The notes under the pieces are model-generated. The model worked only from the letters and a program-made list of their open reading frames with translations, was not told the DNA's origin and ran no database searches. A stretch of DNA of 64,000 nt, taken from contig NZ_SEUI01000002.1 in the NCBI RefSeq assembly GCF_008370255.1, positions 506,221 through 570,220 on the forward strand, in the 5' to 3' direction. Both the position numbers and the translations under genes were made by a program. Of the stretch, positions 1-64,000 are shown one piece after another. This DNA is from Pseudoalteromonas sp. FUC4. Its GTDB lineage: Bacteria > Pseudomonadota > Gammaproteobacteria > Enterobacterales > Alteromonadaceae. Each line of letters opens with the position of its first letter. Within the stretch, counting starts at the first letter, position 1.

Positions 1-2
1 AA

Positions 3-338
3 AATACATTTCGCCCGCCGTATTATCACCGCAATATTATGAGTGAATTTATGGGCTTGATTGAAGGTGTATATGATGCAAAAGAGCATGGTTTTGTACC
101 TGGTGGCGCAAGTTTACACAATTGTATGTCGCCACATGGACCTGAAGCCGACGTATTTGAAAAAGCCTCAAACGCTGAGCTTACACCACAAAAATACGAA
201 AACACATTGGCCTTTATGTTTGAGTCGCGCTATATAATTTCACCGACAAAATATGCATTAGAAGGTAAAGAGCGCCAACCAAATTACACCGATTGCTGGC
301 GTACTATTAAAAAACAATTTACAGGTTCACAGGATTAA
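3..338 (+). CDS. hmgA: homogentisate 1,2-dioxygenase, C-terminal part (cut by window edge)
   Basis: Oxygenates homogentisate to maleylacetoacetate in tyrosine/phenylalanine breakdown (cytoplasmic, Fe(II)-dependent). The frame is open from the first bases, so the ATG at 39 is internal and the gene begins outside the window; 111 of the usual 430-440 residues are present. The family block [14 protein letters not shown] is visible, with iron ligands His and Glu six residues apart, and the third ligand His lies 36 residues after the first in SPHGPE. Only 2 bp separate its stop from maiA, so the two are one operon. Confidence 0.95.
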
Positions 339-340
339 TT

Positions 341-970
341 ATGAAATTATACAGCTACTTTCGCTCATCAGCGGCTTATAGAGTGCGTATAGCGCTTAAC
401 TTAAAAGCAATCGATCATGAACTTGCTATTGTTAACCTTTTAAAATCGGAGCAGCTTGGGGAAGAATACTTAGCGACTAATCCACAAGGCTTACTACCTG
501 CACTTGAAACCAATGATGGTGTTTTAGCACAATCGCTTGCAATACTGGAGTGGCTAGATGAAACTTATCCGCAATCGCCATTAATTACAGGAACCGCGTG
601 GCAAAAGTCGCAAATAAGAAATTTAAGCTTTGCCATTGCCTGCGATATTCATCCTGTTAATAATTTACGCGTGCTGAAATATTTATCAAACGAATTAGGT
701 GTTGATGACGAGGCTAAAAATAAGTGGTATCGACATTGGATAGAAGTTGGTTTTGAAAAAATAGAACTGATGCTAAACGAAAATGATGACTACTGCTTTG
801 GTGACCAACCAACACTTGCTGACATTTGTTTAGTGCCGCAAGTATTTAATGCAATTCGTTTTAACGTAGATATGAGCGCTTATCCAAAAATTGCAGCCAT
901 TTACGAACATTGTAATAAATTAGCTGCATTTAATGACGCTGCACCGCAAAATCAACCCGATGCAAATTAA
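341..970 (+). CDS. maiA: maleylacetoacetate isomerase
   Basis: Glutathione-dependent zeta-class GST that isomerises maleylacetoacetate to fumarylacetoacetate, the step after HmgA. At 209 residues it has family length. The N-terminal thioredoxin-like domain carries the typical SSAAYRVRIALN stretch (active-site Ser pair at residues 9-10) and NPQGLLPAL, the cis-Pro region that binds glutathione. A helical C-terminal domain follows (LADICLVPQ). It lies 2 bp after hmgA. No fumarylacetoacetase gene follows within the window. Confidence 0.95.
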   Translation: MKLYSYFRSSAAYRVRIALNLKAIDHELAIVNLLKSEQLGEEYLATNPQGLLPALETNDGVLAQSLAILEWLDETYPQSPLITGTAWQKSQIRNLSFAIACDIHPVNNLRVLKYLSNELGVDDEAKNKWYRHWIEVGFEKIELMLNENDDYCFGDQPTLADICLVPQVFNAIRFNVDMSAYPKIAAIYEHCNKLAAFNDAAPQNQPDAN

Positions 971-981
971 GCTAATTTAGA

Positions 982-1215
982 TTAACTTTGTAGCGCGCTA
1001 TGAATAACCGTAACGTGCTCAATTAAATCTAAGCCCAGATCAGTTAAATATCCGCCATCTGGGCTATCTATAATCCCTTTTTCAAATAAACGTTGCGCTG
1101 CGCTAAGTAAGCTTGGCTCTGCGTCTGAATGTAATTTAATACCTTGCATTTTACTGTCGCGAGGGAATTTTGCTAATAGTGTGAATTCTTCGATCATTGT
1201 TTGATTAAATTGCAT
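982..1215 (-). CDS. small conserved protein, TIGR02647 type
   Basis: A 77-residue cytoplasmic protein that matches what I recall of the TIGR02647 family of gammaproteobacteria (function unknown, sometimes called DNA-binding). Typical features are an N-terminal helical part, then DAEPSLLSAAQRLFEKGIIDSPDGGYLTDLG, split here by eye into helix and winged-helix-like parts. A GTG lies three codons upstream, but it overlaps an AAGGTG ribosome-binding site that fits the ATG at 1215, so that ATG was chosen. It is convergent with maiA, with 11 bp between the stops. Confidence 0.75.
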   Translation of the reverse strand: MQFNQTMIEEFTLLAKFPRDSKMQGIKLHSDAEPSLLSAAQRLFEKGIIDSPDGGYLTDLGLDLIEHVTVIHSALQS

Positions 1216-1350
1216 TGTGTGCACCTTTTTATTTGAATCTAAGTTGTTCTGTGAATAACTAAGTTTATACTTAAAATCAGTTTGTGTACTTTACACTAGC
1301 ACGTTTTTTAGCTTAATGTATTATTTTTACCCACTATTTAGAGGCCTCTA

Positions 1351-1653
1351 ATGCGTAACTTTTTAATTCTATGTTTTTGTTTTAGCAGCTTATCGTATTC
1401 AATACTTAGTGAAGCAACAACGCTTAAAACCCATTCAATTATTGATGCAAACCAGTTTGTAAATGAAGAATCAAACTGTTGGTATGACAACAAACGCTAT
1501 AGCGAAGGGGCGTTAATACAAATTCACTCATTTACACTTTTGTGCGGTGCTAAAACACCCCAGCACAGTAACAGCCAACTCATTTGGCTTAAAATAGATA
1601 AACAAGGTAATGCTATTTACCCAACAGCTCCTAAAACAATCACTGTGAATTAG
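1351..1653 (+). CDS. small secreted protein, DUF1496 (YnjH-like)
   Basis: A 100-residue protein with a hydrophobic signal peptide (about residues 1-22) and the DUF1496 pattern: a Cys-Trp-Tyr followed by RYSEGALI and a second Cys, as in E. coli YnjH. The two cysteines could form a disulfide in the periplasm. Function is unknown for the family. The start is supported by a GAGG ribosome-binding site about 8 bases upstream. Confidence 0.7.
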   Translation: MRNFLILCFCFSSLSYSILSEATTLKTHSIIDANQFVNEESNCWYDNKRYSEGALIQIHSFTLLCGAKTPQHSNSQLIWLKIDKQGNAIYPTAPKTITVN

Positions 1654-1701
1654 CGCTAAAAGCTGATTTGAGCTACAATGCACGCAGTTTAAATAAGTAG
1701 T

Positions 1702-2016
1702 ATGGCTATGGATAATCAACCTAAAAACCCTTTACATGGGGTAACGTTAGAACAAATACTTGTTGAGTTAGAACAGCGACTTGGCTGGAGAACACTTGGC
1801 GAGCAAGTAAAAATAAAATGCTTTACTGATCAACCGAGCATTAAATCGAGTTTAAAGTTTTTGCGTAAAACGCCTTGGGCTCGCGATAAAGTGGAAGCAC
1901 TTTATATTCACACTATAAATAACAAACCTATTCGTAGACCAAAAAGTGCACCAAGAGAAAAACCTTCTCAAGCGCCGGATACAACAGGGTTTGTTTGGCC
2001 ATCAATTAAAAAATGA
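1702..2016 (+). CDS. VF530/DUF2132 family DNA-binding-like protein
   Basis: A 104-residue protein with the very conserved DUF2132 core: [12 protein letters not shown], a GW helix, IKCF, then [20 protein letters not shown]. The family's solved member, VF530 of Vibrio fischeri, has a small helical fold and is described as DNA-binding; the exact role is unknown. The C-terminal tail (about residues 75-104) is basic and proline-rich. An alternative start two codons later (1708) is equally possible. A strong terminator follows directly. Confidence 0.8.
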
Positions 2017-2019
2017 TGT

Positions 2020-2048
2020 AAAAAAGGAGCTAATTTAGCTCCTTTTTT
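2020..2048. terminator. bidirectional terminator
   Basis: Hairpin with arms AAAAAAGGAGCTA and TAGCTCCTTTTTT around a short AAT-type loop. There are T-runs on both strands, so it can end both the DUF2132 gene (plus) and the lipid-kinase fusion (minus), which converge here. Confidence 0.85.
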
Positions 2049-2066
2049 GATTATAACTAACGCGAT

Positions 2067-3686
2067 TTATTGCTCTTTGCAAATCACATTTAATGAAGCC
2101 GGCTCAATAGTAATAACCAGTTTTTGAGCGGTTTTAACTTCACCATCTAGTACGTACTTAAGCTCCCCTTCGCCTGTAATCTCGACTCTTTTAGCATTTG
2201 TATGATGCGAATTTATAGCTAAATGTGTTTGCGTTAAGCTACTAAACATAAGCTCTGCAATACTTAGTACTGTGGTTGAATCTTCATTATTTGGTGTTAA
2301 CCAATTTATATCGAGTAGCCCGTCACTATGATCAGGTTGCCCGCCACCTTGAGCCAATAATGTTGTAAAAGGCGCAGCATTGGCCACGATAAAACTATTT
2401 GTACATATTTCTTTTGGCTCATTATCATCGAGTTTTACACTAAGTAATTGTGATTTTTGCTCGCCAAACGCTTCAAAAAAGCCGTTCAAATAAGCAAGTT
2501 GCCCTGATTTATTTTTGGATTTTCTATCTGCTTTTTCAATCATTGACTGCTCAAAGCCAATACCCGCAAGCAACAATACCAATTCATTATTGCAATAAGC
2601 AGTATCTATTAAACTTGTTTGACCATCTATAATTAAATCACAAGCTTGTTCTACAGGAATAAATTTAGAGCTAATACCCATTAATACATGGGCTAGTGCA
2701 TTCGCTGTACCCATTGGGATGATACCTAATTTACATCGTGTATTTACAAGTATGCTTGCAACTTCTGCTACGGTACCATCGCCACCACACGCTATTATAA
2801 TATCTGGATTTTGCGCAATTGCCTGTTTAGCAAGCTCAATACCATTAACCTCTTTTGAAGTAGTAAGTACTTTCAAATCGTAATAAGCCGATAGCCGCGC
2901 AACAATTAAATGCTCTTTTTCTTGCCATAACCGTGTACCAGATACAGGGTTTGCAATTAACACGGCTTTGTTTTTAATCAGCAGCTCACCTTTTTTATGA
3001 CGCTTAGCTAAATGGCGAAGCTGATGCTTATTTAAGTTTGCGGTTTCGCGGGTTTCTTTTATTTTTGCAAGTACTTCATGTACATCTGCATTTTTGTTTT
3101 GGCTTAATAAATAAGCTGCCATTACAAAAACAGATCGCCCACGGCCTAAAGCACAGTGTACAACTACGCGATGATTCTCTTTAATATGGTGATGAATCCA
3201 ATTAATAGCCTGATTTAACTGAGAATGGGTAGGAATACTATGATCGAGCACCGGAATGTTTAAATAATTAATATTCTCTTGTGTTGAACTCCACTCAAGC
3301 CCGTCAAACTCACACGTTACATCTAAAATTGCCGTAATTCCGTTATCTTTTAATGTGTCTATGTCTGAGGGGAATAATCGGCAAGCTAAAAATAGGTTTT
3401 CGTTTATTTGTTGAATAGGCGGCACTTTATCGCGCTTACGTGACCAGGCATTGTAAATTTGCACACCAAATAAAAATGGCACAAATGCCCATCGTATATA
3501 AAATGGGATCACCCCATTTTCACGTTTTCTAAATATTTTTGCTGTATTAAAAATATATGCGGTACTCACTAATAAAAGTGACAGCGCAGTCCAATAAAAA
3601 ACAATAGCAAAATAAACAGAGTTCACTTCCCAACCAATAAAAATAAGCAGTATTGCTAATAGTAAATAACTAATTGCAGCCCACAT
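2067..3686 (-). CDS. membrane-anchored dual-specificity phosphatase / diacylglycerol-kinase-like fusion
   Basis: A 539-residue three-part protein. Residues 1-60 hold two or three membrane segments. Next comes a cysteine phosphatase domain with the complete P-loop HCALGRGRS, typical of dual-specificity phosphatases. The C-terminal ~300 residues are a DAGK/sphingosine-kinase type lipid kinase, with the nucleotide-binding GGDGTVAEVA and the GTANALA block. The kinase part resembles YegS/BmrU proteins. The substrate is unknown; a membrane phospholipid or its phosphorylated headgroup is plausible. A clear AAAGGAG site supports the start. It is transcribed alone, convergent with the DUF2132 gene. 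Confidence 0.85.
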   Translation of the reverse strand: MWAAISYLLLAILLIFIGWEVNSVYFAIVFYWTALSLLLVSTAYIFNTAKIFRKRENGVIPFYIRWAFVPFLFGVQIYNAWSRKRDKVPPIQQINENLFLACRLFPSDIDTLKDNGITAILDVTCEFDGLEWSSTQENINYLNIPVLDHSIPTHSQLNQAINWIHHHIKENHRVVVHCALGRGRSVFVMAAYLLSQNKNADVHEVLAKIKETRETANLNKHQLRHLAKRHKKGELLIKNKAVLIANPVSGTRLWQEKEHLIVARLSAYYDLKVLTTSKEVNGIELAKQAIAQNPDIIIACGGDGTVAEVASILVNTRCKLGIIPMGTANALAHVLMGISSKFIPVEQACDLIIDGQTSLIDTAYCNNELVLLLAGIGFEQSMIEKADRKSKNKSGQLAYLNGFFEAFGEQKSQLLSVKLDDNEPKEICTNSFIVANAAPFTTLLAQGGGQPDHSDGLLDINWLTPNNEDSTTVLSIAELMFSSLTQTHLAINSHHTNAKRVEITGEGELKYVLDGEVKTAQKLVITIEPASLNVICKEQ

Positions 3687-3970
3687 AGTCTCTCCTTTGT
3701 GAAAATAATGCCGATTTATAATCTTAATTTAAACGGCTTTATGTAATCTTTTGCAAATATCAAGCCATATAAATGCCATTTAAAATTCAAATAATAAAAG
3801 TAAACCATTGATATATAGCGTTAATAATAAAATAAATTTAAGTGCGATCTACTCTTAGTGCATTTTTTACAAACATGTGAATAAATTATACTTACACGTC
3901 TAAATTTCAAACACTGATCGGTTATTGCTTGTACTAACGTATAAAGCAGCTAATCTAAAAAGCAATTAAA
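3687..3970. other. gene-free leader region before the sigma operon
   Basis: About 280 AT-rich bases between the divergent lipid-kinase fusion and the sigma operon. No convincing ORF or RNA gene is seen. Its right end runs into the ECF promoter described next. Confidence 0.6.
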
Positions 3971-3975
3971 TTTTT

Positions 3976-4005
3976 TGCATCCAAATTACACTCTCAACCG
4001 TTTAC
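3976..4005 (+). promoter_or_regulatory. ECF-type promoter of the sigma/anti-sigma operon
   Basis: The -35-like box TGCATCCA, 14 bases, then the -10-like box CCGTTTAC. The same two boxes with exactly the same 14-base gap recur at 5338-5365 before the DUF4331 gene. These are the only two copies I noticed, and one precedes the sigma gene itself, which is the arrangement expected of an autoregulated ECF sigma factor. Confidence 0.75.
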
Positions 4006-4034
4006 TCAATGATAATAAGAAAAACAGGACCCCT

Positions 4035-4565
4035 ATGGATAACGATGATTTACTCCCTCTTTTGTGCGCAACAGCACAAGGAGATAAAAATGCTTTCTCA
4101 AGTTTATATCAACAAACTAGCGGCAAACTTTTTGCTATTAGTTTAAATATGCTCACTAACAGAGCTTATGCGGAAGAGGCACTACAAGACGCTTTTATAA
4201 AAATTTGGCATAACGCATCTGAATATAACGCCTCTAAAGGCACCGTTATTAGTTGGATGATAAGCATAGTCAGATACAGAAGTCTTGACTCACTGCGCTA
4301 TCACAAAGTACGAAAAGAGCAGTCATTAGGCGATGACGAATATGAAAATGAGAATGTAAGTATCGACGTTAATTACGATGAAGAAACAAAACTGGTCAAT
4401 TGTATCGAACAGCTTGAGCCGCAACAAAAACAAGCTATTCACCTAGCTTATTACAAGGGGCTGAGTCATAGCGAGTTGGTGGATCATATAGAAACGCCAT
4501 TAGGAACAGTTAAAAGCTGGATCAGGCGTGGGCTTATGCAGCTACAAAGGTGTTTTACATTATGA
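4035..4565 (+). CDS. ECF RNA polymerase sigma factor
   Basis: A 176-residue group IV sigma factor. Region 2 covers about residues 15-90 (EEALQDAFIKIWHNASEY, SWMISIVRYRSLDSLR) and region 4 about 115-175 (LEPQQKQAIHLAYYKGLSHSEL, then the HTH GTVKSWIRRGL). The frame can be opened further back to a TTG at 3975, but that codon lies inside the -35 box of its own promoter, so the ATG at 4035, after a GGAC site, is preferred. Its stop overlaps the anti-sigma start (ATGA). It probably drives itself and the DUF4331 operon. Confidence 0.92.
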   Translation: MDNDDLLPLLCATAQGDKNAFSSLYQQTSGKLFAISLNMLTNRAYAEEALQDAFIKIWHNASEYNASKGTVISWMISIVRYRSLDSLRYHKVRKEQSLGDDEYENENVSIDVNYDEETKLVNCIEQLEPQQKQAIHLAYYKGLSHSELVDHIETPLGTVKSWIRRGLMQLQRCFTL

Positions 4566-5245
4566 ATTATAATAAACCCGAACTATTAGACGCGCTTGCT
4601 GGGCAGTACGTGCTTGGCACACTTAAAGGGCTTGCCCGTAAGCGTTTTCAGCGTCTGTTGCTCAGTTCAAATCAAGCACGTGAAGCAACAAATATGTGGG
4701 AGCAAAACTTAAACAACTTAGCGAGTGCTATTACACCACAAACACCACGTGACGATGTATGGATAAATATATTACAGCGTATTGAAAACAGACCACAAAC
4801 AAGTAAAACAGTCATACATACCAAGCCCTCAATTTGGCGTACATGGTCTTTTGTTGCAACTGCCGCGTGTATTGTTTTAGCCTTTTTAGTTATTCAACCG
4901 AGTACCAATGTTATGCAAACTCAGCAAATTGCTTTGGTTCAAAATCAAGACAAGCAATCATTGTGGTTTATTGATGTAAGCGAGCAAGGGCTCTCAATTA
5001 AAGCCAGTAGCCAATTAGTTGCTCAAACTAATAAAGATTATGAGCTGTGGATGATTTTAAAAGGTCAAGATGCACCTATTTCACTGGGTTTACTGCCCAA
5101 GCAAGGCAGTAAAATATTATTTAAAGATAACCGCTTTAACTCAAGTGATATCGCATTGCTAGCAGTGAGTTTAGAGCCTATTGGTGGCTCACCAAATGGC
5201 TCTCCTACAGAGGTGCTTTACACCACAGAGCTAGTACTTTTATAA
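4562..5245 (+). CDS. RskA-like membrane anti-sigma factor
   Basis: A 227-residue single-pass protein. A cytoplasmic N-terminal part (1-90, ALAGQYVLGTL..ARKRFQRL) resembles anti-sigma domains that bind an ECF factor. One membrane segment spans about 95-112. A periplasmic C-terminal domain (115-227) has the anti-sigma-K (RskA C-terminal) pattern LWFIDVSEQG..YELWMIL..PISLG. No zinc-binding HxxxCxxC is visible. The ATG at 4562 shares the ATGA with the sigma stop, so it was chosen over a GTG at 4550. Expected to hold the sigma factor inactive until an envelope signal arrives. Confidence 0.85.
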   Translation: MNYNKPELLDALAGQYVLGTLKGLARKRFQRLLLSSNQAREATNMWEQNLNNLASAITPQTPRDDVWINILQRIENRPQTSKTVIHTKPSIWRTWSFVATAACIVLAFLVIQPSTNVMQTQQIALVQNQDKQSLWFIDVSEQGLSIKASSQLVAQTNKDYELWMILKGQDAPISLGLLPKQGSKILFKDNRFNSSDIALLAVSLEPIGGSPNGSPTEVLYTTELVLL

Positions 5246-5264
5246 ACTCACTATTATGATTAAA

Positions 5265-5291
5265 GTTGGCTGCTTACATAAAGCAGCCAAC
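5265..5291 (+). terminator. hairpin terminator of the sigma/anti-sigma operon
   Basis: Perfect 11-bp arms GTTGGCTGCTT / AAGCAGCCAAC around ACATA, 20 bases after the anti-sigma stop. The downstream T-tract is interrupted, so it may be leaky. It separates the regulators from the DUF4331 transcription unit. Confidence 0.7.
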
Positions 5292-5337
5292 CTTCCCTTT
5301 AACTTTTTAACAAAAAATAAAAATAATTTAACTTTTT

Positions 5338-5365
5338 TGCATCCAATTTAAATCCTGCCCCGTTA
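5338..5365 (+). promoter_or_regulatory. ECF-type promoter of the DUF4331 operon
   Basis: TGCATCCA, 14 bases, CCGTTA: the same boxes and gap as before the sigma gene, 38 bases upstream of the DUF4331 start codon. This marks the DUF4331-lipoprotein-TPR-HupE genes as likely targets of the neighbouring sigma factor. Confidence 0.75.
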
Positions 5366-5402
5366 TTAGCTATGACTTCAATCAAAACTAAAGGACAAAG
5401 TC

Positions 5403-6995
5403 ATGAAAGCTTTAACTCCATCAATACTCACAGTAGTAATATGTAGTACGTTTGTAAGTGCACCAAGTGAAGCATCTAGCCACAGAGAAGCGCCAAATAT
5501 AAGCCGTTTCCCGACTTTAGATTCAACCGATTTTTATGTATTTAATAGTTACGAGCAAGGTCGTGATGATTTTGTAACATTAATTGCTAACTATATCCCG
5601 CTGCAAGATGCCTACGGCGGTCCTAATTACTTTGCAATGGACCCAGATGCTACCTACAGCATTCATATCGATAACGATGGCGATGCTGTTGAAGATATTA
5701 CATTTGCGTTTAACTTTAAAAGCATGCTTCCTAACGATAATAAAGGTGTGCAATTAACTGTTGGACCTGAAGGTAATCAACGCACCGTGTCTGTACCGCT
5801 TAAAAATGTAGGCGGTGTATCTGCCGGTAATGACAGCGCTGTAAATTTTAGCGAATCATACACAGTAAGCATGATAAGCGGCGCGCAGCGTACTGGCGAA
5901 ACGACGGTATTAAACAACACTACATCAAACTCAAGCACATTTTCTAAACCGCTTGATTATGTGGGCAATAAAACATTTGGTTCAATGAGCGATTATCAAA
6001 CTTATGCTGACCAATTTGTGTATCAGGTTTCTATTCCTAACTGTGAAAGCATGGCACAAGTTTTTGTAGGACAACGTAAAGACCCATTTGTAGTTAACCT
6101 AGGCAAAACATTTGATTTAGTTAACTATGTACCTGTAGAGGGCGATAGTGCCCCTGGTGCTGGTGACGGCGGTGGTTTTCCTGGTGGCATAACACAATCA
6201 GCTGATAACGACGACCTTGCAGATAAAAACGTAACATCAATCGCTATCGAAATACCTAAAAGCTGTATTGTTGGTGAAGGTAACGGTGTAATTGGCTCGT
6301 GGACAACAGCAAGCCTACCTCAAGCTCGCGTATTAAACCCTAATGCTAAATTTGCTAATAACGCCGTTAATGGTGGTGCTTTAACACAAGTTTCACGCTT
6401 AGGTAGCCCGCTTGTAAACGAACTTGTAATTGGTATTAAAGACAAAGATACATTCTCAACAGCACATCCTAAAGATGATGCACAATTTTTAGATTATGTA
6501 TCTCACCCAGCACTACCAGAATTATTAAATATTTTGTTTAAAGATGCTGTTAACACAACCCTTGGCGCAAACTTAGAAACACTGGCACCCACTAACTTTC
6601 CGCGTACTGATTTAATCACTGCATTTTTAACGGGTTTTGCAGGCGTTAATCAACAAGCAACGGTAACACCTTCAGAAATGCTGCGTTTAAATACAGGCAT
6701 TGCAGCAACAGCGCAGGCTGATCAATCTGCATTTGGTGTAGCGGGTAATGATTTAGCCGGCTTCCCAAATGGTCGTCGCCCAGGTGATGATGTGGTAGAT
6801 ATTGCACTTCGTGTTGTGATGGGTCGTTTATGTCATCCTATTCCAGTAAATGGTGAAGACACTGACTTAGGTCTTTGTGCACCAGAGGATGCTAATACAG
6901 GCACAGTGCCATTTACAGACGGCGCGCCTATTGATGCAACAATGATGGACTCAACATTTCCATACCTTGCAACACCTATTGCAGGATCTAAATAA
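5403..6995 (+). CDS. secreted DUF4331 protein
   Basis: A 530-residue exported protein. A signal peptide (about 1-24, ending SEA) is followed by the family signature SSHREAPNISRFP. The body has the DUF4331 motifs DSTDFYVFNSY and IHIDNDGDAVEDITFAF, a glycine-rich linker near residues 248-265, and a C-terminal GRRPGDDVVDIALRVVMG block. The biochemical role is unknown. It is the first gene after the second ECF promoter and by far the largest exported product of the cluster, so it is probably the main output of the sigma factor. The start is supported by an AAAGGAC site. Confidence 0.88.
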   Translation: MKALTPSILTVVICSTFVSAPSEASSHREAPNISRFPTLDSTDFYVFNSYEQGRDDFVTLIANYIPLQDAYGGPNYFAMDPDATYSIHIDNDGDAVEDITFAFNFKSMLPNDNKGVQLTVGPEGNQRTVSVPLKNVGGVSAGNDSAVNFSESYTVSMISGAQRTGETTVLNNTTSNSSTFSKPLDYVGNKTFGSMSDYQTYADQFVYQVSIPNCESMAQVFVGQRKDPFVVNLGKTFDLVNYVPVEGDSAPGAGDGGGFPGGITQSADNDDLADKNVTSIAIEIPKSCIVGEGNGVIGSWTTASLPQARVLNPNAKFANNAVNGGALTQVSRLGSPLVNELVIGIKDKDTFSTAHPKDDAQFLDYVSHPALPELLNILFKDAVNTTLGANLETLAPTNFPRTDLITAFLTGFAGVNQQATVTPSEMLRLNTGIAATAQADQSAFGVAGNDLAGFPNGRRPGDDVVDIALRVVMGRLCHPIPVNGEDTDLGLCAPEDANTGTVPFTDGAPIDATMMDSTFPYLATPIAGSK

Positions 6996-7006
6996 GGGGT
7001 TAACTA

Positions 7007-7516
7007 ATGCGTAATTTAAAAACTACCCATATTTGTGTTCTCCTCAGTGCATTAACATTGGGTGCATGTAGTAACGATGACGATAAAAAACAGCCTACAC
7101 CGCTTGTAAACACAGCGCCTACAGCAAGTGATGCAATGCTAACTACACAAACTGAAGTAAGCATTACCGATATGCTTAGCGCAACCGACAATGATGGCGA
7201 TTCACTGACTTACTCATTAACAAGTGAACCAACTCTTGGGACTGTTACCGTTAATAGCGATGGTAATTTTACCTATACACCAAATAAAGAAGCGACAGGT
7301 TCAGATAGCTTTATGTTTGGTGTAAGTGATGGCGTTAATTCGCAAGTAACTGCAACAGTAAACATTACAATTGACGCACTACAAGTCGACTTTGCTCAAT
7401 TTGCAACCAATGCATTCAATCAAGCCCCAAATGCAGAGCCGTTAACTGTTAACGGTCGGGTGTTTACAAACACTGAGTCTGATGTTGATGGATTAATTTC
7501 AACAAACGGTAACTAA
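7007..7516 (+). CDS. lipoprotein with one Ig-like/cadherin-like repeat
   Basis: A 169-residue lipoprotein: signal peptide with lipobox LGAC (Cys21), an acidic linker, then one Ig-like repeat of the tandem-95/VCBS type (about 38-122). Its marks are DNDGDSLTYSLTSEPTLGTV, GNFTYTPN and GSDSFMFGVSDG, and the DNDGD segment suggests calcium binding. The C-terminal 45 residues match nothing I know. It begins 11 bases after the DUF4331 stop with a good AGGGG site, so it is co-transcribed. It may display or dock the DUF4331 protein at the envelope (inference). Confidence 0.8.
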   Translation: MRNLKTTHICVLLSALTLGACSNDDDKKQPTPLVNTAPTASDAMLTTQTEVSITDMLSATDNDGDSLTYSLTSEPTLGTVTVNSDGNFTYTPNKEATGSDSFMFGVSDGVNSQVTATVNITIDALQVDFAQFATNAFNQAPNAEPLTVNGRVFTNTESDVDGLISTNGN

Positions 7517-7581
7517 ATTAGCAACTAAACAAGTCATTAAGCTGACAGGCCATGGATGGCTTTTTTCAAAGGATATTTATA

Positions 7582-8607
7582 ATGCATTTATCAATTTTTA
7601 AGTCCGTCGCATTTATTACTTTATGCCTAACACCCTTTGCGTCAAGCGCTGCGCCATTTACCCCAAAAGATAATGCAGTTATTACTAAAAGTAATTCAAC
7701 GCTTAGTGCCTCTCTGTCTGTTGAAGAAATAAATACATTAGTCACTAACAGCCAATATGCAGGCCAAACAGAGCGCTTACAGGGGCTACTTAAAACTCGT
7801 TTAGCTCAATTATACAAACAAACCCCCACATCTCAAATTGGTTACTTGTATGCTCGTGTTTTACAAAAAGAGCACCTTTTTGACGAAGCTATTAACATTG
7901 CTAACAGCGTCTTGATTAAAGAGCCAAAGCACAGTAATAGCCATTTGTTGCTGGCCAATATATTAATGACCCAAGGTAAGTTTGCACAAGCAAAAAAACA
8001 CTGCATCGCCTTAATTGGGCAAGTAAGCACTATTACTGCTAGCACCTGTGTACTTGATGTACAAAGCCAACATGAAAGCGTTTTAGACAGCTACCAAGCA
8101 TTAGTAAAAATTATAAATAATAATCAAACTAGCCTAGCTACAAACCATGTTTTAAGTGAAATGAGCTATCGTTTAAATAACTACAAACAAGCGTTGTCTC
8201 ACTTACAAAGTGTAGATTTAGTTCAAGCCCCAGTGAGCCTTATTGTTTTATGGGCCGATATTCAAATTGCTCTAAACCAACCGCAACAAGTATTAAATAC
8301 ATTAAGCGTACTGCTTCCTGATAAAGGCAATTTAGAGGATGCTATTTTGCTAAGACTTTCAATCGCAGAAAAAAAACTGAATAAACGCGATAAAAAATGG
8401 CAAAATACAATGGCGCAAAGAGTTACACTACGAGAGCTTCGTAAAGATTCATTTCATGCAAGTGACTTAGCTAAATATTACCTTGATGTACAACCCAATC
8501 GCGAAAAAGCACTTTACTGGGCTCATATTAATTGGCAACAGGCTAAAATGAACACCGATGAGCAATTACTTATTCAAGCAAAAGCGATGCAACGAGATAC
8601 ACTATGA
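7582..8607 (+). CDS. periplasmic TPR protein
   Basis: A 341-residue exported protein with a signal peptide (about 1-22, ending SSA) and TPR-like helical pairs from about residue 60 on (IGYLYARVLQKEHLFDEAINIANSVL, HLLLANILMTQGKFAQAK). The start at 7582 follows AAAGGA by 8 bases; a more upstream in-frame ATG (7552) lacks such a site and would spoil the signal peptide. Its last codon overlaps the HupE-like start (ATGA). Probably an assembly or docking protein of the same system. Confidence 0.8.
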   Translation: MHLSIFKSVAFITLCLTPFASSAAPFTPKDNAVITKSNSTLSASLSVEEINTLVTNSQYAGQTERLQGLLKTRLAQLYKQTPTSQIGYLYARVLQKEHLFDEAINIANSVLIKEPKHSNSHLLLANILMTQGKFAQAKKHCIALIGQVSTITASTCVLDVQSQHESVLDSYQALVKIINNNQTSLATNHVLSEMSYRLNNYKQALSHLQSVDLVQAPVSLIVLWADIQIALNQPQQVLNTLSVLLPDKGNLEDAILLRLSIAEKKLNKRDKKWQNTMAQRVTLRELRKDSFHASDLAKYYLDVQPNREKALYWAHINWQQAKMNTDEQLLIQAKAMQRDTL

Positions 8608-9716
8608 AAACGCCTTATCTATTAATACTCACTTTAATGCTGTGCATTTTTTCAACTTACAGCTTTGCCCATCAACTAAGTACAAGTTATATAACCTTAA
8701 ATAGCGAGAACAATAACGACACCAACAAAAACCAATACACGGGTACTTGGCAAATTAATATAGCCGACTTAGAGCACGCAGTGCCTCTGGATTTAGATAA
8801 AAACGGGCAAATTTCGTGGGCAGAAATAAAAGCAAAACGCAGCTCAATTAATAACTTCATTGAAGAAAATTTAAATATCACGCAAAACGCGCAAATATGC
8901 TCTTTAAAAAGTGAAGGTATCTATCAGCTAGATAACCATTTTAACCAGCCTTATTTGGTGATTCCGCTGCAGTTTGGCTGTGATGATAATGAAGCAATCA
9001 CCCTTTCCTATTCTGCTTTTTTTAAAACCGATGCTAATCATAAATCTATCGTAAATATAAACGGCTTATCTCGTGTATTTAACATAAACGAGGCACAACA
9101 AACGTTCAGCTTTGAGCAAACAAGTTATTTAAGTACGTTTAATCAATACGTGTATCAGGGTGTTTTACATATTTGGATTGGTATTGATCATATTTTATTT
9201 TTAATCGCTTTGTTACTTACCTGTGTTTTAAAACGCAGCGATAAAGCATGGCAAGGTATTAGCTCTAAAAAACAAATTATTAAACACACAGCATGGATAG
9301 TAACCGCGTTTACGCTTGCGCACTCTATTACGCTTACAGCCACCGCTATGAACTTAGTCTCACCAAATAGTCGTTGGGTTGAGCTTGGAATTGCTATATC
9401 GGTTTTATTTGCAGCACTAAATAATGTCTGGCCGTTGGTACTTCGTTTAGGTTGGCTAACTTTTGCTTTTGGTTTACTACATGGGATGGGATTTGCGAGC
9501 GTACTTGGCGAGCTTGGCTTGTCGAGCGACTATCAACTGCTTAGCATATTGGCGTTTAATTTAGGCGTCGAAATCGGTCAACTTAGTATTTTACTAGTAG
9601 CCTTACCAATACTCATGTATGTACGAAACTACACGTGGTATAAAAAGTGGGTAATGCCAATGGGCTCCGTTGCTATCGCAATTGTTGCACTTCAGTGGTC
9701 AATCGAGCGATTTTAA
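8604..9716 (+). CDS. HupE/UreJ-like membrane protein with extracytoplasmic EF-hand domain
   Basis: A 370-residue protein. The signal peptide ends ..YSFA, so the mature protein would begin with His23. An extracytoplasmic domain (23-180) contains a complete 12-residue EF-hand loop at 63-74 (DLDKNGQISWAE). The C-terminal half has about six membrane segments with the family's histidine motifs: GIDHILF, AHSITL and LLHGMGFA. HupE/UreJ relatives move nickel or cobalt, but this subgroup's substrate is not established. Last gene of the DUF4331 operon, coupled to the TPR gene by ATGA. Confidence 0.82.
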   Translation: MKTPYLLILTLMLCIFSTYSFAHQLSTSYITLNSENNNDTNKNQYTGTWQINIADLEHAVPLDLDKNGQISWAEIKAKRSSINNFIEENLNITQNAQICSLKSEGIYQLDNHFNQPYLVIPLQFGCDDNEAITLSYSAFFKTDANHKSIVNINGLSRVFNINEAQQTFSFEQTSYLSTFNQYVYQGVLHIWIGIDHILFLIALLLTCVLKRSDKAWQGISSKKQIIKHTAWIVTAFTLAHSITLTATAMNLVSPNSRWVELGIAISVLFAALNNVWPLVLRLGWLTFAFGLLHGMGFASVLGELGLSSDYQLLSILAFNLGVEIGQLSILLVALPILMYVRNYTWYKKWVMPMGSVAIAIVALQWSIERF

Positions 9717-9729
9717 ACAAACTAAAATA

Positions 9730-9767
9730 AAAGTAAGCTAGCCAAAGTATTGGCTAACTTACTTTTT
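9730..9767. terminator. bidirectional terminator
   Basis: Arms AAAGTAAGCTAGCCAA / TTGGCTAACTTACTTT (one mismatch) with A- and T-runs outside. Lies between the end of the HupE-like gene and the end of the tetR gene, which converge. Confidence 0.85.
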
Positions 9768-9785
9768 AGATATCTATTTTGAGCG

Positions 9786-10412
9786 TTACTGCGCTTTATC
9801 AAATGGCATCAGTAACGTTTTCATCGCAGGGCGAAGCGCTATCAGTACCGTTTCTTCAGTTAGCTCAGGGTAGAGTAACTTTCTAAGTAATAACCCTGCC
9901 ATCATCGAAAAAATTACATTAATTCGGCTTTCAAGTTCAAGCTCATCAATATCTTTGAGCGTACTTCGCTCACTTGTTAAAAGTTGCCTCATACGTCCGC
10001 GTGCTTGAGTATCCATATCACGTAGCAATGAAGCTACTTTAACATTTCGACCTGCTTCAGCCATCATATCTAAGTCAACAACACATGCCCCAGTGTCCAT
10101 ATGCCTTTGAACGCCAATATTTAAGCCATCAATAAGCGCTTGAAGTACATCACCAGGATGATCTTCAAACTTTTGAAAGATAGAGAACATTTCTTCCATA
10201 TCTTTTTCAATAATGCTTTCTATAATGGCTTCTTTGCTTTCAAAGTAATTATAAATATGGCCAGCACTCATTCCTGCCGTTTTAGATATTTCTGCCATGC
10301 CTGCACCGTGGTAACCTTTACGGCGAAAACACTCTGCAGCAGCTGTTAATATTTGCTCACGCCTAGCCAGTGCTATCGCGGGATCTGTTTGCCTTTTTGC
10401 TTTAGGCTTCAT
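9786..10412 (-). CDS. TetR/AcrR family repressor
   Basis: A 208-residue regulator. The N-terminal HTH (about 15-65) reads REQILTAAAECFRRKGYHGAGMAEISKTAGMSAG with HIYNYFESKEAII, the classic TetR recognition region. The C-terminal ligand-binding half is variable. The ATG at 10412 sits 7 bases after GGAG; an upstream in-frame ATG (10451) lacks a site. It lies directly downstream of the RND pump genes on the same strand, so it probably represses them through the palindrome at 16264-16278. Confidence 0.88.
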   Translation of the reverse strand: MKPKAKRQTDPAIALARREQILTAAAECFRRKGYHGAGMAEISKTAGMSAGHIYNYFESKEAIIESIIEKDMEEMFSIFQKFEDHPGDVLQALIDGLNIGVQRHMDTGACVVDLDMMAEAGRNVKVASLLRDMDTQARGRMRQLLTSERSTLKDIDELELESRINVIFSMMAGLLLRKLLYPELTEETVLIALRPAMKTLLMPFDKAQ

Positions 10413-10485
10413 GTTCAACTCCACTACCAAGCCATAAACTCGGTAAAGCAAGAGCTATAAATAGTCTCGCCATATAAATATGTAA

Positions 10486-10504
10486 TGCGGCTTTAAAAGC
10501 CGCA
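10486..10504 (-). terminator. hairpin between efflux operon and tetR
   Basis: Near-perfect palindrome TGCGGCTTTAAAAGCCGCA placed 5 bases after the outer-membrane gene. No strong T-run follows on the minus strand, so it may attenuate rather than stop transcription into tetR. Confidence 0.5.
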
Positions 10505-10508
10505 AATA

Positions 10509-11927
10509 TTATTTCTCTTCCTGAGTTGTTTCACTGGCTGCATTCCATCCGCCACCAAGCGCTTTGTACAAGTTAATTTGACTCGCAAGATACGCTTGCT
10601 GACCCGCAATTAACTGCTGTTGCGCACCGTACCACGTACGTTGAGCATCAAGTACTTGCAAGTAGCTATCTGCGCCTTTTTCGTAACGCATTTTAGATAA
10701 ATCAAACGTGGTTTGTCGGCTACTTATAAGCATATCAAGCGCACTTAACTGCTCTTGATAACCTTCTCTATCAGCAAGTGCATCGGCAACTTCGCGAAAC
10801 GCATTTTGAATTTTTTGCTGATACGTTGCCACTGCAATTTCTTGATCTGCTTTTGCTACATCAAGATTTGCTTGGTTACGTCCCATATTAAAAATAGGTA
10901 AGCTAATAGTTGGCACAAAACTCCATGTACCTGAGCCTGAATCAAACAAGCCACTTAAATCACTTGAAGCAGACCCCGCATTGGCTGTTAAGCTAATACT
11001 TGGATAAAACGCCGCACGTGCAATACCAATATTGGCATTAGCAGCAAGCATTAAATGCTCAGCGGCTTTAATATCAGGGCGCTGCGATAACAGGTCAGAC
11101 GGTAAACCAACGGGAACTTCTGGCATGCTGATCAAGTTAGTTAGGTCTTTATTAGGCAGTAAATCAGCTGAAACAGATTTACCTACTAATAAATCTAAGG
11201 CGCTTTTATCACGCTTTAATAAACGTTTGTACGTTGCTATGTCTACTTTTGCCGTAGCAACTGTGCTTTTGAGCTGCTCAAGAGTTATAGAAGACGTCGC
11301 ACCTAAATCAAAGCTTTTTTGCGTAAGCGATAATGACTCTTGCTGAGAGGTAAGCGTTTCTTTTGCAAGCTCAAGCAGTTGCAAATCAGTTGCATAATTA
11401 AGCCACGCATTTGCAAGCTCTGAAATTAAAGACACCTGCGTGCTGTATTGGCTAAGCTCTGTAGAGTATAAGTTTTGCAGTGCTTGCGCTGATTGATTGC
11501 GTACTTTGCCCCAAATATCTAGCTCGTAAGAAGTAATACCCACTGTTGCACTGTATTGCGAGTTAATAGCTGCATCGCCAATACCTGACAAATCAGCTGG
11601 TAAACGCTGGCGCGTACCAGATGCGTTTAAATCAAGCGATGGATACAAAGCAGAATCTTCAATTTGATACAAACCACGCACACGTTGTACGTTAAGTACT
11701 GCAATTTGCATGTCTTTATTATGCTCAAGGCTTTGCGTAATTAATGTTTGTAGTTTTTCATCATTAAAAAACTGCTGCCAATTTAATTGTTGCGCAGCGC
11801 TTTGCTCAGTACCTGATGCATAAGCATCAGATACTGGTAGAGCAAGATCTTTTTGCTCTGGTGCAAGTTGACAACCGCTTAGCACCAATAAAGTAATTGC
11901 ACTTAGGCTGAATGTTTTAATGCTCAT
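10509..11927 (-). CDS. outer-membrane efflux lipoprotein (OprM/NodT type)
   Basis: A 472-residue TolC-like channel of the OprM class with lipobox LSGC (Cys19) and two outer-membrane-efflux repeats. Landmarks are [37 protein letters not shown] and the C-terminal [16 protein letters not shown]. Together with the adaptor and pump it forms a tripartite drug exporter. The start codon overlaps the pump's stop (ATGA) and has an AAAGGAG site inside the pump gene. Confidence 0.93.
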
Positions 11928-14900
11928 TCTGCGCTCTCCTTTGTTGTTTCTTTAGCTTTACCAGAAAATACACGGCGAACTAACACAAAGAATAACGGTA
12001 CAAATACAACAACTAATATTGATGATGCAAGTGTGCCGCCAATAATCGAAATACCTAACGCATTTTGCGCTCCAGAGCCCGCGCTTGAGGCGATAGCGAG
12101 TGGGATTACACCACAAATAAACGCCATTGAAGTCATTAAAATCGGACGTAAACGAAGGCGCACAGCAGCAACTGCTGCATCAACTAACCCTAGCCCTTCA
12201 TCCATTTTATGAATCGCAAATTCAACAATCAGTATCGCATTTTTAGAGGCTAAACCAATGGTGGTCAACAAGCCTACCTGCAAATAAATATCGTTAGATA
12301 AGCCGCCGCCTAGTGCTGCCATAATTGCACCAAATATACCCAGTGGCACAATCATCATTACCGCAAACGGTACTGACCAACTTTCATAAAGTGCGGCTAA
12401 ACATAAAAATACAAACAACAGCGATAAACCATATAATAAAGGTGCTTGACCGCTACTAGAGCGCTCTTGGAATGAAATACCAGTCCACTCAGACGAGATA
12501 CCGTTAGGTAATTGTTTAACTAAACGTTCCATTTCATCCATTGCTTGGCCGGTACTGTAACCCGGTGCTGCACTACCTTGAATTTCCATTGCTGAAAAAC
12601 CATTGTAACGTTCTAAACGCGGCGAACCATACGTCCAGTAAGCACTAGCAAACGCTGAAAACGGCACCATATCGCCATTATTATTGCGCACATACCACTT
12701 ATTTAAATCCTCAGGCACCATGCGAGATTGCGCATCACCTTGCATATACACTTTTTTAACTCGGCCACGGTCAATAAAGTCATTCACATAACTACTACCC
12801 CATGCTGTCGAAAGCGTACTGTTAATATCGTTTTGCGACACACCAAGCGCTTCGGCTTTTGCAAGGTCTGTATCAAGTTGCAGCTCTGGCATATCTTCTT
12901 GCCCATTTGGACGCACACCCGCTAAAATTGGACTTTGACTTGCTAAACCTAATAATTGATTTCGTGCAGCTAATAACTCATCGTGGCCTAATCCTACACG
13001 GTCTTGTAAGAAAATATTAAAGCCATTAGCAGTACCCAATTCAACAATTGCAGGTGGTGGGAATGCAAACACAAACGCTTCTTTTATTGTTGAAAAGTAA
13101 CCCATCGCTTTACCTGCAACACCTTGAACAGATAAATCGTCACGCTGACGCTCATCCCAATGTTTAAGATTTACAAAGGCAATTGCTGAGTTTTGACCAG
13201 AACCTGCAAAACTAAAACCAGTCACTGTAAAAATACCGTTTACCGCTTCAGATTGTTCGTTTAAAAAGTGATTTTCGACTTTCTTAACAACTTCTAAAGT
13301 TTGTTGTGTTGTAGAGCCTGCTGGCAATGACACTTGGTTAAACAAAATACCTTGGTCTTCGTCTGGTAAAAATGCGGTTGGTAAATGTGAAAATACATAC
13401 ACCATGCCACCCACTATCACTGCGTAAATAAGTAAGTAACGCTTAGAGTGATTGATCATTCGGCTTACAAAGCCTTGTGCACCGCGATTCGTTTTATCAA
13501 AACCTCGGTTAAATCCAGAAAAAAACTTACCAATAAACGAGCTATCGTCATGGACATGGCTTGGTTTTAATAACGTAGCACACAGTGCTGGTGTTAAAAT
13601 AAGGGCAACCAAGACCGAAAGTCCCATCGCAGATACCAATGTAATAGAGAACTGACGATAAATAATACCAGTAGAGCCACTGAAGAATGCCATTGGGATA
13701 AATACCGCAGAAAGTACCATAGCAATACCTACCAGCGCGCCTTTAATTTCGTCCATTGATTTGCGTGTAGCTTCAAGTGCCGAGAGTTTTTCCTCGGTCA
13801 TTAAACGCTCAACGTTTTCTACCACAACGATTGCATCATCTACCAATAATCCTATGGCAAGTACCATCGCAAACATCGTTAGCGTATTTATTGAATAACC
13901 AAAGGTGTATAAAATACCAAATGTACCTAGTAAAACCACAGGCACGGCAATAGTTGGAATAAGCGTTGCCCTAAAGTTTTGTAGGAACAAATACATAACT
14001 ACAAAAACAAGTACAACAGCTTCAATTAAAGTGTGAATAACTTTTTCAATAGATAACGATACAAACGGCGTTGTATCGTAAGGTATTACAGCATCTAACC
14101 CTTCAGGAAAAAAAGGTTTTAGCTCTTCAATTGCTTTTTTAACGCCCTCTGCGGTATCAAGTGCGTTAGCACCACTGGCTAATTTAATACCTAAACCTGA
14201 TGCTGGTTGTCCATCGTAACGAGCAACAACGCGGTAGCTTTCACCACCAAGCTCTACTTTAGCAACGTCCTCTAGACGTACAAAAGAGCCATCTGGATTG
14301 GTTTTAACTAATATTTGTCTAAATTGCTCTGGCGTTTGTAATCGACTTTGCGCCGTTACTGTTGCATTAAGTTGCTGACCATCAACGGCTGGCATACCAC
14401 CAAGTTGACCGGCAGATACTTGTGCATTTTGCGCACTAATTGATGCGCTAATATCAGCTGGTGTAAGCTTATAATTTTGTAACTTTGCAGGGTCTAACCA
14501 AATACGCATCGCGTACTGAGAACCAAACAACTGTACTTCACCTACGCCTTCTACACGCGAGACAATGTCTTGCACATTTGATGAAACATAATCGCCAATA
14601 TCAATATTGGTCATGCTGCCATCTTTAGACACAAAAGCATAAACCATTAAAAAGTTACGCGCTGACTTTGCAACTACCACACCTTGTCTTTGTACGGCTT
14701 CTGGTAATAATGGAGTCGCTGTTGCTAGTTTATTTTGCACTTGGACTTGTGCAATATCAGGGTCTGTTTCGGCACTAAACGAAAGTGTAAGCGTAGCAGA
14801 ACCACTCGACTCAGACGTAGATGACATATAAAGCAAGCCATCAAGCCCTTTCATTTTTTGCTCAATAACTTGTGTTACCGTATCTTCAAGTGTTCGTGCA

Positions 14901-15058
14901 GATGCTCCAGGGTACGTTGCAGTAATACTCACTGCAGGTGGTGCAATTGAAGGATACTGCGAAATAGGTAAACTCCTAATCGCCAAAATACCTGCAAGCA
15001 TCACTACAATAGCGAGTACCCAAGCAAATATCGGTCTATCGATAAAAAATCGTGACAT
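11924..15058 (-). CDS. RND multidrug efflux pump (AcrB/MexB type)
   Basis: A 1,044-residue inner-membrane proton/drug antiporter of the HAE-1 family, full length. The first residues, [20 protein letters not shown], are typical. TM4 carries the proton-relay Asp pair in [18 protein letters not shown]. The second half repeats the fold ([18 protein letters not shown]). It is the middle gene of an adaptor-pump-channel operon, 12 bases after the adaptor. Substrates cannot be told from sequence. Confidence 0.95.
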
Positions 15059-15070
15059 TAAAACTCTCCG

Positions 15071-16240
15071 TTATTGCGCTTGATCGGCTTTAGCAGACGA
15101 TTGAATTTCAGATGGATTCACTGGTGCACCAGGGCGGATTTTTTGTAAACCTTCAACTATTAATTTATCGCCATCACTTAGGCCATCAGTAACAAGCCAA
15201 TCAGAACCAATCGTTCTATCTACTTTTAATACGCGGCTTTCTACTGTGTTGTCTTTACTGACAACCATTGCTGTTGGTTCGCCTTTTGAATTACGGCTAA
15301 CACCACGTTGCGGAACTAAAACAGCATCCGCCTTAACACCTTCCACAATAGAAGCACGAGCATACATGCCAGGCAGTAATAATTTTTCTGGGTTTGAAAA
15401 TTTAGCACGCAGTGTTACTGAGCCAGTGCTTGGATCAACGGTCACTTCAGAGAACTGCAATGTGCCTTTATGTGGATAAACAGAGCCATCTTCCATAATA
15501 AGTTCGACGTCAGTTTGGCTAGCCGAATCAACACTTAGAGCACCTGATGATATTGCTTTTTTAAGTTGGGTAAGCTCATTACTTGATTGTGTTAAATCGA
15601 TATAAATTGGATCTAGCTGAGTTACGGTAGCAAGTGCTGTACTTTGATTGGCACTGACTAGTGCACCCACTGTTACGCTTGATTTACTAATTTGACCACT
15701 AATTGGTGACGAAACGTGGCTATAATCAAGGTTAATTTGCGCCGATTTTAACTGCGCTTTAGCTGTTAATAATTCAGCATTAGCTTGCTTATATGCAGCA
15801 TCTGCTTCATCAAAATCTTGTTGGCTCACGGCTTTAATTTTTAAAAGCTCTTTATAACGCGACGCTTTTGATTTAGAACTGGCAATGCTTGCCTCTGCCC
15901 GTGCAACGCTTGCTTTACTTGCTGCTAGGTCTGCTTCAAATGTAGCAGGGTCTATTTGATACAGAGCTTGCCCTTGTTTAACCTCTTTACCTTCTACAAA
16001 CAAACGAGATTGCACAATACCACTTACTTGAGGGCGTATTTCAGCAATTTGAAATGCACTGATACGACCAGGAAGCTCTTTTTTGAGAGTAAGTGCTTGG
16101 CTTTTTAATGTAAGTACACCCACTGGCACAGCTTTAGGAGCTGAAGCTTGTGACTGCTCAGCGGCCTGGTCGCAACCAGTTAAAGCAACAGAACCGACGA
16201 GGGCTGACAATACAAATAAAGCGATGCGGGAACGCTGCAT
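15071..16240 (-). CDS. RND periplasmic adaptor (AcrA/MexA type)
   Basis: A 389-residue membrane-fusion lipoprotein. The lipobox LTGC gives acylated Cys23. Lipoyl-like halves flank an alpha-helical hairpin (about 100-175), followed by beta-barrel and membrane-proximal domains. Landmarks are EIRPQVSGIVQSRLFVEGKEV and ALYQIDPATFEADLAASKAS. First gene of the operon; a TetR-type palindrome lies 24-38 bases upstream of the start codon. Confidence 0.93.
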   Translation of the reverse strand: MQRSRIALFVLSALVGSVALTGCDQAAEQSQASAPKAVPVGVLTLKSQALTLKKELPGRISAFQIAEIRPQVSGIVQSRLFVEGKEVKQGQALYQIDPATFEADLAASKASVARAEASIASSKSKASRYKELLKIKAVSQQDFDEADAAYKQANAELLTAKAQLKSAQINLDYSHVSSPISGQISKSSVTVGALVSANQSTALATVTQLDPIYIDLTQSSNELTQLKKAISSGALSVDSASQTDVELIMEDGSVYPHKGTLQFSEVTVDPSTGSVTLRAKFSNPEKLLLPGMYARASIVEGVKADAVLVPQRGVSRNSKGEPTAMVVSKDNTVESRVLKVDRTIGSDWLVTDGLSDGDKLIVEGLQKIRPGAPVNPSEIQSSAKADQAQ

Positions 16241-16263
16241 GTTAAATACCTTTTAGTTTAGAG

Positions 16264-16278
16264 TGAACGATCATTCTA
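16264..16278. promoter_or_regulatory. putative TetR-family operator of the efflux operon
   Basis: GAACGATCATTC is an imperfect palindrome (GAAYGATCRTTC) just upstream of the adaptor gene, the usual place for an AcrR-like repressor site. The regulator is inferred from proximity to the tetR gene at the end of the operon. Confidence 0.55.
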
Positions 16279-16470
16279 AATTAAAACGCGCTGATAATGA
16301 ATCTTAATTAGGAGAAACTTACACAAACTTACACTCCCCAGCGCAATATACGCATTAGGTTGTACTTAATGTTAATTAGATGAAAATAGAATCAAAGCGG
16401 TTTGAAAATAAAGCAATTAGACAGATTGAAATAACCACTCATTTTAAGCACAAAACTTTAAAATAGGCAC

Positions 16471-16498
16471 AAAAAAGCCAAGCAAATACAGCTTGGCT
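16471..16498 (-). terminator. terminator of the YtfL/PaeA-like gene
   Basis: Arms AGCCAAGC / GCTTGGCT around a 7-base loop, with a six-base T-run on the minus strand. Sits 25 bases after the minus-strand stop at 16523. Confidence 0.8.
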
Positions 16499-16522
16499 AT
16501 CTATATAACAACTACCTTATTT

Positions 16523-17824
16523 TTAAAGAGGATTGTCGCTTTGTGAATTAACAACCCTTGAAACCAACAACTGCTCTACTCTAATGCCTTCAACATCAAC
16601 AACTTCAAACTTAAAGCCTGAAAAAGTTAAATGCTCAGCGCGTTTAGGGATTCGCTTCATATTGTAAATTAAAAAGCCAGCGACAGTTTCATAGTGCATC
16701 TGATCAGGAAATTCTTCTATATCAAGTACCTTTGCTAAATCGGTAATTGGAGTTAACCCATCTACAAGCCATGAATTTTTATCGCGCTCTATAATTAATT
16801 CATCACCTTGATGAGTGATTAAGTCACCCATAAACCCTTTCATTAAGTCTTTTACCGTTACAATACCTACCGAAAGCGCGTATTCGTTTACAACAACAGC
16901 AAATGGCCTTGCTGCACTTTTAAACGCATTTAAAGCCTCTGATAGGCTTAATGTTTCCGGTAAGTAAAAAACATCTTTATCTATCAGCTCATCGTTTATA
17001 TTGGCGGCTTCGCCTTTTAAAACTTGTCGTAAAATATCTTTAGATTCAACAGAGCCATGCAATTTATCTAAATTTCCTGACACCACTAAAAAGTGATTAT
17101 GAGGGTGGTCAATAATTTTGGTCGCAATATCATGGCTAGATTCGTTTAAATCAAAATAGACAATTTGGTCACGTGGCGTCATTACGCTTGATAAAAACCG
17201 CGCTTCTAGGTCAAACACATTACCAATAAGTTCATACTCTTGCTTTTGTAAGCTACCATATGCGGCACCCGCTTCCATCATGGCAACAATGTCCTCAGTT
17301 GTAACGTTGTCTTCTCGCTCTGCAGGCACTTTAAATAAGCGCAGCACAAAGTTCGTTACCCCATTAAAAAACATCACTAGCGGAGTTAAGGCAAAAGTTA
17401 CCCATCGCATTATTGTAACAACTCTAACAGCGACTGCTTCTGGCATGATCATCGCTAAACGCTTTGGCATTAAATCGGCGAACAATATAAACAGAGATGT
17501 AATAGTAAAAAATGAGAATAAAAAGCTAATTTTTTCTAAGTGTGCACCTTGATAAAAAAGCACTAAAACACTTTCAACATAAGGCGATAAAGCCTGCTCG
17601 CCCACGATACCACCCAATATCGCAATCGCGTTGAGTGCTATTTGGATCATGGCAAAAAAAGCCCCTGGATTTTCTTGTAGCTTTAATACCGCTGCTGCTT
17701 TTATATTTCCTTCATCTGCCATAACTCGCAGTTTTATTTTACGCGACGCTGCAATTGCTATTTCTGACATAGCAAACAACGCACTGATCAAGATCAACAA
17801 GCTAATCCCGATTAAATCACCCAT
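16523..17824 (-). CDS. paeA: YtfL/PaeA-like CNNM-CBS membrane protein (putative polyamine exporter)
   Basis: A 433-residue protein. The DUF21/CNNM membrane domain (about 1-185) has the YtfL-like opening SALFAMSEIAIAASRKIKLR and NAIAILGGIVGEQA. A CBS pair covers about 205-330 (MTPRDQIVYF, AARPFAVVVNEY) and a CorC/HlyC domain about 345-425. E. coli YtfL was renamed PaeA after its part in cadaverine/putrescine tolerance; transfer of that role here is by family resemblance. Monocistronic. Confidence 0.8.
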   Translation of the reverse strand: MGDLIGISLLILISALFAMSEIAIAASRKIKLRVMADEGNIKAAAVLKLQENPGAFFAMIQIALNAIAILGGIVGEQALSPYVESVLVLFYQGAHLEKISFLFSFFTITSLFILFADLMPKRLAMIMPEAVAVRVVTIMRWVTFALTPLVMFFNGVTNFVLRLFKVPAEREDNVTTEDIVAMMEAGAAYGSLQKQEYELIGNVFDLEARFLSSVMTPRDQIVYFDLNESSHDIATKIIDHPHNHFLVVSGNLDKLHGSVESKDILRQVLKGEAANINDELIDKDVFYLPETLSLSEALNAFKSAARPFAVVVNEYALSVGIVTVKDLMKGFMGDLITHQGDELIIERDKNSWLVDGLTPITDLAKVLDIEEFPDQMHYETVAGFLIYNMKRIPKRAEHLTFSGFKFEVVDVEGIRVEQLLVSRVVNSQSDNPL

Positions 17825-17971
17825 TTAACGCTCCAATAAGTTAGCGCTTTTTTAAACAAAAAGCAGCTGGATTATAATCGGTTTTTTAAACGCAGCAATT
17901 TAAATTTACGAAATATATTTAAGCTATGACTTTTCAATTAGTTAATAGGTAAAACAGGGAGTTTAGAGTGC

Positions 17972-18661
17972 TTAAATTTTATTAAAGGCGGCTTTTAATT
18001 GAGAAACTAAAGCCGGATCCATATTTACATTACAGGCAAAAAATAACGGAGACTGAGTTGTATTTAAATTAAGTAATGGTTCGAGTAGCTCAAGCTTAGG
18101 CTCTGTTTTTATTCGATAGCTAAATTGCTTTTTGCTAAGAACAACAAAATCAAGAATATGGTGACGAGTACTTATGAGTTTATCTATTTTGTCTAGGCTA
18201 TCGATGAGTAGTAAATGCTTGTTCTCACTAAAGCCCCTTTCAAGCAAATAGTGATGACTAAAGTTATCACGCAGTACTGCTATTTTATATTTTTTAGCAT
18301 CATTTAGAGTATTTAACTTTATACCTCTGGACTTTAGACCATAAATTGCAGAGTCAAAACTTTCCAGTTCACCTACCCACTTAAACTTACTTTCTCTATT
18401 AGGTAATCGTACGATAGAAAATATACAGGTGTTTTTATCACGTAGTGCTGCATTGTAAGATATAGCCCAACTATGCGCCAACATAGTGTAGTTTATACCT
18501 GACCCTTGTAGCGCTTTATGAACTTTATCGACAGAACGGCCAACGAGTTTATTGTCTTCATTTATATACTGAAAATCCGGAAATACTTCCGTTACTATTG
18601 TAATTTCAGTTGCAGCAACTTTAATGCAGCTAATGAACAATAAAAAGATCAACAATTTCAT
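17972..18661 (-). CDS. periplasmic solute-binding-like protein (SBP family 3)
   Basis: A 229-residue exported protein with a signal peptide (about 1-18) and the fold pattern of family-3 extracellular solute-binding proteins: TEVFPDFQYINEDNKLVGRSVDKVHKAL opening lobe 1 and a return near YKIAVLRDNFSHHYLLERGF. Such short stand-alone members are frequent in Alteromonadales and usually have no ABC partners; none is next to it here. The ligand is unknown. Confidence 0.75.
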   Translation of the reverse strand: MKLLIFLLFISCIKVAATEITIVTEVFPDFQYINEDNKLVGRSVDKVHKALQGSGINYTMLAHSWAISYNAALRDKNTCIFSIVRLPNRESKFKWVGELESFDSAIYGLKSRGIKLNTLNDAKKYKIAVLRDNFSHHYLLERGFSENKHLLLIDSLDKIDKLISTRHHILDFVVLSKKQFSYRIKTEPKLELLEPLLNLNTTQSPLFFACNVNMDPALVSQLKAAFNKI

Positions 18662-18790
18662 CTAGCGAGGCCTCAACCAACTCATCATATGTATTTAATA
18701 AATATAGCTGAGGCTTTTTGAACTGCTAGTTTTTAGTCATGTAATGCACACTTATACGCTGATAGTGCTATTATCTATAGCCTCTACAGC

Positions 18791-19900
18791 TTACTTGTTC
18801 ATCGCACTAATTAAAAAGGCTGAAATTTTAGCGCCTTCTCTAAGTGTTGTTTCAGAGCTTGATTGACCCACTAAAGAACTGTCGGTAAATGGCGCTATCT
18901 CCATCATATCTGCACCCGTAATCGGGAACTCATCCGCAATAGCTGATAAAATATCAAGCGCATGCTGAGGCGTTAAACCGTTGTGCTCTGGCGTACCTGT
19001 GGCAGATGCAAACTCGGCATCAAGCGCATCAATATCAAAGCTTACGTATATTTCATCTACGTTATCTGCCTTTAGTTGTGCAATTGCATCGGCAGCAACC
19101 GCTTTAGCACCACGTTCTATAATTTCAGCAGCCCAATGCTGCTTTATACCAAAAGTGCTTTCCCAATGCGCTTTTGGTTTACCGCTTGAACGAATACCAA
19201 ATTGAATTAGATGATGTGGCGCCGGTAAAAATTCTAAAATATGTGTACACCACGAGCCAAAACATAAATCAATACCTAAGCGCTCCACAAGTAAATCGGT
19301 ATGCGCGTCAAAATGGATAATAGCAGTGCGCTTACCTTGCTCACGTTTTGCTTTTAAGTACGCTTTAGTAAGTGGGTAACTAATTGAGTGATCGCCACCT
19401 ATACCAAATAACCCTTTGTCTTTAAACGTTGCGTAAAAACTGTCGCACACATCTTCAGTGATTGATAACGGGCTTACGTAATAGTCGTTATCTTCATCAC
19501 CATATAAGGCTTTTTGGCAATTAGAAATGGTTGCATCATTTAGGTATTTGTCATGAAGTAAATGTGGAATTACACGAACATCACCTAAATCAAACGAATG
19601 ACACTGCGGTTGCTGATCAATTAATGCTGAGCGCACAAACAACGGTCCCCAGTTTGCGCCGCGTAAAATACCACCGCCACAGTCTGAACTAATACCTAAC
19701 ATAACGGCTTTATGTGGTGAGTTTGGTAATTCGTTTAAAGACTCGCGCCACAAGTTATCAACGTTTTCAGTTTGTCCGTAAAGTTTATTACGCAGTGCGG
19801 CTTTACGCTCTTTTGCAGTATTTACTGTGTATACGCCATCGCCTGGTGCGCACAAACAGTGCTCAACTTTGTTTTTAAATGCTTCAAATTGTGTGCTCAT
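18791..19900 (-). CDS. arginase/agmatinase-family ureohydrolase
   Basis: A 369-residue metalloenzyme, longer than standard arginase (~300) because of an N-terminal extension of about 80 residues. The binuclear manganese ligands are all present: GIGGDHS, HFDAHTD and SFDIDALDA, plus the C-terminal E-I-A-P. The family hydrolyses guanidino or formimino groups (arginine, agmatine, formiminoglutamate). The substrate is not clear, and no hut, spe or arg genes are adjacent. Confidence 0.85.
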   Translation of the reverse strand: MSTQFEAFKNKVEHCLCAPGDGVYTVNTAKERKAALRNKLYGQTENVDNLWRESLNELPNSPHKAVMLGISSDCGGGILRGANWGPLFVRSALIDQQPQCHSFDLGDVRVIPHLLHDKYLNDATISNCQKALYGDEDNDYYVSPLSITEDVCDSFYATFKDKGLFGIGGDHSISYPLTKAYLKAKREQGKRTAIIHFDAHTDLLVERLGIDLCFGSWCTHILEFLPAPHHLIQFGIRSSGKPKAHWESTFGIKQHWAAEIIERGAKAVAADAIAQLKADNVDEIYVSFDIDALDAEFASATGTPEHNGLTPQHALDILSAIADEFPITGADMMEIAPFTDSSLVGQSSSETTLREGAKISAFLISAMNK

Positions 19901-20364
19901 AATAAACTCCTTCAGTTTTTATTCTGTACGTAGCTAATTAGTTTTGATTACTTTTGATTAGTTATGCAAAATCACTAAAAGTGCCTAAACTTCAAATAAA
20001 TGCCACTTCGCTAAATAAGTCAGTGCTTAATATAAGTAAACACGTTAGCTATTACGGGTTCACTACAAACTTAAATCATTGAATTTGTTTGATATTAGCG
20101 AAGCTTTGTAATCATCACTTTAATTGTAGTTACGCGCTTGAGTGATACTTATTATGTCTGCTTGAACATGTCAACAGCGCAACAAGGCTAGGTATATAAG
20201 TACATGAGTGAATATTCATAGTTGGTGAATAAATCAAATTAGCCCTTAAAATTATTAAGGATTTATTGGAAGAGTTAAGATAAAACGGACAATCGTCCTG
20301 TACTTGATAAACGTTTCTAGCAATCATGCTAGATTGACAACAAATTATTATAAAAGGCTTAGCT
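19901..20364. other. 464-bp divergent intergenic region before udp
   Basis: No convincing gene. It lies between the divergent ureohydrolase and udp genes, so it must hold both promoters. A direct repeat TTTTGATTA/CTTTTGATTA lies near 19940-19965. A small minus-strand ORF here (20130-20327) has no homology I recognise and no good start signal. Confidence 0.6.
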
Positions 20365-21120
20365 ATGGAAAAGGTATTTCACTTAGGACTATGTATTGAC
20401 GATCTTAAAGGTGCAAAACTTGCGATTGTACCGGGCGACCCAGATCGTGCAGCGCGTATTTCTCAGTTCCTAGACAACCCAACCTGCCTTGCTCAAACTC
20501 GCGAGTTTCATGTTTATTTAGGTCAATTAAACGGCCACTCAGTGGTTATATGTTCTACCGGTATTGGTGGTCCATCTACATCCATTGCAGTAGAAGAATT
20601 AGCACAACTTGGCGTGCGTAAATTTTTACGTATTGGTACAACCGGTGCAATTCAGCCACACATTAACGAAGGCGAAATTTTAATTAGCCAAGCGTCTGTC
20701 CGTTTAGATGGAGCTAGCCAACATTTTGCACCTCTTAGCTACCCTGCTGTATCTGACTTTTATGCAACACAAGCTATGGTACAAGCATGTAAAAACCTAA
20801 ATATCGATTTCCATATTGGTATTACTGCTTCAAGCGATACATTCTACCCAGGGCAAGAGCGTTACGATACGCACTCTGGTTACGTCCCTAAATCACTAAA
20901 AGGTAGCTGCGAAGAGTGGCAAAAACTGGGCGTGATGAACTACGAAATGGAATCAGCAACATTATTTACTATGTGTGCAGCCCTTGGATTACAAGCAGCC
21001 TGTGTAGCTGGTGTACTTGTTAACCGTACTCGCCAAGAAATACCAAATGTAGACCACGGTGAAATTGAGCGTAAATCTGTAGCAGTAGTATTAGAAGCAG
21101 CTAAAGTATTACTTGATTAA
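20365..21120 (+). CDS. udp: uridine phosphorylase
   Basis: Cleaves uridine with phosphate to uracil and ribose-1-phosphate (pyrimidine salvage, cytoplasm). At 251 residues it has family length. The N-terminal [10 protein letters not shown] binds phosphate, [17 protein letters not shown] is the phosphorylase signature, and [11 protein letters not shown] holds the ribose-binding Glu-Met-Glu. It converges with cdd, another pyrimidine-salvage gene, across a shared terminator. Confidence 0.95.
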
Positions 21121-21176
21121 TACAGGTTATAGCACTTAGTTAGTGAGTTATTTAATTCGATAGAATAACTCGCTTT

Positions 21177-21206
21177 AATAAAGCACAGCTCCGGCTGTGC
21201 TTTATT
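21177..21206. terminator. bidirectional terminator between udp and cdd
   Basis: Perfect 13-bp arms AATAAAGCACAGC / GCTGTGCTTTATT around TCCG, between the convergent udp and cdd stops. Confidence 0.85.
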
Positions 21207-21218
21207 GTATGCAAGCCA

Positions 21219-22145
21219 CTATTTAAGGGGTGCGCTAATTACTTTAAGTGCTGGTAAATGCGCAAAACTGGCAAGCACAGCTTTTGCTACTTGCGACTGG
21301 TTTTCACGACCCGCTGTTTCTAGTAATGTTATTCCCTTTACGGTACTTTCATTAAAGCTAAGCCCAGCTAAAAAGAACTGACTTAGTGCACTTTGTAGTG
21401 GCGATAAACTTGGGCTGTATGCTGCGTTTTCTGCGTAACTTCCGTAAAAATCACCATCACTAAATGTACTTATTTTTACGGCGCTAAAGTTTTGGCTGTA
21501 AGGCACATACGCATTAAGTGCAAAACGTGCAAGGGTTTCATCAAGGCCATCAAAGCTAAACTTACCTTGCTGTGGTTTTGGGTTAAATAAGCTAAATTCG
21601 TTACCTAAATCGGTAGGTCCAAATGAATGCGGCAGTAATTCAGCAAGTTTAAATTGCTGATCAGGAAGTAAAATATCAAACTCTTTCGCATCAGCTAGTT
21701 CGTTCATAAACTGGCGGCAATACCCACACGGTGCATCGCTAATTGCTATTTTAACTATTTTTTTAGCGCCGTTTAACCAAGCGTTATTTATAGCCGATTG
21801 CTCTGCATGAACCACTAAACTCAATGCTTGATGATCAAACTCTACATTCGCACCAAAGTAAAAACTTACCTCACCGTTTTCATCAAGTGCTTTAACAATT
21901 GCGCCTACATGAAAATCTGACACTGGCGCAACAGCATACTCAGAAGCTAAAGGTACTAAACCTTGTAGTAATGCATCATCAGACACATTGAGTTGAGCGC
22001 ATAACGCTTTAATATTACTAGAATTTAATATGCCACGTTGTGATTTTAACTGACTACGTAATGACGCTGTTTGCGCTACGTTTAATGTGATGTGCGAATT
22101 TGTAAGTGCTGTATCTTGCTGTACAGTAAAAGTTGCTGAAGCCAT
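21219..22145 (-). CDS. cdd: cytidine deaminase
   Basis: Deaminates cytidine/deoxycytidine to uridine/deoxyuridine, feeding Udp next door. At 308 residues it is the long enterobacterial type: a catalytic N-terminal domain plus a degenerate C-terminal copy. Zinc and proton-relay residues are seen as HAEQ and APCGYCRQF. The EFDILLPDQ and HSFGPTDLG blocks are typical. Confidence 0.93.
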
Positions 22146-22219
22146 AACATTTTTTAATTATTCAATGGCTAAGTAGTTTAAAAGGTTAGGGTGTTAAATA
22201 CCAGCCTATTTAACGCAAA

Positions 22220-22248
22220 AAAAGGGAGCACATCGCGTGCTCCCTTTT
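22220..22248 (-). terminator. terminator of ppc
   Basis: Perfect 12-bp arms AAAAGGGAGCAC / GTGCTCCCTTTT with an uninterrupted T-run on the minus strand, 34 bases after the ppc stop. Confidence 0.88.
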
Positions 22249-22281
22249 AATACCAATAGGTATACCTAACAAAATAAAGTA

Positions 22282-24927
22282 TTAGCCAGTATTACGCATA
22301 CCTGCAGCTATACCTGTCATAGTGATCATTAACGCATTATCAATGTCACCTTCGTTGCGTTTTTCCTCTGAGCGAGCACGGCGTAAAAGCTCAACCTGTA
22401 GTAAGTTAAGTGGATCGGTGTACGGATTACGCAAACTAATCGACTCCTTAATCCAAGGTTGTTCGGCTAGTAGGCTTTTTTGTGGGCTAAGTGATTGCAC
22501 CAAGCTAATAGCTTCTTGAAGCTCTTTACGAAGCGTTACACCCAGTGGTTTGTACATATCTTCCACCAGCGCATTATCGTAATGCTCACTCAACCAGCAA
22601 TCGGCTTTACTAAATACCATTTCTAGCATTTCTAGGCGCGATCTAAAGAACGGCCACTGTAAGCTCATTTCGTTTAGAGTTTCTGCGCCGTACTTATTAA
22701 GCGCAGCTTTTAAGCCTGTTAACGCACCTAACCATGCAGGAAGCATTAAACGGTTTTGGCTCCACGCAAAAATCCATGGAATAGCACGCAGGCTTTCAAC
22801 GCCACCATTAGGATTACGTTTTGCAGGACGCGAGCCAAGCGGTAACTTAGACAACTCAAGCTCAGGTGTTGCCATTCTAAAGTAAGGTACAAAGTTTTCA
22901 TCATGGCGAACTACATTACGGTAGTGCTCACACGACTCCTCACTTATAAGCTTCATTACTTCGCGCCACTGCGGTTTTGGCTCCGGTGGCGGTAACAAGT
23001 TACTTTGCAGTACTGCGCCTGCATATATATTTAAGCTTTGCAGTGCTACATCGGGTAAACCAAATTTAAAGCGGATCATCTCGCCTTGCTCGGTTACACG
23101 CAAACCACCTTTTAATGAGCCTGGTGGTTGTGAATGCAGTGCTTGTGCAGCAGGTGCACCACCACGCCCTACTGTGCCACCACGTCCGTGGAATAAAATA
23201 AGTTCAATACCACGTTCATCAGCAAGTTGTACTAGTTTATCCATTGCTTCGTACTGGGCCCAACCTGCTGCCATCATGCCGGCATCTTTAGCAGAATCAG
23301 AGTAACCAATCATTACATTTTGGGTGTTTTTAATGTGCCCGCGATACCAAACATTATCAAGTAATGTAGTAATTACATCACTGCCTGCGTTTAAATCGTC
23401 GAGTGTTTCAAACAATGGTGCTACTGGTAAATCAAAGCTACAGCCGCTTTCTTTTAGCAATAGTTGTACTGCTAAAATGTCTGATGCTGTTCGCGCCATC
23501 GAAATAATATATAAGCCAAATGTTTGTTCGTCTTGCTTAGCAATAACGTCAAAGGTGTCTAGCACTTCTTGAACATCAGGGCTTGGTTGCCAATGTTTTG
23601 GAATAAGCGGTCTGCGAGAGTTAAGTTCAGTAAGTAAAAAAGCTTGTTTATCTTGCTCTTGCCATTGGTTGTAGTCGCCTAAACCTAAATAACGAGTCAG
23701 CTCAGAAAAAACATCGCTGTGACGAGACGAATCTTGGCGCACATCGAGTTTAGCTAAACGCAAGCCAAAGCTATTAATACGGTACAGTAAATCAAGCAAT
23801 AAGCCATCAGCAACGACTTTCATATTACACTTTAATAACGAGCGATAGCAGACCTCTACAGGGTGTTTAAGCTGATTAATATCGGTAATTAAATCTTGTG
23901 AATCGCTACGCTTATTTTTAATTTTAGCGCCAAGATGAGCTACTGTTTCTGCAACTTGGTTTTTAAGCTTTTTGATCACCGCTCTGTATGGTTCAAAGTC
24001 TTGACCTGCCAACTCAATAAGCTCATCACTGGCGTCTGACATAGATAATTCAGCGCATAACGTTTTTAAATCTTGAATATATAAGTTAAGCGCCATCCAA
24101 CGACCATGGTCAAGCACTTCTGCTGTAACCTGCGATGTAACAAATGGATTTCCATCACGGTCTCCACCCATCCAAGATGTAAACTCAATCGGGCTGTAAT
24201 CTTTTGGTAGCTCTAAACTTAATTGCTCTTTAACATTGGCTGAAAATTCACGTAAAAAGCGCGGAACAGCGTGCCAAAGACTGTTTTCGATTACCGCATA
24301 ACCCCATTTAGCTTCATCAACTGGCGTTGGCCGAGAGCGACGAATATCGTCGGTATGCCAAGCTTGGCTAATAAGCTGTTCAATACGATTTAAAATAGCA
24401 TCTCGCTCTAGCGGTAAGGTATCTTTTCGCTCAAGCGACGCTAAGCAATCACTTAGTTCAACATGTTTATTAATGATAGTACGGCGCGTCACCTCGGTTG
24501 GGTGAGCGGTTAATACTAAGTTTATGTGGAGTTTTGAGAGTGTTTCGGCCAAATGATTACTATCTAGCTGGCCTTGTTCTGCTTTTGTAACTAACGTTTT
24601 TAATGTTTGAGTGAGAGGGTTTTGTTGACCAAGGCCAACGTCATTAAAACGCGAAACGGTATGAAATTGTTCTGCTACATTAGCAAGGTTTAAAAAATGA
24701 TTAAATGAACGGGCAACCGGCAAAAGCTCTTCATCACTAAGCGCATGTAAAACATCTATTAGCGCTTGTCTGTCGTCTTCATTACCACTGCGAGATGATT
24801 TAGATAAAGCCCGAATTTCTTCTACTTTATCTAAAATAGCTTGGCCTTGAGCATCCTTAATAGTTTGTCCTAGTAATTGCCCAAGTAAATTTACATTACC
24901 TCGCAAGGCGGCATATTGTTCACTCAT
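22282..24927 (-). CDS. ppc: phosphoenolpyruvate carboxylase
   Basis: Carboxylates phosphoenolpyruvate to oxaloacetate, the anaplerotic entry to the TCA cycle. At 881 residues it is full length. The catalytic His lies in [13 protein letters not shown], the active-site glycine loop is [14 protein letters not shown], and [10 protein letters not shown] and the C-terminal MRNTG end are all intact. The start is supported by AAAGGAG. Monocistronic. Confidence 0.97.
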
Positions 24928-25047
24928 TTCTCATTCTCCTTTGTTTCGTAGGACACTATTAATATCATCATGAAGAGATATTTAATAGATCCATTTGCAA
25001 TGTCTTGTCGTAAAAAAGTATATATAAAATAATCACAAAGCAATTAC

Positions 25048-25446
25048 ATGATCATTTTTTACGACGGAAACTGCCCTCTTTGCAGCACCGAAATGCAGCA
25101 ACTAAAACACGCAGACTCTAAAAATCTAATCACGCTTGAAGATCTTAACGCGAGCGACTTTAGTGAACGATACTCGTATGTTGATAAAGACAAAGCAATG
25201 AACTACCTGCAAGCCCAAAAGCAATCAGGTGAAATGATTTACGGGCTTGATGTAACGTACGAAGCATGGAAAATAGTGGGTAAACACGGCTGGTTGAAAA
25301 TTTTTCGCTTGCCAATAATTCGCTTCTTCGCTGACTGCGGATACCTGTTATTTGCTAAGTATAGGCACCCCATCAGTCGCTTTTTAATGCCAAATACTCA
25401 GTGCAGTAACGGCCAATGTGGACTAAAAGCAAAAGGTGATAAATGA
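25048..25446 (+). CDS. DCC-family thiol-disulfide oxidoreductase-like protein (DUF393)
   Basis: A 132-residue protein opening with the DUF393 motif FYDGNCPLC (Cys9, Cys12), reminiscent of thioredoxin CxxC sites, with a DCC-type second half (FRLPIIRFFADCGYLLFAKYR). Its function is not established; a redox role is inferred. Its stop overlaps the next start (ATGA), the first of a three-gene redox operon with an SDR and a flavin-binding protein. Confidence 0.8.
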   Translation: MIIFYDGNCPLCSTEMQQLKHADSKNLITLEDLNASDFSERYSYVDKDKAMNYLQAQKQSGEMIYGLDVTYEAWKIVGKHGWLKIFRLPIIRFFADCGYLLFAKYRHPISRFLMPNTQCSNGQCGLKAKGDK

Positions 25447-26165
25447 AAACCATTGTTTTATTCGGCGCAAGCAGTGCCATAGCAAACGCATATGTAGAAC
25501 ATCTACAAATAAATACGCCTACTCATCAGATTGTTTGTATTAGTTCAAAAAGTATTGAATCTGGTTCAAGTGTTGTCCACCTGCATACTGACTACACAAA
25601 ACAAAGTTTAGCGCGTGTTACTAATTACCTGAAAGAGCAAAATGCCGATATACAACAAGTTATTATATTCAATGGTACACTGCACAACAAAACCCATATG
25701 CCTGAAAAAAAGCTGGAGGATTTAGATGCTGAGTATTTTAGCCAACTTCTAAATTCAAACACCCTAACTCCCCTACTTTGCTTGCAGAGTATTTTGCCTC
25801 TTTTAACACACAAAACGCAGTGTACTATTACAGCACTCAGTGCACGTGTGGGCAGCATTAACGACAACAAATTAGGCGGTTGGTATACGTATCGCGCCTC
25901 CAAGGCTGCTCTTAACATGCTATTTAAAACCGCAGCGATTGAACTTGCACGCAGAGCTAAAAATACCAAGCTCGTTTTATTTCACCCAGGGACTACTGAT
26001 ACTGCGCTTTCAAAGCCATTTCAAAAAAACGTACCTGCTGGAAAACTCTTTACAGCTGAATTTGTAGCCAAGCAGCTTTTTACACTTACTTTTAATAACC
26101 CTCATTTAGAACTCAATGGTGAGCCTGCCTACTTAGATTGGCAAGGCGAAACCATACCGTGGTAA
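25443..26165 (+). CDS. short-chain dehydrogenase/reductase
   Basis: A 240-residue Rossmann enzyme. The cofactor loop GASSAIA stands at the N-terminus in place of the usual GxxxGxG, and the catalytic Tyr-Lys pair lies in YRASKAALN with a preceding Ser (TALSARVGS). The final PAYLDWQGETIPW is typical of a gammaproteobacterial SDR group related to CsgA-like reductases. The substrate is unknown. Translationally coupled to the DUF393 gene and 9 bases before the flavin-binding gene. Confidence 0.82.
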   Translation: MKTIVLFGASSAIANAYVEHLQINTPTHQIVCISSKSIESGSSVVHLHTDYTKQSLARVTNYLKEQNADIQQVIIFNGTLHNKTHMPEKKLEDLDAEYFSQLLNSNTLTPLLCLQSILPLLTHKTQCTITALSARVGSINDNKLGGWYTYRASKAALNMLFKTAAIELARRAKNTKLVLFHPGTTDTALSKPFQKNVPAGKLFTAEFVAKQLFTLTFNNPHLELNGEPAYLDWQGETIPW

Positions 26166-26174
26166 GGACCTTTA

Positions 26175-26783
26175 ATGCATTTTACTAAAGAACGCATAAA
26201 CGCACTTGAAAAACATACCCGTACTCATTTAATTAATTCGCTTTCGGGTTTTAAAAGCGCCAACTTAATTGGCACGCAAGACAAACAAGGCAATACTAAT
26301 CTCGCCATTGTTAGCTCAGTTATTCATTTAGGTGCTCACCCGCCGCTAGTTGGGATGATAATGCGCCCAAATAGCGTGCCTCGCCATACGTTCGAAAACA
26401 TAATCGAAACTGGTAGTTACACCATTAACCAGGTTAATAAGGCTATTTATAAGCAAGCTCATCAAACATCAGCCCGCTACAATAAAGGCGAGTCGGAATT
26501 TACAGCGACAGGTTTAACGACCGAATATTTAAATGACTTTGCAGCGCCTTTTGTTAAAGAAAGCCGCTTAAAGTACTCGGTTAAATTTGTAGAAAACCAA
26601 CATTTAGCCATCAATGGCACAGAGCTTGTAATAGGTGAAATCACTGATGTGTATTTAGATGAAGTAGCACTTCAAAGTGATGGCTTTTTAGATTTACAGG
26701 CTATTGAAACCGTGGCAGTAACAGGGCTTGATAGCTACCACACAAGTAATAAACTCACGCGTTTACCGTACGCTAAAAAATAA
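26175..26783 (+). CDS. flavin reductase-like FMN-binding split-barrel protein
   Basis: A 202-residue protein of the flavin-reductase-like family. It has SGFKSANLIGTQDKQGNTNLAIVSS, the GMIMRPNSVPRHTFENI block and GSYTINQV, all around the FMN pocket. It may reduce flavin or bind FMN as a redox partner of the SDR made from the same transcript. The partner oxygenase, if any, is not in the window. Confidence 0.82.
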   Translation: MHFTKERINALEKHTRTHLINSLSGFKSANLIGTQDKQGNTNLAIVSSVIHLGAHPPLVGMIMRPNSVPRHTFENIIETGSYTINQVNKAIYKQAHQTSARYNKGESEFTATGLTTEYLNDFAAPFVKESRLKYSVKFVENQHLAINGTELVIGEITDVYLDEVALQSDGFLDLQAIETVAVTGLDSYHTSNKLTRLPYAKK

Positions 26784-26794
26784 TATGCCTTTTT

Positions 26795-26820
26795 AAGAGG
26801 CTTTAAACTAATAGCCTCTT
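26795..26820 (+). terminator. weak hairpin after the flavin-reductase-like gene
   Basis: Arms AAGAGGCT / AGCCTCTT, 10-base loop, without a clear T-run. Possible terminator. Confidence 0.45.
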
Positions 26821-26884
26821 ATCGCATAACATTGAATTTTACCTTGGTATTAATCACACTAGCTAAAAATCCAAGGAGAAAAAC

Positions 26885-28105
26885 ATGACCACCATAGGTA
26901 TAGGTACACAATCAAGCGAGCAAGCGTTGGCAAGTTTAAGTAATATGACGCTAACGCTGACCCCTATAGCAGCTGACGAACATTTAGAGCGCATAGCCAA
27001 GGCGCAAGCGTATATGCTAGCAAACAACATAGATGCAATTTATTTAAACGCTGGCACCAACCTTACCTACTTTACAGGCATGAAATGGTACGCGAGCGAG
27101 CGCATGGTTGGCGCGATATTACCCGCCCTTGGTGAAGTACAATACATTGCGCCTTATTTCGAAATTGGTTCACTAAACGGGTTTAAAGTAATAGAGGGGC
27201 CTATTCATGGGTGGCAAGAGCACGAAAATCCTTATGCACTTTTTGTCGAAGTATTAAAAAAGTTAAACATTAATGAAAACGCAACCATTGGCATTGATGA
27301 AAGCGCACAATTTTTTATATTCGACGGCATTAATAAAGCGCAAACGGGTTTAACACTCATAAACGCACAACCTGTAACGGCGCATTGCCGCATGCATAAA
27401 TCAGTTCATGAGCTTAGCTTAATGCAACGCGCGATGGACATGACCTTAGCCGTACATCAAGCCACAGCAAGCATGCTCTATGAGGGAATAACCACCACCG
27501 AAGTAGAAGCCTTTATTAAGCAAGCACACCAAAAAGTAGGTGCACCAGGTAACTATTTTTGTATTGTTTTATTTGGTGTTGCAACGTCTTTCCCGCACGG
27601 TGTTAAAGATGCCCAAATACTTAAAAAAGGCGATATGGTACTAATTGATACCGGCTGTAAAGTACACGATTACCTATCAGATATAACCCGTACCTATGTA
27701 TTTGGCGAACCAACAATGCGCCAACGTATGTTTTGGGATCATGAAAAAGCAGCGCAAATGGCCGCGTTTAATGCCGCTAAAATTGGTGCTACCTGCGAAG
27801 ACGTAGACGCTGGCGCACGTAACTATTTAGCAGCGCAAGGGTTAGGCCCGCAGTACCAAACACCGGGTTGCCCGCATCGAACGGGTCACGGCATTGGGCT
27901 AGACATTCATGAATGGCCATACCTAGTTGGCGGTGATAAAACCCCACTTGCCCCAGGCATGTGCTTTAGTAACGAGCCAATGTTAGTTATACCTGATGAA
28001 TTTGGCGTGCGTTTAGAAGATCACTTTTATATGACCGACAACGGCCCTCATTGGTTTACACAACCAAGTTATAGCATTGACGACCCATTTGGGCTTAACG
28101 CTTAA
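26885..28105 (+). CDS. M24 family aminopeptidase/prolidase-like enzyme
   Basis: A 406-residue creatinase-fold peptidase. The creatinase N-terminal domain covers about 30-165 and the pita-bread catalytic domain about 175-400. The five metal ligands are visible: two Asp in DTGCKVHDYLSDITRTY, His in HRTGHGIGLDIHE, Glu in NEPMLVIP and Glu in VRLEDHFY. It is probably a Xaa-Pro peptidase of two-metal type. The start follows AAGGAGAAAA. Its own terminator follows. Confidence 0.88.
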   Translation: MTTIGIGTQSSEQALASLSNMTLTLTPIAADEHLERIAKAQAYMLANNIDAIYLNAGTNLTYFTGMKWYASERMVGAILPALGEVQYIAPYFEIGSLNGFKVIEGPIHGWQEHENPYALFVEVLKKLNINENATIGIDESAQFFIFDGINKAQTGLTLINAQPVTAHCRMHKSVHELSLMQRAMDMTLAVHQATASMLYEGITTTEVEAFIKQAHQKVGAPGNYFCIVLFGVATSFPHGVKDAQILKKGDMVLIDTGCKVHDYLSDITRTYVFGEPTMRQRMFWDHEKAAQMAAFNAAKIGATCEDVDAGARNYLAAQGLGPQYQTPGCPHRTGHGIGLDIHEWPYLVGGDKTPLAPGMCFSNEPMLVIPDEFGVRLEDHFYMTDNGPHWFTQPSYSIDDPFGLNA

Positions 28106-28119
28106 AACTGAATTCCTTC

Positions 28120-28146
28120 AAGAGCAGCTGTTTAGCTGCTCTTTTT
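28120..28146 (+). terminator. terminator of the M24 peptidase gene
   Basis: Perfect arms AAGAGCAGCT / AGCTGCTCTT with loop GTTT and a short T-run. Confidence 0.85.
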
Positions 28147-28219
28147 AGTTTGGTATTGATAAAGTGCAGTTCATCCCAATATCCCCTGTTATACCAAAGC
28201 AATCCTCAAAAGGATAAAT

Positions 28220-28879
28220 ATGAAAAACTTTAAAATTGATATCGTTTCAGACGTAATGTGCCCTTGGTGTGTAGTGGGTTATAAAAACCTAGAAACTGCA
28301 TTAGAGCAACTCAAAGACGAAATGAGCGCAGATATTACGTGGCATCCTTTTGAACTAAACCCAGATATGCCAATTGAAGGTCAAGACTTAAACGAACATT
28401 TAATGCAAAAGTACAACTTAAGTGAAGAGCAAGGCGACGAAAATCGTAAAAACATGTTCGAAGCCGGTCAGCGTGCTGGGTTTACCTTTAATTTTGATGG
28501 CAAACGCATCATGATCAACAGCTTTGATTTGCATCGTTTATTAATGTGGGCACGTGAAGAAGGTAAGCAAACCGAATTAAAACTTGCCTTTTTTGAAGCG
28601 CACTTCACTGATTTAAAATACTTAAATCAAGAAGAAGCACTACTCGACGTTGTTAAAAAAGTAGGTCTTGATAAAGAAACTGCGCGCGGTATTCTACATT
28701 CAGACAAATACGTACAAGACGTACGCCAAGAGCAAGACCGCTTTAAACAAATGGGGATTACTTCAGTACCTACGTTTATCATAAACGATAAATATGCACT
28801 TACTGGCGGACAACCAAGCGACTCATTCATTCAAGCACTAAAACAAATTAGTGAAGAAGAAGCCAAACAAGACGCTTAA
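28220..28879 (+). CDS. DsbA-family oxidoreductase (FrnE-like)
   Basis: A 219-residue thioredoxin-fold protein without a signal peptide, so probably cytoplasmic. The CPWC active site is at residues 14-17 (DVMCPWCVVGYKNLE). The helical insert and cis-Pro loop (GITSVPTFIINDKYALTGGQP) are typical of the FrnE/2-hydroxychromene-isomerase-like DsbA group, linked to oxidative-stress or dithiol redox functions. Monocistronic, between two terminators. Confidence 0.88.
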   Translation: MKNFKIDIVSDVMCPWCVVGYKNLETALEQLKDEMSADITWHPFELNPDMPIEGQDLNEHLMQKYNLSEEQGDENRKNMFEAGQRAGFTFNFDGKRIMINSFDLHRLLMWAREEGKQTELKLAFFEAHFTDLKYLNQEEALLDVVKKVGLDKETARGILHSDKYVQDVRQEQDRFKQMGITSVPTFIINDKYALTGGQPSDSFIQALKQISEEEAKQDA

Positions 28880-28903
28880 TATACAAATAAAGTTTAAAAC
28901 TAA

Positions 28904-28928
28904 AAAAGGCTGCTTATTGCAGCCTTTT
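28904..28928 (+). terminator. terminator of the FrnE-like gene
   Basis: Perfect arms AAAAGGCTGC / GCAGCCTTTT around TTATT. This is the last core-type feature before the accessory island. Confidence 0.85.
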
Positions 28929-29246
28929 CTGTTGCGTATAAGTAAGCGAGTAATAATCACCTTACTATAAACTTATTTGATATTTTATCGTCAACATACA
29001 GTATTAAATGCGCATGATTATTCGAAACATCACAAGTCATTTATCTTTAACACAGCCTCTAATATTCTCGTAGATGAACTTCACTGTATAAAAATTAGAA
29101 TGGGTATCTGTAGTGTTCAACTAATTTCGGCTGAAGGGCACAACGCTCAGGCAACACGATTTTCGTCTGCGTAAATATTTAAGTTAAACACTTAGGTTGG
29201 ATAGAGCGTAGCGAAACCCAACGAATATTCAATATTAGACAACTAG
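28929..29246. other. gene-free left edge of the accessory island
   Basis: 318 bases with no convincing gene. It holds a REP-like repeat (29193-29222) and leads into the truncated IS110-family transposase. A 64-codon ORF at 28977-29174 resembles nothing I know and has no good start signal. Confidence 0.55.
29193..29222. repeat. REP-like short palindromic repeat
   Basis: Imperfect inverted repeat of the form TAGGTTGG..GCGTAGCG..CCCAAC. A diverged second copy sits at 63602-63632. Such 30-bp elements are common between genes in gammaproteobacteria. Confidence 0.6.
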
Positions 29247-29663
29247 CTTGGCAGGGAGGGATTAGCACCTCGATTATTAGCCGCAATGGGGTCAAATCGT
29301 GACCGCTATAAGTGCGCCGCTGACATACAAAAATACGCAGGCATTGCTCCAGTAACCGAACGCAGTGGCAAAAAGGAATGGATACACTGGCGGTACTCAT
29401 GCACTAAGTTTTTAAGGCAAACGTTTGTGGAATGGGCAGGATTATCTGTGCGCTATTCATTTTGGGCAAAAGCATATTATCGGCAGCAAGAAGCCAAAGG
29501 AAAACCTCATAATACCATCATCAGAACATTGGCATTTAAGTGGATACGAATCCTATTTAGGTGCTGGACAACACATACGCCCTACGATGAATCAACTTAC
29601 TTAACTGCATTGAAAAGTAAGGGATCACCGCTGTTAAAATTTGCGGTGGAAAGTGAGTTTTAG
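29247..29663 (+). pseudogene. IS110-family transposase, C-terminal remnant
   Basis: The frame is closed by a stop just before 29247 and keeps only the C-terminal Transposase_20 part. It begins LAPRLLAAMGSNRDRY (the helix-hairpin-helix-like segment) and continues DIQKYAGIAPVTERSGKK and WAGLSVRYSFWAKAYY. The N-terminal DEDD nuclease domain is missing, so it cannot be active. Intact IS110 transposases are about 330-400 residues. The fragment ends right beside a cut attC-like site, as expected for the attC-targeting IS1111 subgroup. Confidence 0.85.
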
Positions 29664-29699
29664 CGCTTGCTGCCCACCTCAGGGCGTGTTGTTATAAGC
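29664..29699 (-). other. truncated attC-like site of the second cassette
   Basis: Read on the minus strand the site opens canonically, GGCTTATAAC then AACACGCCC. After that comes a small GCCC/GGGC hairpin, and it runs into the IS110 remnant instead of a right-hand GTTRRRY core. The first nine bases are the exact reverse complement of the 5' end of the same cassette (30285-30293), the rule for integron cassettes. Confidence 0.65.
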
Positions 29700-30273
29700 C
29701 GTGTTTCAAGGCTGCCAAGTCTAAGGAAGCTTGGATAGCTACCTTATTACCTGAACACATACTTATTTCACAGCCTGATAATAAAGCGTAATTTGAAGAA
29801 AAATCTAATAAATTCTTTAATAGTTCATCATCATGACTATTAGTGATTGAGTCTTCATTGTACTTTCTGCTTAATAGAGCTGCGCCTGAATGAGTAAAAC
29901 TATTTAATGTGTTCCAATAATGTCCCTTAGGTACAGATAACTTACTTCCTTTTTTTTCATCAATATCTTTGATCATTGCACCAAACGTTTTTTGAAACTT
30001 ATCTTTTCGTAGAGCATTAAAGTCTTTCTCCTCTGCACAATGCGAAAACCATAACCCTTTCACATAAGCTTCAAAAAGCGGCCTCATTAAAGTACAAGCA
30101 GAGCTAAACAAGTTACGTTTTATGAGTAAAATGATACTCCGATGATGTTCTATTACAGTTGAGTGAAATAGCGAAGGAATAAAAATCTTATCATCACTAG
30201 GTATTTCTAAACCTTCGTGGATCGTATTTATATCTATAGATAATTGATATGCTTCATCAGTGTCAGATTTCAT
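29692..30273 (-). CDS. cassette-borne helical protein of unknown function
   Basis: A 193-residue cytoplasmic, largely alpha-helical protein. The blocks HHRSIILLIKRNLFSSACTL, RPLFEAYVKGLWFSH and NSFTHSGAALLSR recall DUF5677/DUF6988-type proteins, which are HEPN-like; this is a weak resemblance and no catalytic motif is certain. The frame can be extended back to 30312, but those codons are the attC site itself, so the ATG at 30273 after AAGGG is preferred. It lies downstream of the AbiTii gene in the next cassette. Confidence 0.7.
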   Translation of the reverse strand: MKSDTDEAYQLSIDINTIHEGLEIPSDDKIFIPSLFHSTVIEHHRSIILLIKRNLFSSACTLMRPLFEAYVKGLWFSHCAEEKDFNALRKDKFQKTFGAMIKDIDEKKGSKLSVPKGHYWNTLNSFTHSGAALLSRKYNEDSITNSHDDELLKNLLDFSSNYALLSGCEISMCSGNKVAIQASLDLAALKHGL

Positions 30274-30287
30274 GGAACCCTTAAGGC

Positions 30288-30359
30288 TTATAATGCCCAG
30301 CTCAGCGGGCAATTTGAGCGCAGCGAAAATTGATCCGCTGCAGCTGTTTGTTAAGGCAC
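30288..30359 (-). other. attC-like recombination site between two cassettes
   Basis: On the minus strand it reads GTGCCTTAAC (R'' core), then arms CAGCTGCAGCGG and ATCAATTT folding back on AAATTG and CCCGCTGAGCTG with unpaired extra bases, then GGGC-A-TTATAAGCC (R' side). The extrahelical bases and arms are typical of attC. The crossover base expected as G is A here. The stop codon of the AbiTii gene is inside the R'' core, as is common in cassettes. Confidence 0.8.
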
Positions 30360-31244
30360 GATTGCCGCTAAAGCCGGAAGAAATGGTGCCACGACGGGAC
30401 CCAAAACTGTCATGTGATTTGATAGCAAAGACATAAAATGCTGATAGTGTTCTTTAAAGCTTTGAGTGCCCTGACTAGAGCGCATTTCTTCGATATTATT
30501 ACATAGAGGCACTGTAATCTCTGGCTGATTAACGGACTGCAATGCCTCTAATAGCTGAGAGAATAATTTTGCATTTGTATCGTTGTTTGTTGCATGCTGC
30601 TCAAAGCTATGACTACCAGTAGCAACATTCTGAACACTGCCCGATATATAGGTATTAAATATTTGATTTACTTTTTCTGGTGGTACTGGAGAAGAGTTCA
30701 GCGCAGCCTCACCAGCCTCAGGGTCTTGAGCTTCAATTTCTAATACGAAGTTTAATATCCTATTTCTTATTTCATCAAGTGCTGCAATTACTGATGTAAT
30801 CGGAATCACCTTCCACGCTTGCATGCAGTTCATTCGCTCATAAATTTTTTGGCCGACTAATGCTACAAAGTCTGGATTCCATGGCTCTTGCGCAGTGCCT
30901 CCTTCGCACTTTGAAACTAAAGCTTCCATCCCAGCAACTGGTTCCATCATGTTAGAGCGTGACATACTTTCACGAAAATTTTCTGGTATGCACATCAATG
31001 GTATATCAGCATTGTTTAACCCTGAACCAAATGCACCTGAAAAATGCCCTTTTGAAGTGACATGTATAATTCTATATTCAGGTAAGCAATCGGCATCTCT
31101 GTAGCCGCTTAATTCAGCATCCACCCAAGCTTTAAACTCCTGACTTCCTAGGCGGGCAGATAGGACTTTACACTTCCGAAGTAAACTAGCTAAATCAGTT
31201 TTAGAATCAATAGCCGCATCTTGAATTTCTCTTAAAAGTGACAT
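30351..31244 (-). CDS. AbiTii-domain protein (putative abortive-infection/phage-defence)
   Basis: A 297-residue protein whose N-terminal ~200 residues fit the AbiTii domain as I know it: LLREIQDAAIDSKTDLASLLRKCKVLSARLG, split by eye into helices, then EFKAWVDAELSGY and LPEYRI. The middle holds YISGSVQNVATGS, a beta segment also seen near AbiTii domains, and a hydrophobic C-terminal end (VAPFLPALAAIVP) could be a membrane or pore segment. Mechanism unknown. An AAAGGAG site supports the start. Its flanks TTAAGGCAC and GTGCCTTAA are exact reverse complements, marking an integron cassette. Confidence 0.78.
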   Translation of the reverse strand: MSLLREIQDAAIDSKTDLASLLRKCKVLSARLGSQEFKAWVDAELSGYRDADCLPEYRIIHVTSKGHFSGAFGSGLNNADIPLMCIPENFRESMSRSNMMEPVAGMEALVSKCEGGTAQEPWNPDFVALVGQKIYERMNCMQAWKVIPITSVIAALDEIRNRILNFVLEIEAQDPEAGEAALNSSPVPPEKVNQIFNTYISGSVQNVATGSHSFEQHATNNDTNAKLFSQLLEALQSVNQPEITVPLCNNIEEMRSSQGTQSFKEHYQHFMSLLSNHMTVLGPVVAPFLPALAAIVP

Positions 31245-31280
31245 CCATACTCCTTTAGTGCCTTAACAATTTTGTCTACA

Positions 31281-31310
31281 ACATTTGTCGTTTTATAAAC
31301 CGACAAATGT
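31281..31310. repeat. perfect inverted repeat near the cassette boundary
   Basis: Arms ACATTTGTCG / CGACAAATGT around a 10-base AT loop, 14 bases from the cassette edge and about 37 bases upstream of the AbiTii start. It could be an operator, or part of an attI or attC arm; the sequence alone does not decide. Confidence 0.6.
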
Positions 31311-31495
31311 CCATATATTACAATGTATTTATCTTAGCCATCAAATAAACACTTGTAAACAACTAGTTAACTCCAAGAATTTTTAAGTTAGTGCAAAAAT
31401 ACACCGTAATGGTGGAGATCAGTAATATTAGAAAAAACAACAAGAGCTGTTTATTTATACGGTTATTTTATTAAGGAACGAGGAAATTAAGATGA

Positions 31496-31544
31496 CACCC
31501 ATCCTAATTCTTAGTTCGTCAAAGTGTAAAGTTTAGGATAGGTG
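31496..31544. repeat. imperfect inverted repeat, possible mobile remnant
   Basis: CACCCATCCTAA and TTAGGATAGGTG (11 of 12 complementary) 25 bases apart. Possible end of a small non-autonomous element, or an RNA hairpin; unassigned. Confidence 0.45.
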
Positions 31545-31595
31545 ATGAAATGGACGCTTGCTAAGACGCGTCAATTGCCAAACTGCTTAAGTAAA

Positions 31596-31874
31596 TTAAG
31601 TACGGTAAAGTACTTTAATTACATGCCAGCCGAATTTTGTTTTAACTAGGTGGGGTTCTAAAATTGCGCCTTTAAATGCAATTTTATCAAACTGAGGGAC
31701 CATTTGGCCGCGTCTAAATTCACCTAAGTCACCGCCTTTTTTACCCGATGGGCATGACGAATACTTTTTAGCTAAGGTTTGAAACTTTGCACCTTTACCT
31801 AATTGCTTAATAATATCTTCTGCAATTTCTTTGTGCTTTACCAAAATGTGAAGTGCATGTGCTGTGTTTGCCAT
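31596..31874 (-). CDS. ppiC: peptidyl-prolyl cis-trans isomerase C (parvulin)
   Basis: A 92-residue free-standing parvulin domain, the size of E. coli PpiC (93). It has [38 protein letters not shown] (cut by eye into the conserved parvulin halves) and [11 protein letters not shown]. Cytoplasmic foldase. It marks the return to core genes right of the cassette island. Confidence 0.93.
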
Positions 31875-31976
31875 GAAAAAAGCCTTTTATACCGTTAGCT
31901 AAAATTAAACGCGGCGATTTTAACACAACCTCATAAACCTAGCATCTACTTATACTGCAGTGTATTAACGCCTAAT

Positions 31977-32399
31977 TTATAAATAATGTTTGGCATCCTC
32001 TGGGTTGGGAATTCTGCAATACTGATATTTGCCAAATAAGGTATAGCGGTTTAAAGCAATCTTATCGTATAGCCAATTATTAAACCTATTTGGCAAAATA
32101 CTAAATACGTTTGCTAGCTTGTATGGGTAACCTAGCTGCTTAACAACATTAAAAAAAGCATGGCTTTGTGTAAATGCTTTACCGTTTTCTAGGTAAACCA
32201 TTGAGGCATATTCAATTGTTGAAAAACCAAAATGCGTTAACAACAGCTCCCCTTTTGGAGATTGCACGCTGCATAATTTAAAAATGGTATTAGTGTCGTG
32301 AGCAATAATAAAGTTACACCACGCGCTGCATAACTTACATTGCGCATCAAACAATATAATTTTTTGATTTTGCATTATTGTCACTGCATCATTGCTCAC
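31977..32399 (-). CDS. DCC-family protein (DUF393/YuxK-like)
   Basis: A 140-residue second DUF393 protein of the window, with the motif LFDAQCKLCSAWCNFI (CxxC at about 21-24) and the family end LYDKIALNRYTLFGKYQYC. Function not known; the cysteine pair suggests redox chemistry. The start could also be the ATG eight codons in. It lies 28 bases after the RegA-like gene, so it may be read from the same transcript. Confidence 0.78.
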   Translation of the reverse strand: MSNDAVTIMQNQKIILFDAQCKLCSAWCNFIIAHDTNTIFKLCSVQSPKGELLLTHFGFSTIEYASMVYLENGKAFTQSHAFFNVVKQLGYPYKLANVFSILPNRFNNWLYDKIALNRYTLFGKYQYCRIPNPEDAKHYL

Positions 32400-32426
32400 A
32401 ACACTTTCCTTAAATTAAGTATTAAA

Positions 32427-32954
32427 TTACTGCTGCACCGGCTTTTTTTGTAACTTGCGCTGCAAAGTACGTCTGTGCATATTAAGTTGCCTTGCGGTAA
32501 CCGACACATTGCCATTATTACTGTGTAATACTTGTTGAATATGCTCCCACTCTAAACGCTCCGGCGACATAACCGCATCATCAATAACACTCGATGCCGA
32601 TGCCACAGGCTCGGTGTTAAGCGCTTTTAATAATGTTGCCATATCAACCGGCTTGGTAAGGTAGTCATTTGCGCCTAAACGCATTGCCTCTACTGCGGTT
32701 GCTATACTTGCAAATCCAGTTAGTAAGACAATATGAGCTTGGGGGAGCAAACTACGCAGCGGCTTTATGAGTGCAAGCCCGTTGTCATCACCTAGTTTCA
32801 TGTCTAATAAAATAAAGTCGGGCAATAGTTTACGCGCGGTAAGTAACGCATCACTTTGATTATGCGCCACCTCGCAGATAAAGCCTTGTTTAGTTAAGCG
32901 CCTTGCCAGTGTGCTGGCTAAATTTATGTCGTCTTCAATTATAAGTAACTTCAT
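32427..32954 (-). CDS. RegA/PrrA/ActR-type response regulator
   Basis: A 175-residue two-domain regulator: receiver (about 1-118, phospho-acceptor Asp51 in LLDMKLGDDNG, acidic pair Asp8-Asp9) and a Fis-type HTH at the C-terminus (WEHIQQVLHSNNGNVSVTARQLNMHRRTLQRKLQ, split by eye into two helices). This short layout is diagnostic of the RegA/PrrA/ActR group, which adjusts redox and energy genes. Its start overlaps the kinase stop (ATGA). Confidence 0.9.
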   Translation of the reverse strand: MKLLIIEDDINLASTLARRLTKQGFICEVAHNQSDALLTARKLLPDFILLDMKLGDDNGLALIKPLRSLLPQAHIVLLTGFASIATAVEAMRLGANDYLTKPVDMATLLKALNTEPVASASSVIDDAVMSPERLEWEHIQQVLHSNNGNVSVTARQLNMHRRTLQRKLQKKPVQQ

Positions 32955-34213
32955 AAGGCGTTATTCTTAGTGTTTACAATAGCGAGTTTAACTTTGGCGA
33001 CAGCGCCGCCATCTGCATGGTTAAACAAGGTAAGTGAGCCATTTAAACGCTCAAAAGTAACGTTTGATAAAAGCACAGCAAGCCCCATTCCTTGATCGCT
33101 TGGCATAAGTTGCCCGCCCAGCTCTGCTAATTGCGATGACGAAAAGCCACAGCCAAAATCGCGAATTAACAAGTAAACGCATTCGCTATGTAAGTTATCT
33201 TGCTGCCAACTCAGCTCTAATTGAGTTTGGCCTTGTTTTTGATTAGCAAGCGCGGCATTTTGCAATAAATTTAAAATAGCGGGCAATAACATGGCATCAC
33301 TCAATAGCGTTGCCGCAATTGGTGGCGTAATCCAGTTAATGTGCTGATCAGGGTGTTGTAGTAAAAGCGTATCTGTAATTTGCGTCTGCAGTTGCTTTAC
33401 GGTGGTATGCTCTTGCGAATTTTTAAGGCGTAATTGCTCTGAGAGCTTTCTAAAGTCATTAAGTTGCGTACTACACTGAGTAAGCGGCGCTTGCATGTGC
33501 TTAACAATGGGGTTGTTTGGTTGCTCTTCTAATAACTCTTCAAACAATAGCTGTAAATTTGCAATTGGGGTCGCTAGTTGATGGGTTATTTGTGCTGCGG
33601 CCCCATCAAGGGTAACAAGCTGTTCATTACGCAATTGTTTTTCACGCACGTTTGCAATAATTCGCTCTCGTTCTTTAAGTGCCCTGCTCATTGCGCCAAT
33701 AACAAGTGCAATTACGCTAGCACTTAAAACAAAATTGACCCACATGCCAATAAAGTGACCACTCATATTCATTTGATGCATATTGTGATCGGGCATCTTT
33801 ATCAGCAGAAAACTGTATGCAGCTATCGCTAGTACTGCAATATAAGCTAATCCTTTTGCTCGCAGCGTAACAGCAGCGATCATTATCGGGAGCAATAACA
33901 GTGATACAAATGCATTGGTTGCACCACCGCTTAGCGAAAGCAAAACAGTTAAAAATAATACATCTGCAGTTAACTGCATCAACATACCCAAAGGTTTAGC
34001 ACGGCTCACATTACGATAGGCAAACAGGCTAATAAGCTGAAACACAGCCTCAACGGCAATAACAATAAGTAAAGGCAGTAATGCAATTTGATGTTCTAAT
34101 AAAAAATAAACGCTAAGCACCGCAATTAATTGCACGGCAATAGCGCCACTTCGCAGCATTAATAGTCGACTAATGGTGGGGTCGGTACGCATTAACAAGA
34201 GATAATTGCCCAA
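32951..34213 (-). CDS. RegB/PrrB/ActS-type redox sensor histidine kinase
   Basis: A 420-residue kinase with six membrane segments in residues 20-175. The loop GGATNAF (about 96-102) corresponds to the quinone-sensing GGxxNPF of RegB with Pro replaced by Ala. The H-box is QITHQLATPIANLQ (phospho-His211). Cys247 lies where RegB has its redox-active cysteine. The ATPase domain ends near DFGCGFSSSQ and GMGLAVLL. It is expected to phosphorylate the overlapping RegA-like regulator. Confidence 0.9.
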   Translation of the reverse strand: MGNYLLLMRTDPTISRLLMLRSGAIAVQLIAVLSVYFLLEHQIALLPLLIVIAVEAVFQLISLFAYRNVSRAKPLGMLMQLTADVLFLTVLLSLSGGATNAFVSLLLLPIMIAAVTLRAKGLAYIAVLAIAAYSFLLIKMPDHNMHQMNMSGHFIGMWVNFVLSASVIALVIGAMSRALKERERIIANVREKQLRNEQLVTLDGAAAQITHQLATPIANLQLLFEELLEEQPNNPIVKHMQAPLTQCSTQLNDFRKLSEQLRLKNSQEHTTVKQLQTQITDTLLLQHPDQHINWITPPIAATLLSDAMLLPAILNLLQNAALANQKQGQTQLELSWQQDNLHSECVYLLIRDFGCGFSSSQLAELGGQLMPSDQGMGLAVLLSNVTFERLNGSLTLFNHADGGAVAKVKLAIVNTKNNAL

Positions 34214-34253
34214 TCAAATATTTAATATGGTTATTTTAACGGTTATGTGATTT

Positions 34254-34658
34254 TTAATCATCATCCATCGAAATTGAAAAAGGTGCACAAGGCGTTCCTT
34301 GGTGAAACACCATTTGCCATTGCTCACCTTGCTTACGCCAAAGCGACATACGCAATGAATAATTAAACTCAGCGCGAGCAGAGCGCCTATAAGCTGCTTG
34401 ATAACTAAGTTGCACTACGTCATCACTTAGCATTCGGCCCTTAAAATGCTGATTATAAAACTGTGGCACTACCTCAGTAGGTAAGCGGGTAAGTACTTGG
34501 TATTTATTAAATGTAGTGCCATTGGCAGCAATTTCGATAAATTCATCATCAAGTAAAGCATCTAATGCGCGCTCAGATTGGCGAACTTCTGGGTCTAGTA
34601 ACTGGCGCTCAGCGTCAATCAAATGATTAAACAACGACACTTTTATTTTGCTGCTCAT
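34254..34658 (-). CDS. NTF2-like (SnoaL/DUF4440-type) protein
   Basis: A 134-residue alpha+beta-barrel protein with the NTF2-like pattern: an opening helix IDAERQLLDPEVRQSERALDALL, then FIEIAANGTTFNKYQVL, and strands ending WRKQGEQWQMVFHQGTPC. The ligand or reaction is unknown. It starts 8 bases after the stop of the amidohydrolase on the same strand and so is likely co-transcribed. Confidence 0.75.
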   Translation of the reverse strand: MSSKIKVSLFNHLIDAERQLLDPEVRQSERALDALLDDEFIEIAANGTTFNKYQVLTRLPTEVVPQFYNQHFKGRMLSDDVVQLSYQAAYRRSARAEFNYSLRMSLWRKQGEQWQMVFHQGTPCAPFSISMDDD

Positions 34659-34666
34659 AACCTTCC

Positions 34667-35974
34667 CTATTGTTTATAAACTTGCCCGGCTTTCATAACA
34701 AATTGCACGTTTTTCAGTACGTCGATATTTTTAAGCGGTGAGCCATTCATACTGATAATATCTGCTTGTTTACCAACACTCAAGTCGCCAATGAGTGCGC
34801 TTTGTCCCAGCAGTTTAGCTGCATGTATGGTTGCTGATTTAATAGCTTGGGCTTCGCTCATACCATTGTTTACCATTAAACTAAATTCGTTAGCATTGAA
34901 CCCATGACGCGACACCCCAGAGTCTGTTCCAAAAGCTATATTAACCTTGTTTTTCAGTGCAAGTTTAAACGAAGCCTGCATTTTTGGAGTTACTTCGCGC
35001 ACTTTGTCGGCTATTGCCGGTGGCATATTTGGATTTGTAAGAACCTCTTCACTTACCGTTGCACCCGCTAAAAGCGTCGGTACTAAATAAGCTCCCGTTT
35101 TTTTAAATAACTTTATTGCCTCTTTATCTAAATAAGAGCCATGCTCAATAGAATCTACACCGGCTTTTAAGGCTGCTTTTATACCTTGTGTACCGTGTGC
35201 ATGCGCTGTAACTTTTCGTCCTAAGTGGTGAGCAGTATCAACAATTGCAATCAGCTCTGCATCTGTAAGTTGCTGATTAACCCCAGCAGCGGTATTACTT
35301 AGTACTCCACCCGTGGCAGTAATTTTAATTACATCAGCACCACTTTTAATTACCTCGCGTACCGCACGGCTACAATCATCCGCGCCATTACAAATACCAA
35401 TCCCGCCTGTAACCGCATCTGTAATATCTTTTCGATATCCGTGCATATCTGCGTGCCCACCAGTAGGCGATATTGTATTACCCGCTGCAAAAATGCGAGG
35501 GCCGTTAATATCATTTCGCTCAATAGCGCGCTTTAGCGGAAATATTACTTTATGATCGCTACCTAAATCTCGCACTGATGTAAAACCTGCATCGAGCGTA
35601 CGTTGTAAATATTTAATTGAACGCAAAGCATAATCCGCATCATATTCTGTAGCCCAGCGGTGAGGGTTTGCTTTTGCATCTCGCTCAAACGTAACGTGAA
35701 CATGCATATCAATAAGACCAGGCATTACAAATTGATTTTTAAGATTGATAATATCGGCATCAGGTAGGTTAAGTTCTGCTTTTGTGAGGTAGCCGTTTTT
35801 AATAGCTGTTATTGTATTATCTGTTATGACTAACGTTTGCTCTGTTTTTACTTTTTGATCTTCGAATGCAAGTAAACTGCCCGCATAAATAATTTTATGC
35901 TGTTGAGCAAAAGCCCCATTTGCTATTAATGCCAGTGTTATTGCAGTGAATGTTGATATTAGTGTTGTTTTCAT
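34667..35974 (-). CDS. exported amidohydrolase (prolidase/imidazolonepropionase-like)
   Basis: A 435-residue binuclear-metal amidohydrolase with a signal peptide (1-23, ending AFA). Motifs: MPGLIDMHVHVTFE (first metal pair), KITATGGVLS with a probable metal-bridging Lys, VTAHAHG, DSIEHGS and FGTDSGV. It belongs to the group annotated as Xaa-Pro dipeptidases or imidazolonepropionase-related amidohydrolases, probably acting on peptides or their derivatives in the periplasm. Confidence 0.85.
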   Translation of the reverse strand: MKTTLISTFTAITLALIANGAFAQQHKIIYAGSLLAFEDQKVKTEQTLVITDNTITAIKNGYLTKAELNLPDADIINLKNQFVMPGLIDMHVHVTFERDAKANPHRWATEYDADYALRSIKYLQRTLDAGFTSVRDLGSDHKVIFPLKRAIERNDINGPRIFAAGNTISPTGGHADMHGYRKDITDAVTGGIGICNGADDCSRAVREVIKSGADVIKITATGGVLSNTAAGVNQQLTDAELIAIVDTAHHLGRKVTAHAHGTQGIKAALKAGVDSIEHGSYLDKEAIKLFKKTGAYLVPTLLAGATVSEEVLTNPNMPPAIADKVREVTPKMQASFKLALKNKVNIAFGTDSGVSRHGFNANEFSLMVNNGMSEAQAIKSATIHAAKLLGQSALIGDLSVGKQADIISMNGSPLKNIDVLKNVQFVMKAGQVYKQ

Positions 35975-36127
35975 ACTTGCTCCTTTTTTATACTAGCATT
36001 ACCTTAAATAACCTGTAATTGCGAATATTTACGACACAAAGCATGCTATAAACTAGTCTTGAAAGCCGTTTTTTGGTATAACTCACCCATTAGTAATACA
36101 TGTCAGACCACCTTAAGAGAACATACT

Positions 36128-37207
36128 ATGCCTTACGCACATATCACTGGTTGGGGTAAATGCATTCCACCAGCAAGCATTAGCAACGATGAAATTAGTG
36201 AAATAGTTGATACCACCGACGAGTGGATAACCACGCGTACTGGCATTAAATCTCGCCGAGTGAGCCATGTAAGTACCGCCGAGCTGGCAACTGTTGCTGC
36301 TAAGCAAGCTATTGCGTGCGCAGGCGTTGATCCTAAAGATATTGATTTAGTGATATTAGCAACCTGTACACCTTCTACTGTTGTGGCAAATACCGCCTCA
36401 CAAGTGCAAAAAAATATTGGTGCAACAGGCGCTGCCGCAATGGATACAAACGCGGCATGTTCGGGCTTTTTATATGCGTTGCAAGCTGCTACAGCACAAA
36501 TTCAAGCGGGTATGATTAAAAAAGCAGTGGTCATTGCCGCTGAACGTATGACCTGGTACATAAACTGGGCACGTCGCGACAGCGCTGTTTTATTTGGCGA
36601 TGGCGCAGGTGCAGTAGTACTTGAAGCTGCCGATACACCAGCTGGTCTACTTGGTACCAAAACCGGTTGCGACAGCGAAGACCGCGATATTTTACACATC
36701 ACCAACTTTGGTAGCGATTTAAATAAGTATGAGCCAATTGGCCCTTCTGATTTATTATTTGAAGGCCGTGAAATTTTTAAACGTGCTGTAAAAGGTATGA
36801 GTGAAGCCTGCGACGACGTACTTAAGCAAGCTGATTTGAGCCTTGACGACATTAATGTACTCGTTCCACACCAAGCTAACTTACGTATTATTCAGGCTAT
36901 TCAGCATCGCTTAAAAGTACCTGACGAAAAAGTAATGGTTAACATTGGTGAGTATGGTAATACCTCTGCTGCGACTATTGCTATTGCGTTATGTGAAGCG
37001 GTTGAGCAAGGATTAATTAAACCGCATTCAAATATTATGTCTGCTGCATTTGGTGCAGGTCTTACGTGGGCTGCAAGTTACATAAAATGGGGCGAACGTG
37101 TAACGCCTATTAGTGTAAGTGATGCCGCTTTACCGCCATGTGATAAAACTGGTTTAGAGCTTGTAGCACCAGCGGTTCAAGCATGTAAAGAAGCCGAGCA
37201 AAGCTAA
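36128..37207 (+). CDS. 3-oxoacyl-ACP synthase III-like enzyme (FabH family)
   Basis: A 359-residue thiolase-fold condensing enzyme. The catalytic triad is Cys111 ([10 protein letters not shown]), His in [10 protein letters not shown] and Asn in GEYGNTSAA. It has a C-terminal extension of about 30 residues compared with E. coli FabH (317). The frame opens at a TTG (36059), but the ATG at 36128 follows AAGAGA and matches the family start. It stands apart from fab genes, so it may serve a special acyl primer instead of housekeeping initiation (inference). Confidence 0.88.
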
Positions 37208-37231
37208 CACAACATGTAATAAGCCACATTT

Positions 37232-37259
37232 AAAACGCACTTATTTAAGTGCGTTTTTG
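37232..37259 (+). terminator. terminator of the FabH-like gene
   Basis: Perfect 11-bp arms AAAACGCACTT / AAGTGCGTTTT with loop ATTT and a following T-run. Ends just before the ribosome-binding site of the YaeR-like gene. Confidence 0.88.
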
Positions 37260-37277
37260 CTTTTTAAGGAATTAAAC

Positions 37278-37664
37278 TTGAAACTTTTAGGTATTCATCA
37301 CGCTGCGATTATTTGTAGTGACTATGCACGTTCTAAACACTTTTATAGCAATGTACTTAAACTTGACGTTATTAATGAGCACTTTAGAGCTGAGCGCAAT
37401 TCATATAAATTAGATTTAGCCATGCCCGATGGTAGTCAAATAGAGCTATTTTCGTTTGATAGAGCGCCCGCAAGACCCAGCTATCCCGAAGCACAAGGCT
37501 TAAGACATTTAGCTTTTAAAGTAGCGGATGTACAGATTGCAAAAACGTATTTAGAGTCGTGCGATGTAAACGTTGAGGATATTAGAGTGGATGAAATAAC
37601 CGGCAAAAAGTTTACCTTTTTTGCCGATCCAGATAATTTGCCACTTGAGCTTTATGAGGTTTAA
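37278..37664 (+). CDS. VOC-family protein (YaeR/GloA2-like)
   Basis: A 128-residue glyoxalase-fold protein very like E. coli YaeR: GIHHAAIICSDYARSKHFY, IELFSFDRAPARPSYPEA and GLRHLAFKV with KFTFFADPDNLPLELYE, including the metal ligands His, His and Glu. The best start is a TTG at 37278 that follows AAGGAA by six bases; no ATG fits. The final codons form one arm of a long perfect hairpin. Confidence 0.85.
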   Translation: MKLLGIHHAAIICSDYARSKHFYSNVLKLDVINEHFRAERNSYKLDLAMPDGSQIELFSFDRAPARPSYPEAQGLRHLAFKVADVQIAKTYLESCDVNVEDIRVDEITGKKFTFFADPDNLPLELYEV

Positions 37665-37682
37665 AACTCATAAAGCTCAAGT
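37643..37682. repeat. perfect 16-bp hairpin over the 3' end of the YaeR-like gene
   Basis: ACTTGAGCTTTATGAG and CTCATAAAGCTCAAGT are exact reverse complements around GTTTAAAA, which contains the stop codon. There is no T-run afterwards. It may protect the 3' end of the mRNA or end transcription for both converging genes. Confidence 0.75.
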
Positions 37683-37703
37683 TCTTACTATTGAATCAAA
37701 AAC

Positions 37704-39068
37704 TTATTTATTAAAACGATTCTGTAAGTAGTTAAATACAGCACGAATACCTAATGCTTCACCACCCGTTGGACGACCTGGTAATGCACGTAAGTTCCAC
37801 GCCATTACATCAAAATGTACCCACGGTGTTGTTGGTTCAACAAATTCTTTTAAGTAAAGCGCTGCAGTAATAGCACCACCAAATGGTGTACTTGCACAGT
37901 TTGCCATATCAGCTACATCGCTCTTTAAGAAGCTTTTGTACTGATCAAATAAAGGCAATTGCCAAACCGGATCGCTTACGTCCATTCCTGCATCAATAAT
38001 ACCATTTGCTACATCGCGCTCTGTTGAGAAAAAGCCCGGAAGCTCAGTGCCCAATGCAACACGACATGCGCCCGTAAGGGTAGCAAAATCAATAATTAGC
38101 TCAGGGTTATCGTTTTGTGCTTCGCTTAGTGCATCACACAATACTAAGCGCCCTTCTGCGTCTGTATTATCAATTTCGACCATAATGCCTTTGCGTGTTT
38201 TAACAACATCGCCAGGGCGAAATGCATTTCGCGATACCGCATTTTCAACAGCGGGTACAAGTACACGTAGTCTAATTGGTAAGTTAGCTGCCATAATAAG
38301 CTGCGCTAGTGCAATTACATGCGCGGCACCGCCCATGTCTTTTTTCATGTTACGCATGCCAGAGCTTGGTTTTAAATCAAGCCCGCCTGAGTCAAAACAT
38401 ACGCCCTTACCGACTAGTGTAATTAATGGAGCATCTGTCGCGCCCCATTTTAAATCAAGTAAACGCGGTTTATTTTCGCTTGCACGACCCACCATGTGAA
38501 TAGTCGGGTAGTTTTGCTCTAATAATTCATCGCCAATCCATTGTGAAAATTCGCCATTGTAAGTTGCAGCTAAATCTTCCATTACTTGTGATAAATGTTG
38601 CGGCATCATATCTACCGCTGGAGTATTAACTAAATCACGTGCAAGTGTAATGGCATCAGCTTGTTGGCTAATGCGTTCATATAACGCTTTATCGCTAATG
38701 GCTAATTGCGCTTTTGCTGTTGGTTTTTCTTTATATTCACTAAATTCGTAACCACCAAGTACAAACCCTAAAGCAACTTGCTCTACAAAAGCGCTGTCGC
38801 CTTGAATTTGATAAGTACCAGTAGGCAGTGTGTTTGCTAAATTACCCGCAGCCCAAAAATCGTCGCTGCTTTGCATTAAACAAAATACCTGGCTTAACTC
38901 GCCTGTTTTAGCATCAGGGATTAAAGCAATACCTTGCTTTTCAAAACCTGTATTAGTTAACCAATTTTGTATAAATGCAGGCTGCTGTGCGTGCCAGTCA
39001 GATAATTCGTTTTTAAAAATAAAAGATAAAGGAATACCAGAAGATGTATGACGTAGTAATGCACTCAT
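37704..39068 (-). CDS. leucyl aminopeptidase family protein (M17)
   Basis: A 454-residue two-zinc aminopeptidase. The C-terminal catalytic domain (about 190-454) has GKGVCFDSGGLDLKPSSGM, MKKDMGGAAH and the family signature NTDAEGRLVL, giving the metal ligands Lys, Asp and Glu. The N-terminal domain is shorter than in PepA. An ATG four codons upstream (39080) is an equally possible start. Cytoplasmic peptide turnover. Confidence 0.88.
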   Translation of the reverse strand: MSALLRHTSSGIPLSFIFKNELSDWHAQQPAFIQNWLTNTGFEKQGIALIPDAKTGELSQVFCLMQSSDDFWAAGNLANTLPTGTYQIQGDSAFVEQVALGFVLGGYEFSEYKEKPTAKAQLAISDKALYERISQQADAITLARDLVNTPAVDMMPQHLSQVMEDLAATYNGEFSQWIGDELLEQNYPTIHMVGRASENKPRLLDLKWGATDAPLITLVGKGVCFDSGGLDLKPSSGMRNMKKDMGGAAHVIALAQLIMAANLPIRLRVLVPAVENAVSRNAFRPGDVVKTRKGIMVEIDNTDAEGRLVLCDALSEAQNDNPELIIDFATLTGACRVALGTELPGFFSTERDVANGIIDAGMDVSDPVWQLPLFDQYKSFLKSDVADMANCASTPFGGAITAALYLKEFVEPTTPWVHFDVMAWNLRALPGRPTGGEALGIRAVFNYLQNRFNK

Positions 39069-39155
39069 TAAAAAGCTCATATAATATAAAAATGGTACTT
39101 AAGAGCATATCAATAAGCGCACCTAAAAGGTATCGCTAATTTGAAGGGGATTTAG

Positions 39156-39578
39156 CTACTTTTTTAAGCTACTTTTAGATTCTTGCTTTTGATTTTCTTG
39201 ATCTATTTTAGCATCAAGTTCTTTAATAGATTTGTTTATATTAAAAGAACTTGGCAGTACATCAACTCCCACCAAACTTCCTAATTTAACAACTAAAGGA
39301 ATTGTAAGCGGGGCAAAAGGTAATACAGCAAATACACCAAGCCCTAACCCTTTTAAAATATCAACAAATTGCTCATTTGCGCGTTTTAACTCTTCTTTAC
39401 TTGTTTGGCCTTGCGTGTAGCGCCTATAAATAGAGAGCATTTCTTTGGTTTCTTGTTTCTCTTGGGCGAGTGCGATTTTAAGCGCCACCATAGCACGGCG
39501 AAAACGCAGCTGTTGGCGTTTTTTACTAATTTTAACTACCCGCCAAGGTGCACGGTGAATAACTTTATATAATCGCAT
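39156..39578 (-). CDS. LETM1-like small protein
   Basis: A 140-residue protein with a basic N-terminal third and a long helix rich in Glu/Lys. It then has LGLGVFAVLPFAPLTIPLVV with LVGVDVLPSSF, which resembles the hydrophobic LETM1 core found in small bacterial homologues. Function unknown; probably membrane-associated. The ATG at 39578 was preferred to an upstream TTG, but no strong ribosome-binding site is visible for either. Confidence 0.65.
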   Translation of the reverse strand: MRLYKVIHRAPWRVVKISKKRQQLRFRRAMVALKIALAQEKQETKEMLSIYRRYTQGQTSKEELKRANEQFVDILKGLGLGVFAVLPFAPLTIPLVVKLGSLVGVDVLPSSFNINKSIKELDAKIDQENQKQESKSSLKK

Positions 39579-39690
39579 AACTTTTATTTTCACACAGCGG
39601 CACAGGTTCACAAAGAATAATTTACTTACAACACCCTTTAACTTACCCTTTGCACCAAATTAGTATTAAATACATACAATAATGCAGAAT

Positions 39691-39861
39691 ATGACAAATC
39701 AATTACCGCAAAAACCTGAAAAACCAAAATCTGATGAATGTTGCGGTGGTGGCAGTTGCTGTCCCTGCGTATGGGATGAATACAAAGAAAAATTAGCAGC
39801 TTGGCGGAACACACAAAACATTGAAACCCCACCAAAAAAGAAACAAATAAGTAACATTTAA
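39691..39861 (+). CDS. small Cys-rich protein, oxidoreductase-like domain
   Basis: A 56-residue protein easily missed because of its size. Residues 8-42 read KPEKPKSDECCGGGSCCPCV followed by WDEYKEKLAAW, which is the pattern of the oxidoreductase-like N-terminal domain (PF09791): proline/lysine lead, cysteine cluster with glycines, then W-[DE]-x-Y. Five cysteines suggest metal or cluster binding. A second ATG three codons upstream (39682) is possible. It is divergent from the LETM1-like gene. Confidence 0.75.
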   Translation: MTNQLPQKPEKPKSDECCGGGSCCPCVWDEYKEKLAAWRNTQNIETPPKKKQISNI

Positions 39862-40171
39862 ATGCAATTAGCGCATTAATATTCCCTTTAAAAGCCTTAT
39901 TTGCACTTATTTAGTTCATTTTAGTTTTACTTTGCACCACTGTTGCATTTTTTCTTAAATTGAATCTTTTTGTTATCAAACGGTTAATTAGTAATTGCCC
40001 TTCCTGTTTTTTATCTATAGTCTGTAGATAGGACTTCACAAAAAGTAAGCTTAATTGATTAGGCTTTTGAGCTAAAACCTCAAACTTATGTGAAACAAAA
40101 AATTAAGTGAAAAATAAATGATGTGAAATTAGCATCAAAAATAAGAATTATTCTAACTGGGGAAAATTAGA
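39862..40171. other. 310-bp region upstream of the TonB receptor
   Basis: No gene seen. It holds a small inverted repeat TATCTA..TAGATA at 40012-40030 and a poor Fur-like stretch near 40143 (10 of 14 positions), too weak to call. Presumably contains the receptor's promoter. Confidence 0.5.
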
Positions 40172-42754
40172 ATGAAATTAAAAAATAATTCGCTAAACCA
40201 AGCAATCAAATTTGCTTTAGCTACAACCACTGCAGGGTTGTTTTTTTCAGGTTCTGCTATTGCAGCAGACGAGCAACAACAAACTAAAGTAAACAAAAAC
40301 GTAGAGAAAATTGCCGTAGTTGGTACGCGCTCAGCTCCTCGTTCAATTGGTGATTCACCTGTTCCAATCGACATTATTGGCGGCGAAGAGCTTGAAAAGT
40401 CAGGCAACACTGACATGCTTGAGCTTTTAAAAGGTGCCGTGCCATCTTTTAACGTACACCAAAACCCTATTAGTGATGCGGCCTCTCTTGTTCGCCCAGC
40501 TAACTTACGTGGTTTACCATCAGACAGCACATTGGTTCTTTTAAACGGCAAACGTCGTCACCGTGCTTCTGTAATTGCATTTTTAGGCGGTGGTATTAAC
40601 GATGGCGCACAAGGCGCAGATATTTCAGTTATTCCAAGTATTGCGATTAAACAAGTAGAAGTACTTCGTGATGGCGCGGCTGCGCAATATGGTTCTGATG
40701 CAATCGCCGGTGTAATGAACTTCCAACTAAAAGACGCTTCAGAGGGTGGTAAATTAGAAATCCGCCATGGTCAATTTTATGAAGGCGACGGCGATACAAC
40801 ACAAGTGTCGGGTAACGTCGGTTTACCATTTACCGACAATGGCTTTGCTAACTTAAGCTTTCAATACAAAACAGCTGATGCAACAAGCCGTTCAGTTCAA
40901 CGTGCCGATGCTGCTGCACTTTCAGCTGCCGGTGTTCCTGATGTATCTTCTCTTGCACAAGTATGGGGTGCACCAGAAGTAGATGACGATATTACTATTT
41001 TTGGTAATGTGGGTTTAGAGCTAACAAACGACTCTGAATTTTACATGTTTGGTAACTATTCTGAACGTGATGTACGTGGCGGTTTTTATTACCGTAACCC
41101 GCAAACACGTTCAGGTGTTTACTCAAATGATGGTGGCGAAACACTACTTGTTGCCGACACAACACCTGATATGAGTGCTAACTGTCCAACTATCACAATA
41201 ACAGACGGCAATGTACTAGATGATCCTGCTTACATAAATGGTGTAGCAAACAACCCTGATTGTTTTGCCTTTAACGAGATGCTTCCAGGTGGCTTTACAC
41301 CTAACTTTGGCGGCAACATTACTGATACTTCTTTAACTATTGGTACTAAAGGTCGATTCACTGGTGGGTTCTTAAAAGATACTTACTATGACTTAAGCGG
41401 TACTGTGGGTTTAAATGAATCACGTTACTTTATTTACGACACGGTTAATGCCTCTTTAGGTGCAGATACGCCACGTGACTTTAGCCCAGGTAAATATGAA
41501 CAGCTAGAGAAAAACTTTAACTTTGATTTATCAAAAGGTGTCGACTTTGGTTTAGCTTATGATGTAAATATTGCCGGTGGTTTTGAGTGGCATGAAGAAA
41601 CATTCACTATTATCTCTGGTGATGAAGAATCTTACACAGCAGGCCCTTTAACAGAGCAAGGTTTTGGTATTGGGTCTAACGGCTTCCCTGGTTTTAAACC
41701 ATCACAAGCCGGTGAGTTTTCTCGTCGTAACTATGCAGCGTATGTTGATGTTGAAGCACCGTTTACTGAAGACTTTTTAATGGGCGTAGCACTTCGATTT
41801 GAAGACTACGACAGCTTTGGTACTACAACTAACTACAAAGTAATGGCTCAATACCATTTAACTGAAGATTTAAATATTCGTGGCTCTGTAAGTAGCGGTT
41901 TCCGTGCACCTACCGTTGGTCAAGCTAACGTAAGTAACGTACAAACAAGCTTAGACAGCGGTGTATTACAAGATTCAGCGCTTCTTCCACCAACAAACCC
42001 AATTGCAGTGCAATTAGGTGGTACAGAGCTTGAGCCGGAAGAATCACAAAGTTATACACTTGGTGCTGTATACACTATCGGCGAGTTATTTTTAACGCTT
42101 GATTACTACAATATTCAAGTTGATGACCGTATTAGCCAATCAGATAAAATCAACTTAAGCCAAGCAGATAAAGATACACTTACAGCTGCTGGCGTGCCTA
42201 ACGTACAAGGTCTTGCTCAGGTAAGCTTTTTTACAAATGACTTTGATACAACAACTCAAGGTATCGATTTAGTTGCAAACTATACTGCTGAACTAATGGG
42301 CGGTAGCTCTACATTTAGCCTTGCTTATAACTGGAATGATACTGAAGTAACTCAATTTAGTGAGATTACAGGTGCGTTTAAAGTTAAACGCTTAGAAGAA
42401 GATTTACCTAACCATCGTGCAACGTTCACATTGTCTCAACAGTGGGAATCAGTTTCTGCATTTGCTCGTGCAAACTACTACGGCGAATACCAAGGTGTTC
42501 ACGTTGACTATGATGCAACAGCTAAAACAGCCGATGCTGCAGTTACTATTGATGCTGAAGTAACTTACTTCTTAAATGAATCAGTTAGCTTCTCTGTAGG
42601 CGCTCAAAACATATTTGACCAAGACGCTGAAAAGCTAGATTTTGCTGATAGAATTGATACGCCTAACAATAACTGGGGTGGTCAGTTCTACGAAACATCT
42701 CCATTTGGTATTAATGGTGGCTTTTACTACGCTAAAGCAACATATACTTTTTAA
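40172..42754 (+). CDS. TonB-dependent outer-membrane receptor
   Basis: An 860-residue receptor. Signal peptide 1-31 (ending AIA). The plug domain covers about 50-175 (VPIDIIGGEELEKSGNTDML, LRGLPSDSTLVLLNGKRRH, VEVLRDGAAAQYGSDAIAGV) and the 22-strand barrel follows to a terminal Phe (ATYTF). There is no recognisable siderophore signature. The plug style fits the large receptors of Alteromonadales for polysaccharide breakdown products or peptides. The start follows GGGGAAAA. It stands alone before a strong terminator, so substrate genes give no clue. Confidence 0.9.
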   Translation: MKLKNNSLNQAIKFALATTTAGLFFSGSAIAADEQQQTKVNKNVEKIAVVGTRSAPRSIGDSPVPIDIIGGEELEKSGNTDMLELLKGAVPSFNVHQNPISDAASLVRPANLRGLPSDSTLVLLNGKRRHRASVIAFLGGGINDGAQGADISVIPSIAIKQVEVLRDGAAAQYGSDAIAGVMNFQLKDASEGGKLEIRHGQFYEGDGDTTQVSGNVGLPFTDNGFANLSFQYKTADATSRSVQRADAAALSAAGVPDVSSLAQVWGAPEVDDDITIFGNVGLELTNDSEFYMFGNYSERDVRGGFYYRNPQTRSGVYSNDGGETLLVADTTPDMSANCPTITITDGNVLDDPAYINGVANNPDCFAFNEMLPGGFTPNFGGNITDTSLTIGTKGRFTGGFLKDTYYDLSGTVGLNESRYFIYDTVNASLGADTPRDFSPGKYEQLEKNFNFDLSKGVDFGLAYDVNIAGGFEWHEETFTIISGDEESYTAGPLTEQGFGIGSNGFPGFKPSQAGEFSRRNYAAYVDVEAPFTEDFLMGVALRFEDYDSFGTTTNYKVMAQYHLTEDLNIRGSVSSGFRAPTVGQANVSNVQTSLDSGVLQDSALLPPTNPIAVQLGGTELEPEESQSYTLGAVYTIGELFLTLDYYNIQVDDRISQSDKINLSQADKDTLTAAGVPNVQGLAQVSFFTNDFDTTTQGIDLVANYTAELMGGSSTFSLAYNWNDTEVTQFSEITGAFKVKRLEEDLPNHRATFTLSQQWESVSAFARANYYGEYQGVHVDYDATAKTADAAVTIDAEVTYFLNESVSFSVGAQNIFDQDAEKLDFADRIDTPNNNWGGQFYETSPFGINGGFYYAKATYTF

Positions 42755-42773
42755 ACTATTTTCATGAAGAACC

Positions 42774-42806
42774 AAAGGCGAAATGTTAAAGACATTTCGC
42801 CTTTTT
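42774..42806 (+). terminator. terminator of the TonB receptor gene
   Basis: Perfect 13-bp arms AAAGGCGAAATGT / ACATTTCGCCTTT with loop TAAAG and a T-run. Confidence 0.88.
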
Positions 42807-42838
42807 AATTTTATAGTTAATAAAAATAATAATGAACA

Positions 42839-43000
42839 ATACCAATTGCATTGAATAAGTGTTCTATTATAGCGCTCAGAAAATAGCGTAATAATAAGGC
42901 GAAAACTATGATATATAGATGCTCTATATGAATAATTTTTAACGCAGTGAGTACGCTATTTAATGCGATAGAATGATTATTTTTTTAATAAAATTGGTAT
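42839..43000. repeat. MITE-like palindromic element
   Basis: 162 bases bounded by ATACCAATT and AATTGGTAT, with internal palindromes around TATATAGATGCTCTATAT and two related arms TAATGCGATAGAAT / ATTCTATtatAGCGCT-like. It codes for nothing. It ends four bases before the start codon of the TPR-sulfotransferase, so it supplies that gene's whole leader. Confidence 0.65.
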
Positions 43001-43004
43001 AACT

Positions 43005-44438
43005 ATGTTACTTAATAAAGCCAACCAACTACTGCAACAAAATAAACTCAAAGAAGCTGAGTTTCATTTTAAAACGCTATTAAATAGTAACCCTGAAAAT
43101 GGTGAAGCTTTATTTGGCTTAGGCAGAATTGCCTTACGACTAGAACGTTATGACGCTGGCGTATACCTACTCCAAAAAGCCTGTGAGCGCTTGCCTCATA
43201 TGCTTGAACCATTACATGCCCTTGCTGATGCATTTAACGGTGTTAATTCGCCAAACGATGCGTTAACGGTACTTGAATATGCAAAAAAATTAGCAATTCA
43301 TAACCCAGAGCCTCATTACTACTTAGCACAGCACTATTTAACACATGGCGAGTTAGATAAAGCCCATACAACCTTTGCCCATGCGCTCAGTATTGGGGTA
43401 TACCCTGTAACAGCCTATATTTTATTTGAACTTGTACAGTTAGGTCGCTTTAATAAAGAGCATAACTATGTAAGTAATTTACACCACTTACTAACTCAAA
43501 CGAGCAATTTACGTTTAAAAATGGTGTGTTACTACGCTTTAGCAAACAGCTACGATGCACTTGAGGATACCGAGCAAGCATTTAATTATTTTATATTGGC
43601 GAATAAATTACAAAAAAAATTAAGTGAATTTAACACCAAAGATTTAATCCCTTTTTACGATGAAATAATAAAATACAACACCGAGGAATTTATTACCGCT
43701 GCCGATAAAACATTTACAGGTAATATCACGCCTGTCTTTATTATTGGCATGCCTCGAAGTGGTTCTACCCTCCTGGAGCAAATGTTGGCAAGCCATAGTC
43801 AGTTTTCGAGCCTAGGAGAGAGCACCAGTATTAGTAATAACGCAGTTGCTTTTATCGAACAAAAAACGGGAGTTGCTTACCCGCAATGTTTAGCGCATTT
43901 AACGCCGGATTTAATCAAAAAAGCTCGCGAACTGTATATCACAACATTAAAAACAACATCGCCCATTAGACCTTTTATAATAAATAAACTGCCGAGTAAT
44001 TATCAGTCGCTTGGACTTATATATATCCTATTTCCAAATGCCAAATTTATAAACTTAAGTCGTGATTTTAATGCTATCGCGTTTTCTATTTTCACCAATT
44101 ACTTTGCCGAAAACGAGCCTTATTTTTGCTCACTACCTGAGTTTAAGCTTTATCATAAGTTATATGAAAAATTAATGAGCCATTGGCAGTCTTTTAAAGC
44201 GATGCCAATTTATGATGTCAGCTACGAAGATTTAGTGAGTAACCCAAAAGAGCAGCTAACGCAGTTACTTGGCTTTTTAAACTGTAGTTTTCAAGAGCGC
44301 TGCTTAGCGTTTTATAAACAAAAAACACCGGTTACCACCTTGAGTAAACATGCTATTCGCCAACCTATTAATAATGCCGCAATCGCTAAGTGGGAGCGTT
44401 ACAAAACACCTCTTTTAAAGTTACTTGATGGGAATTAA
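43005..44438 (+). CDS. TPR-sulfotransferase fusion
   Basis: A 477-residue protein: N-terminal TPR repeats (about 1-225, e.g. AEFHFKTLLNSNPENGEALF, EPHYYLAQHYLTHGELDKAH) and a C-terminal PAPS-dependent sulfotransferase domain. The 5'-phosphosulfate loop is IIGMPRSGSTLLEQML (about 242-257) and a 3'-phosphate-binding segment is FINLSRDF. The likely acceptor is a protein tyrosine or a glycan, unknown. TPR helices begin at residue 2, so the start is fixed at 43005 although no ribosome-binding site is visible. Convergent with, and touching, the next gene. Confidence 0.85.
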   Translation: MLLNKANQLLQQNKLKEAEFHFKTLLNSNPENGEALFGLGRIALRLERYDAGVYLLQKACERLPHMLEPLHALADAFNGVNSPNDALTVLEYAKKLAIHNPEPHYYLAQHYLTHGELDKAHTTFAHALSIGVYPVTAYILFELVQLGRFNKEHNYVSNLHHLLTQTSNLRLKMVCYYALANSYDALEDTEQAFNYFILANKLQKKLSEFNTKDLIPFYDEIIKYNTEEFITAADKTFTGNITPVFIIGMPRSGSTLLEQMLASHSQFSSLGESTSISNNAVAFIEQKTGVAYPQCLAHLTPDLIKKARELYITTLKTTSPIRPFIINKLPSNYQSLGLIYILFPNAKFINLSRDFNAIAFSIFTNYFAENEPYFCSLPEFKLYHKLYEKLMSHWQSFKAMPIYDVSYEDLVSNPKEQLTQLLGFLNCSFQERCLAFYKQKTPVTTLSKHAIRQPINNAAIAKWERYKTPLLKLLDGN

Positions 44439-45343
44439 TTAATCGGATGTGCTTTAAACCAATTAAGTAAATCTTTAAATTGATCATCACGCGCACTTGG
44501 GTGGGTAAGCATATTAATATGGTCGTAATCAAAATTATTCCCGTGTTTACGACCGTAAATTTGCATTTGCTGAATACCTAGCCCTGATTCGTCCATAAAT
44601 TTTTGAATATCGATTGGTTGCGCTAATGCTTTATCTTTTACCGCAGCAATATGATGCGTTGGCGGTAAGTGCAGGTTGTTTAGCGCTTTTGCATAATCAA
44701 AATTATCATCAGAATCTATCCATGGCTTCTTTTTAGCCCACTGCATACTTTGATAATGCGACTTTTGAGTTTCGTTATCGCTACCCCACTTATAACCTTT
44801 AGCATTTAAATAGCCATGTTTTTTAGCAAGTAAAGGTGCCATAAAATACCAAATTAAGTTGGCTTGTAATAATTTTTGAGGGTGATTATTAAATAAAGAA
44901 CGCTTAGAGCCAAAATACACACACGCTTTTACATCACTAATATATTCTGGAAATCGTGCAAACGCGCTGTTCATCAATACCCCACCCCAAGAGTGAGCAA
45001 CCCAGTAGTCAGGCTTTTTGCCTTCAATCAACTCTATTTGCTTAATAAAGGCAGGGATGTCTTCTAGGATAGATTCTGTTTGTCCATATTCGGACTTGCT
45101 CGAAATGATTGGCTTGCTATCACCTCGGCCACGTAAATCAGCCACATAACATCTATATCCATGCTCAGCTAAAAAAGGGGCAAGTCCTTTATTAGAATGG
45201 GTGTAAAAAATTTTACCGTTTTCTATTGCTCCATGCATAAAAAATACAATAGGCCCTTGCTGATCTTCATTGCTAATACGGCGTAAATGAAGTGTTTGTT
45301 GAACAGCTAAATTAATAATTATTGATTGCTGAGAAATTGCCAC
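44435..45343 (-). CDS. alpha/beta hydrolase
   Basis: A 302-residue serine hydrolase. The oxyanion HG is in FFMHGAIENGK, the nucleophile elbow is VAHSWGG, and the His lies near FDYDHINML. There is no signal peptide. It contains VADLRGRGDS, typical of esterase/lipase-like members. Its stop overlaps the stop of the sulfotransferase gene by four bases. Confidence 0.85.
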   Translation of the reverse strand: MAISQQSIIINLAVQQTLHLRRISNEDQQGPIVFFMHGAIENGKIFYTHSNKGLAPFLAEHGYRCYVADLRGRGDSKPIISSKSEYGQTESILEDIPAFIKQIELIEGKKPDYWVAHSWGGVLMNSAFARFPEYISDVKACVYFGSKRSLFNNHPQKLLQANLIWYFMAPLLAKKHGYLNAKGYKWGSDNETQKSHYQSMQWAKKKPWIDSDDNFDYAKALNNLHLPPTHHIAAVKDKALAQPIDIQKFMDESGLGIQQMQIYGRKHGNNFDYDHINMLTHPSARDDQFKDLLNWFKAHPIN

Positions 45344-45471
45344 AGTTATTCCTTTTTATTATTTTCAACTCATCCTACCAGTAATATTAAATATACCAAA
45401 GGAAATGTCTGCACTTTACTCATCAGCATTTGTTACAATCACTACATTATATCTGTTGTTAAAATGAAGCC

Positions 45472-46404
45472 ATGAAAGAAAATAAAGCACGTTCAAAATT
45501 ACACCCTCGTAACCTACATAATAATGGTTACGACTTCGATTTATTAACAACAGAGCATCCTGCTCTACAGCCCTTTGTTATAACCACACCTGCAGGGACT
45601 AAAAGCATTGATTTTAGTGATAACAAGGCTGTTAAAACACTTAATCAAGCTCTTTTAAAAGCACATTATAATATTGATTTTTGGGATATACCTGAACATA
45701 ACTTATGTCCACCTATACCTGGGCGTGTTGACTATATTCATTACTTAGCCGACTTATTAAGTGATGATAACCAACAACAAATACCTTTAGGTAAGCAAAT
45801 TAAAGTGCTTGATATTGGCACTGGCGCTAACTTAGTTTATCCGCTTACTGGTACAAGTGAGTATAAATGGCATTTTACTGGGACTGATATTGATACAGCC
45901 TCAGTAAAAATAGCAAAGCAAATTGCCCAGTTTAATGGTTTAAAAATCAGTCTAAAACATCAAAAAAACGCATCACATATTTTTAAAGGCGTTATAAATC
46001 AAAAAGATCTATACCATTTAACGCTCTGTAACCCTCCGTTTCATGCAAGTGAAGAAGAGGCAAGTAAAGGCAGTGAACGTAAATGGAAAAACTTAGGAAA
46101 AACACCCAGTAGCACACTTAATTTTGGTGGTCATAATAATGAGTTGTGGTGTGAAGGTGGTGAAGTTCAGTTTATCTCTAATATGATTAAAGAAAGCGAA
46201 GACTTTGCAGAGCAAGTACTGTGGTTTACATCGTTAGTCTCTAAAAAAGATAACATTGCTGCCCTTGAAGAGGTATTAAAAGCACACCCAATAGCACAAT
46301 ATAAAATAGTTGATATGGCACAAGGTCAAAAAATCAGCCGCTTTATTGCATGGACCTACTTTGATAAAGAAACCCGTGAACAAATTTGTAGCGAGCTGGC
46401 TTAG
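45472..46404 (+). CDS. rlmF: 23S rRNA (adenine(1618)-N6)-methyltransferase
   Basis: Methylates A1618 of 23S rRNA. At 310 residues it has the size of E. coli RlmF (YbiN). It has a SAM-binding [13 protein letters not shown], the adenine-N6 catalytic NPPF ([20 protein letters not shown]) and the N-terminal [13 protein letters not shown] that identifies the family. It is followed closely by ltaE (40 bases), possibly in one transcript. Confidence 0.95.
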
Positions 46405-46444
46405 CACCAATTTTATTAAAAACAATAAAAAGGATAAGGCAATC

Positions 46445-47449
46445 ATGATAGATTTTCGCTCTGATACAGTTACAAAACCAACAAAAGAAATGCGCGATAT
46501 TATGTACAACGCACCGGTTGGTGACGATGTATATGGTGATGATGAAAGCGTTAACCGACTAGAAGCTTATGCGTGTAAACGTTTTAACTTTAAAGCCGCT
46601 CTTTATTGTAGCTCAGGTACACAAGCCAACTTACTTGCAATAATGGCGCATTGTGAGCGAGGTGACGAATACATTTGTGGCCAAAATGCACATAACTATA
46701 AGTTTGAGGGCGGAGGAGCAGCCGTTTTAGGGTCTGTGCAACCACAGCCTATCGAAAACAATGCTGATGGCAGTATCCCTTTTAGTAAAATAGCGACGGC
46801 TATAAAACCAGACGATTGCCATTTTGCAAAAACGCGATTGCTCAGCTTAGAGAATACCATAGGCGGAAAGGTACTCCCGCTTGAGTACTTAGCCCAAGCA
46901 CGTGACTTTGTTGACACACATAATTTAGCGCTGCACTTAGACGGCGCACGTGCTTTTAATGCCGCCGTTGAGCAAAAAGTTGATATCACTGAAATTACAA
47001 AGCACTTTGACTCAGTTTCTATTTGTTTATCTAAAGGTTTGGGTGCGCCCGTAGGCTCTTTACTATTAGGCTCACCAACACTTATTAACAAAGCAAGGCG
47101 ATGGAGAAAAGTACTTGGTGGCGGTATGCGCCAAGTCGGAATGCTTGCAGCCGCTGGGCAGTTTGCACTTGAGCACAATGTAGAGCGCTTAAAAGACGAT
47201 CATGAAAATGCGCGTTATTTGGCTCAACAATTAAGTGAGATAAATGGTTTTACTGTCGATATGAGTAACACCACTAATATGGTTTACGCAACATACAGTA
47301 GCAGTATAAATATTGAAGAAATTGCTGAAGCGCTTAAACAACAAGGCATATTATTTAGCCCAAGCAAGCAGCTTAGGCTAGTTACGCATTTAGATATTAC
47401 GCGCGAAGATATTGATACATTTATAAATGCTTTATCGGCCCATATTTAA
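46445..47449 (+). CDS. ltaE: low-specificity L-threonine aldolase
   Basis: PLP enzyme cleaving L-threonine/allo-threonine to glycine and acetaldehyde. It is 334 residues, as in E. coli (333). The start [17 protein letters not shown] is the family start and follows AAGGATAAGG; upstream in-frame codons belong to the rlmF region. Active-site Lys lies in [14 protein letters not shown]. It overlaps tdk tail to tail by 18 bases. Confidence 0.94.
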
Positions 47450-48016
47450 AGCGGCTTTATAATGTTTGCGGCATACCGAAACGTATCGGTCATTGCCGCC
47501 AATTTCTACTTGGTTACCATCGGCTATTGCATCACCATTTTCATCAGTACGCAGTACATGGTTAGCTTTGCGCCCGCAGTGGCATACAGTTTTAAGCTCA
47601 ACTAACTTATCAGCCCACGCAAGCAAATATTGCGACCCTATAAATAACTCGCCTCTAAAGTCGTTACGCAAGCCATAACACAATACCGGTATACCGAGTT
47701 CATCAACCACATCGGTTAATTGCATTACTTGTTCTTTTGATAAAAATTGGCACTCGTCAACTAACACACAATGGCGCTTTTTATCATTGTTGAGTGATTG
47801 AATAAGGTCAAAAACATCTTTACTAGCATCAAATACATGCGCATCAGCTTGCAAACCTATACGAGACGATACTTTACCTACGCCTTGTCTATCATCAATG
47901 GCAGCAGTAAGGATGACAGGTTCCATGCCACGTTCTTTATAATTGAATGCAGATTGTAATAACGTGGTTGATTTACCTGCATTCATTGCAGAGTAGTAAA
48001 AGTATAATTGAGCCAT
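47432..48016 (-). CDS. tdk: thymidine kinase
   Basis: Phosphorylates thymidine (salvage). It is 194 residues, type II. The P-loop is [12 protein letters not shown], the Walker B-like LVDECQFL is intact, and four zinc ligands appear as CHCGRKA and CRKH. The last 18 bases overlap ltaE on the other strand. Confidence 0.95.
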
Positions 48017-48098
48017 TGCGGTGCCATTTTATAAAAAGTGCGCTTATGCTACCTTAATATTAAATTAATACCAATTTACAAACGCGAATTTAATGAGG

Positions 48099-48893
48099 TT
48101 ATTTAAGTGTTTGTAAATATTTAATATACACAGGCGCACTTTCAAATTTTGATAACCACTGCCACATTTGCAAGCTTAGAGTGTTATTTTCTTCATAGAA
48201 TTTTTTTGAAAATACAAGATAACCATGGCTGGTTTCGTACGGTGGGTAAATCGGTTTAACATTATTACCCTCATACGGATAACTAGACACTTTTAAGCCA
48301 TCTACTTGGCATAGATCAACGCTCGCTTGCACCACTCCCTTATCTAGCAACTCAAAAGCTTTGCTTTTAGAAAACGTATTATGAATAAAAAATGGTTCTT
48401 CTTTTAACGCGCTATTTAACCCATAACCATTAGGAATAGCTATCGTAAAAGCTTTATTTTGAAATACTTCGCGCGTCTCCCACTCTTTATGAAATTTATA
48501 ACGCCCTATAAGGCAGCTACCAAATTCACTTATTGCATAGTCATTTTGTAATTTACCTTGCTCATTTACAGGGTAAACAGCAAAATTTTCTCGCCCTTTG
48601 CGATAACTCGCAATAACGGCATCAACACGATTAAATTCTAAATCGTTTAAGCATCTACGCCATGGCTTTCTTACATATGATATTTCTACATCAGGCAATG
48701 CTAAATCAAGTTGTTGGAGTATTTCAATTGATGCACCGGGTTTATCCGTTGGCGTATTTTGTCCTTCACCTAAAAACATAGGAGCTATGTTTTTGTCTTC
48801 GTAACAAAACACGAGACTCTGCGGTTTGCTAAATGCAGTAGCGGTAAACATTAAACTGGCAATAAAAAAGTACACTAAGCTATTAATACGCAT
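48099..48893 (-). CDS. periplasmic solute-binding-like protein (SBP family 3)
   Basis: A 264-residue exported protein with a signal peptide (about 1-22) and family-3 solute-binding features: PQSLVFCYEDKNIAPMFLGEG, a GASIEILQQLDLALPDVEI block and RVDAVIASYRKGRENFAVYP. It lacks transporter partners, like the protein at 17972. The ligand is unknown. Monocistronic. Confidence 0.75.
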   Translation of the reverse strand: MRINSLVYFFIASLMFTATAFSKPQSLVFCYEDKNIAPMFLGEGQNTPTDKPGASIEILQQLDLALPDVEISYVRKPWRRCLNDLEFNRVDAVIASYRKGRENFAVYPVNEQGKLQNDYAISEFGSCLIGRYKFHKEWETREVFQNKAFTIAIPNGYGLNSALKEEPFFIHNTFSKSKAFELLDKGVVQASVDLCQVDGLKVSSYPYEGNNVKPIYPPYETSHGYLVFSKKFYEENNTLSLQMWQWLSKFESAPVYIKYLQTLK

Positions 48894-48965
48894 AATAATT
48901 TTTATTAGTTGGTTATTTAAATTATAGGTTGAGTTAAGCAGACTGACTATATTTTATCAAATAAT

Positions 48966-49436
48966 TTACATTAATCCTTCGTGTTTCAGCAACCACAGTT
49001 TCCTATCAAGCCCACCAGCATAGCCCGTTAACTTTGCATTTGCGCCAATAATTCGGTGACACGGCACAATAATACTAATCGGATTTTTACCATTCGCAGC
49101 GCCTACCGCTCTCACCGCTTTTGGGTTATTGAGTTGATTTGCAATATAGCCGTATGTTTGTGACTGTCCAAAAGGTACTGTTAATAGTGCTTGCCATACA
49201 TTTTGCTGAAATACCGTACCGTTCGTATCAAGTGGTACATCAAACGTAGTACGCTTTTTAGCGAAGTACTCGTTTAACTGCGCAGCGCAAATAAGCACCG
49301 CTTTGTTAGTGACTTGCTCAAGTGCCGTATGAGGGTGAGCAACTGGTGGATAAAAACCAACGTAACTCACGCCTTTATCAGTCGCTTGAATAACTATGTC
49401 GTCTATCGGGCTTGAAATGGATGTTTGAATAATCAC
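48966..49436 (-). CDS. ogt: methylated-DNA-protein-cysteine methyltransferase
   Basis: A 156-residue suicide enzyme that removes O6-alkyl groups from guanine. The active-site Cys is in IIVPCHRIIG, the DNA-binding helix-turn-helix in FGQSQTYGYIANQLNNPKAVRA, cut here to its 20 core residues. The proposed start is a GTG at 49436 that shares one base with the upstream stop; a longer frame (49487) would read into the AlkA domain. It is translationally coupled to the Ada/AlkA fusion, making an alkylation-repair operon. Confidence 0.85.
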   Translation of the reverse strand: MIIQTSISSPIDDIVIQATDKGVSYVGFYPPVAHPHTALEQVTNKAVLICAAQLNEYFAKKRTTFDVPLDTNGTVFQQNVWQALLTVPFGQSQTYGYIANQLNNPKAVRAVGAANGKNPISIIVPCHRIIGANAKLTGYAGGLDRKLWLLKHEGLM

Positions 49437-50788
49437 TATAATTGCTGCCAAAGTTGAAAAGTTAAGTAAGAGCGAAAAGGAGCGCAATTAGCAGGCTCAA
49501 AAGGGTTTGCCGCCGCTTGAGCTTTTTTAACACCTAAGTCGCCATCAAGTAGTATATCGGGTTGGCTTTGCCCTCGTAGCTTTGCATAATTTACTGTCCA
49601 TGGGCCAATTCCCTTTAAGCTAAGCCATTCGTCTAAATCGTCATTTTCAGGATTTAGTGCACAAAACTGGGCTAAGTTGTGTAGCGCATTTTTGCGTGCT
49701 TGTGGCATTTTAAAAAATGCAAAATCACTATTAGCAACAATTTTAGCCGTAGGAAAATAGACGGCATCGCCCTCTTTTTCGCCTAATTCATCCACTAACT
49801 TTGTTACTAAATTATGCGCCGCAGTAACACTCACTTGTTGCCCAAGTACCGCCCTTATGCCGGCTTCAAAACTTGACCAAATCCCAGGAAGCCTGAGTCC
49901 TTCACACACTGTAAACGCATTGTTTATATTAGCGCTTAAATGCGTTTCAATTAAATTAATATCGGCATCTAAATCAAGCACACGGCGTATATTGTTTATA
50001 ACAGGTTGTAAGTACACCGTATTGTCTATATTGATAGATACACTAAAGTGGTTTTTACTCGCTATAAATTCAGCGGTAAAGCTTCCTTTATATTTCTCAC
50101 TTGCAAAAGTACGCCCGTAGCTCGTTTGCGTTATCCACTCCATTGGTTTTATTAAGCGCCTTTGTAAAAAGCCCTGCAAAGCAGGCCAATTATAAGGCGG
50201 CCTAAATGGTAGCGTTAACGTGAGTGTTGATGTTGGTTTTTTATCGCCACTGCGCAGCTTTGAGGGAGCTATATTTAACTGCTGTAAAAATGCATCATTA
50301 AAACGCCTAATGCTTTTAAAGCCTGCGGCAAACGCTATTTCGGTGAGGGGTAAGTGTGTTTCTTGAATCAGTTTTTTAGCAAAGTGGCATTGGTTAAATA
50401 ATCGATATTGCGTAATCGACACGCCAAAATACTGCTTAAACAACTGCCTTAAATAACGACTACTTATACCTAAACGAGCTGCTAGATTTTCGCAGTCGTG
50501 TTCATCATTTTGATCTATTAACTGTTTTGCTCTAAGTGCAGTTGTTTTTGTACCCTGCCATGCAGCACTACCTGGGGCACTATCGGGCCTGCATCGGATA
50601 CACGGCCTAAAACCATCTTGCGCCGCGTTATGGGCAAACTGATAATAAGCAACGTTTTTTTCGTGAGCCGTTGGTGCAGGGCAAATAGGTCTGCAATAAA
50701 TACCCGTACTTTTTACCGCTACGTAAAAAAGCCCATCAAAACGAGGATCGCGACTCTGACGTGCTTTTTGCCAATGTGAAGTGTCCAT
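49436..50788 (-). CDS. Ada-type sensor / AlkA glycosylase fusion
   Basis: A 450-residue fusion. An N-terminal Ada zinc domain (about 1-75) has four cysteines in YCRPICPA and RPCIRCRPD, one of which accepts methyl groups in the family. An AraC-type HTH follows (85-170, LAARLGISSRYLRQLFKQYF). AlkA N-terminal (190-300) and HhH glycosylase (305-450) domains complete it, with WLSLKGIGPWTVNYAKLRG and a catalytic Asp in LLDGDLG. It therefore combines the methyl-sensing activator and 3-methyladenine repair. Ogt follows directly. Confidence 0.9.
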   Translation of the reverse strand: MDTSHWQKARQSRDPRFDGLFYVAVKSTGIYCRPICPAPTAHEKNVAYYQFAHNAAQDGFRPCIRCRPDSAPGSAAWQGTKTTALRAKQLIDQNDEHDCENLAARLGISSRYLRQLFKQYFGVSITQYRLFNQCHFAKKLIQETHLPLTEIAFAAGFKSIRRFNDAFLQQLNIAPSKLRSGDKKPTSTLTLTLPFRPPYNWPALQGFLQRRLIKPMEWITQTSYGRTFASEKYKGSFTAEFIASKNHFSVSINIDNTVYLQPVINNIRRVLDLDADINLIETHLSANINNAFTVCEGLRLPGIWSSFEAGIRAVLGQQVSVTAAHNLVTKLVDELGEKEGDAVYFPTAKIVANSDFAFFKMPQARKNALHNLAQFCALNPENDDLDEWLSLKGIGPWTVNYAKLRGQSQPDILLDGDLGVKKAQAAANPFEPANCAPFRSYLTFQLWQQL

Positions 50789-50862
50789 AAACGGCTCTAT
50801 AAATTAATCTAATAGAGCCTAGCTTATAGAAAATAAACTGTATTACTAGCCATATTCGGCAC

Positions 50863-51474
50863 TCAACTTACTGCGGCTAAGTAGCGTTTTTCAACTTCAG
50901 TCCAATTAATTACATTATAAAAAGCGGCAATATAGTCAGGACGTTTATTTTGATACTTCAAATAATAAGCATGCTCCCATACATCAAGTCCTAAAATAGG
51001 GGTATTTCCCTGCATTAAAGGACTATCTTGATTAGCACTATTTTCTACAATCAGCTTTTCATCTGGTGTTACACATAGCCACGCCCAACCACTGCCAAAT
51101 TGGCTAATTGCAGCAGCTGTAAATTCCTCTTTAAACTTATCAAAACTGCCAAACTGTTCATTTATTGCCTGAGCTACACTACCTTCAGGTTCACCTCCTC
51201 CTTGTGGGCTCATTACTTGCCAAAATAAGCTGTGATTAAAATGCCCCCCTACATGCTCTTGTACTGCTTTTTGTAAATCATTTGGTAAGCCATTAATCTC
51301 TCTCAATAACTTTTCGGCATCTAAATCAGCAAACAGTGTATTCGCTAAAGCAGCATTAGCTTTATTGATATAGGTTTGATGATGTAAAGTATGATGAATA
51401 TGCATTGTTTTACCATCAATATGGGGCTCAAGCGCATCGTACTCATAGTTAAGTGCAGGCAAAGTAAACGCCAT
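50863..51474 (-). CDS. sodA: superoxide dismutase, Mn type
   Basis: Dismutates superoxide. 203 residues. Metal ligands are His in HHTLHHQ, His in [10 protein letters not shown], Asp in LDVWEH and His in the same motif. The GGHxNHSxFW and QGGGEP forms point to the manganese type over iron. It is the second gene after an orfX-like gene with a Fur box upstream, the arrangement by which Pseudomonas turns sodA on under iron limitation. Confidence 0.93.
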
Positions 51475-51497
51475 AAATTACTCCTTTATCTTTTAAA

Positions 51498-52004
51498 TTA
51501 GTGCAGTTGATTGTTTGTAGTACTCTGTGAGCATAAGCAAAAATTCACTTGCTCTATTAGCTCAGGTAAAAAATGATAGCGTCTTGCAAATGATACAAGT
51601 TCAGAGGACGTTTTAGTGTAATGATGCTTACTCACTTTTTGTATATCGTAATGAGTATGCTCAGTTAGTGAACAGAGTGTTAAGTGTACTTCGCATAGCC
51701 ATTTGCATGCATTTTCAGGCTGCTGCATAGCTATATAGGTATCAGCTAAATTATGCGAGGCAACAACAAGTGCGGGTATGCAATGCTCAATAGCATGAAT
51801 GACATTGTTATTAATCTGAGCATATAAAAACTGCTGAAGAAGATGCTCTGCAAGTGTTTTAGCTAATAAGTATTTATCGCGGGCTTCGAGAAGTGCACCT
51901 TGTTCAAATGCATAATTACCTTGCATTATATTCGACTGCCAAGGGCTTAATGCTTGATTAAGATAAAGTAAATCTGAGTGGGATTGTTTTTGATTTGAGA
52001 TCAT
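51498..52004 (-). CDS. orfX-like helical protein upstream of sodA
   Basis: A 168-residue helical protein that matches no named family I am sure of. It looks TPR-like: two blocks, YAFEQGALLEARDKYLLAKT and PALVVASHNLADTYIAMQQ, repeat the small-residue spacing of TPR helices. It sits 23 bases before sodA, as the unnamed orfX does in the fumC-orfX-sodA operon of Pseudomonas. A Fur box precedes it. Function unknown. Confidence 0.65.
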   Translation of the reverse strand: MISNQKQSHSDLLYLNQALSPWQSNIMQGNYAFEQGALLEARDKYLLAKTLAEHLLQQFLYAQINNNVIHAIEHCIPALVVASHNLADTYIAMQQPENACKWLCEVHLTLCSLTEHTHYDIQKVSKHHYTKTSSELVSFARRYHFLPELIEQVNFCLCSQSTTNNQLH

Positions 52005-52064
52005 ATAATCATCTGCACGTTTATTTATGGGCGTGTAGTTAACTTACACACCCAAAAACTCAAA

Positions 52065-52079
52065 TGCAAATGATTTTCA
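52065..52079. promoter_or_regulatory. Fur box of the orfX-like/sodA operon
   Basis: TGCAAATGATTTTCA matches the 7-1-7 Fur consensus TGATAATNATTATCA at 12 of 14 defined positions, and lies about 60 bases upstream of the first gene (minus strand). Binding is inferred. Confidence 0.65.
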
Positions 52080-52083
52080 TTAA

Positions 52084-52566
52084 CTATTTAGCGAAATCTA
52101 GTAATTCCTGCCCTGTTAAGCGATATATTATCCATTCGTTTTGCGGCTTTGCACCAATGCTATTGTAAAAATCGATAGCGGGTTTATTCCAATCTAAAAC
52201 CACCCATTCAAACCGACCACAGTTATTGCTAATCGCCTTATTAGCTAAGTGCTTCATAATGGCTTTACCAGCACCATTGCCACGGCTATCTGGGCTTACG
52301 TATAAATCTTCAAGGTATAGGCCATTTTTACCTAACCAGGTAGAGTAATTATAAAAATAGACCGCAAAACCAATTGGCTCATCACCTTCTAAACAAATTA
52401 TGCTGTGCGCAGTTGCACCGTCACTAAACAGGGTATCTAAAATAGCCTGTTCGTCTGTTTTAACTGCATCCGGTTCTTTTTCATATATGGCAAGTTCGGT
52501 AATAAAGTGCAAAATTGTTTTTGCATCACTTGGTTTTGCATCACGTATTATAATGGGTTGGCTCAT
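52084..52566 (-). CDS. GNAT acetyltransferase (SSAT-like)
   Basis: A 160-residue acetyl-CoA-dependent N-acetyltransferase. It has IIIRDAKPSDAKTILHFI, the motif-A segment LYVSPDSRGNGAGKAIMKHL, and ends RFEWVVLDWNKPAIDFYNSIG, which is typical of the spermidine/spermine acetyltransferase-like group (diamine acetyltransferases). Substrate unproved. It lies 12 bases after the stop of the giant kinase gene, on the same strand. Confidence 0.82.
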   Translation of the reverse strand: MSQPIIIRDAKPSDAKTILHFITELAIYEKEPDAVKTDEQAILDTLFSDGATAHSIICLEGDEPIGFAVYFYNYSTWLGKNGLYLEDLYVSPDSRGNGAGKAIMKHLANKAISNNCGRFEWVVLDWNKPAIDFYNSIGAKPQNEWIIYRLTGQELLDFAK

Positions 52567-52578
52567 TGTATTTTTACC

Positions 52579-55500
52579 TTAAATATACTGCTCTAATTTA
52601 TCTTTTAAAATATCTAATTGAATAGGTTTACTCAAGTAATCGTCCATGCCTGCTGTTATACAACGCTCTTTATCGGAGTTCATTGCATTAGCAGTAAGGG
52701 CAATAATTTTTATATTTTTATGTTGCTCACCCGCTCCCCCTTCGCGTATAGCTGCTGTTGCCCCAAACCCATCCAAAACTGGCATTTGGCAATCCATAAG
52801 TACCAATTTAAAAAAGCCAGAATCATGAGACTCTAATATATCAATTGCCAATTGACCATTTTCGGCAATTGTAACGTCGCAATTAAGCTTTTTGAGCATT
52901 AATGTAGCCACTTGCCGATTAATTGGATTATCCTCTACAAGTAATATTTGGGTAGATGCCTGCACCTGTTCTTTTTTAAGAGAAGAAATATAGCCTGACG
53001 TAACAAGTGGGAGTGTCTCGTCTGCATCATTACTTGTTATCACTGACAGTGCAGAAATTAAATCGGCTGTGGTTACAGGTTTGGGGAAATATGCCTGAAA
53101 ACCTGCATTAGAATAGCGCTGCGCACCTTCCATACCAGCGATACTAGTCATCATTACAAGTGGCATTAATTTATAATGTTCATGTGCTTTTAGTGCTTTA
53201 CACAGCTCTATGCCATCCATCTCTGGCATTTGCATGTCAAGGACTGCAATATCATACATGCAATTGTTACTTTTATACTGCTGCGCACACATATCAAGTG
53301 CTTGATGCGCATCACATGCAAGTGCAACCTTAGCGCCCCAATGTTCAAGCTGTTGTGAAATTACAATTCGATTTGTCTCGTTATCATCAACAACCAGAAC
53401 GGTTAGCTCTTCCATATTAATATTTGGAATATAACGTTCTTTTTGATCTCCCGGAGTTAGCATTATAGTGGCAGTAAAGGTACTCCCTTTACCGGCTTCG
53501 CTAGTGAGAGAGATGGCTCCCCCCATTAGCTCACAAAGCTGCTTACAAATAGCCAGCCCTAAGCCACTGCCTCCATATTCACGCGTTGTTGATGCATCGA
53601 CTTGAGAAAACGGAGTAAATAATTGCTCTTGTTTTTCTAAACTTATTCCTATGCCTGAGTCCTTTATACTTACAACAAACTCTAAACCTTGAACTACTTT
53701 ATTAATTTTCGCGCTTACAACGACCTCGCCTTTACTCGTAAACTTAACCGCGTTGCTCAATAAATTAGTGATTACTTGGCGAATGCGCCCAGGATCGCCG
53801 CATAACTGCGAAGGTTCCAGCGCTACCAGATCCAAAATAATTTCAATACCTTTATCTTGAGCTGTAAATGCTTGTGCAGCAGCAACTTCACCAATTAAAT
53901 CACGTCCATTAAAGTTAATCTCTTCAAGCTCGATTTTACCTGCTTCAGCTTTAGAGAAATCTAAAATATCGTTAATTACACCCAATAAAGAATGTGCACT
54001 TTTTTTGGCTATATCTACTTTTGTTTCTATTGGTTTAGATAATGACTCTAATTGAACAAGTTCTAGCATACCGAGTACACCATTCATTGGCGTTCTGATT
54101 TCATGGCTCATGGTTGCTAAAAACTGACTCTTAGCAATAGCTGCATCCTCTGCTTTCACAAGCGCAACTTTAAGCTCTTCACTAATTACTTTTCGTTTTT
54201 GAGAAACTAAAGTACTACCCACTAAAGTAGCTAATGATCGAAGATAGGTTTCTTCACTTTGCGTCCAATAGTGGTGCTCGCCAACGGTTTCAGCACATAA
54301 AATACCTAAATTACCATCGCCTGTTGCTATAACGGCACCAAGCATAGATTTAATGTTTAGTGGTTTTGCATACGCTTCTATAAAATCAACAGTTGCCGGG
54401 TGAGTATAAACATCATCAATAGCCACTAAATTATGCATATAGATGGCATCATAATAAGTAGGGTAATCTTTGGCTGTTAAAACAGCATCTGTATCTACAA
54501 ACCCTTGACCATCTATATATAAACTTTGACACGCCATTGCGTCTCGTTGTTCGTTAAAAATCCATACCGAAGCACGTGCAACATTTAGCACTTCACACAT
54601 AGATTTAACCGCTAGCTTTTTAACTTGCTCTACATCACTATTTTGTACTTCAGGTGCAACCGTAAGCGCGGCTAAGTTTTTGTTATATCTGTTGGCTTTT
54701 TCGCTTTCAAGTTCAAGGCGTTTATGTGCATCGATACTTTGAAATGAGCCAAAAACACGCACACATTTACCATCTTTAAACTCTGTTTGCCCCATCGATT
54801 TAACCCAGCGCTCCTGCCCTGTATAAGTTAAAATAATAAGTTCAACACTCCAACTCTCTCCAAGCGTAACAGCGCATTCAAACAGAGTATTTATAGTATC
54901 TTGATGTACACCTGGTTTATAAAACTCAATGGCAGTATCTATATTCGGTTCAAAATCTTCAGGGACCTCATGAATCACCTTAACCTCATCAGACCAATAA
55001 AGCGTATGCGCTTCTAAGTCCATTTCCCATGCGCCAATTTGACCTTGTTTACTCATTGATTCTAATAGGCTTTGCTGACGTTTTATTTCTAGTTGTGTGT
55101 TATAACGCTCTGTAATATCTAAAATAAAGCCATCTAAATGCAATATGTTGCCATCATCTGCGTAAATCGCTTGGCCTTTTTCGTTTACCCAATGCACTGA
55201 GCCATCGCGGGCTGTAATTCTATACTCAACAGACCATGACTGCTTAGCACTGGCACAGCGTAAAATTTCAGCTTTTATTTTTTTAGAATCGTCTTCGCAT
55301 ATTAAATCAAAAAAGTTGAGTGTTTCGTTATGTATTAACTCATCAGGTGAATAACCTGTTATCTCACTTGCTTGCTCACTCATATAAAGCGTGCTTAATT
55401 TATCATCAAACTTACAACGATAAATAATGCCAGGGGTATTTGATACTAAAGATTCAAATCTATCTCGGCTTCCTTGCAGTTCAAGTTCAGTTGCTTTTTT

Positions 55501-57369
55501 GTCTGAGATATCTAAGTGAGTGCCTATCATTCGCTTAGGCGAACCATCACTATTCCATTCAACCACTTTAGCTGTATCAAGCACCCACACCCAATGGCCC
55601 TTTTTATGCTTCATACGCGCTTCACTTTCGTAGTAATCTGTTTCACCAGCAAAGTGCGCTTTTAGCTTTAAGTCTGATTCAATTAAATCCTCTGGGTGAG
55701 CAAATTTATACCACGTTTGTATTGTACAAGGTTCTAGATCACTCAGTTTATACCCTATAATTTCAGCCCAACGGTTATTTAAAACAACTAAGTTAGTATC
55801 AATATACCAATCCCAAATACCTACAGCAGTTGTATCTATCACTAACTGCAACTGTGTTTTATGTTGCTCAAGCTCTAGCTCTTGTAGTTTAAGCGCGGTC
55901 ATATCGGTACGAATAGCAATATAGCTTTGCGGTTTACCGCTTTCATCTAAAAATGGCGCAATCGTCGTATCTACCCAATATATGCCACCATGCTTCGCTT
56001 TATTGCATATTTGCCCGTTCCATACATCTCCGCGTTTGAGGGTTTTATACATATTTTTAAAAAATTCTTTTTCGTGCTTTCCAGAATTTAAAATACGATG
56101 GTTTTGACCTATTAATTCATATTCATCGTAGCCACTAATTTCACAAAATTTCTTATTTACAAAAGTAATGGTGCCATGCAAATCAGTTACTGCAACAATG
56201 GCATGTTCATCTAATGCGCTTTTTTGCTCAGCTAATTGTTTTAATGCAATTTGAAGTGCAGAGCGTTGTTTTTGCAGTATACTTTGCTGTTCTGCTTTTA
56301 CGGCCACTAACTTACGCAGGCCTAATGAAAGCTGATTAAACTCTATGCTGTCGTTTATTATTGGCACTTTAATCACATCACCTTTGGTAATGTTTTCAAC
56401 AATTTTAGCTAAGTTAATTAAAGGTCGAGAAAGCCGACGACCAAACCACCACGACGACGTTAATATAAGTAGTAACGCCCCCATATTTGTTAATATAGCG
56501 AGCTGCTTATAATAATTAGACCCTTGCAATGCAACGTTTTTTGGTTTTGATACAAGTAATTGCCAACCAGATTCATTTAAAAACTCTAAAGAATTAATAT
56601 ACCCATATAAAATGGCTTCATCTTTATTACTATAAGAAAAAACACGTTGTGTTGGTGAGCCGCTTTGAGAGAAAAATAGTGGTTGGGTATCGTCTGTATT
56701 ATTACTTTTTTGAATTTGATTATTGTGCATAACATAAAATGTTATGTCTTTATTAGCTGTGTGTATTTTACTTAGATTATCCAATAAGCCGTTTAAATTT
56801 ATATCTGCGAGCAAGATGGTTTGTAACTTATTTTCGCCATTTAACACCGGTAAACCAATAATATGATACTCACGCCCTGAGACAGTCATTGACTGAAATT
56901 GAATTTTACCTGTGTTTTTAATACCAGAACGAATGTCGTTAAAGCGTTGATCTTTAATAACATTAAAAAAGGGGGATGTGGGGAGTGAATTAACGAGGTC
57001 TACATCAATAAGCTCTACATTATTGACAAAGTCGTACTGCTCAACAAATTGACTGATTAATTTTTGTTTTTTAGCAGGGCTAATATCAAACTGTTCCCTA
57101 AGCAAATATAGGTCTTTAACATGGTCCGCAAACCAAATATCAGCAAATTGCTTACCTATATTATTAAGCTCGTTTAGTTCAGTGTCTGCATTTTGTTTAA
57201 GGGTGCTATTTACGTGTTCAAGACTAAACCAAGTAAGTATACAAAGAGGCCCTAAGGCTATAATTATAAAGGTTATAATTAACTTACTTCGAACAGATTG
57301 TCCTTTACCTGTTAATTCACCAAAGTTTAAACCTTTGTCCATGCTTAATACCCAGCAGCTTTTAATCAT
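52579..57369 (-). CDS. hybrid sensor histidine kinase, four PAS, GAF, two receivers
   Basis: A 1,596-residue membrane kinase. TM1 is about 28-50, a Cache-like periplasmic domain about 50-290, TM2 about 290-312, then a HAMP-like linker. Four PAS domains (about 390-500, 505-625, 630-755, 770-890) and a GAF domain (about 905-1060) follow. The HisKA box is FLATMSHEIRTPMNGVLG, then HATPase, then receivers opening LTVLVVDDNETNR and ILLVEDNPINR. There is no Hpt domain, so a separate phosphotransfer partner is needed. Alternative start at 57342. Confidence 0.88.
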   Translation of the reverse strand: MIKSCWVLSMDKGLNFGELTGKGQSVRSKLIITFIIIALGPLCILTWFSLEHVNSTLKQNADTELNELNNIGKQFADIWFADHVKDLYLLREQFDISPAKKQKLISQFVEQYDFVNNVELIDVDLVNSLPTSPFFNVIKDQRFNDIRSGIKNTGKIQFQSMTVSGREYHIIGLPVLNGENKLQTILLADINLNGLLDNLSKIHTANKDITFYVMHNNQIQKSNNTDDTQPLFFSQSGSPTQRVFSYSNKDEAILYGYINSLEFLNESGWQLLVSKPKNVALQGSNYYKQLAILTNMGALLLILTSSWWFGRRLSRPLINLAKIVENITKGDVIKVPIINDSIEFNQLSLGLRKLVAVKAEQQSILQKQRSALQIALKQLAEQKSALDEHAIVAVTDLHGTITFVNKKFCEISGYDEYELIGQNHRILNSGKHEKEFFKNMYKTLKRGDVWNGQICNKAKHGGIYWVDTTIAPFLDESGKPQSYIAIRTDMTALKLQELELEQHKTQLQLVIDTTAVGIWDWYIDTNLVVLNNRWAEIIGYKLSDLEPCTIQTWYKFAHPEDLIESDLKLKAHFAGETDYYESEARMKHKKGHWVWVLDTAKVVEWNSDGSPKRMIGTHLDISDKKATELELQGSRDRFESLVSNTPGIIYRCKFDDKLSTLYMSEQASEITGYSPDELIHNETLNFFDLICEDDSKKIKAEILRCASAKQSWSVEYRITARDGSVHWVNEKGQAIYADDGNILHLDGFILDITERYNTQLEIKRQQSLLESMSKQGQIGAWEMDLEAHTLYWSDEVKVIHEVPEDFEPNIDTAIEFYKPGVHQDTINTLFECAVTLGESWSVELIILTYTGQERWVKSMGQTEFKDGKCVRVFGSFQSIDAHKRLELESEKANRYNKNLAALTVAPEVQNSDVEQVKKLAVKSMCEVLNVARASVWIFNEQRDAMACQSLYIDGQGFVDTDAVLTAKDYPTYYDAIYMHNLVAIDDVYTHPATVDFIEAYAKPLNIKSMLGAVIATGDGNLGILCAETVGEHHYWTQSEETYLRSLATLVGSTLVSQKRKVISEELKVALVKAEDAAIAKSQFLATMSHEIRTPMNGVLGMLELVQLESLSKPIETKVDIAKKSAHSLLGVINDILDFSKAEAGKIELEEINFNGRDLIGEVAAAQAFTAQDKGIEIILDLVALEPSQLCGDPGRIRQVITNLLSNAVKFTSKGEVVVSAKINKVVQGLEFVVSIKDSGIGISLEKQEQLFTPFSQVDASTTREYGGSGLGLAICKQLCELMGGAISLTSEAGKGSTFTATIMLTPGDQKERYIPNINMEELTVLVVDDNETNRIVISQQLEHWGAKVALACDAHQALDMCAQQYKSNNCMYDIAVLDMQMPEMDGIELCKALKAHEHYKLMPLVMMTSIAGMEGAQRYSNAGFQAYFPKPVTTADLISALSVITSNDADETLPLVTSGYISSLKKEQVQASTQILLVEDNPINRQVATLMLKKLNCDVTIAENGQLAIDILESHDSGFFKLVLMDCQMPVLDGFGATAAIREGGAGEQHKNIKIIALTANAMNSDKERCITAGMDDYLSKPIQLDILKDKLEQYI

Positions 57370-57516
57370 TTAATATTACTTACATTAATGCACTAAATAT
57401 ATAAAGACGCAAGTTTTGAGCCGTAAACTCCTTAAAAAATGGGTGTTTAGCGTTACAAGATTAAATTCACACTTTTTAAAATATACGTCTTTATTACTAG
57501 CTTATAATTAGATTTA

Positions 57517-57547
57517 TTGACCCTACCGCATCTGTAGCGGTTTTAAA
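57517..57547 (+). promoter_or_regulatory. putative MerR-type promoter of the CDF gene
   Basis: TTGACC, then exactly 19 bases (CTACCGCATCTGTAGCGGT), then TTTAAA. The long 19-base spacer with dyads CTAC..GTAG and ACCGC..GCGGT is the hallmark of promoters activated by MerR-family metal sensors (CueR, ZntR, CadR). Start codon 47 bases downstream. No merR gene is in the window. Confidence 0.5.
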
Positions 57548-57593
57548 CCAGCCATGATATAAGCAATATTCAATTAATACATTTGAGGACATT

Positions 57594-58472
57594 ATGGCGC
57601 ACGATCACTCACATTGTCATGTAGACGAAAGCCAAAGCGATAAACAGCTCACCGTTGCTGTGGTTATTAATGTGTTGCTAACCATAGCCCAAATTATTGG
57701 CGGGATATTTTCGGGTAGTTTGTCACTTATAGCCGACGCCCTTCATAATTTAAGTGATGCTGGCGCTATATTTATAGCTTTGGTTGCACGTAAAATTGGT
57801 AATAAACCAGCGGACAACACTCATCATTTTGGCTATAAACGCGCTGAAATACTTGCCACACTTTTTAATAGCAGTACATTGATATTAATTGGTGTGTATT
57901 TAATTTTTGAAGCCATTTCGAGCTACGTAAACCCTCAACCAATCAATGGCTGGATAGTTGTGTGGGTAGCCGTAATAGCATTGGTTATTGATTTAGCAAC
58001 CGCATTTTTAACCTACCGAGCTGGCGCAAATCACAGTATAAATATAAAAGCGGCCTTTATTCATAACGTATCAGATGCAATGGCATCTATTGTTGTTATT
58101 ATTGCGGGCACCTTAATTATTTTATACCAGTGGTATATTGTTGATTTAATTGCCACTGTGCTTATTTCTCTTTATGTAATTTATCATGGCATTTTACTAT
58201 TAAAGCAAAGCTGTAAAATTTTAATGCAAGCAGCGCCTAGCAACATTGATACACACGCAATATCACATGCAATTAGTAGTGAATTTAATATCGAATCGGT
58301 AATGAGCATCAAGCTTTGGCAACTAGACGATAAAGAAAATTATTGCGAGCTTATTATTAGCACTCAGCACGTAATTGATTTAGCCGCAGTTAAAAGTTTT
58401 TTGCACGACAATTTTAAAATCGAAAATTGCATAATAGAAACCCAATCTATTACAAATAAAAGCATAATTTAA
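57594..58472 (+). CDS. cation diffusion facilitator (ZitB/CzcD-like)
   Basis: A 292-residue proton-driven divalent-cation exporter. It starts with a His-rich MAHDHSHCHVDE, has six membrane segments, the TM2 metal site SLIADALHNLSDAG (His/Asp pair) and the TM5 partner FIHNVSDAMAS, then a cytoplasmic ferredoxin-like C-terminal domain. The H-D and H-D ligands favour zinc. The start follows GAGGAC. Confidence 0.92.
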   Translation: MAHDHSHCHVDESQSDKQLTVAVVINVLLTIAQIIGGIFSGSLSLIADALHNLSDAGAIFIALVARKIGNKPADNTHHFGYKRAEILATLFNSSTLILIGVYLIFEAISSYVNPQPINGWIVVWVAVIALVIDLATAFLTYRAGANHSINIKAAFIHNVSDAMASIVVIIAGTLIILYQWYIVDLIATVLISLYVIYHGILLLKQSCKILMQAAPSNIDTHAISHAISSEFNIESVMSIKLWQLDDKENYCELIISTQHVIDLAAVKSFLHDNFKIENCIIETQSITNKSII

Positions 58473-58576
58473 TGTTTTTAAATAACAAGCTAAACCAAAT
58501 ACACAACTTATTTAATTGAAAACAGCTCGTATTATCATTTACAATATTGCCATTAACTCATAATGAGATACCGTTT

Positions 58577-59647
58577 TTGAAACTTTGGTTACGTAGAATT
58601 CATTTAGGCCTTGCCCTTATTAGCGGACTATTTTTATTAATAGTGAGCCTAACCGGTGCTGTTATGATTTATGCAAAAGACATACAGCACTTAATAGAAC
58701 CCGCAAAATGGCAAGTTACACCCAAAAAAAACTTAATGCCTTACGATGAACTTATACAAGACGTACAAGCTCAAACTAAGCAAAAAATCACCTTTTTTAT
58801 GCCCGAACAAGCGCCAAACGCCGCATGGCAATTTAGGTTAGCCAATAAACACTACGCCAGCGTTAACCCCTACTCAGGGGATGTACTAAACGTTTATGAA
58901 TCAACAGACACGATTTATGGGTTTGCTATGGGATTACATCGTTGGCTGTTGTTTGAAAACAGTGAAGGTGAAAAAACCTTTCGAAATTGGATGTCGGTGT
59001 GTGCATTGCTGCTTTTAATAAATGTATTACTGGGTTTTTATTTATGGGTAAAGCCTAAAAACAGAGTTAAACGTTTAGCTATAAAACCAAAAGCCAAATT
59101 TAGAGTGCTCATGTATCAATTACATACAGTGCTTGGTGTTTACTTTTTTATACCGCTCATGCTGATTGCCTTTACTGGTATGGCATTTAACTGGAAAACA
59201 CAAACACAATCAGTATTAGAATTTGTGACCTTTAACAAGGTAGAACAAAGACCTAAAGCACCAAAAGTAATAACACCTTCTCAAGCTGCATTAAACTACA
59301 ATGAAGCAATTAAAAATGCAGAGAACGTATTTCCAGACGGTAAATTATATAGAATTTACTTACCTAAAAAGAATGACGAAGCAATTGCACTGAGAATGCA
59401 AAACCCTGGCGAAAGCCACGCTTACAGCTGGGTTTGGACTAACCCATTTACGGGTAAAGTATTAAACTCATTCGACGCCAGTAAAACCAACTTCACAACA
59501 CAAGCATGGAACTTTAAGTATAAGTTTCACATTGGTGATTTTGCAGGTCCTATTGTGCAGTTTTTATGGTTATTAATAGCCCTTTCACTCGCATTTTTTA
59601 TTGTAAGCGGTGTATATTTTTGGTTAAAACGCCATAAATGGAAATAA
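58577..59647 (+). CDS. PepSY-associated membrane protein (siderophore-reductase-like)
   Basis: A 356-residue protein with four membrane segments. TM1 is LGLALISGLFLLIVSLTGAV. A PepSY-type extracytoplasmic region follows, then GLHRWL, TM2-TM3 (MLIAFTGMAFNW) and TM4 at the end (FFIVSGVYFWLKRHKW). Family members sit beside TonB receptors for siderophores and some act as periplasm-facing iron-siderophore reductases; that role is inferred from its place before the receptor. No ATG fits; the likely start is a TTG at 58577 preceded by GAGAT. Confidence 0.82.
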   Translation: MKLWLRRIHLGLALISGLFLLIVSLTGAVMIYAKDIQHLIEPAKWQVTPKKNLMPYDELIQDVQAQTKQKITFFMPEQAPNAAWQFRLANKHYASVNPYSGDVLNVYESTDTIYGFAMGLHRWLLFENSEGEKTFRNWMSVCALLLLINVLLGFYLWVKPKNRVKRLAIKPKAKFRVLMYQLHTVLGVYFFIPLMLIAFTGMAFNWKTQTQSVLEFVTFNKVEQRPKAPKVITPSQAALNYNEAIKNAENVFPDGKLYRIYLPKKNDEAIALRMQNPGESHAYSWVWTNPFTGKVLNSFDASKTNFTTQAWNFKYKFHIGDFAGPIVQFLWLLIALSLAFFIVSGVYFWLKRHKWK

Positions 59648-59673
59648 ATATCATTAACACTTGCGCCGCTAGT

Positions 59674-59706
59674 TGATAATAATTACCATTACGTTAATTA
59701 TTATCA
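59674..59706. promoter_or_regulatory. double Fur box before the TonB receptor
   Basis: TGATAATAATTACCA (13-14 of 14 defined positions of the Fur consensus) and CGTTAATTATTATCA (12 of 14) lie as one large palindrome, TTGATAATAATTA..TAATTATTATCAA, 14 to 46 bases before the receptor start. Overlapping Fur sites are expected for an iron-uptake promoter. Confidence 0.8.
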
Positions 59707-59719
59707 ACTAAGACTCCTC

Positions 59720-61855
59720 ATGTTAAAAACTTCGCTTTGCCTTATTGCTGTTGCAATAAGTACTAACACTCTAGCCAATGAAAATAATAAAAATGAATCC
59801 ACTTCTGATCAATTTGAGCATGTCATTGTTTCAGGCAGCCGCATATCAGAAAGCATTGACGAAGTACCTGCCTCGATTACCGTTATTAATCAGCAACAAA
59901 TACAACAGCATTTAAAAGTAAGCTCAGAACTGGGAAGTTTACTCGCGCAAATGGTTCCAGGGCTCGCCCCAAATACAGGCAGCTCAAGTAATTCAGGACA
60001 AACGCTACGCGGCCGCGCGCCATTAATAATGATTGATGGTGTACCGCAATCAACTCCTCTTCGTAATGGTTCTTTAGGCGTAAAAACACTTGATGCAAGT
60101 GCCATAGCGCGCATTGAAGTAATAAAAGGCGCAACGTCTATTTATGGTAATGGTGCCTCAGGTGGCATTATTAACTACATAACAAAACAGGCTCGCAGTG
60201 ATGGTAAACCTGAAGGCGAAATAAGTATTTTAAGCCGCTTTAGCGCTGTTAAGTTAGCAGAAAGTGGTGGCGGCAGAATAGCGGCTGCAGTAAACGGTAA
60301 GTTCGAAAAACTAAGCTACCTGTTAACAGCAAGCTATGAAGAAAATGGCGTACAACGCGATGCAGAGGGCGATATTTTAGGCTTGCAATATGGTTTATCA
60401 GACTCTGAGACTCAAAACTATTTTACCAAACTAACTTATGATTTTGACGACGAAAAGCAACTGCAGTTTAGCTATAACTATTTCAGTTCACAGCAAAAAA
60501 CTGATTTGGGCGATGTTACTGGTGATGGCAATGTAGGGGAAAAAACATACGCTATACATGTCCCCTTAGAGCTTCAAAAACAAGGTAAGCCGCAAGGACC
60601 CGATGGCAACGAAAATATAACCCTAAAATATGTTGATTACGCGTTGTTTGAAAACACACAAATGACCCTCGATCTTTATAAACAAGATATAGAAAACGTA
60701 TTCTTTTTCTCCACTAACCTAGCTAACCTCGATGAAGGCTATACCGGTGGCCAATCCGTTATTAAATCAGACAAGCAAGGTGCAAGGGCTACATTTAATA
60801 GTCAGTTTGATTTTGAAAACGTAACAGCCACCTTAATCTACGGTATTGATGCCTTAAACGATAAAACATCGCAACCTTTAGTAGATGGCCGTGTGTGGGT
60901 GCCCGAAATGGACATGGAAAGTGTGGCTGGCTTTTTACAAACCAAATGGTTAATAAACGACGATATTATTGTAAAAGCAGGTGTAAGAAACGAAAGTATT
61001 GATTTGAGCGTAAGTGATTACCAAACATTAAAACTGTGTAGAACCCCTTCGCAATGCTCAGTGCCATTAAATGTGCGTGGTGATACCATAAACTATGACG
61101 CTACAACGTATAATGCAGGCATAAAATACAATTTAACAGATGCATTCAGCCCATTTTTTAGTTATTCACAGGGATCTGATATTTCTGATATTGGCCGCTT
61201 ACTTCGCGCTGCAACCGTTGACGATATTGCACTTATTCAGACACAAGCATCTATAATTGACAACTACGAAGTTGGTTTTACTTCACAGTTTGAAAACGTT
61301 CGTTTTGAATTTGCACTGTACAGAAGTACTTCAGAGCTTGGCACCAGTAATGAATTTAACGAAGTAACGGGTGTTTACGAACCCGTACGCGCACCTCAAG
61401 AAATATGGGGTTACGAAGGTTTAGTTAATTATACTATTAACCAAGACCTTAAATTAGGTGCTACATACAGCTACGTAGAAGGTAAAAACACCGAAGCGGA
61501 TGAATATTTAGGGGCAAAACAAATCAGCCCGCCGAAAGCCACTGCTAATTTAACATGGCAAACCAACGAAAAGTTATCACTTGCAATGAGTTTTTTATAT
61601 GTAGGCGACAGAAAGCGTTTTGATAAAAATGCACAGGGCCAATACTCTGGCGATCAAGGCCCTGTTAGTAGCTACAACACATTTAACTTAAGTGGCCAAT
61701 ACAATGTTAACGCCAGCTGGAGTGGCTATTTTGGTATCGAAAACCTGTTCAATAGCGATTACTACCCTGCCCGCGCACAATCTTACACTTACGGCGGCTA
61801 TAACATCAAAGGATTAGGCACAACGGCTACCCTAGGTGCTAAATACCAGTTTTAA
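59720..61855 (+). CDS. TonB-dependent siderophore receptor
   Basis: A 711-residue ferric-siderophore-type receptor with a signal peptide (about 1-20). The plug begins VIVSGSRISESIDEVPASITV and continues LRGRAPLIMIDGVPQ and IARIEVIKGATSIYGNGASGGI. The barrel ends in a terminal Phe (LGAKYQF). Fur sites directly upstream and the PepSY protein before it mark an iron-uptake unit; the siderophore is unknown and no biosynthesis genes are present. A hairpin terminator follows. Confidence 0.92.
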   Translation: MLKTSLCLIAVAISTNTLANENNKNESTSDQFEHVIVSGSRISESIDEVPASITVINQQQIQQHLKVSSELGSLLAQMVPGLAPNTGSSSNSGQTLRGRAPLIMIDGVPQSTPLRNGSLGVKTLDASAIARIEVIKGATSIYGNGASGGIINYITKQARSDGKPEGEISILSRFSAVKLAESGGGRIAAAVNGKFEKLSYLLTASYEENGVQRDAEGDILGLQYGLSDSETQNYFTKLTYDFDDEKQLQFSYNYFSSQQKTDLGDVTGDGNVGEKTYAIHVPLELQKQGKPQGPDGNENITLKYVDYALFENTQMTLDLYKQDIENVFFFSTNLANLDEGYTGGQSVIKSDKQGARATFNSQFDFENVTATLIYGIDALNDKTSQPLVDGRVWVPEMDMESVAGFLQTKWLINDDIIVKAGVRNESIDLSVSDYQTLKLCRTPSQCSVPLNVRGDTINYDATTYNAGIKYNLTDAFSPFFSYSQGSDISDIGRLLRAATVDDIALIQTQASIIDNYEVGFTSQFENVRFEFALYRSTSELGTSNEFNEVTGVYEPVRAPQEIWGYEGLVNYTINQDLKLGATYSYVEGKNTEADEYLGAKQISPPKATANLTWQTNEKLSLAMSFLYVGDRKRFDKNAQGQYSGDQGPVSSYNTFNLSGQYNVNASWSGYFGIENLFNSDYYPARAQSYTYGGYNIKGLGTTATLGAKYQF

Positions 61856-61869
61856 TTACTAATAGACTC

Positions 61870-61904
61870 AATAAATAGGCATCATCAGCATGCCTATTTA
61901 TTTA
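61870..61904 (+). terminator. terminator of the siderophore receptor gene
   Basis: Perfect 13-bp arms AATAAATAGGCAT / ATGCCTATTTATT around CATCAGC, AT-rich, with A-runs after it. Strong hairpin but poor T-run. Confidence 0.7.
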
Positions 61905-62129
61905 AAAAATAACATGAAAAGCAGTCTCTCAACTTATTGTTTATAAATACCTCTAGTAATCATTCTCAGATACTAATACAAATAAAAAACTGTCCACAAA
62001 CCAAGCAGTAACGCAAACTTAAATAAGAATCAAAACCAATAGTAAAGCAATGATTTTTATAGAGAAAACTTGCAATACAGGCTATTTGTACTACACTGCA
62101 TGCAATTGAAATAGTTAAGGCGATTTATC

Positions 62130-62600
62130 ATGAAAGGTAATCAAAAAGTAATCGATGCATTTAATACATTGTTAGCTAACGAGTTAGCAGCAATCGATCA
62201 GTATTTTATACACTCGCGCATGTATGACGACTGGGGTTTAAATAAGCTATACGAGCGCCTTAACCACGAAATGGAAGAAGAAAAAGATCACGCAGACTGG
62301 CTTATTAAGCGCATCTTGTTTTTAGAAGGTGTACCAAATATGACTAAGCGCCGTGATTTACTTATCGGTAACGACGTAAAAAGTATGATGCAAAACGATT
62401 TAACACTAGAGCTTGAAGTAGTTGCGTGTGTTAAAGACGTAATCGCAATATGTGAAGAGCAGCAAGATTATCAATCTCGTAGCATTTTAGAAAAGCTGTT
62501 ATTTGATACCGAAGAAGATCATGTTTACTGGTTAGAACAACAACTTGGCTTAATTGATAAGATTGGTTCTGATAATTATCATCAAGCACAAATGGCTTAG
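62130..62600 (+). CDS. bfr: bacterioferritin subunit with ferroxidase site, no heme Met
   Basis: A 156-residue ferritin-like subunit. All ferroxidase ligands of E. coli Bfr are kept: Glu18, Glu51, His54, Glu94, and the pair Glu128/His131 in FDTEEDH (one residue shifted). The heme ligand Met52 is replaced by Lys (HEMEEEKDHADW). So this subunit can oxidise iron but should not hold heme by itself. It is followed after 12 bases by the complementary subunit, with a Shine-Dalgarno AGGAG. Confidence 0.93.
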   Translation: MKGNQKVIDAFNTLLANELAAIDQYFIHSRMYDDWGLNKLYERLNHEMEEEKDHADWLIKRILFLEGVPNMTKRRDLLIGNDVKSMMQNDLTLELEVVACVKDVIAICEEQQDYQSRSILEKLLFDTEEDHVYWLEQQLGLIDKIGSDNYHQAQMA

Positions 62601-62612
62601 TAGGAGCATACT

Positions 62613-63077
62613 ATGAAAGGCGATAAAGACGTAATTGCAGCGCTTAATAAAGTACTCGCTAATGAGCTTGTTGGTATTAATCAATACTTTTTACATGCAC
62701 GCATGTTTAAAGATTTTGGTTTCACTCAATTAGACAAAGCAGATTACAAAGTATCAATTCAAAAAATGAAAAACGCCGATCGTTTAATCGAACGTATTTT
62801 GTTTTTAGAAGGCTTACCAAATCTTCAAGACTTAGGCCGATTACGTATTGGTGAAAACAGCGAAGAAATGATTGCTGCTAATATGAGCTTTGAACTAGAT
62901 ACTATTGATGAGTTACGTAGCGCAGTAAAACTAGCTGAAAGCAAAAAAGATTACATTACCCGCGAAGCCCTTGATCACATTTTAAATGAACAAGAAGAGC
63001 AAATTGATTGGTTAGAAACTCAACAATTGCTTATTAAAAATACGGGTATTAAAAACTACTTGCAGTCTCAACTGTAA
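62613..63077 (+). CDS. bfr: bacterioferritin subunit with heme Met, degenerate ferroxidase site
   Basis: A 154-residue subunit. Met52 is kept (SIQKMKNADR), so heme can be bound at the subunit interface. The ferroxidase ligands are lost: Glu51 is Lys, His54 is Asn, Glu127 is Gln and His130 is Gln (LNEQEEQIDW), while Glu18 and Glu94 remain. It is the mirror image of the subunit upstream, so the two likely co-assemble into a 24-mer. Confidence 0.93.
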   Translation: MKGDKDVIAALNKVLANELVGINQYFLHARMFKDFGFTQLDKADYKVSIQKMKNADRLIERILFLEGLPNLQDLGRLRIGENSEEMIAANMSFELDTIDELRSAVKLAESKKDYITREALDHILNEQEEQIDWLETQQLLIKNTGIKNYLQSQL

Positions 63078-63091
63078 ATAGTAACAAGCAT

Positions 63092-63121
63092 AAAAAAAGC
63101 AGCTAAAAAGCTGCTTTTTTT
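63092..63121. terminator. bidirectional terminator between bfr pair and bfd
   Basis: Perfect 13-bp arms AAAAAAAGCAGCT / AGCTGCTTTTTTT around AAAA, between the convergent bfr pair and bfd. Confidence 0.88.
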
Positions 63122-63143
63122 ATATCTAAATTTTAATATGTAA

Positions 63144-63338
63144 TTAAGCAACTTGATCCGTTACATCCGCAATTTGAATAAGTCTGCGATTAAGGATCTT
63201 TTTAGTACAACCACAACACTTACCGCATTGGCTGCCTACTTTAAGCTCTTTGGTTAATTCACGCATGGTCGTTGCACCATCGTCAATTGTTTGCTCAATT
63301 TTTTTATCAGTCACACCGTGACATAGACAAATATACAT
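63144..63338 (-). CDS. bfd: bacterioferritin-associated ferredoxin
   Basis: A 64-residue [2Fe-2S] protein that docks on bacterioferritin and passes electrons to its heme to release stored iron. The four cluster cysteines are in the family pattern: YICLCHG (Cys4, Cys6) and GSQCGKCCG (Cys38, Cys41). It is convergent with the bfr pair, which includes the heme subunit it should bind. A Fur-like site lies upstream. Confidence 0.93.
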   Translation of the reverse strand: MYICLCHGVTDKKIEQTIDDGATTMRELTKELKVGSQCGKCCGCTKKILNRRLIQIADVTDQVA

Positions 63339-63387
63339 GAATACAAACCACTCTCAATTTCATTTAGTAGGTGCATACTAATCTAAA

Positions 63388-63402
63388 CGAAAATGGTTAT
63401 CA
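63388..63402. promoter_or_regulatory. possible Fur site upstream of bfd
   Basis: On the minus strand TGATAACCATTTTCG matches the Fur consensus at 11 of 14 positions, 50 bases before the bfd start. bfd is Fur-repressed in several gammaproteobacteria. Weak by sequence alone. Confidence 0.45.
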
Positions 63403-63601
63403 ATTGTTATTTGAAAAAGTGTGTGTTTTTTGAATTTTTTTTGGCCAGTGCCACTTAAGTTGAGAATTCGCGGCAGCTTGAGAGTTGTTTGAATTTTAAG
63501 CAATGTTTGGCACGCAGATTGAGATTAATTACATTAAGGCTTTAAGACCTTAATGTATAAGTACGAAATTTATGGGTGGGTGATTCCCAGTTTGTGCCAG
63601 T

Positions 63602-63632
63602 GTAGGTCGGATAAGCGAAGCGCCATCCAACA
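63602..63632. repeat. REP-like short palindromic repeat, second copy
   Basis: GTAGGTCGG..GCGAAGCGCC..ATCCAAC, diverged from the element at 29193-29222 but with the same TAGG(T/C)..GCG(A/T)AGCG..CCAAC layout. Confidence 0.6.
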
Positions 63633-63764
63633 CTGTAAAATAATACCTTGCCAATAATTATCAACGTTTTATGTTGTCGATTGGCTGGAGAGTGCCTTAA
63701 GTGGTCGTGAGCTTTGACTTAAACTGTTGACCTACCAGTGAATATGGTAGGCCAATGATACAAA

Positions 63765-64000
63765 TTAAGAGCGAAGCGCAATTAATGTTTGATAAAACGG
63801 AATTGCAAGATCTGCGTATAGCCCTGCAAGTTGCTCACCTGTTGGGTTTTTCCAATCACGTTGTAACTCGGCTGTAATACCAACTGTAGAGTTCATAGTT
63901 ACACCAGCGGCTGACATACGAGCAATTGATGTTGCTTGTGCTGCATCGTTCCACGTGCCTGACGCATCAATTAGCGCATGAACATTATAACCACGAGCAA
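63765..64000 (-). CDS. isochorismatase-family hydrolase (YcaC-like), C-terminal part
   Basis: The last 77 residues of a cysteine-hydrolase-fold protein cut by the window edge. It reads ARGYNVHALIDASGTWNDAA, then ARMSAAGVTMNSTVGITAEL and QRDWKNPTGEQLAGLYADL, which match the YcaC-like branch in spacing and composition (VDASG...A.RM..AGV...). Its reaction is unknown. It was found by translating the right-hand end; the start is outside. Confidence 0.8.
   Translation of the reverse strand, partial: ARGYNVHALIDASGTWNDAAQATSIARMSAAGVTMNSTVGITAELQRDWKNPTGEQLAGLYADLAIPFYQTLIALRS

Follow-up and report, generated by a model that had tools for sequence, protein, structure and literature searches.

A probable integrase-less integron platform with an AbiTii cassette in Pseudoalteromonas

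Cassettes, attI and an insertion element between a FrnE-like gene and ppiC

The window, the whole 64-kb stretch of DNA that was analysed (G000:C9:506221-570220), belongs to a Pseudoalteromonas genome of 4.33 Mb in 16 contigs (G000). Between a FrnE/DsbA-like gene (28220-28879) and ppiC (31596-31874) it contains a foreign segment at 29261-31484, the limits of which follow from alignments to related genomes. Homology to G030 ends at 29260 and restarts at 31484, and homology to G031 ends at 29105 and restarts at 31485. Both relatives carry genes between the FrnE-like gene and ppiC that are unlike those of the window, and in G020 and G021 the nearly empty spacing between the two genes amounts to only about 115-120 bp. 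The gap (window 28880-31595) is a variable insertion spot. Among 108 genomes of the genus, the integron piece described here occurs at this address in G000 alone and is unreplicated. By eye, AATTAGGATGGGTGTC-like stretches in inverted orientation lie close to the edges of the gap. An Rfam scan of the 64-kb window yielded 0 matches.

The segment contains two tandem integron cassettes, which confirms a first-pass annotation that had pointed to paired boundary sequences, a foldable attC-like site between the genes, an AbiTii gene in one cassette and the lack of intI in the window. All four boundary sequences were recovered on the minus strand: GTTAAGGCAC (31258-31267) and GTGCCTTAAC (30350-30359) enclose the AbiTii gene, and TTATAAGCC (30285-30293) and GGCTTATAA (29692-29700) enclose the next gene, which encodes a DUF6988 protein. 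The ends of the DUF6988 cassette are complementary at 9 of 9 bases, and the complementarity of the AbiTii pair extends to 12 of 12. The first cassette (30294-31266, minus strand), delimited by its boundary complementarity and an attC model match, reaches from the TT of the crossover to the end of its own attC (30288-30359, minus strand). It encodes an AbiTii-domain protein of 297 residues (30351-31244, minus strand; PF18864, E 1.6e-43, 149.5 bits against a Pfam cut-off of 27.6), with the stop codon inside the R'' box. The hairpin between the genes, 73 nt long, folds better than shuffled sequences (z -3.7 on the minus strand, -3.4 on the plus strand). In a test of the kind proposed with the first-pass annotation, an attC covariance model (R2), trained on 17 attCs from other loci with the window attC excluded and giving rough E-values, found one match at E<=10 in the 64-kb window, at 30288-30356 on the minus strand (21.8 bits, E 0.015). 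At the crossover of this attC the usual G is replaced by A (minus-strand position 30294, before TTATAAGCC), so that it reads ATT and not GTT.

The second cassette encodes a DUF6988 protein of 193 residues (29692-30273, minus strand; PF22491, E 1.4e-24; PF18928, E 1e-8), the stop codon of which again lies inside an R'' box. R2 gave no credible attC match at the end of this cassette, where the R'' half alone survives (GGCTTATAAC, 29691-29700, minus strand) and is interrupted directly after the box. The interruption is the 3' end of an IS1111/IS110-type element on the plus strand (29261-29699) that retains the C-terminus of its transposase (29286-29663; PF02371, E 6.9e-11, with NF033542 under its cut-off) and lacks its left part. 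The remnant, which had escaped the first-pass annotation, starts exactly where homology to G030 stops. It is 96% identical over 439 bp to an IS110-type element located in an attC of the complete integron on contig C1, and by eye the junction just after the R'' box is the same in the window attC and in one attC of the C1 array. From the shared junction and the high identity it was concluded that the attC of cassette 2 had been entered by an IS110-type element. An IS110-type transposase at a fixed point of attC is found at two attCs of this genome, as in the IS1111-attC group, whose members insert at one end of attC (Tetu and Holmes 2008; Post and Hall 2009, as cited in PMC11187229). The window copy shares the transposase type and the insertion at one attC end with this group and differs in keeping its 3' end only.

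Directly before the AbiTii cassette lies a stretch likewise missing from the first-pass annotation, which by its sequence is recognisable as an attI with a predicted cassette promoter Pc (31264-31470, minus strand). Its crossover, between G 31267 and T 31266, reads GTT. Over 210 alignment columns (207 bp) that end at the crossover it is 88% identical to the attI of the complete integron on C1 (G000:C1, attI part 935897-936105, intI 936136-937080). The promoter, predicted by consensus (31331-31359, minus strand), combines a -35 box TTTACA (31354-31359) and a -10 box TAAGAT (31331-31336) with a spacer of 17 nt. A near-perfect palindrome of 30 bp (31281-31310), the arms of which are 93% complementary, is presumed to be the IntI-binding region. 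Farther upstream, CCGTATAAATAAACAG at 31447-31462 (minus strand), the intact form of which is CTGTATATATAGACAG, is what we take by consensus to be the decayed LexA box of a lost intI promoter. Between the intI promoter and Pc lies a conserved motif, ATATTACTGATCTCCACCATTA (also given as ATATTACTGATCTCCACCATTT; 31407-31428, minus strand). At up to three mismatches it has 5 matches in this genome, each at one of the six attI modules described below and none away from them, and a reversed control has 0; it is conserved even among modules without intI.

No intI was found beside the window module by a TIGR02249 search and inspection of the flank. At E<=0.001, the search gave six matches in the genome, two of them full-length and all outside the window. 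The first-pass annotation had taken the pair as probably an orphan cassette cluster (CALIN). Two cassettes and no local intI speak for this class, the definition of which asks for two or more attC sites with no intI close by and does not require an attI; the window has one recognisable attC, one truncated attC and, in addition, the attI with Pc that resembles the C1 attI. A plain CALIN, with cassettes inserted at a genomic site other than attI (attG), would account for two cassettes in a window devoid of intI, but insertion at attG would not bring along an attI/Pc module of 207 bp such as accompanies intI elsewhere. We regard it as very improbable.

attI modules and their addresses in the genus

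In this genome the attI module is present six times, once next to intI and five times without it. A sequence model built from these six copies (R1), which gives the window copy as a member of its own training set a score of 110 bits, matched 36 of the 108 genus genomes at E<=0.001. When only strong modules of at least 45 bits were retained, so that weak matches and reverse-strand matches to the palindrome were dropped, 81 modules in 31 of the 108 genomes remained. Seven of them have a full-length intI of the C1 type and six a broken remnant; the other 68 have none in the fetched flank, two of these with less than 250 bp upstream, too short to judge. When 295 genomes of the order were searched at E<=1e-6 with stricter filters, only the genome of the window matched, and no outside source emerged. 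Three records of a plasmid collection contain the module, all large Pseudoalteromonas replicons, and the 11 stretches in named records that match the attI motif are likewise all from Pseudoalteromonas.

One could instead deny that the repeated module is an attI and read it as a dispersed promoter, a palindromic repeat or a site targeted by some other element, placed in front of cassettes by chance. The 30-bp palindrome in the copies of this genome would agree with such a repeat, and the IS91-type element present at 5 of the 81 crossovers, which encodes a tyrosine recombinase of its own, with such a target. Seven modules, however, sit about 105-135 bp from the start of a full-length intI in divergent orientation, and the junctions lie at G^TT, often followed by cassettes with complementary ends. 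Of the 81 sites of this type in the window genome and its relatives, 34 have an exact complement of at least 9 bases to the cassette end within 4.5 kb, as opposed to 40 of 929 random GTTA sites from the same loci, which may themselves contain real cassette starts (one-sided Fisher p 5e-21). The complement is missing from 47 of the 81 modules and present in 25 of the 68 without intI. Behind the four other intI-less modules of this genome, R2 detected one strong attC at L049, one strong and one weaker attC at L051, a weak one at L050 and none at L052. That the module is something other than an attI appears highly unlikely.

Sorted by the proteins of their left flank, the 81 modules fall into 12 shared addresses (of 14, 14, 8, 8, 8 and 5 modules, and six of 2) and 12 singletons, so that six addresses are each common to 5 to 14 modules. 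Of the two largest, one is situated directly behind serS, in a neighbourhood that we read from its proteins as rarA-crcB-serS. A full intI is present in 2 of the 14 modules at this address; among 13 further genomes, three have pieces of intI there and no strong module, the pieces in G031 being tiny. At the C1 address, intI is full in one, broken in five and absent in two of eight genomes.

Alignment, tree and pair counts comprised 69 modules, after 12 of the 81 with an uncertain crossover or a short flank had been left out. On the tree, addresses require 13 changes compared with 35.0 in shuffles, and none of 200 shuffles was as low; genome labels on the same tree require 50 changes, a figure obtained without shuffles. 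The grouping of modules by address indicates that for the most part they have been inherited where they stand. Some addresses do not form a single clade: addresses 0, 2, 3 and 5 need three changes each. At serS, nine of the ten intI-less modules fall on one supported side (100/100), with two modules of address 9 inside, and their upstream spacers occur in about three forms. This arrangement suggests that intI was already absent in the common ancestor of the nine. The two intI-bearing serS modules fall outside this clade, and the history of the address therefore comprises more than the loss of intI from one integron.

Cassette turnover and the supply of integrase

Different cassettes follow the modules that share an address. 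Between intI-less modules at the same address, with modules bearing full or broken intI and pairs within a genome excluded, 155 of 159 pairs have different first cassettes; of the 13 pairs whose flanks are at least 95% identical, 12 do. At the serS address, the first 400 bp past the crossover differ in 91 of 91 pairs, a set that takes in two modules of uncertain crossover and two with full intI. DNA behind the crossover that is common to different addresses fills a list of 104 rows, which was not counted as cassette exchange because insertion elements had not been removed from it.

Conservation upstream of the crossover has the opposite appearance for Pc and attI on the one hand and the LexA box on the other. 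In modules with full intI (n=7), with a remnant (n=6) and without intI (n=56), the column identity of the LexA box is 0.99, 0.91 and 0.61, respectively, and the dyad CTGTN8ACAG survives in 7 of 7, 4 of 6 and 11 of 56. For the -35 box the corresponding identities are 1.00, 1.00 and 0.99, and for the attI core 0.97, 0.99 and 0.88. The -10 box has a column identity of 0.83 in the 56 intI-less modules, and the palindrome 0.91 in those without and 1.00 in those with intI. Part of this conservation of Pc and attI follows from the search itself, as R1 was built on their columns; the motif at 31407-31428 and the LexA box lie outside R1. Pc and attI stay conserved while the LexA box of the missing intI decays.

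These data establish the anatomy of the segment, its homology to a complete integron of the same genome and its place in a wider set of such modules. The reading as a whole, an integron platform without intI in a set that is mostly inherited and whose first cassettes change, is probable. The platform consists of attI with the predicted Pc, the AbiTii cassette and then the DUF6988 cassette, the attC of which was entered by an attC-targeting IS1111-type element that is now truncated. Such platforms may derive from complete integrons that lost intI, as the eight genomes at the C1 address illustrate. Cassettes would then be exchanged by IntI synthesized elsewhere in the genome or imported, and the location of the junctions at the G^TT crossover points to IntI as the driving enzyme. 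Action of a distant IntI in trans on the platforms is plausible. Pc would transcribe AbiTii as the first-position cassette, followed by DUF6988, with phage defence as the likely output. In the window itself the pair, with its altered crossover and its broken terminal attC, may now be expressed but poorly excisable, perhaps frozen, and the intact attI could still receive new cassettes. The attribute "mobile", given to the pair in the first-pass annotation, is doubtful for the same two reasons.

A more static history is possible, if somewhat doubtful: a decayed piece of an integron landed between the FrnE-like gene and ppiC, recombination is over, at most expression from Pc has been kept, and the cassette differences at other addresses date from the time when intI was present. 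Such a relic would have the ATT crossover, the broken terminal attC and the decayed LexA box seen here, and it agrees with the first cassette being shared in 4 of the 159 pairs and with the 24 of 31 host genomes that have no full IntI beside any strong module. Against it stand the different first cassettes in 12 of the 13 pairs whose flanks are almost the same, the nine intI-less serS modules on one side of the tree, which suggest an ancestral absence of intI, though their spacers are of about three forms, the conserved attI core of the modules, and the full-length cognate IntI that the window genome keeps.

For the changing platforms that we prefer, the supply of integrase is the main difficulty. 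The 4 pairs with a common first cassette, the 47 modules that lack a cassette-end complement, the missing or weak attC behind two of the four other intI-less platforms of this genome, and the ATT crossover and single occurrence of the window platform also count against them. The cognate enzyme of the window genome, the C1 IntI, is full-length and has an intact LexA box. A second full-length IntI (G000:C9:443514-444461, L008/L009, an open frame of 341 aa) is encoded on C9 about 91 kb from the window cassettes; it is about 60% identical to the C1 IntI, and by eye its attI differs. Across the genus, a full IntI beside at least one strong module was found in only 7 of 31 genomes. The 24 genomes without an adjacent full cognate IntI constitute the main weakness of action in trans, and recent turnover in them requires a recently lost, an imported or a different IntI. 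The IntI proteins encoded at other places in G019, G104 and G123 are 56% identical to the C1 IntI, and no R1 match lies beside them. At L200 (G069:C30), an IntI 87% identical to the C1 IntI is accompanied by a clearly divergent attI (R1 18.6 bits), a pair that could help to map the specificity of IntI for attI.

An integron is commonly pictured as a single array, served by a single integrase, in which just one first position is expressed. The platforms raise the tentative possibility, to which we give somewhat less than an even chance, of a distributed integron in which one IntI serves in trans several inherited intI-less attI-Pc docking sites, so that several cassettes, often defence-like, would hold a strongly expressed first position at once and would not compete for one. 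A Pseudoalteromonas clade with many orthologous intI-less attI-Pc sites, the first cassettes of which differ from one sister species to another, offers natural material to test the action of IntI on distant attI sites, and to test whether IntI in trans relaxes the limit of one first position. The inherited docking sites with their changing first cassettes are the part worth following.

Related systems, cargo and elements at the crossover

With a complete sedentary chromosomal integron the window shares an attI with Pc, co-oriented cassettes and an attC between them, and the same type of attI stands beside intI in the genome. It differs by the lack of an adjacent intI, the decayed LexA box of the intI promoter and the number of cassettes, which is only two. 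CALINs or SALINs are described as cassettes lacking an integron-integrase in PMC12444791, PMC9229058 and PMC12690207. According to PMC12444791, CALINs of Xanthomonas are found repeatedly at conserved loci and can reportedly be mobilised in trans, which makes them the closest parallel for fixed addresses. They resemble the window in having attC cassettes away from any intI, whereas here attI and Pc are kept and one address bears different cassettes across species. Searches that name intI-less arrays CALINs and do not look for attI would miss such platforms. The closest precedent found is the Shewanella prophage M16-3 (PMC9892861), where an array without intI is headed by attI and the genome also has a complete integron. 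That is one case in a prophage, compared with up to six strong modules per genome here, which are chromosomal and many of whose addresses are common to several species. Among the titles and abstract openings surveyed, with few subscription papers among them, there was no description of multiple intI-less attI sites in Pseudoalteromonas.

The proposal in the first-pass annotation that the pair forms a phage-defence module is a guess based on homology; both proteins match PADLOC models (AbiTii, E 2.3e-43, for cassette 1; PDC-S52, E 1.1e-20, for the DUF6988 protein). We take PDC in the names of these models to mean defence candidate. AbiTii proteins have an alpha+beta domain that in some relatives is fused to HEPN RNase domains (PMC3710099); a Pfam scan of the window protein gave no HEPN match. 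At E<=1e-20, AbiTii matches occur in 3 of the 108 genus genomes, including that of the window. In G007 (L203, G007:C45) a 33% identical protein is encoded by the second cassette behind a truncated intI, the first 158 residues of which were matched; a strong attC match (91.8 bits) lies just before the gene, and its own attC runs off the contig. In G025 a truncated protein with 55% identity adjoins the glyoxalase-like gene that marks another module address. These two contexts indicate that AbiTii as a cassette is not a single accident.

First cassettes were sampled by the longest early open reading frame, which for the 69 modules gave 68 frames, a few of them starting 330-450 bp in and perhaps not the first gene. 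PADLOC and Pfam were applied to 63 of the 68, after removal of four copies or near-copies and one IS91-type recombinase fragment. The 63 include AbiTii, DUF3644 (PDC-S19), three PDC-S31, two kinases, HamA, SieB and AbiU2, given here as raw counts; for at least 27 of the 63, Pfam gave nothing at E<=1e-5. That integrons can store anti-phage cassettes has been reported by Darracq 2025, Kieffer 2025 and Getz 2025, as described in PMC12409362. The first-position cassettes here resemble these in matching defence families, the window pair being known by homology only, and with the AbiTii cassette there is a further first-position candidate for phage defence carried by integrons.

Five modules were initially suspected of carrying a cassette with its own recombinase. 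This was rejected; the DNA at their crossover is an IS91-type element that encodes a tyrosine recombinase and a Y2/Zn_Tnp_IS91 transposase (at about L103:5095-7471, and at G031_C28_576522, G061_C1_1736858, G082_C15_4825 and G030_C181_1659). The far end of the element meets the GTTA of a following stretch, and the element seems to target integron attI sites. At one address (L110, G061:C2:209997 and 211258), there is a tandem pair of attI modules with a distance of about 1.26 kb between them; behind the first lies a gene resembling short-chain dehydrogenases.
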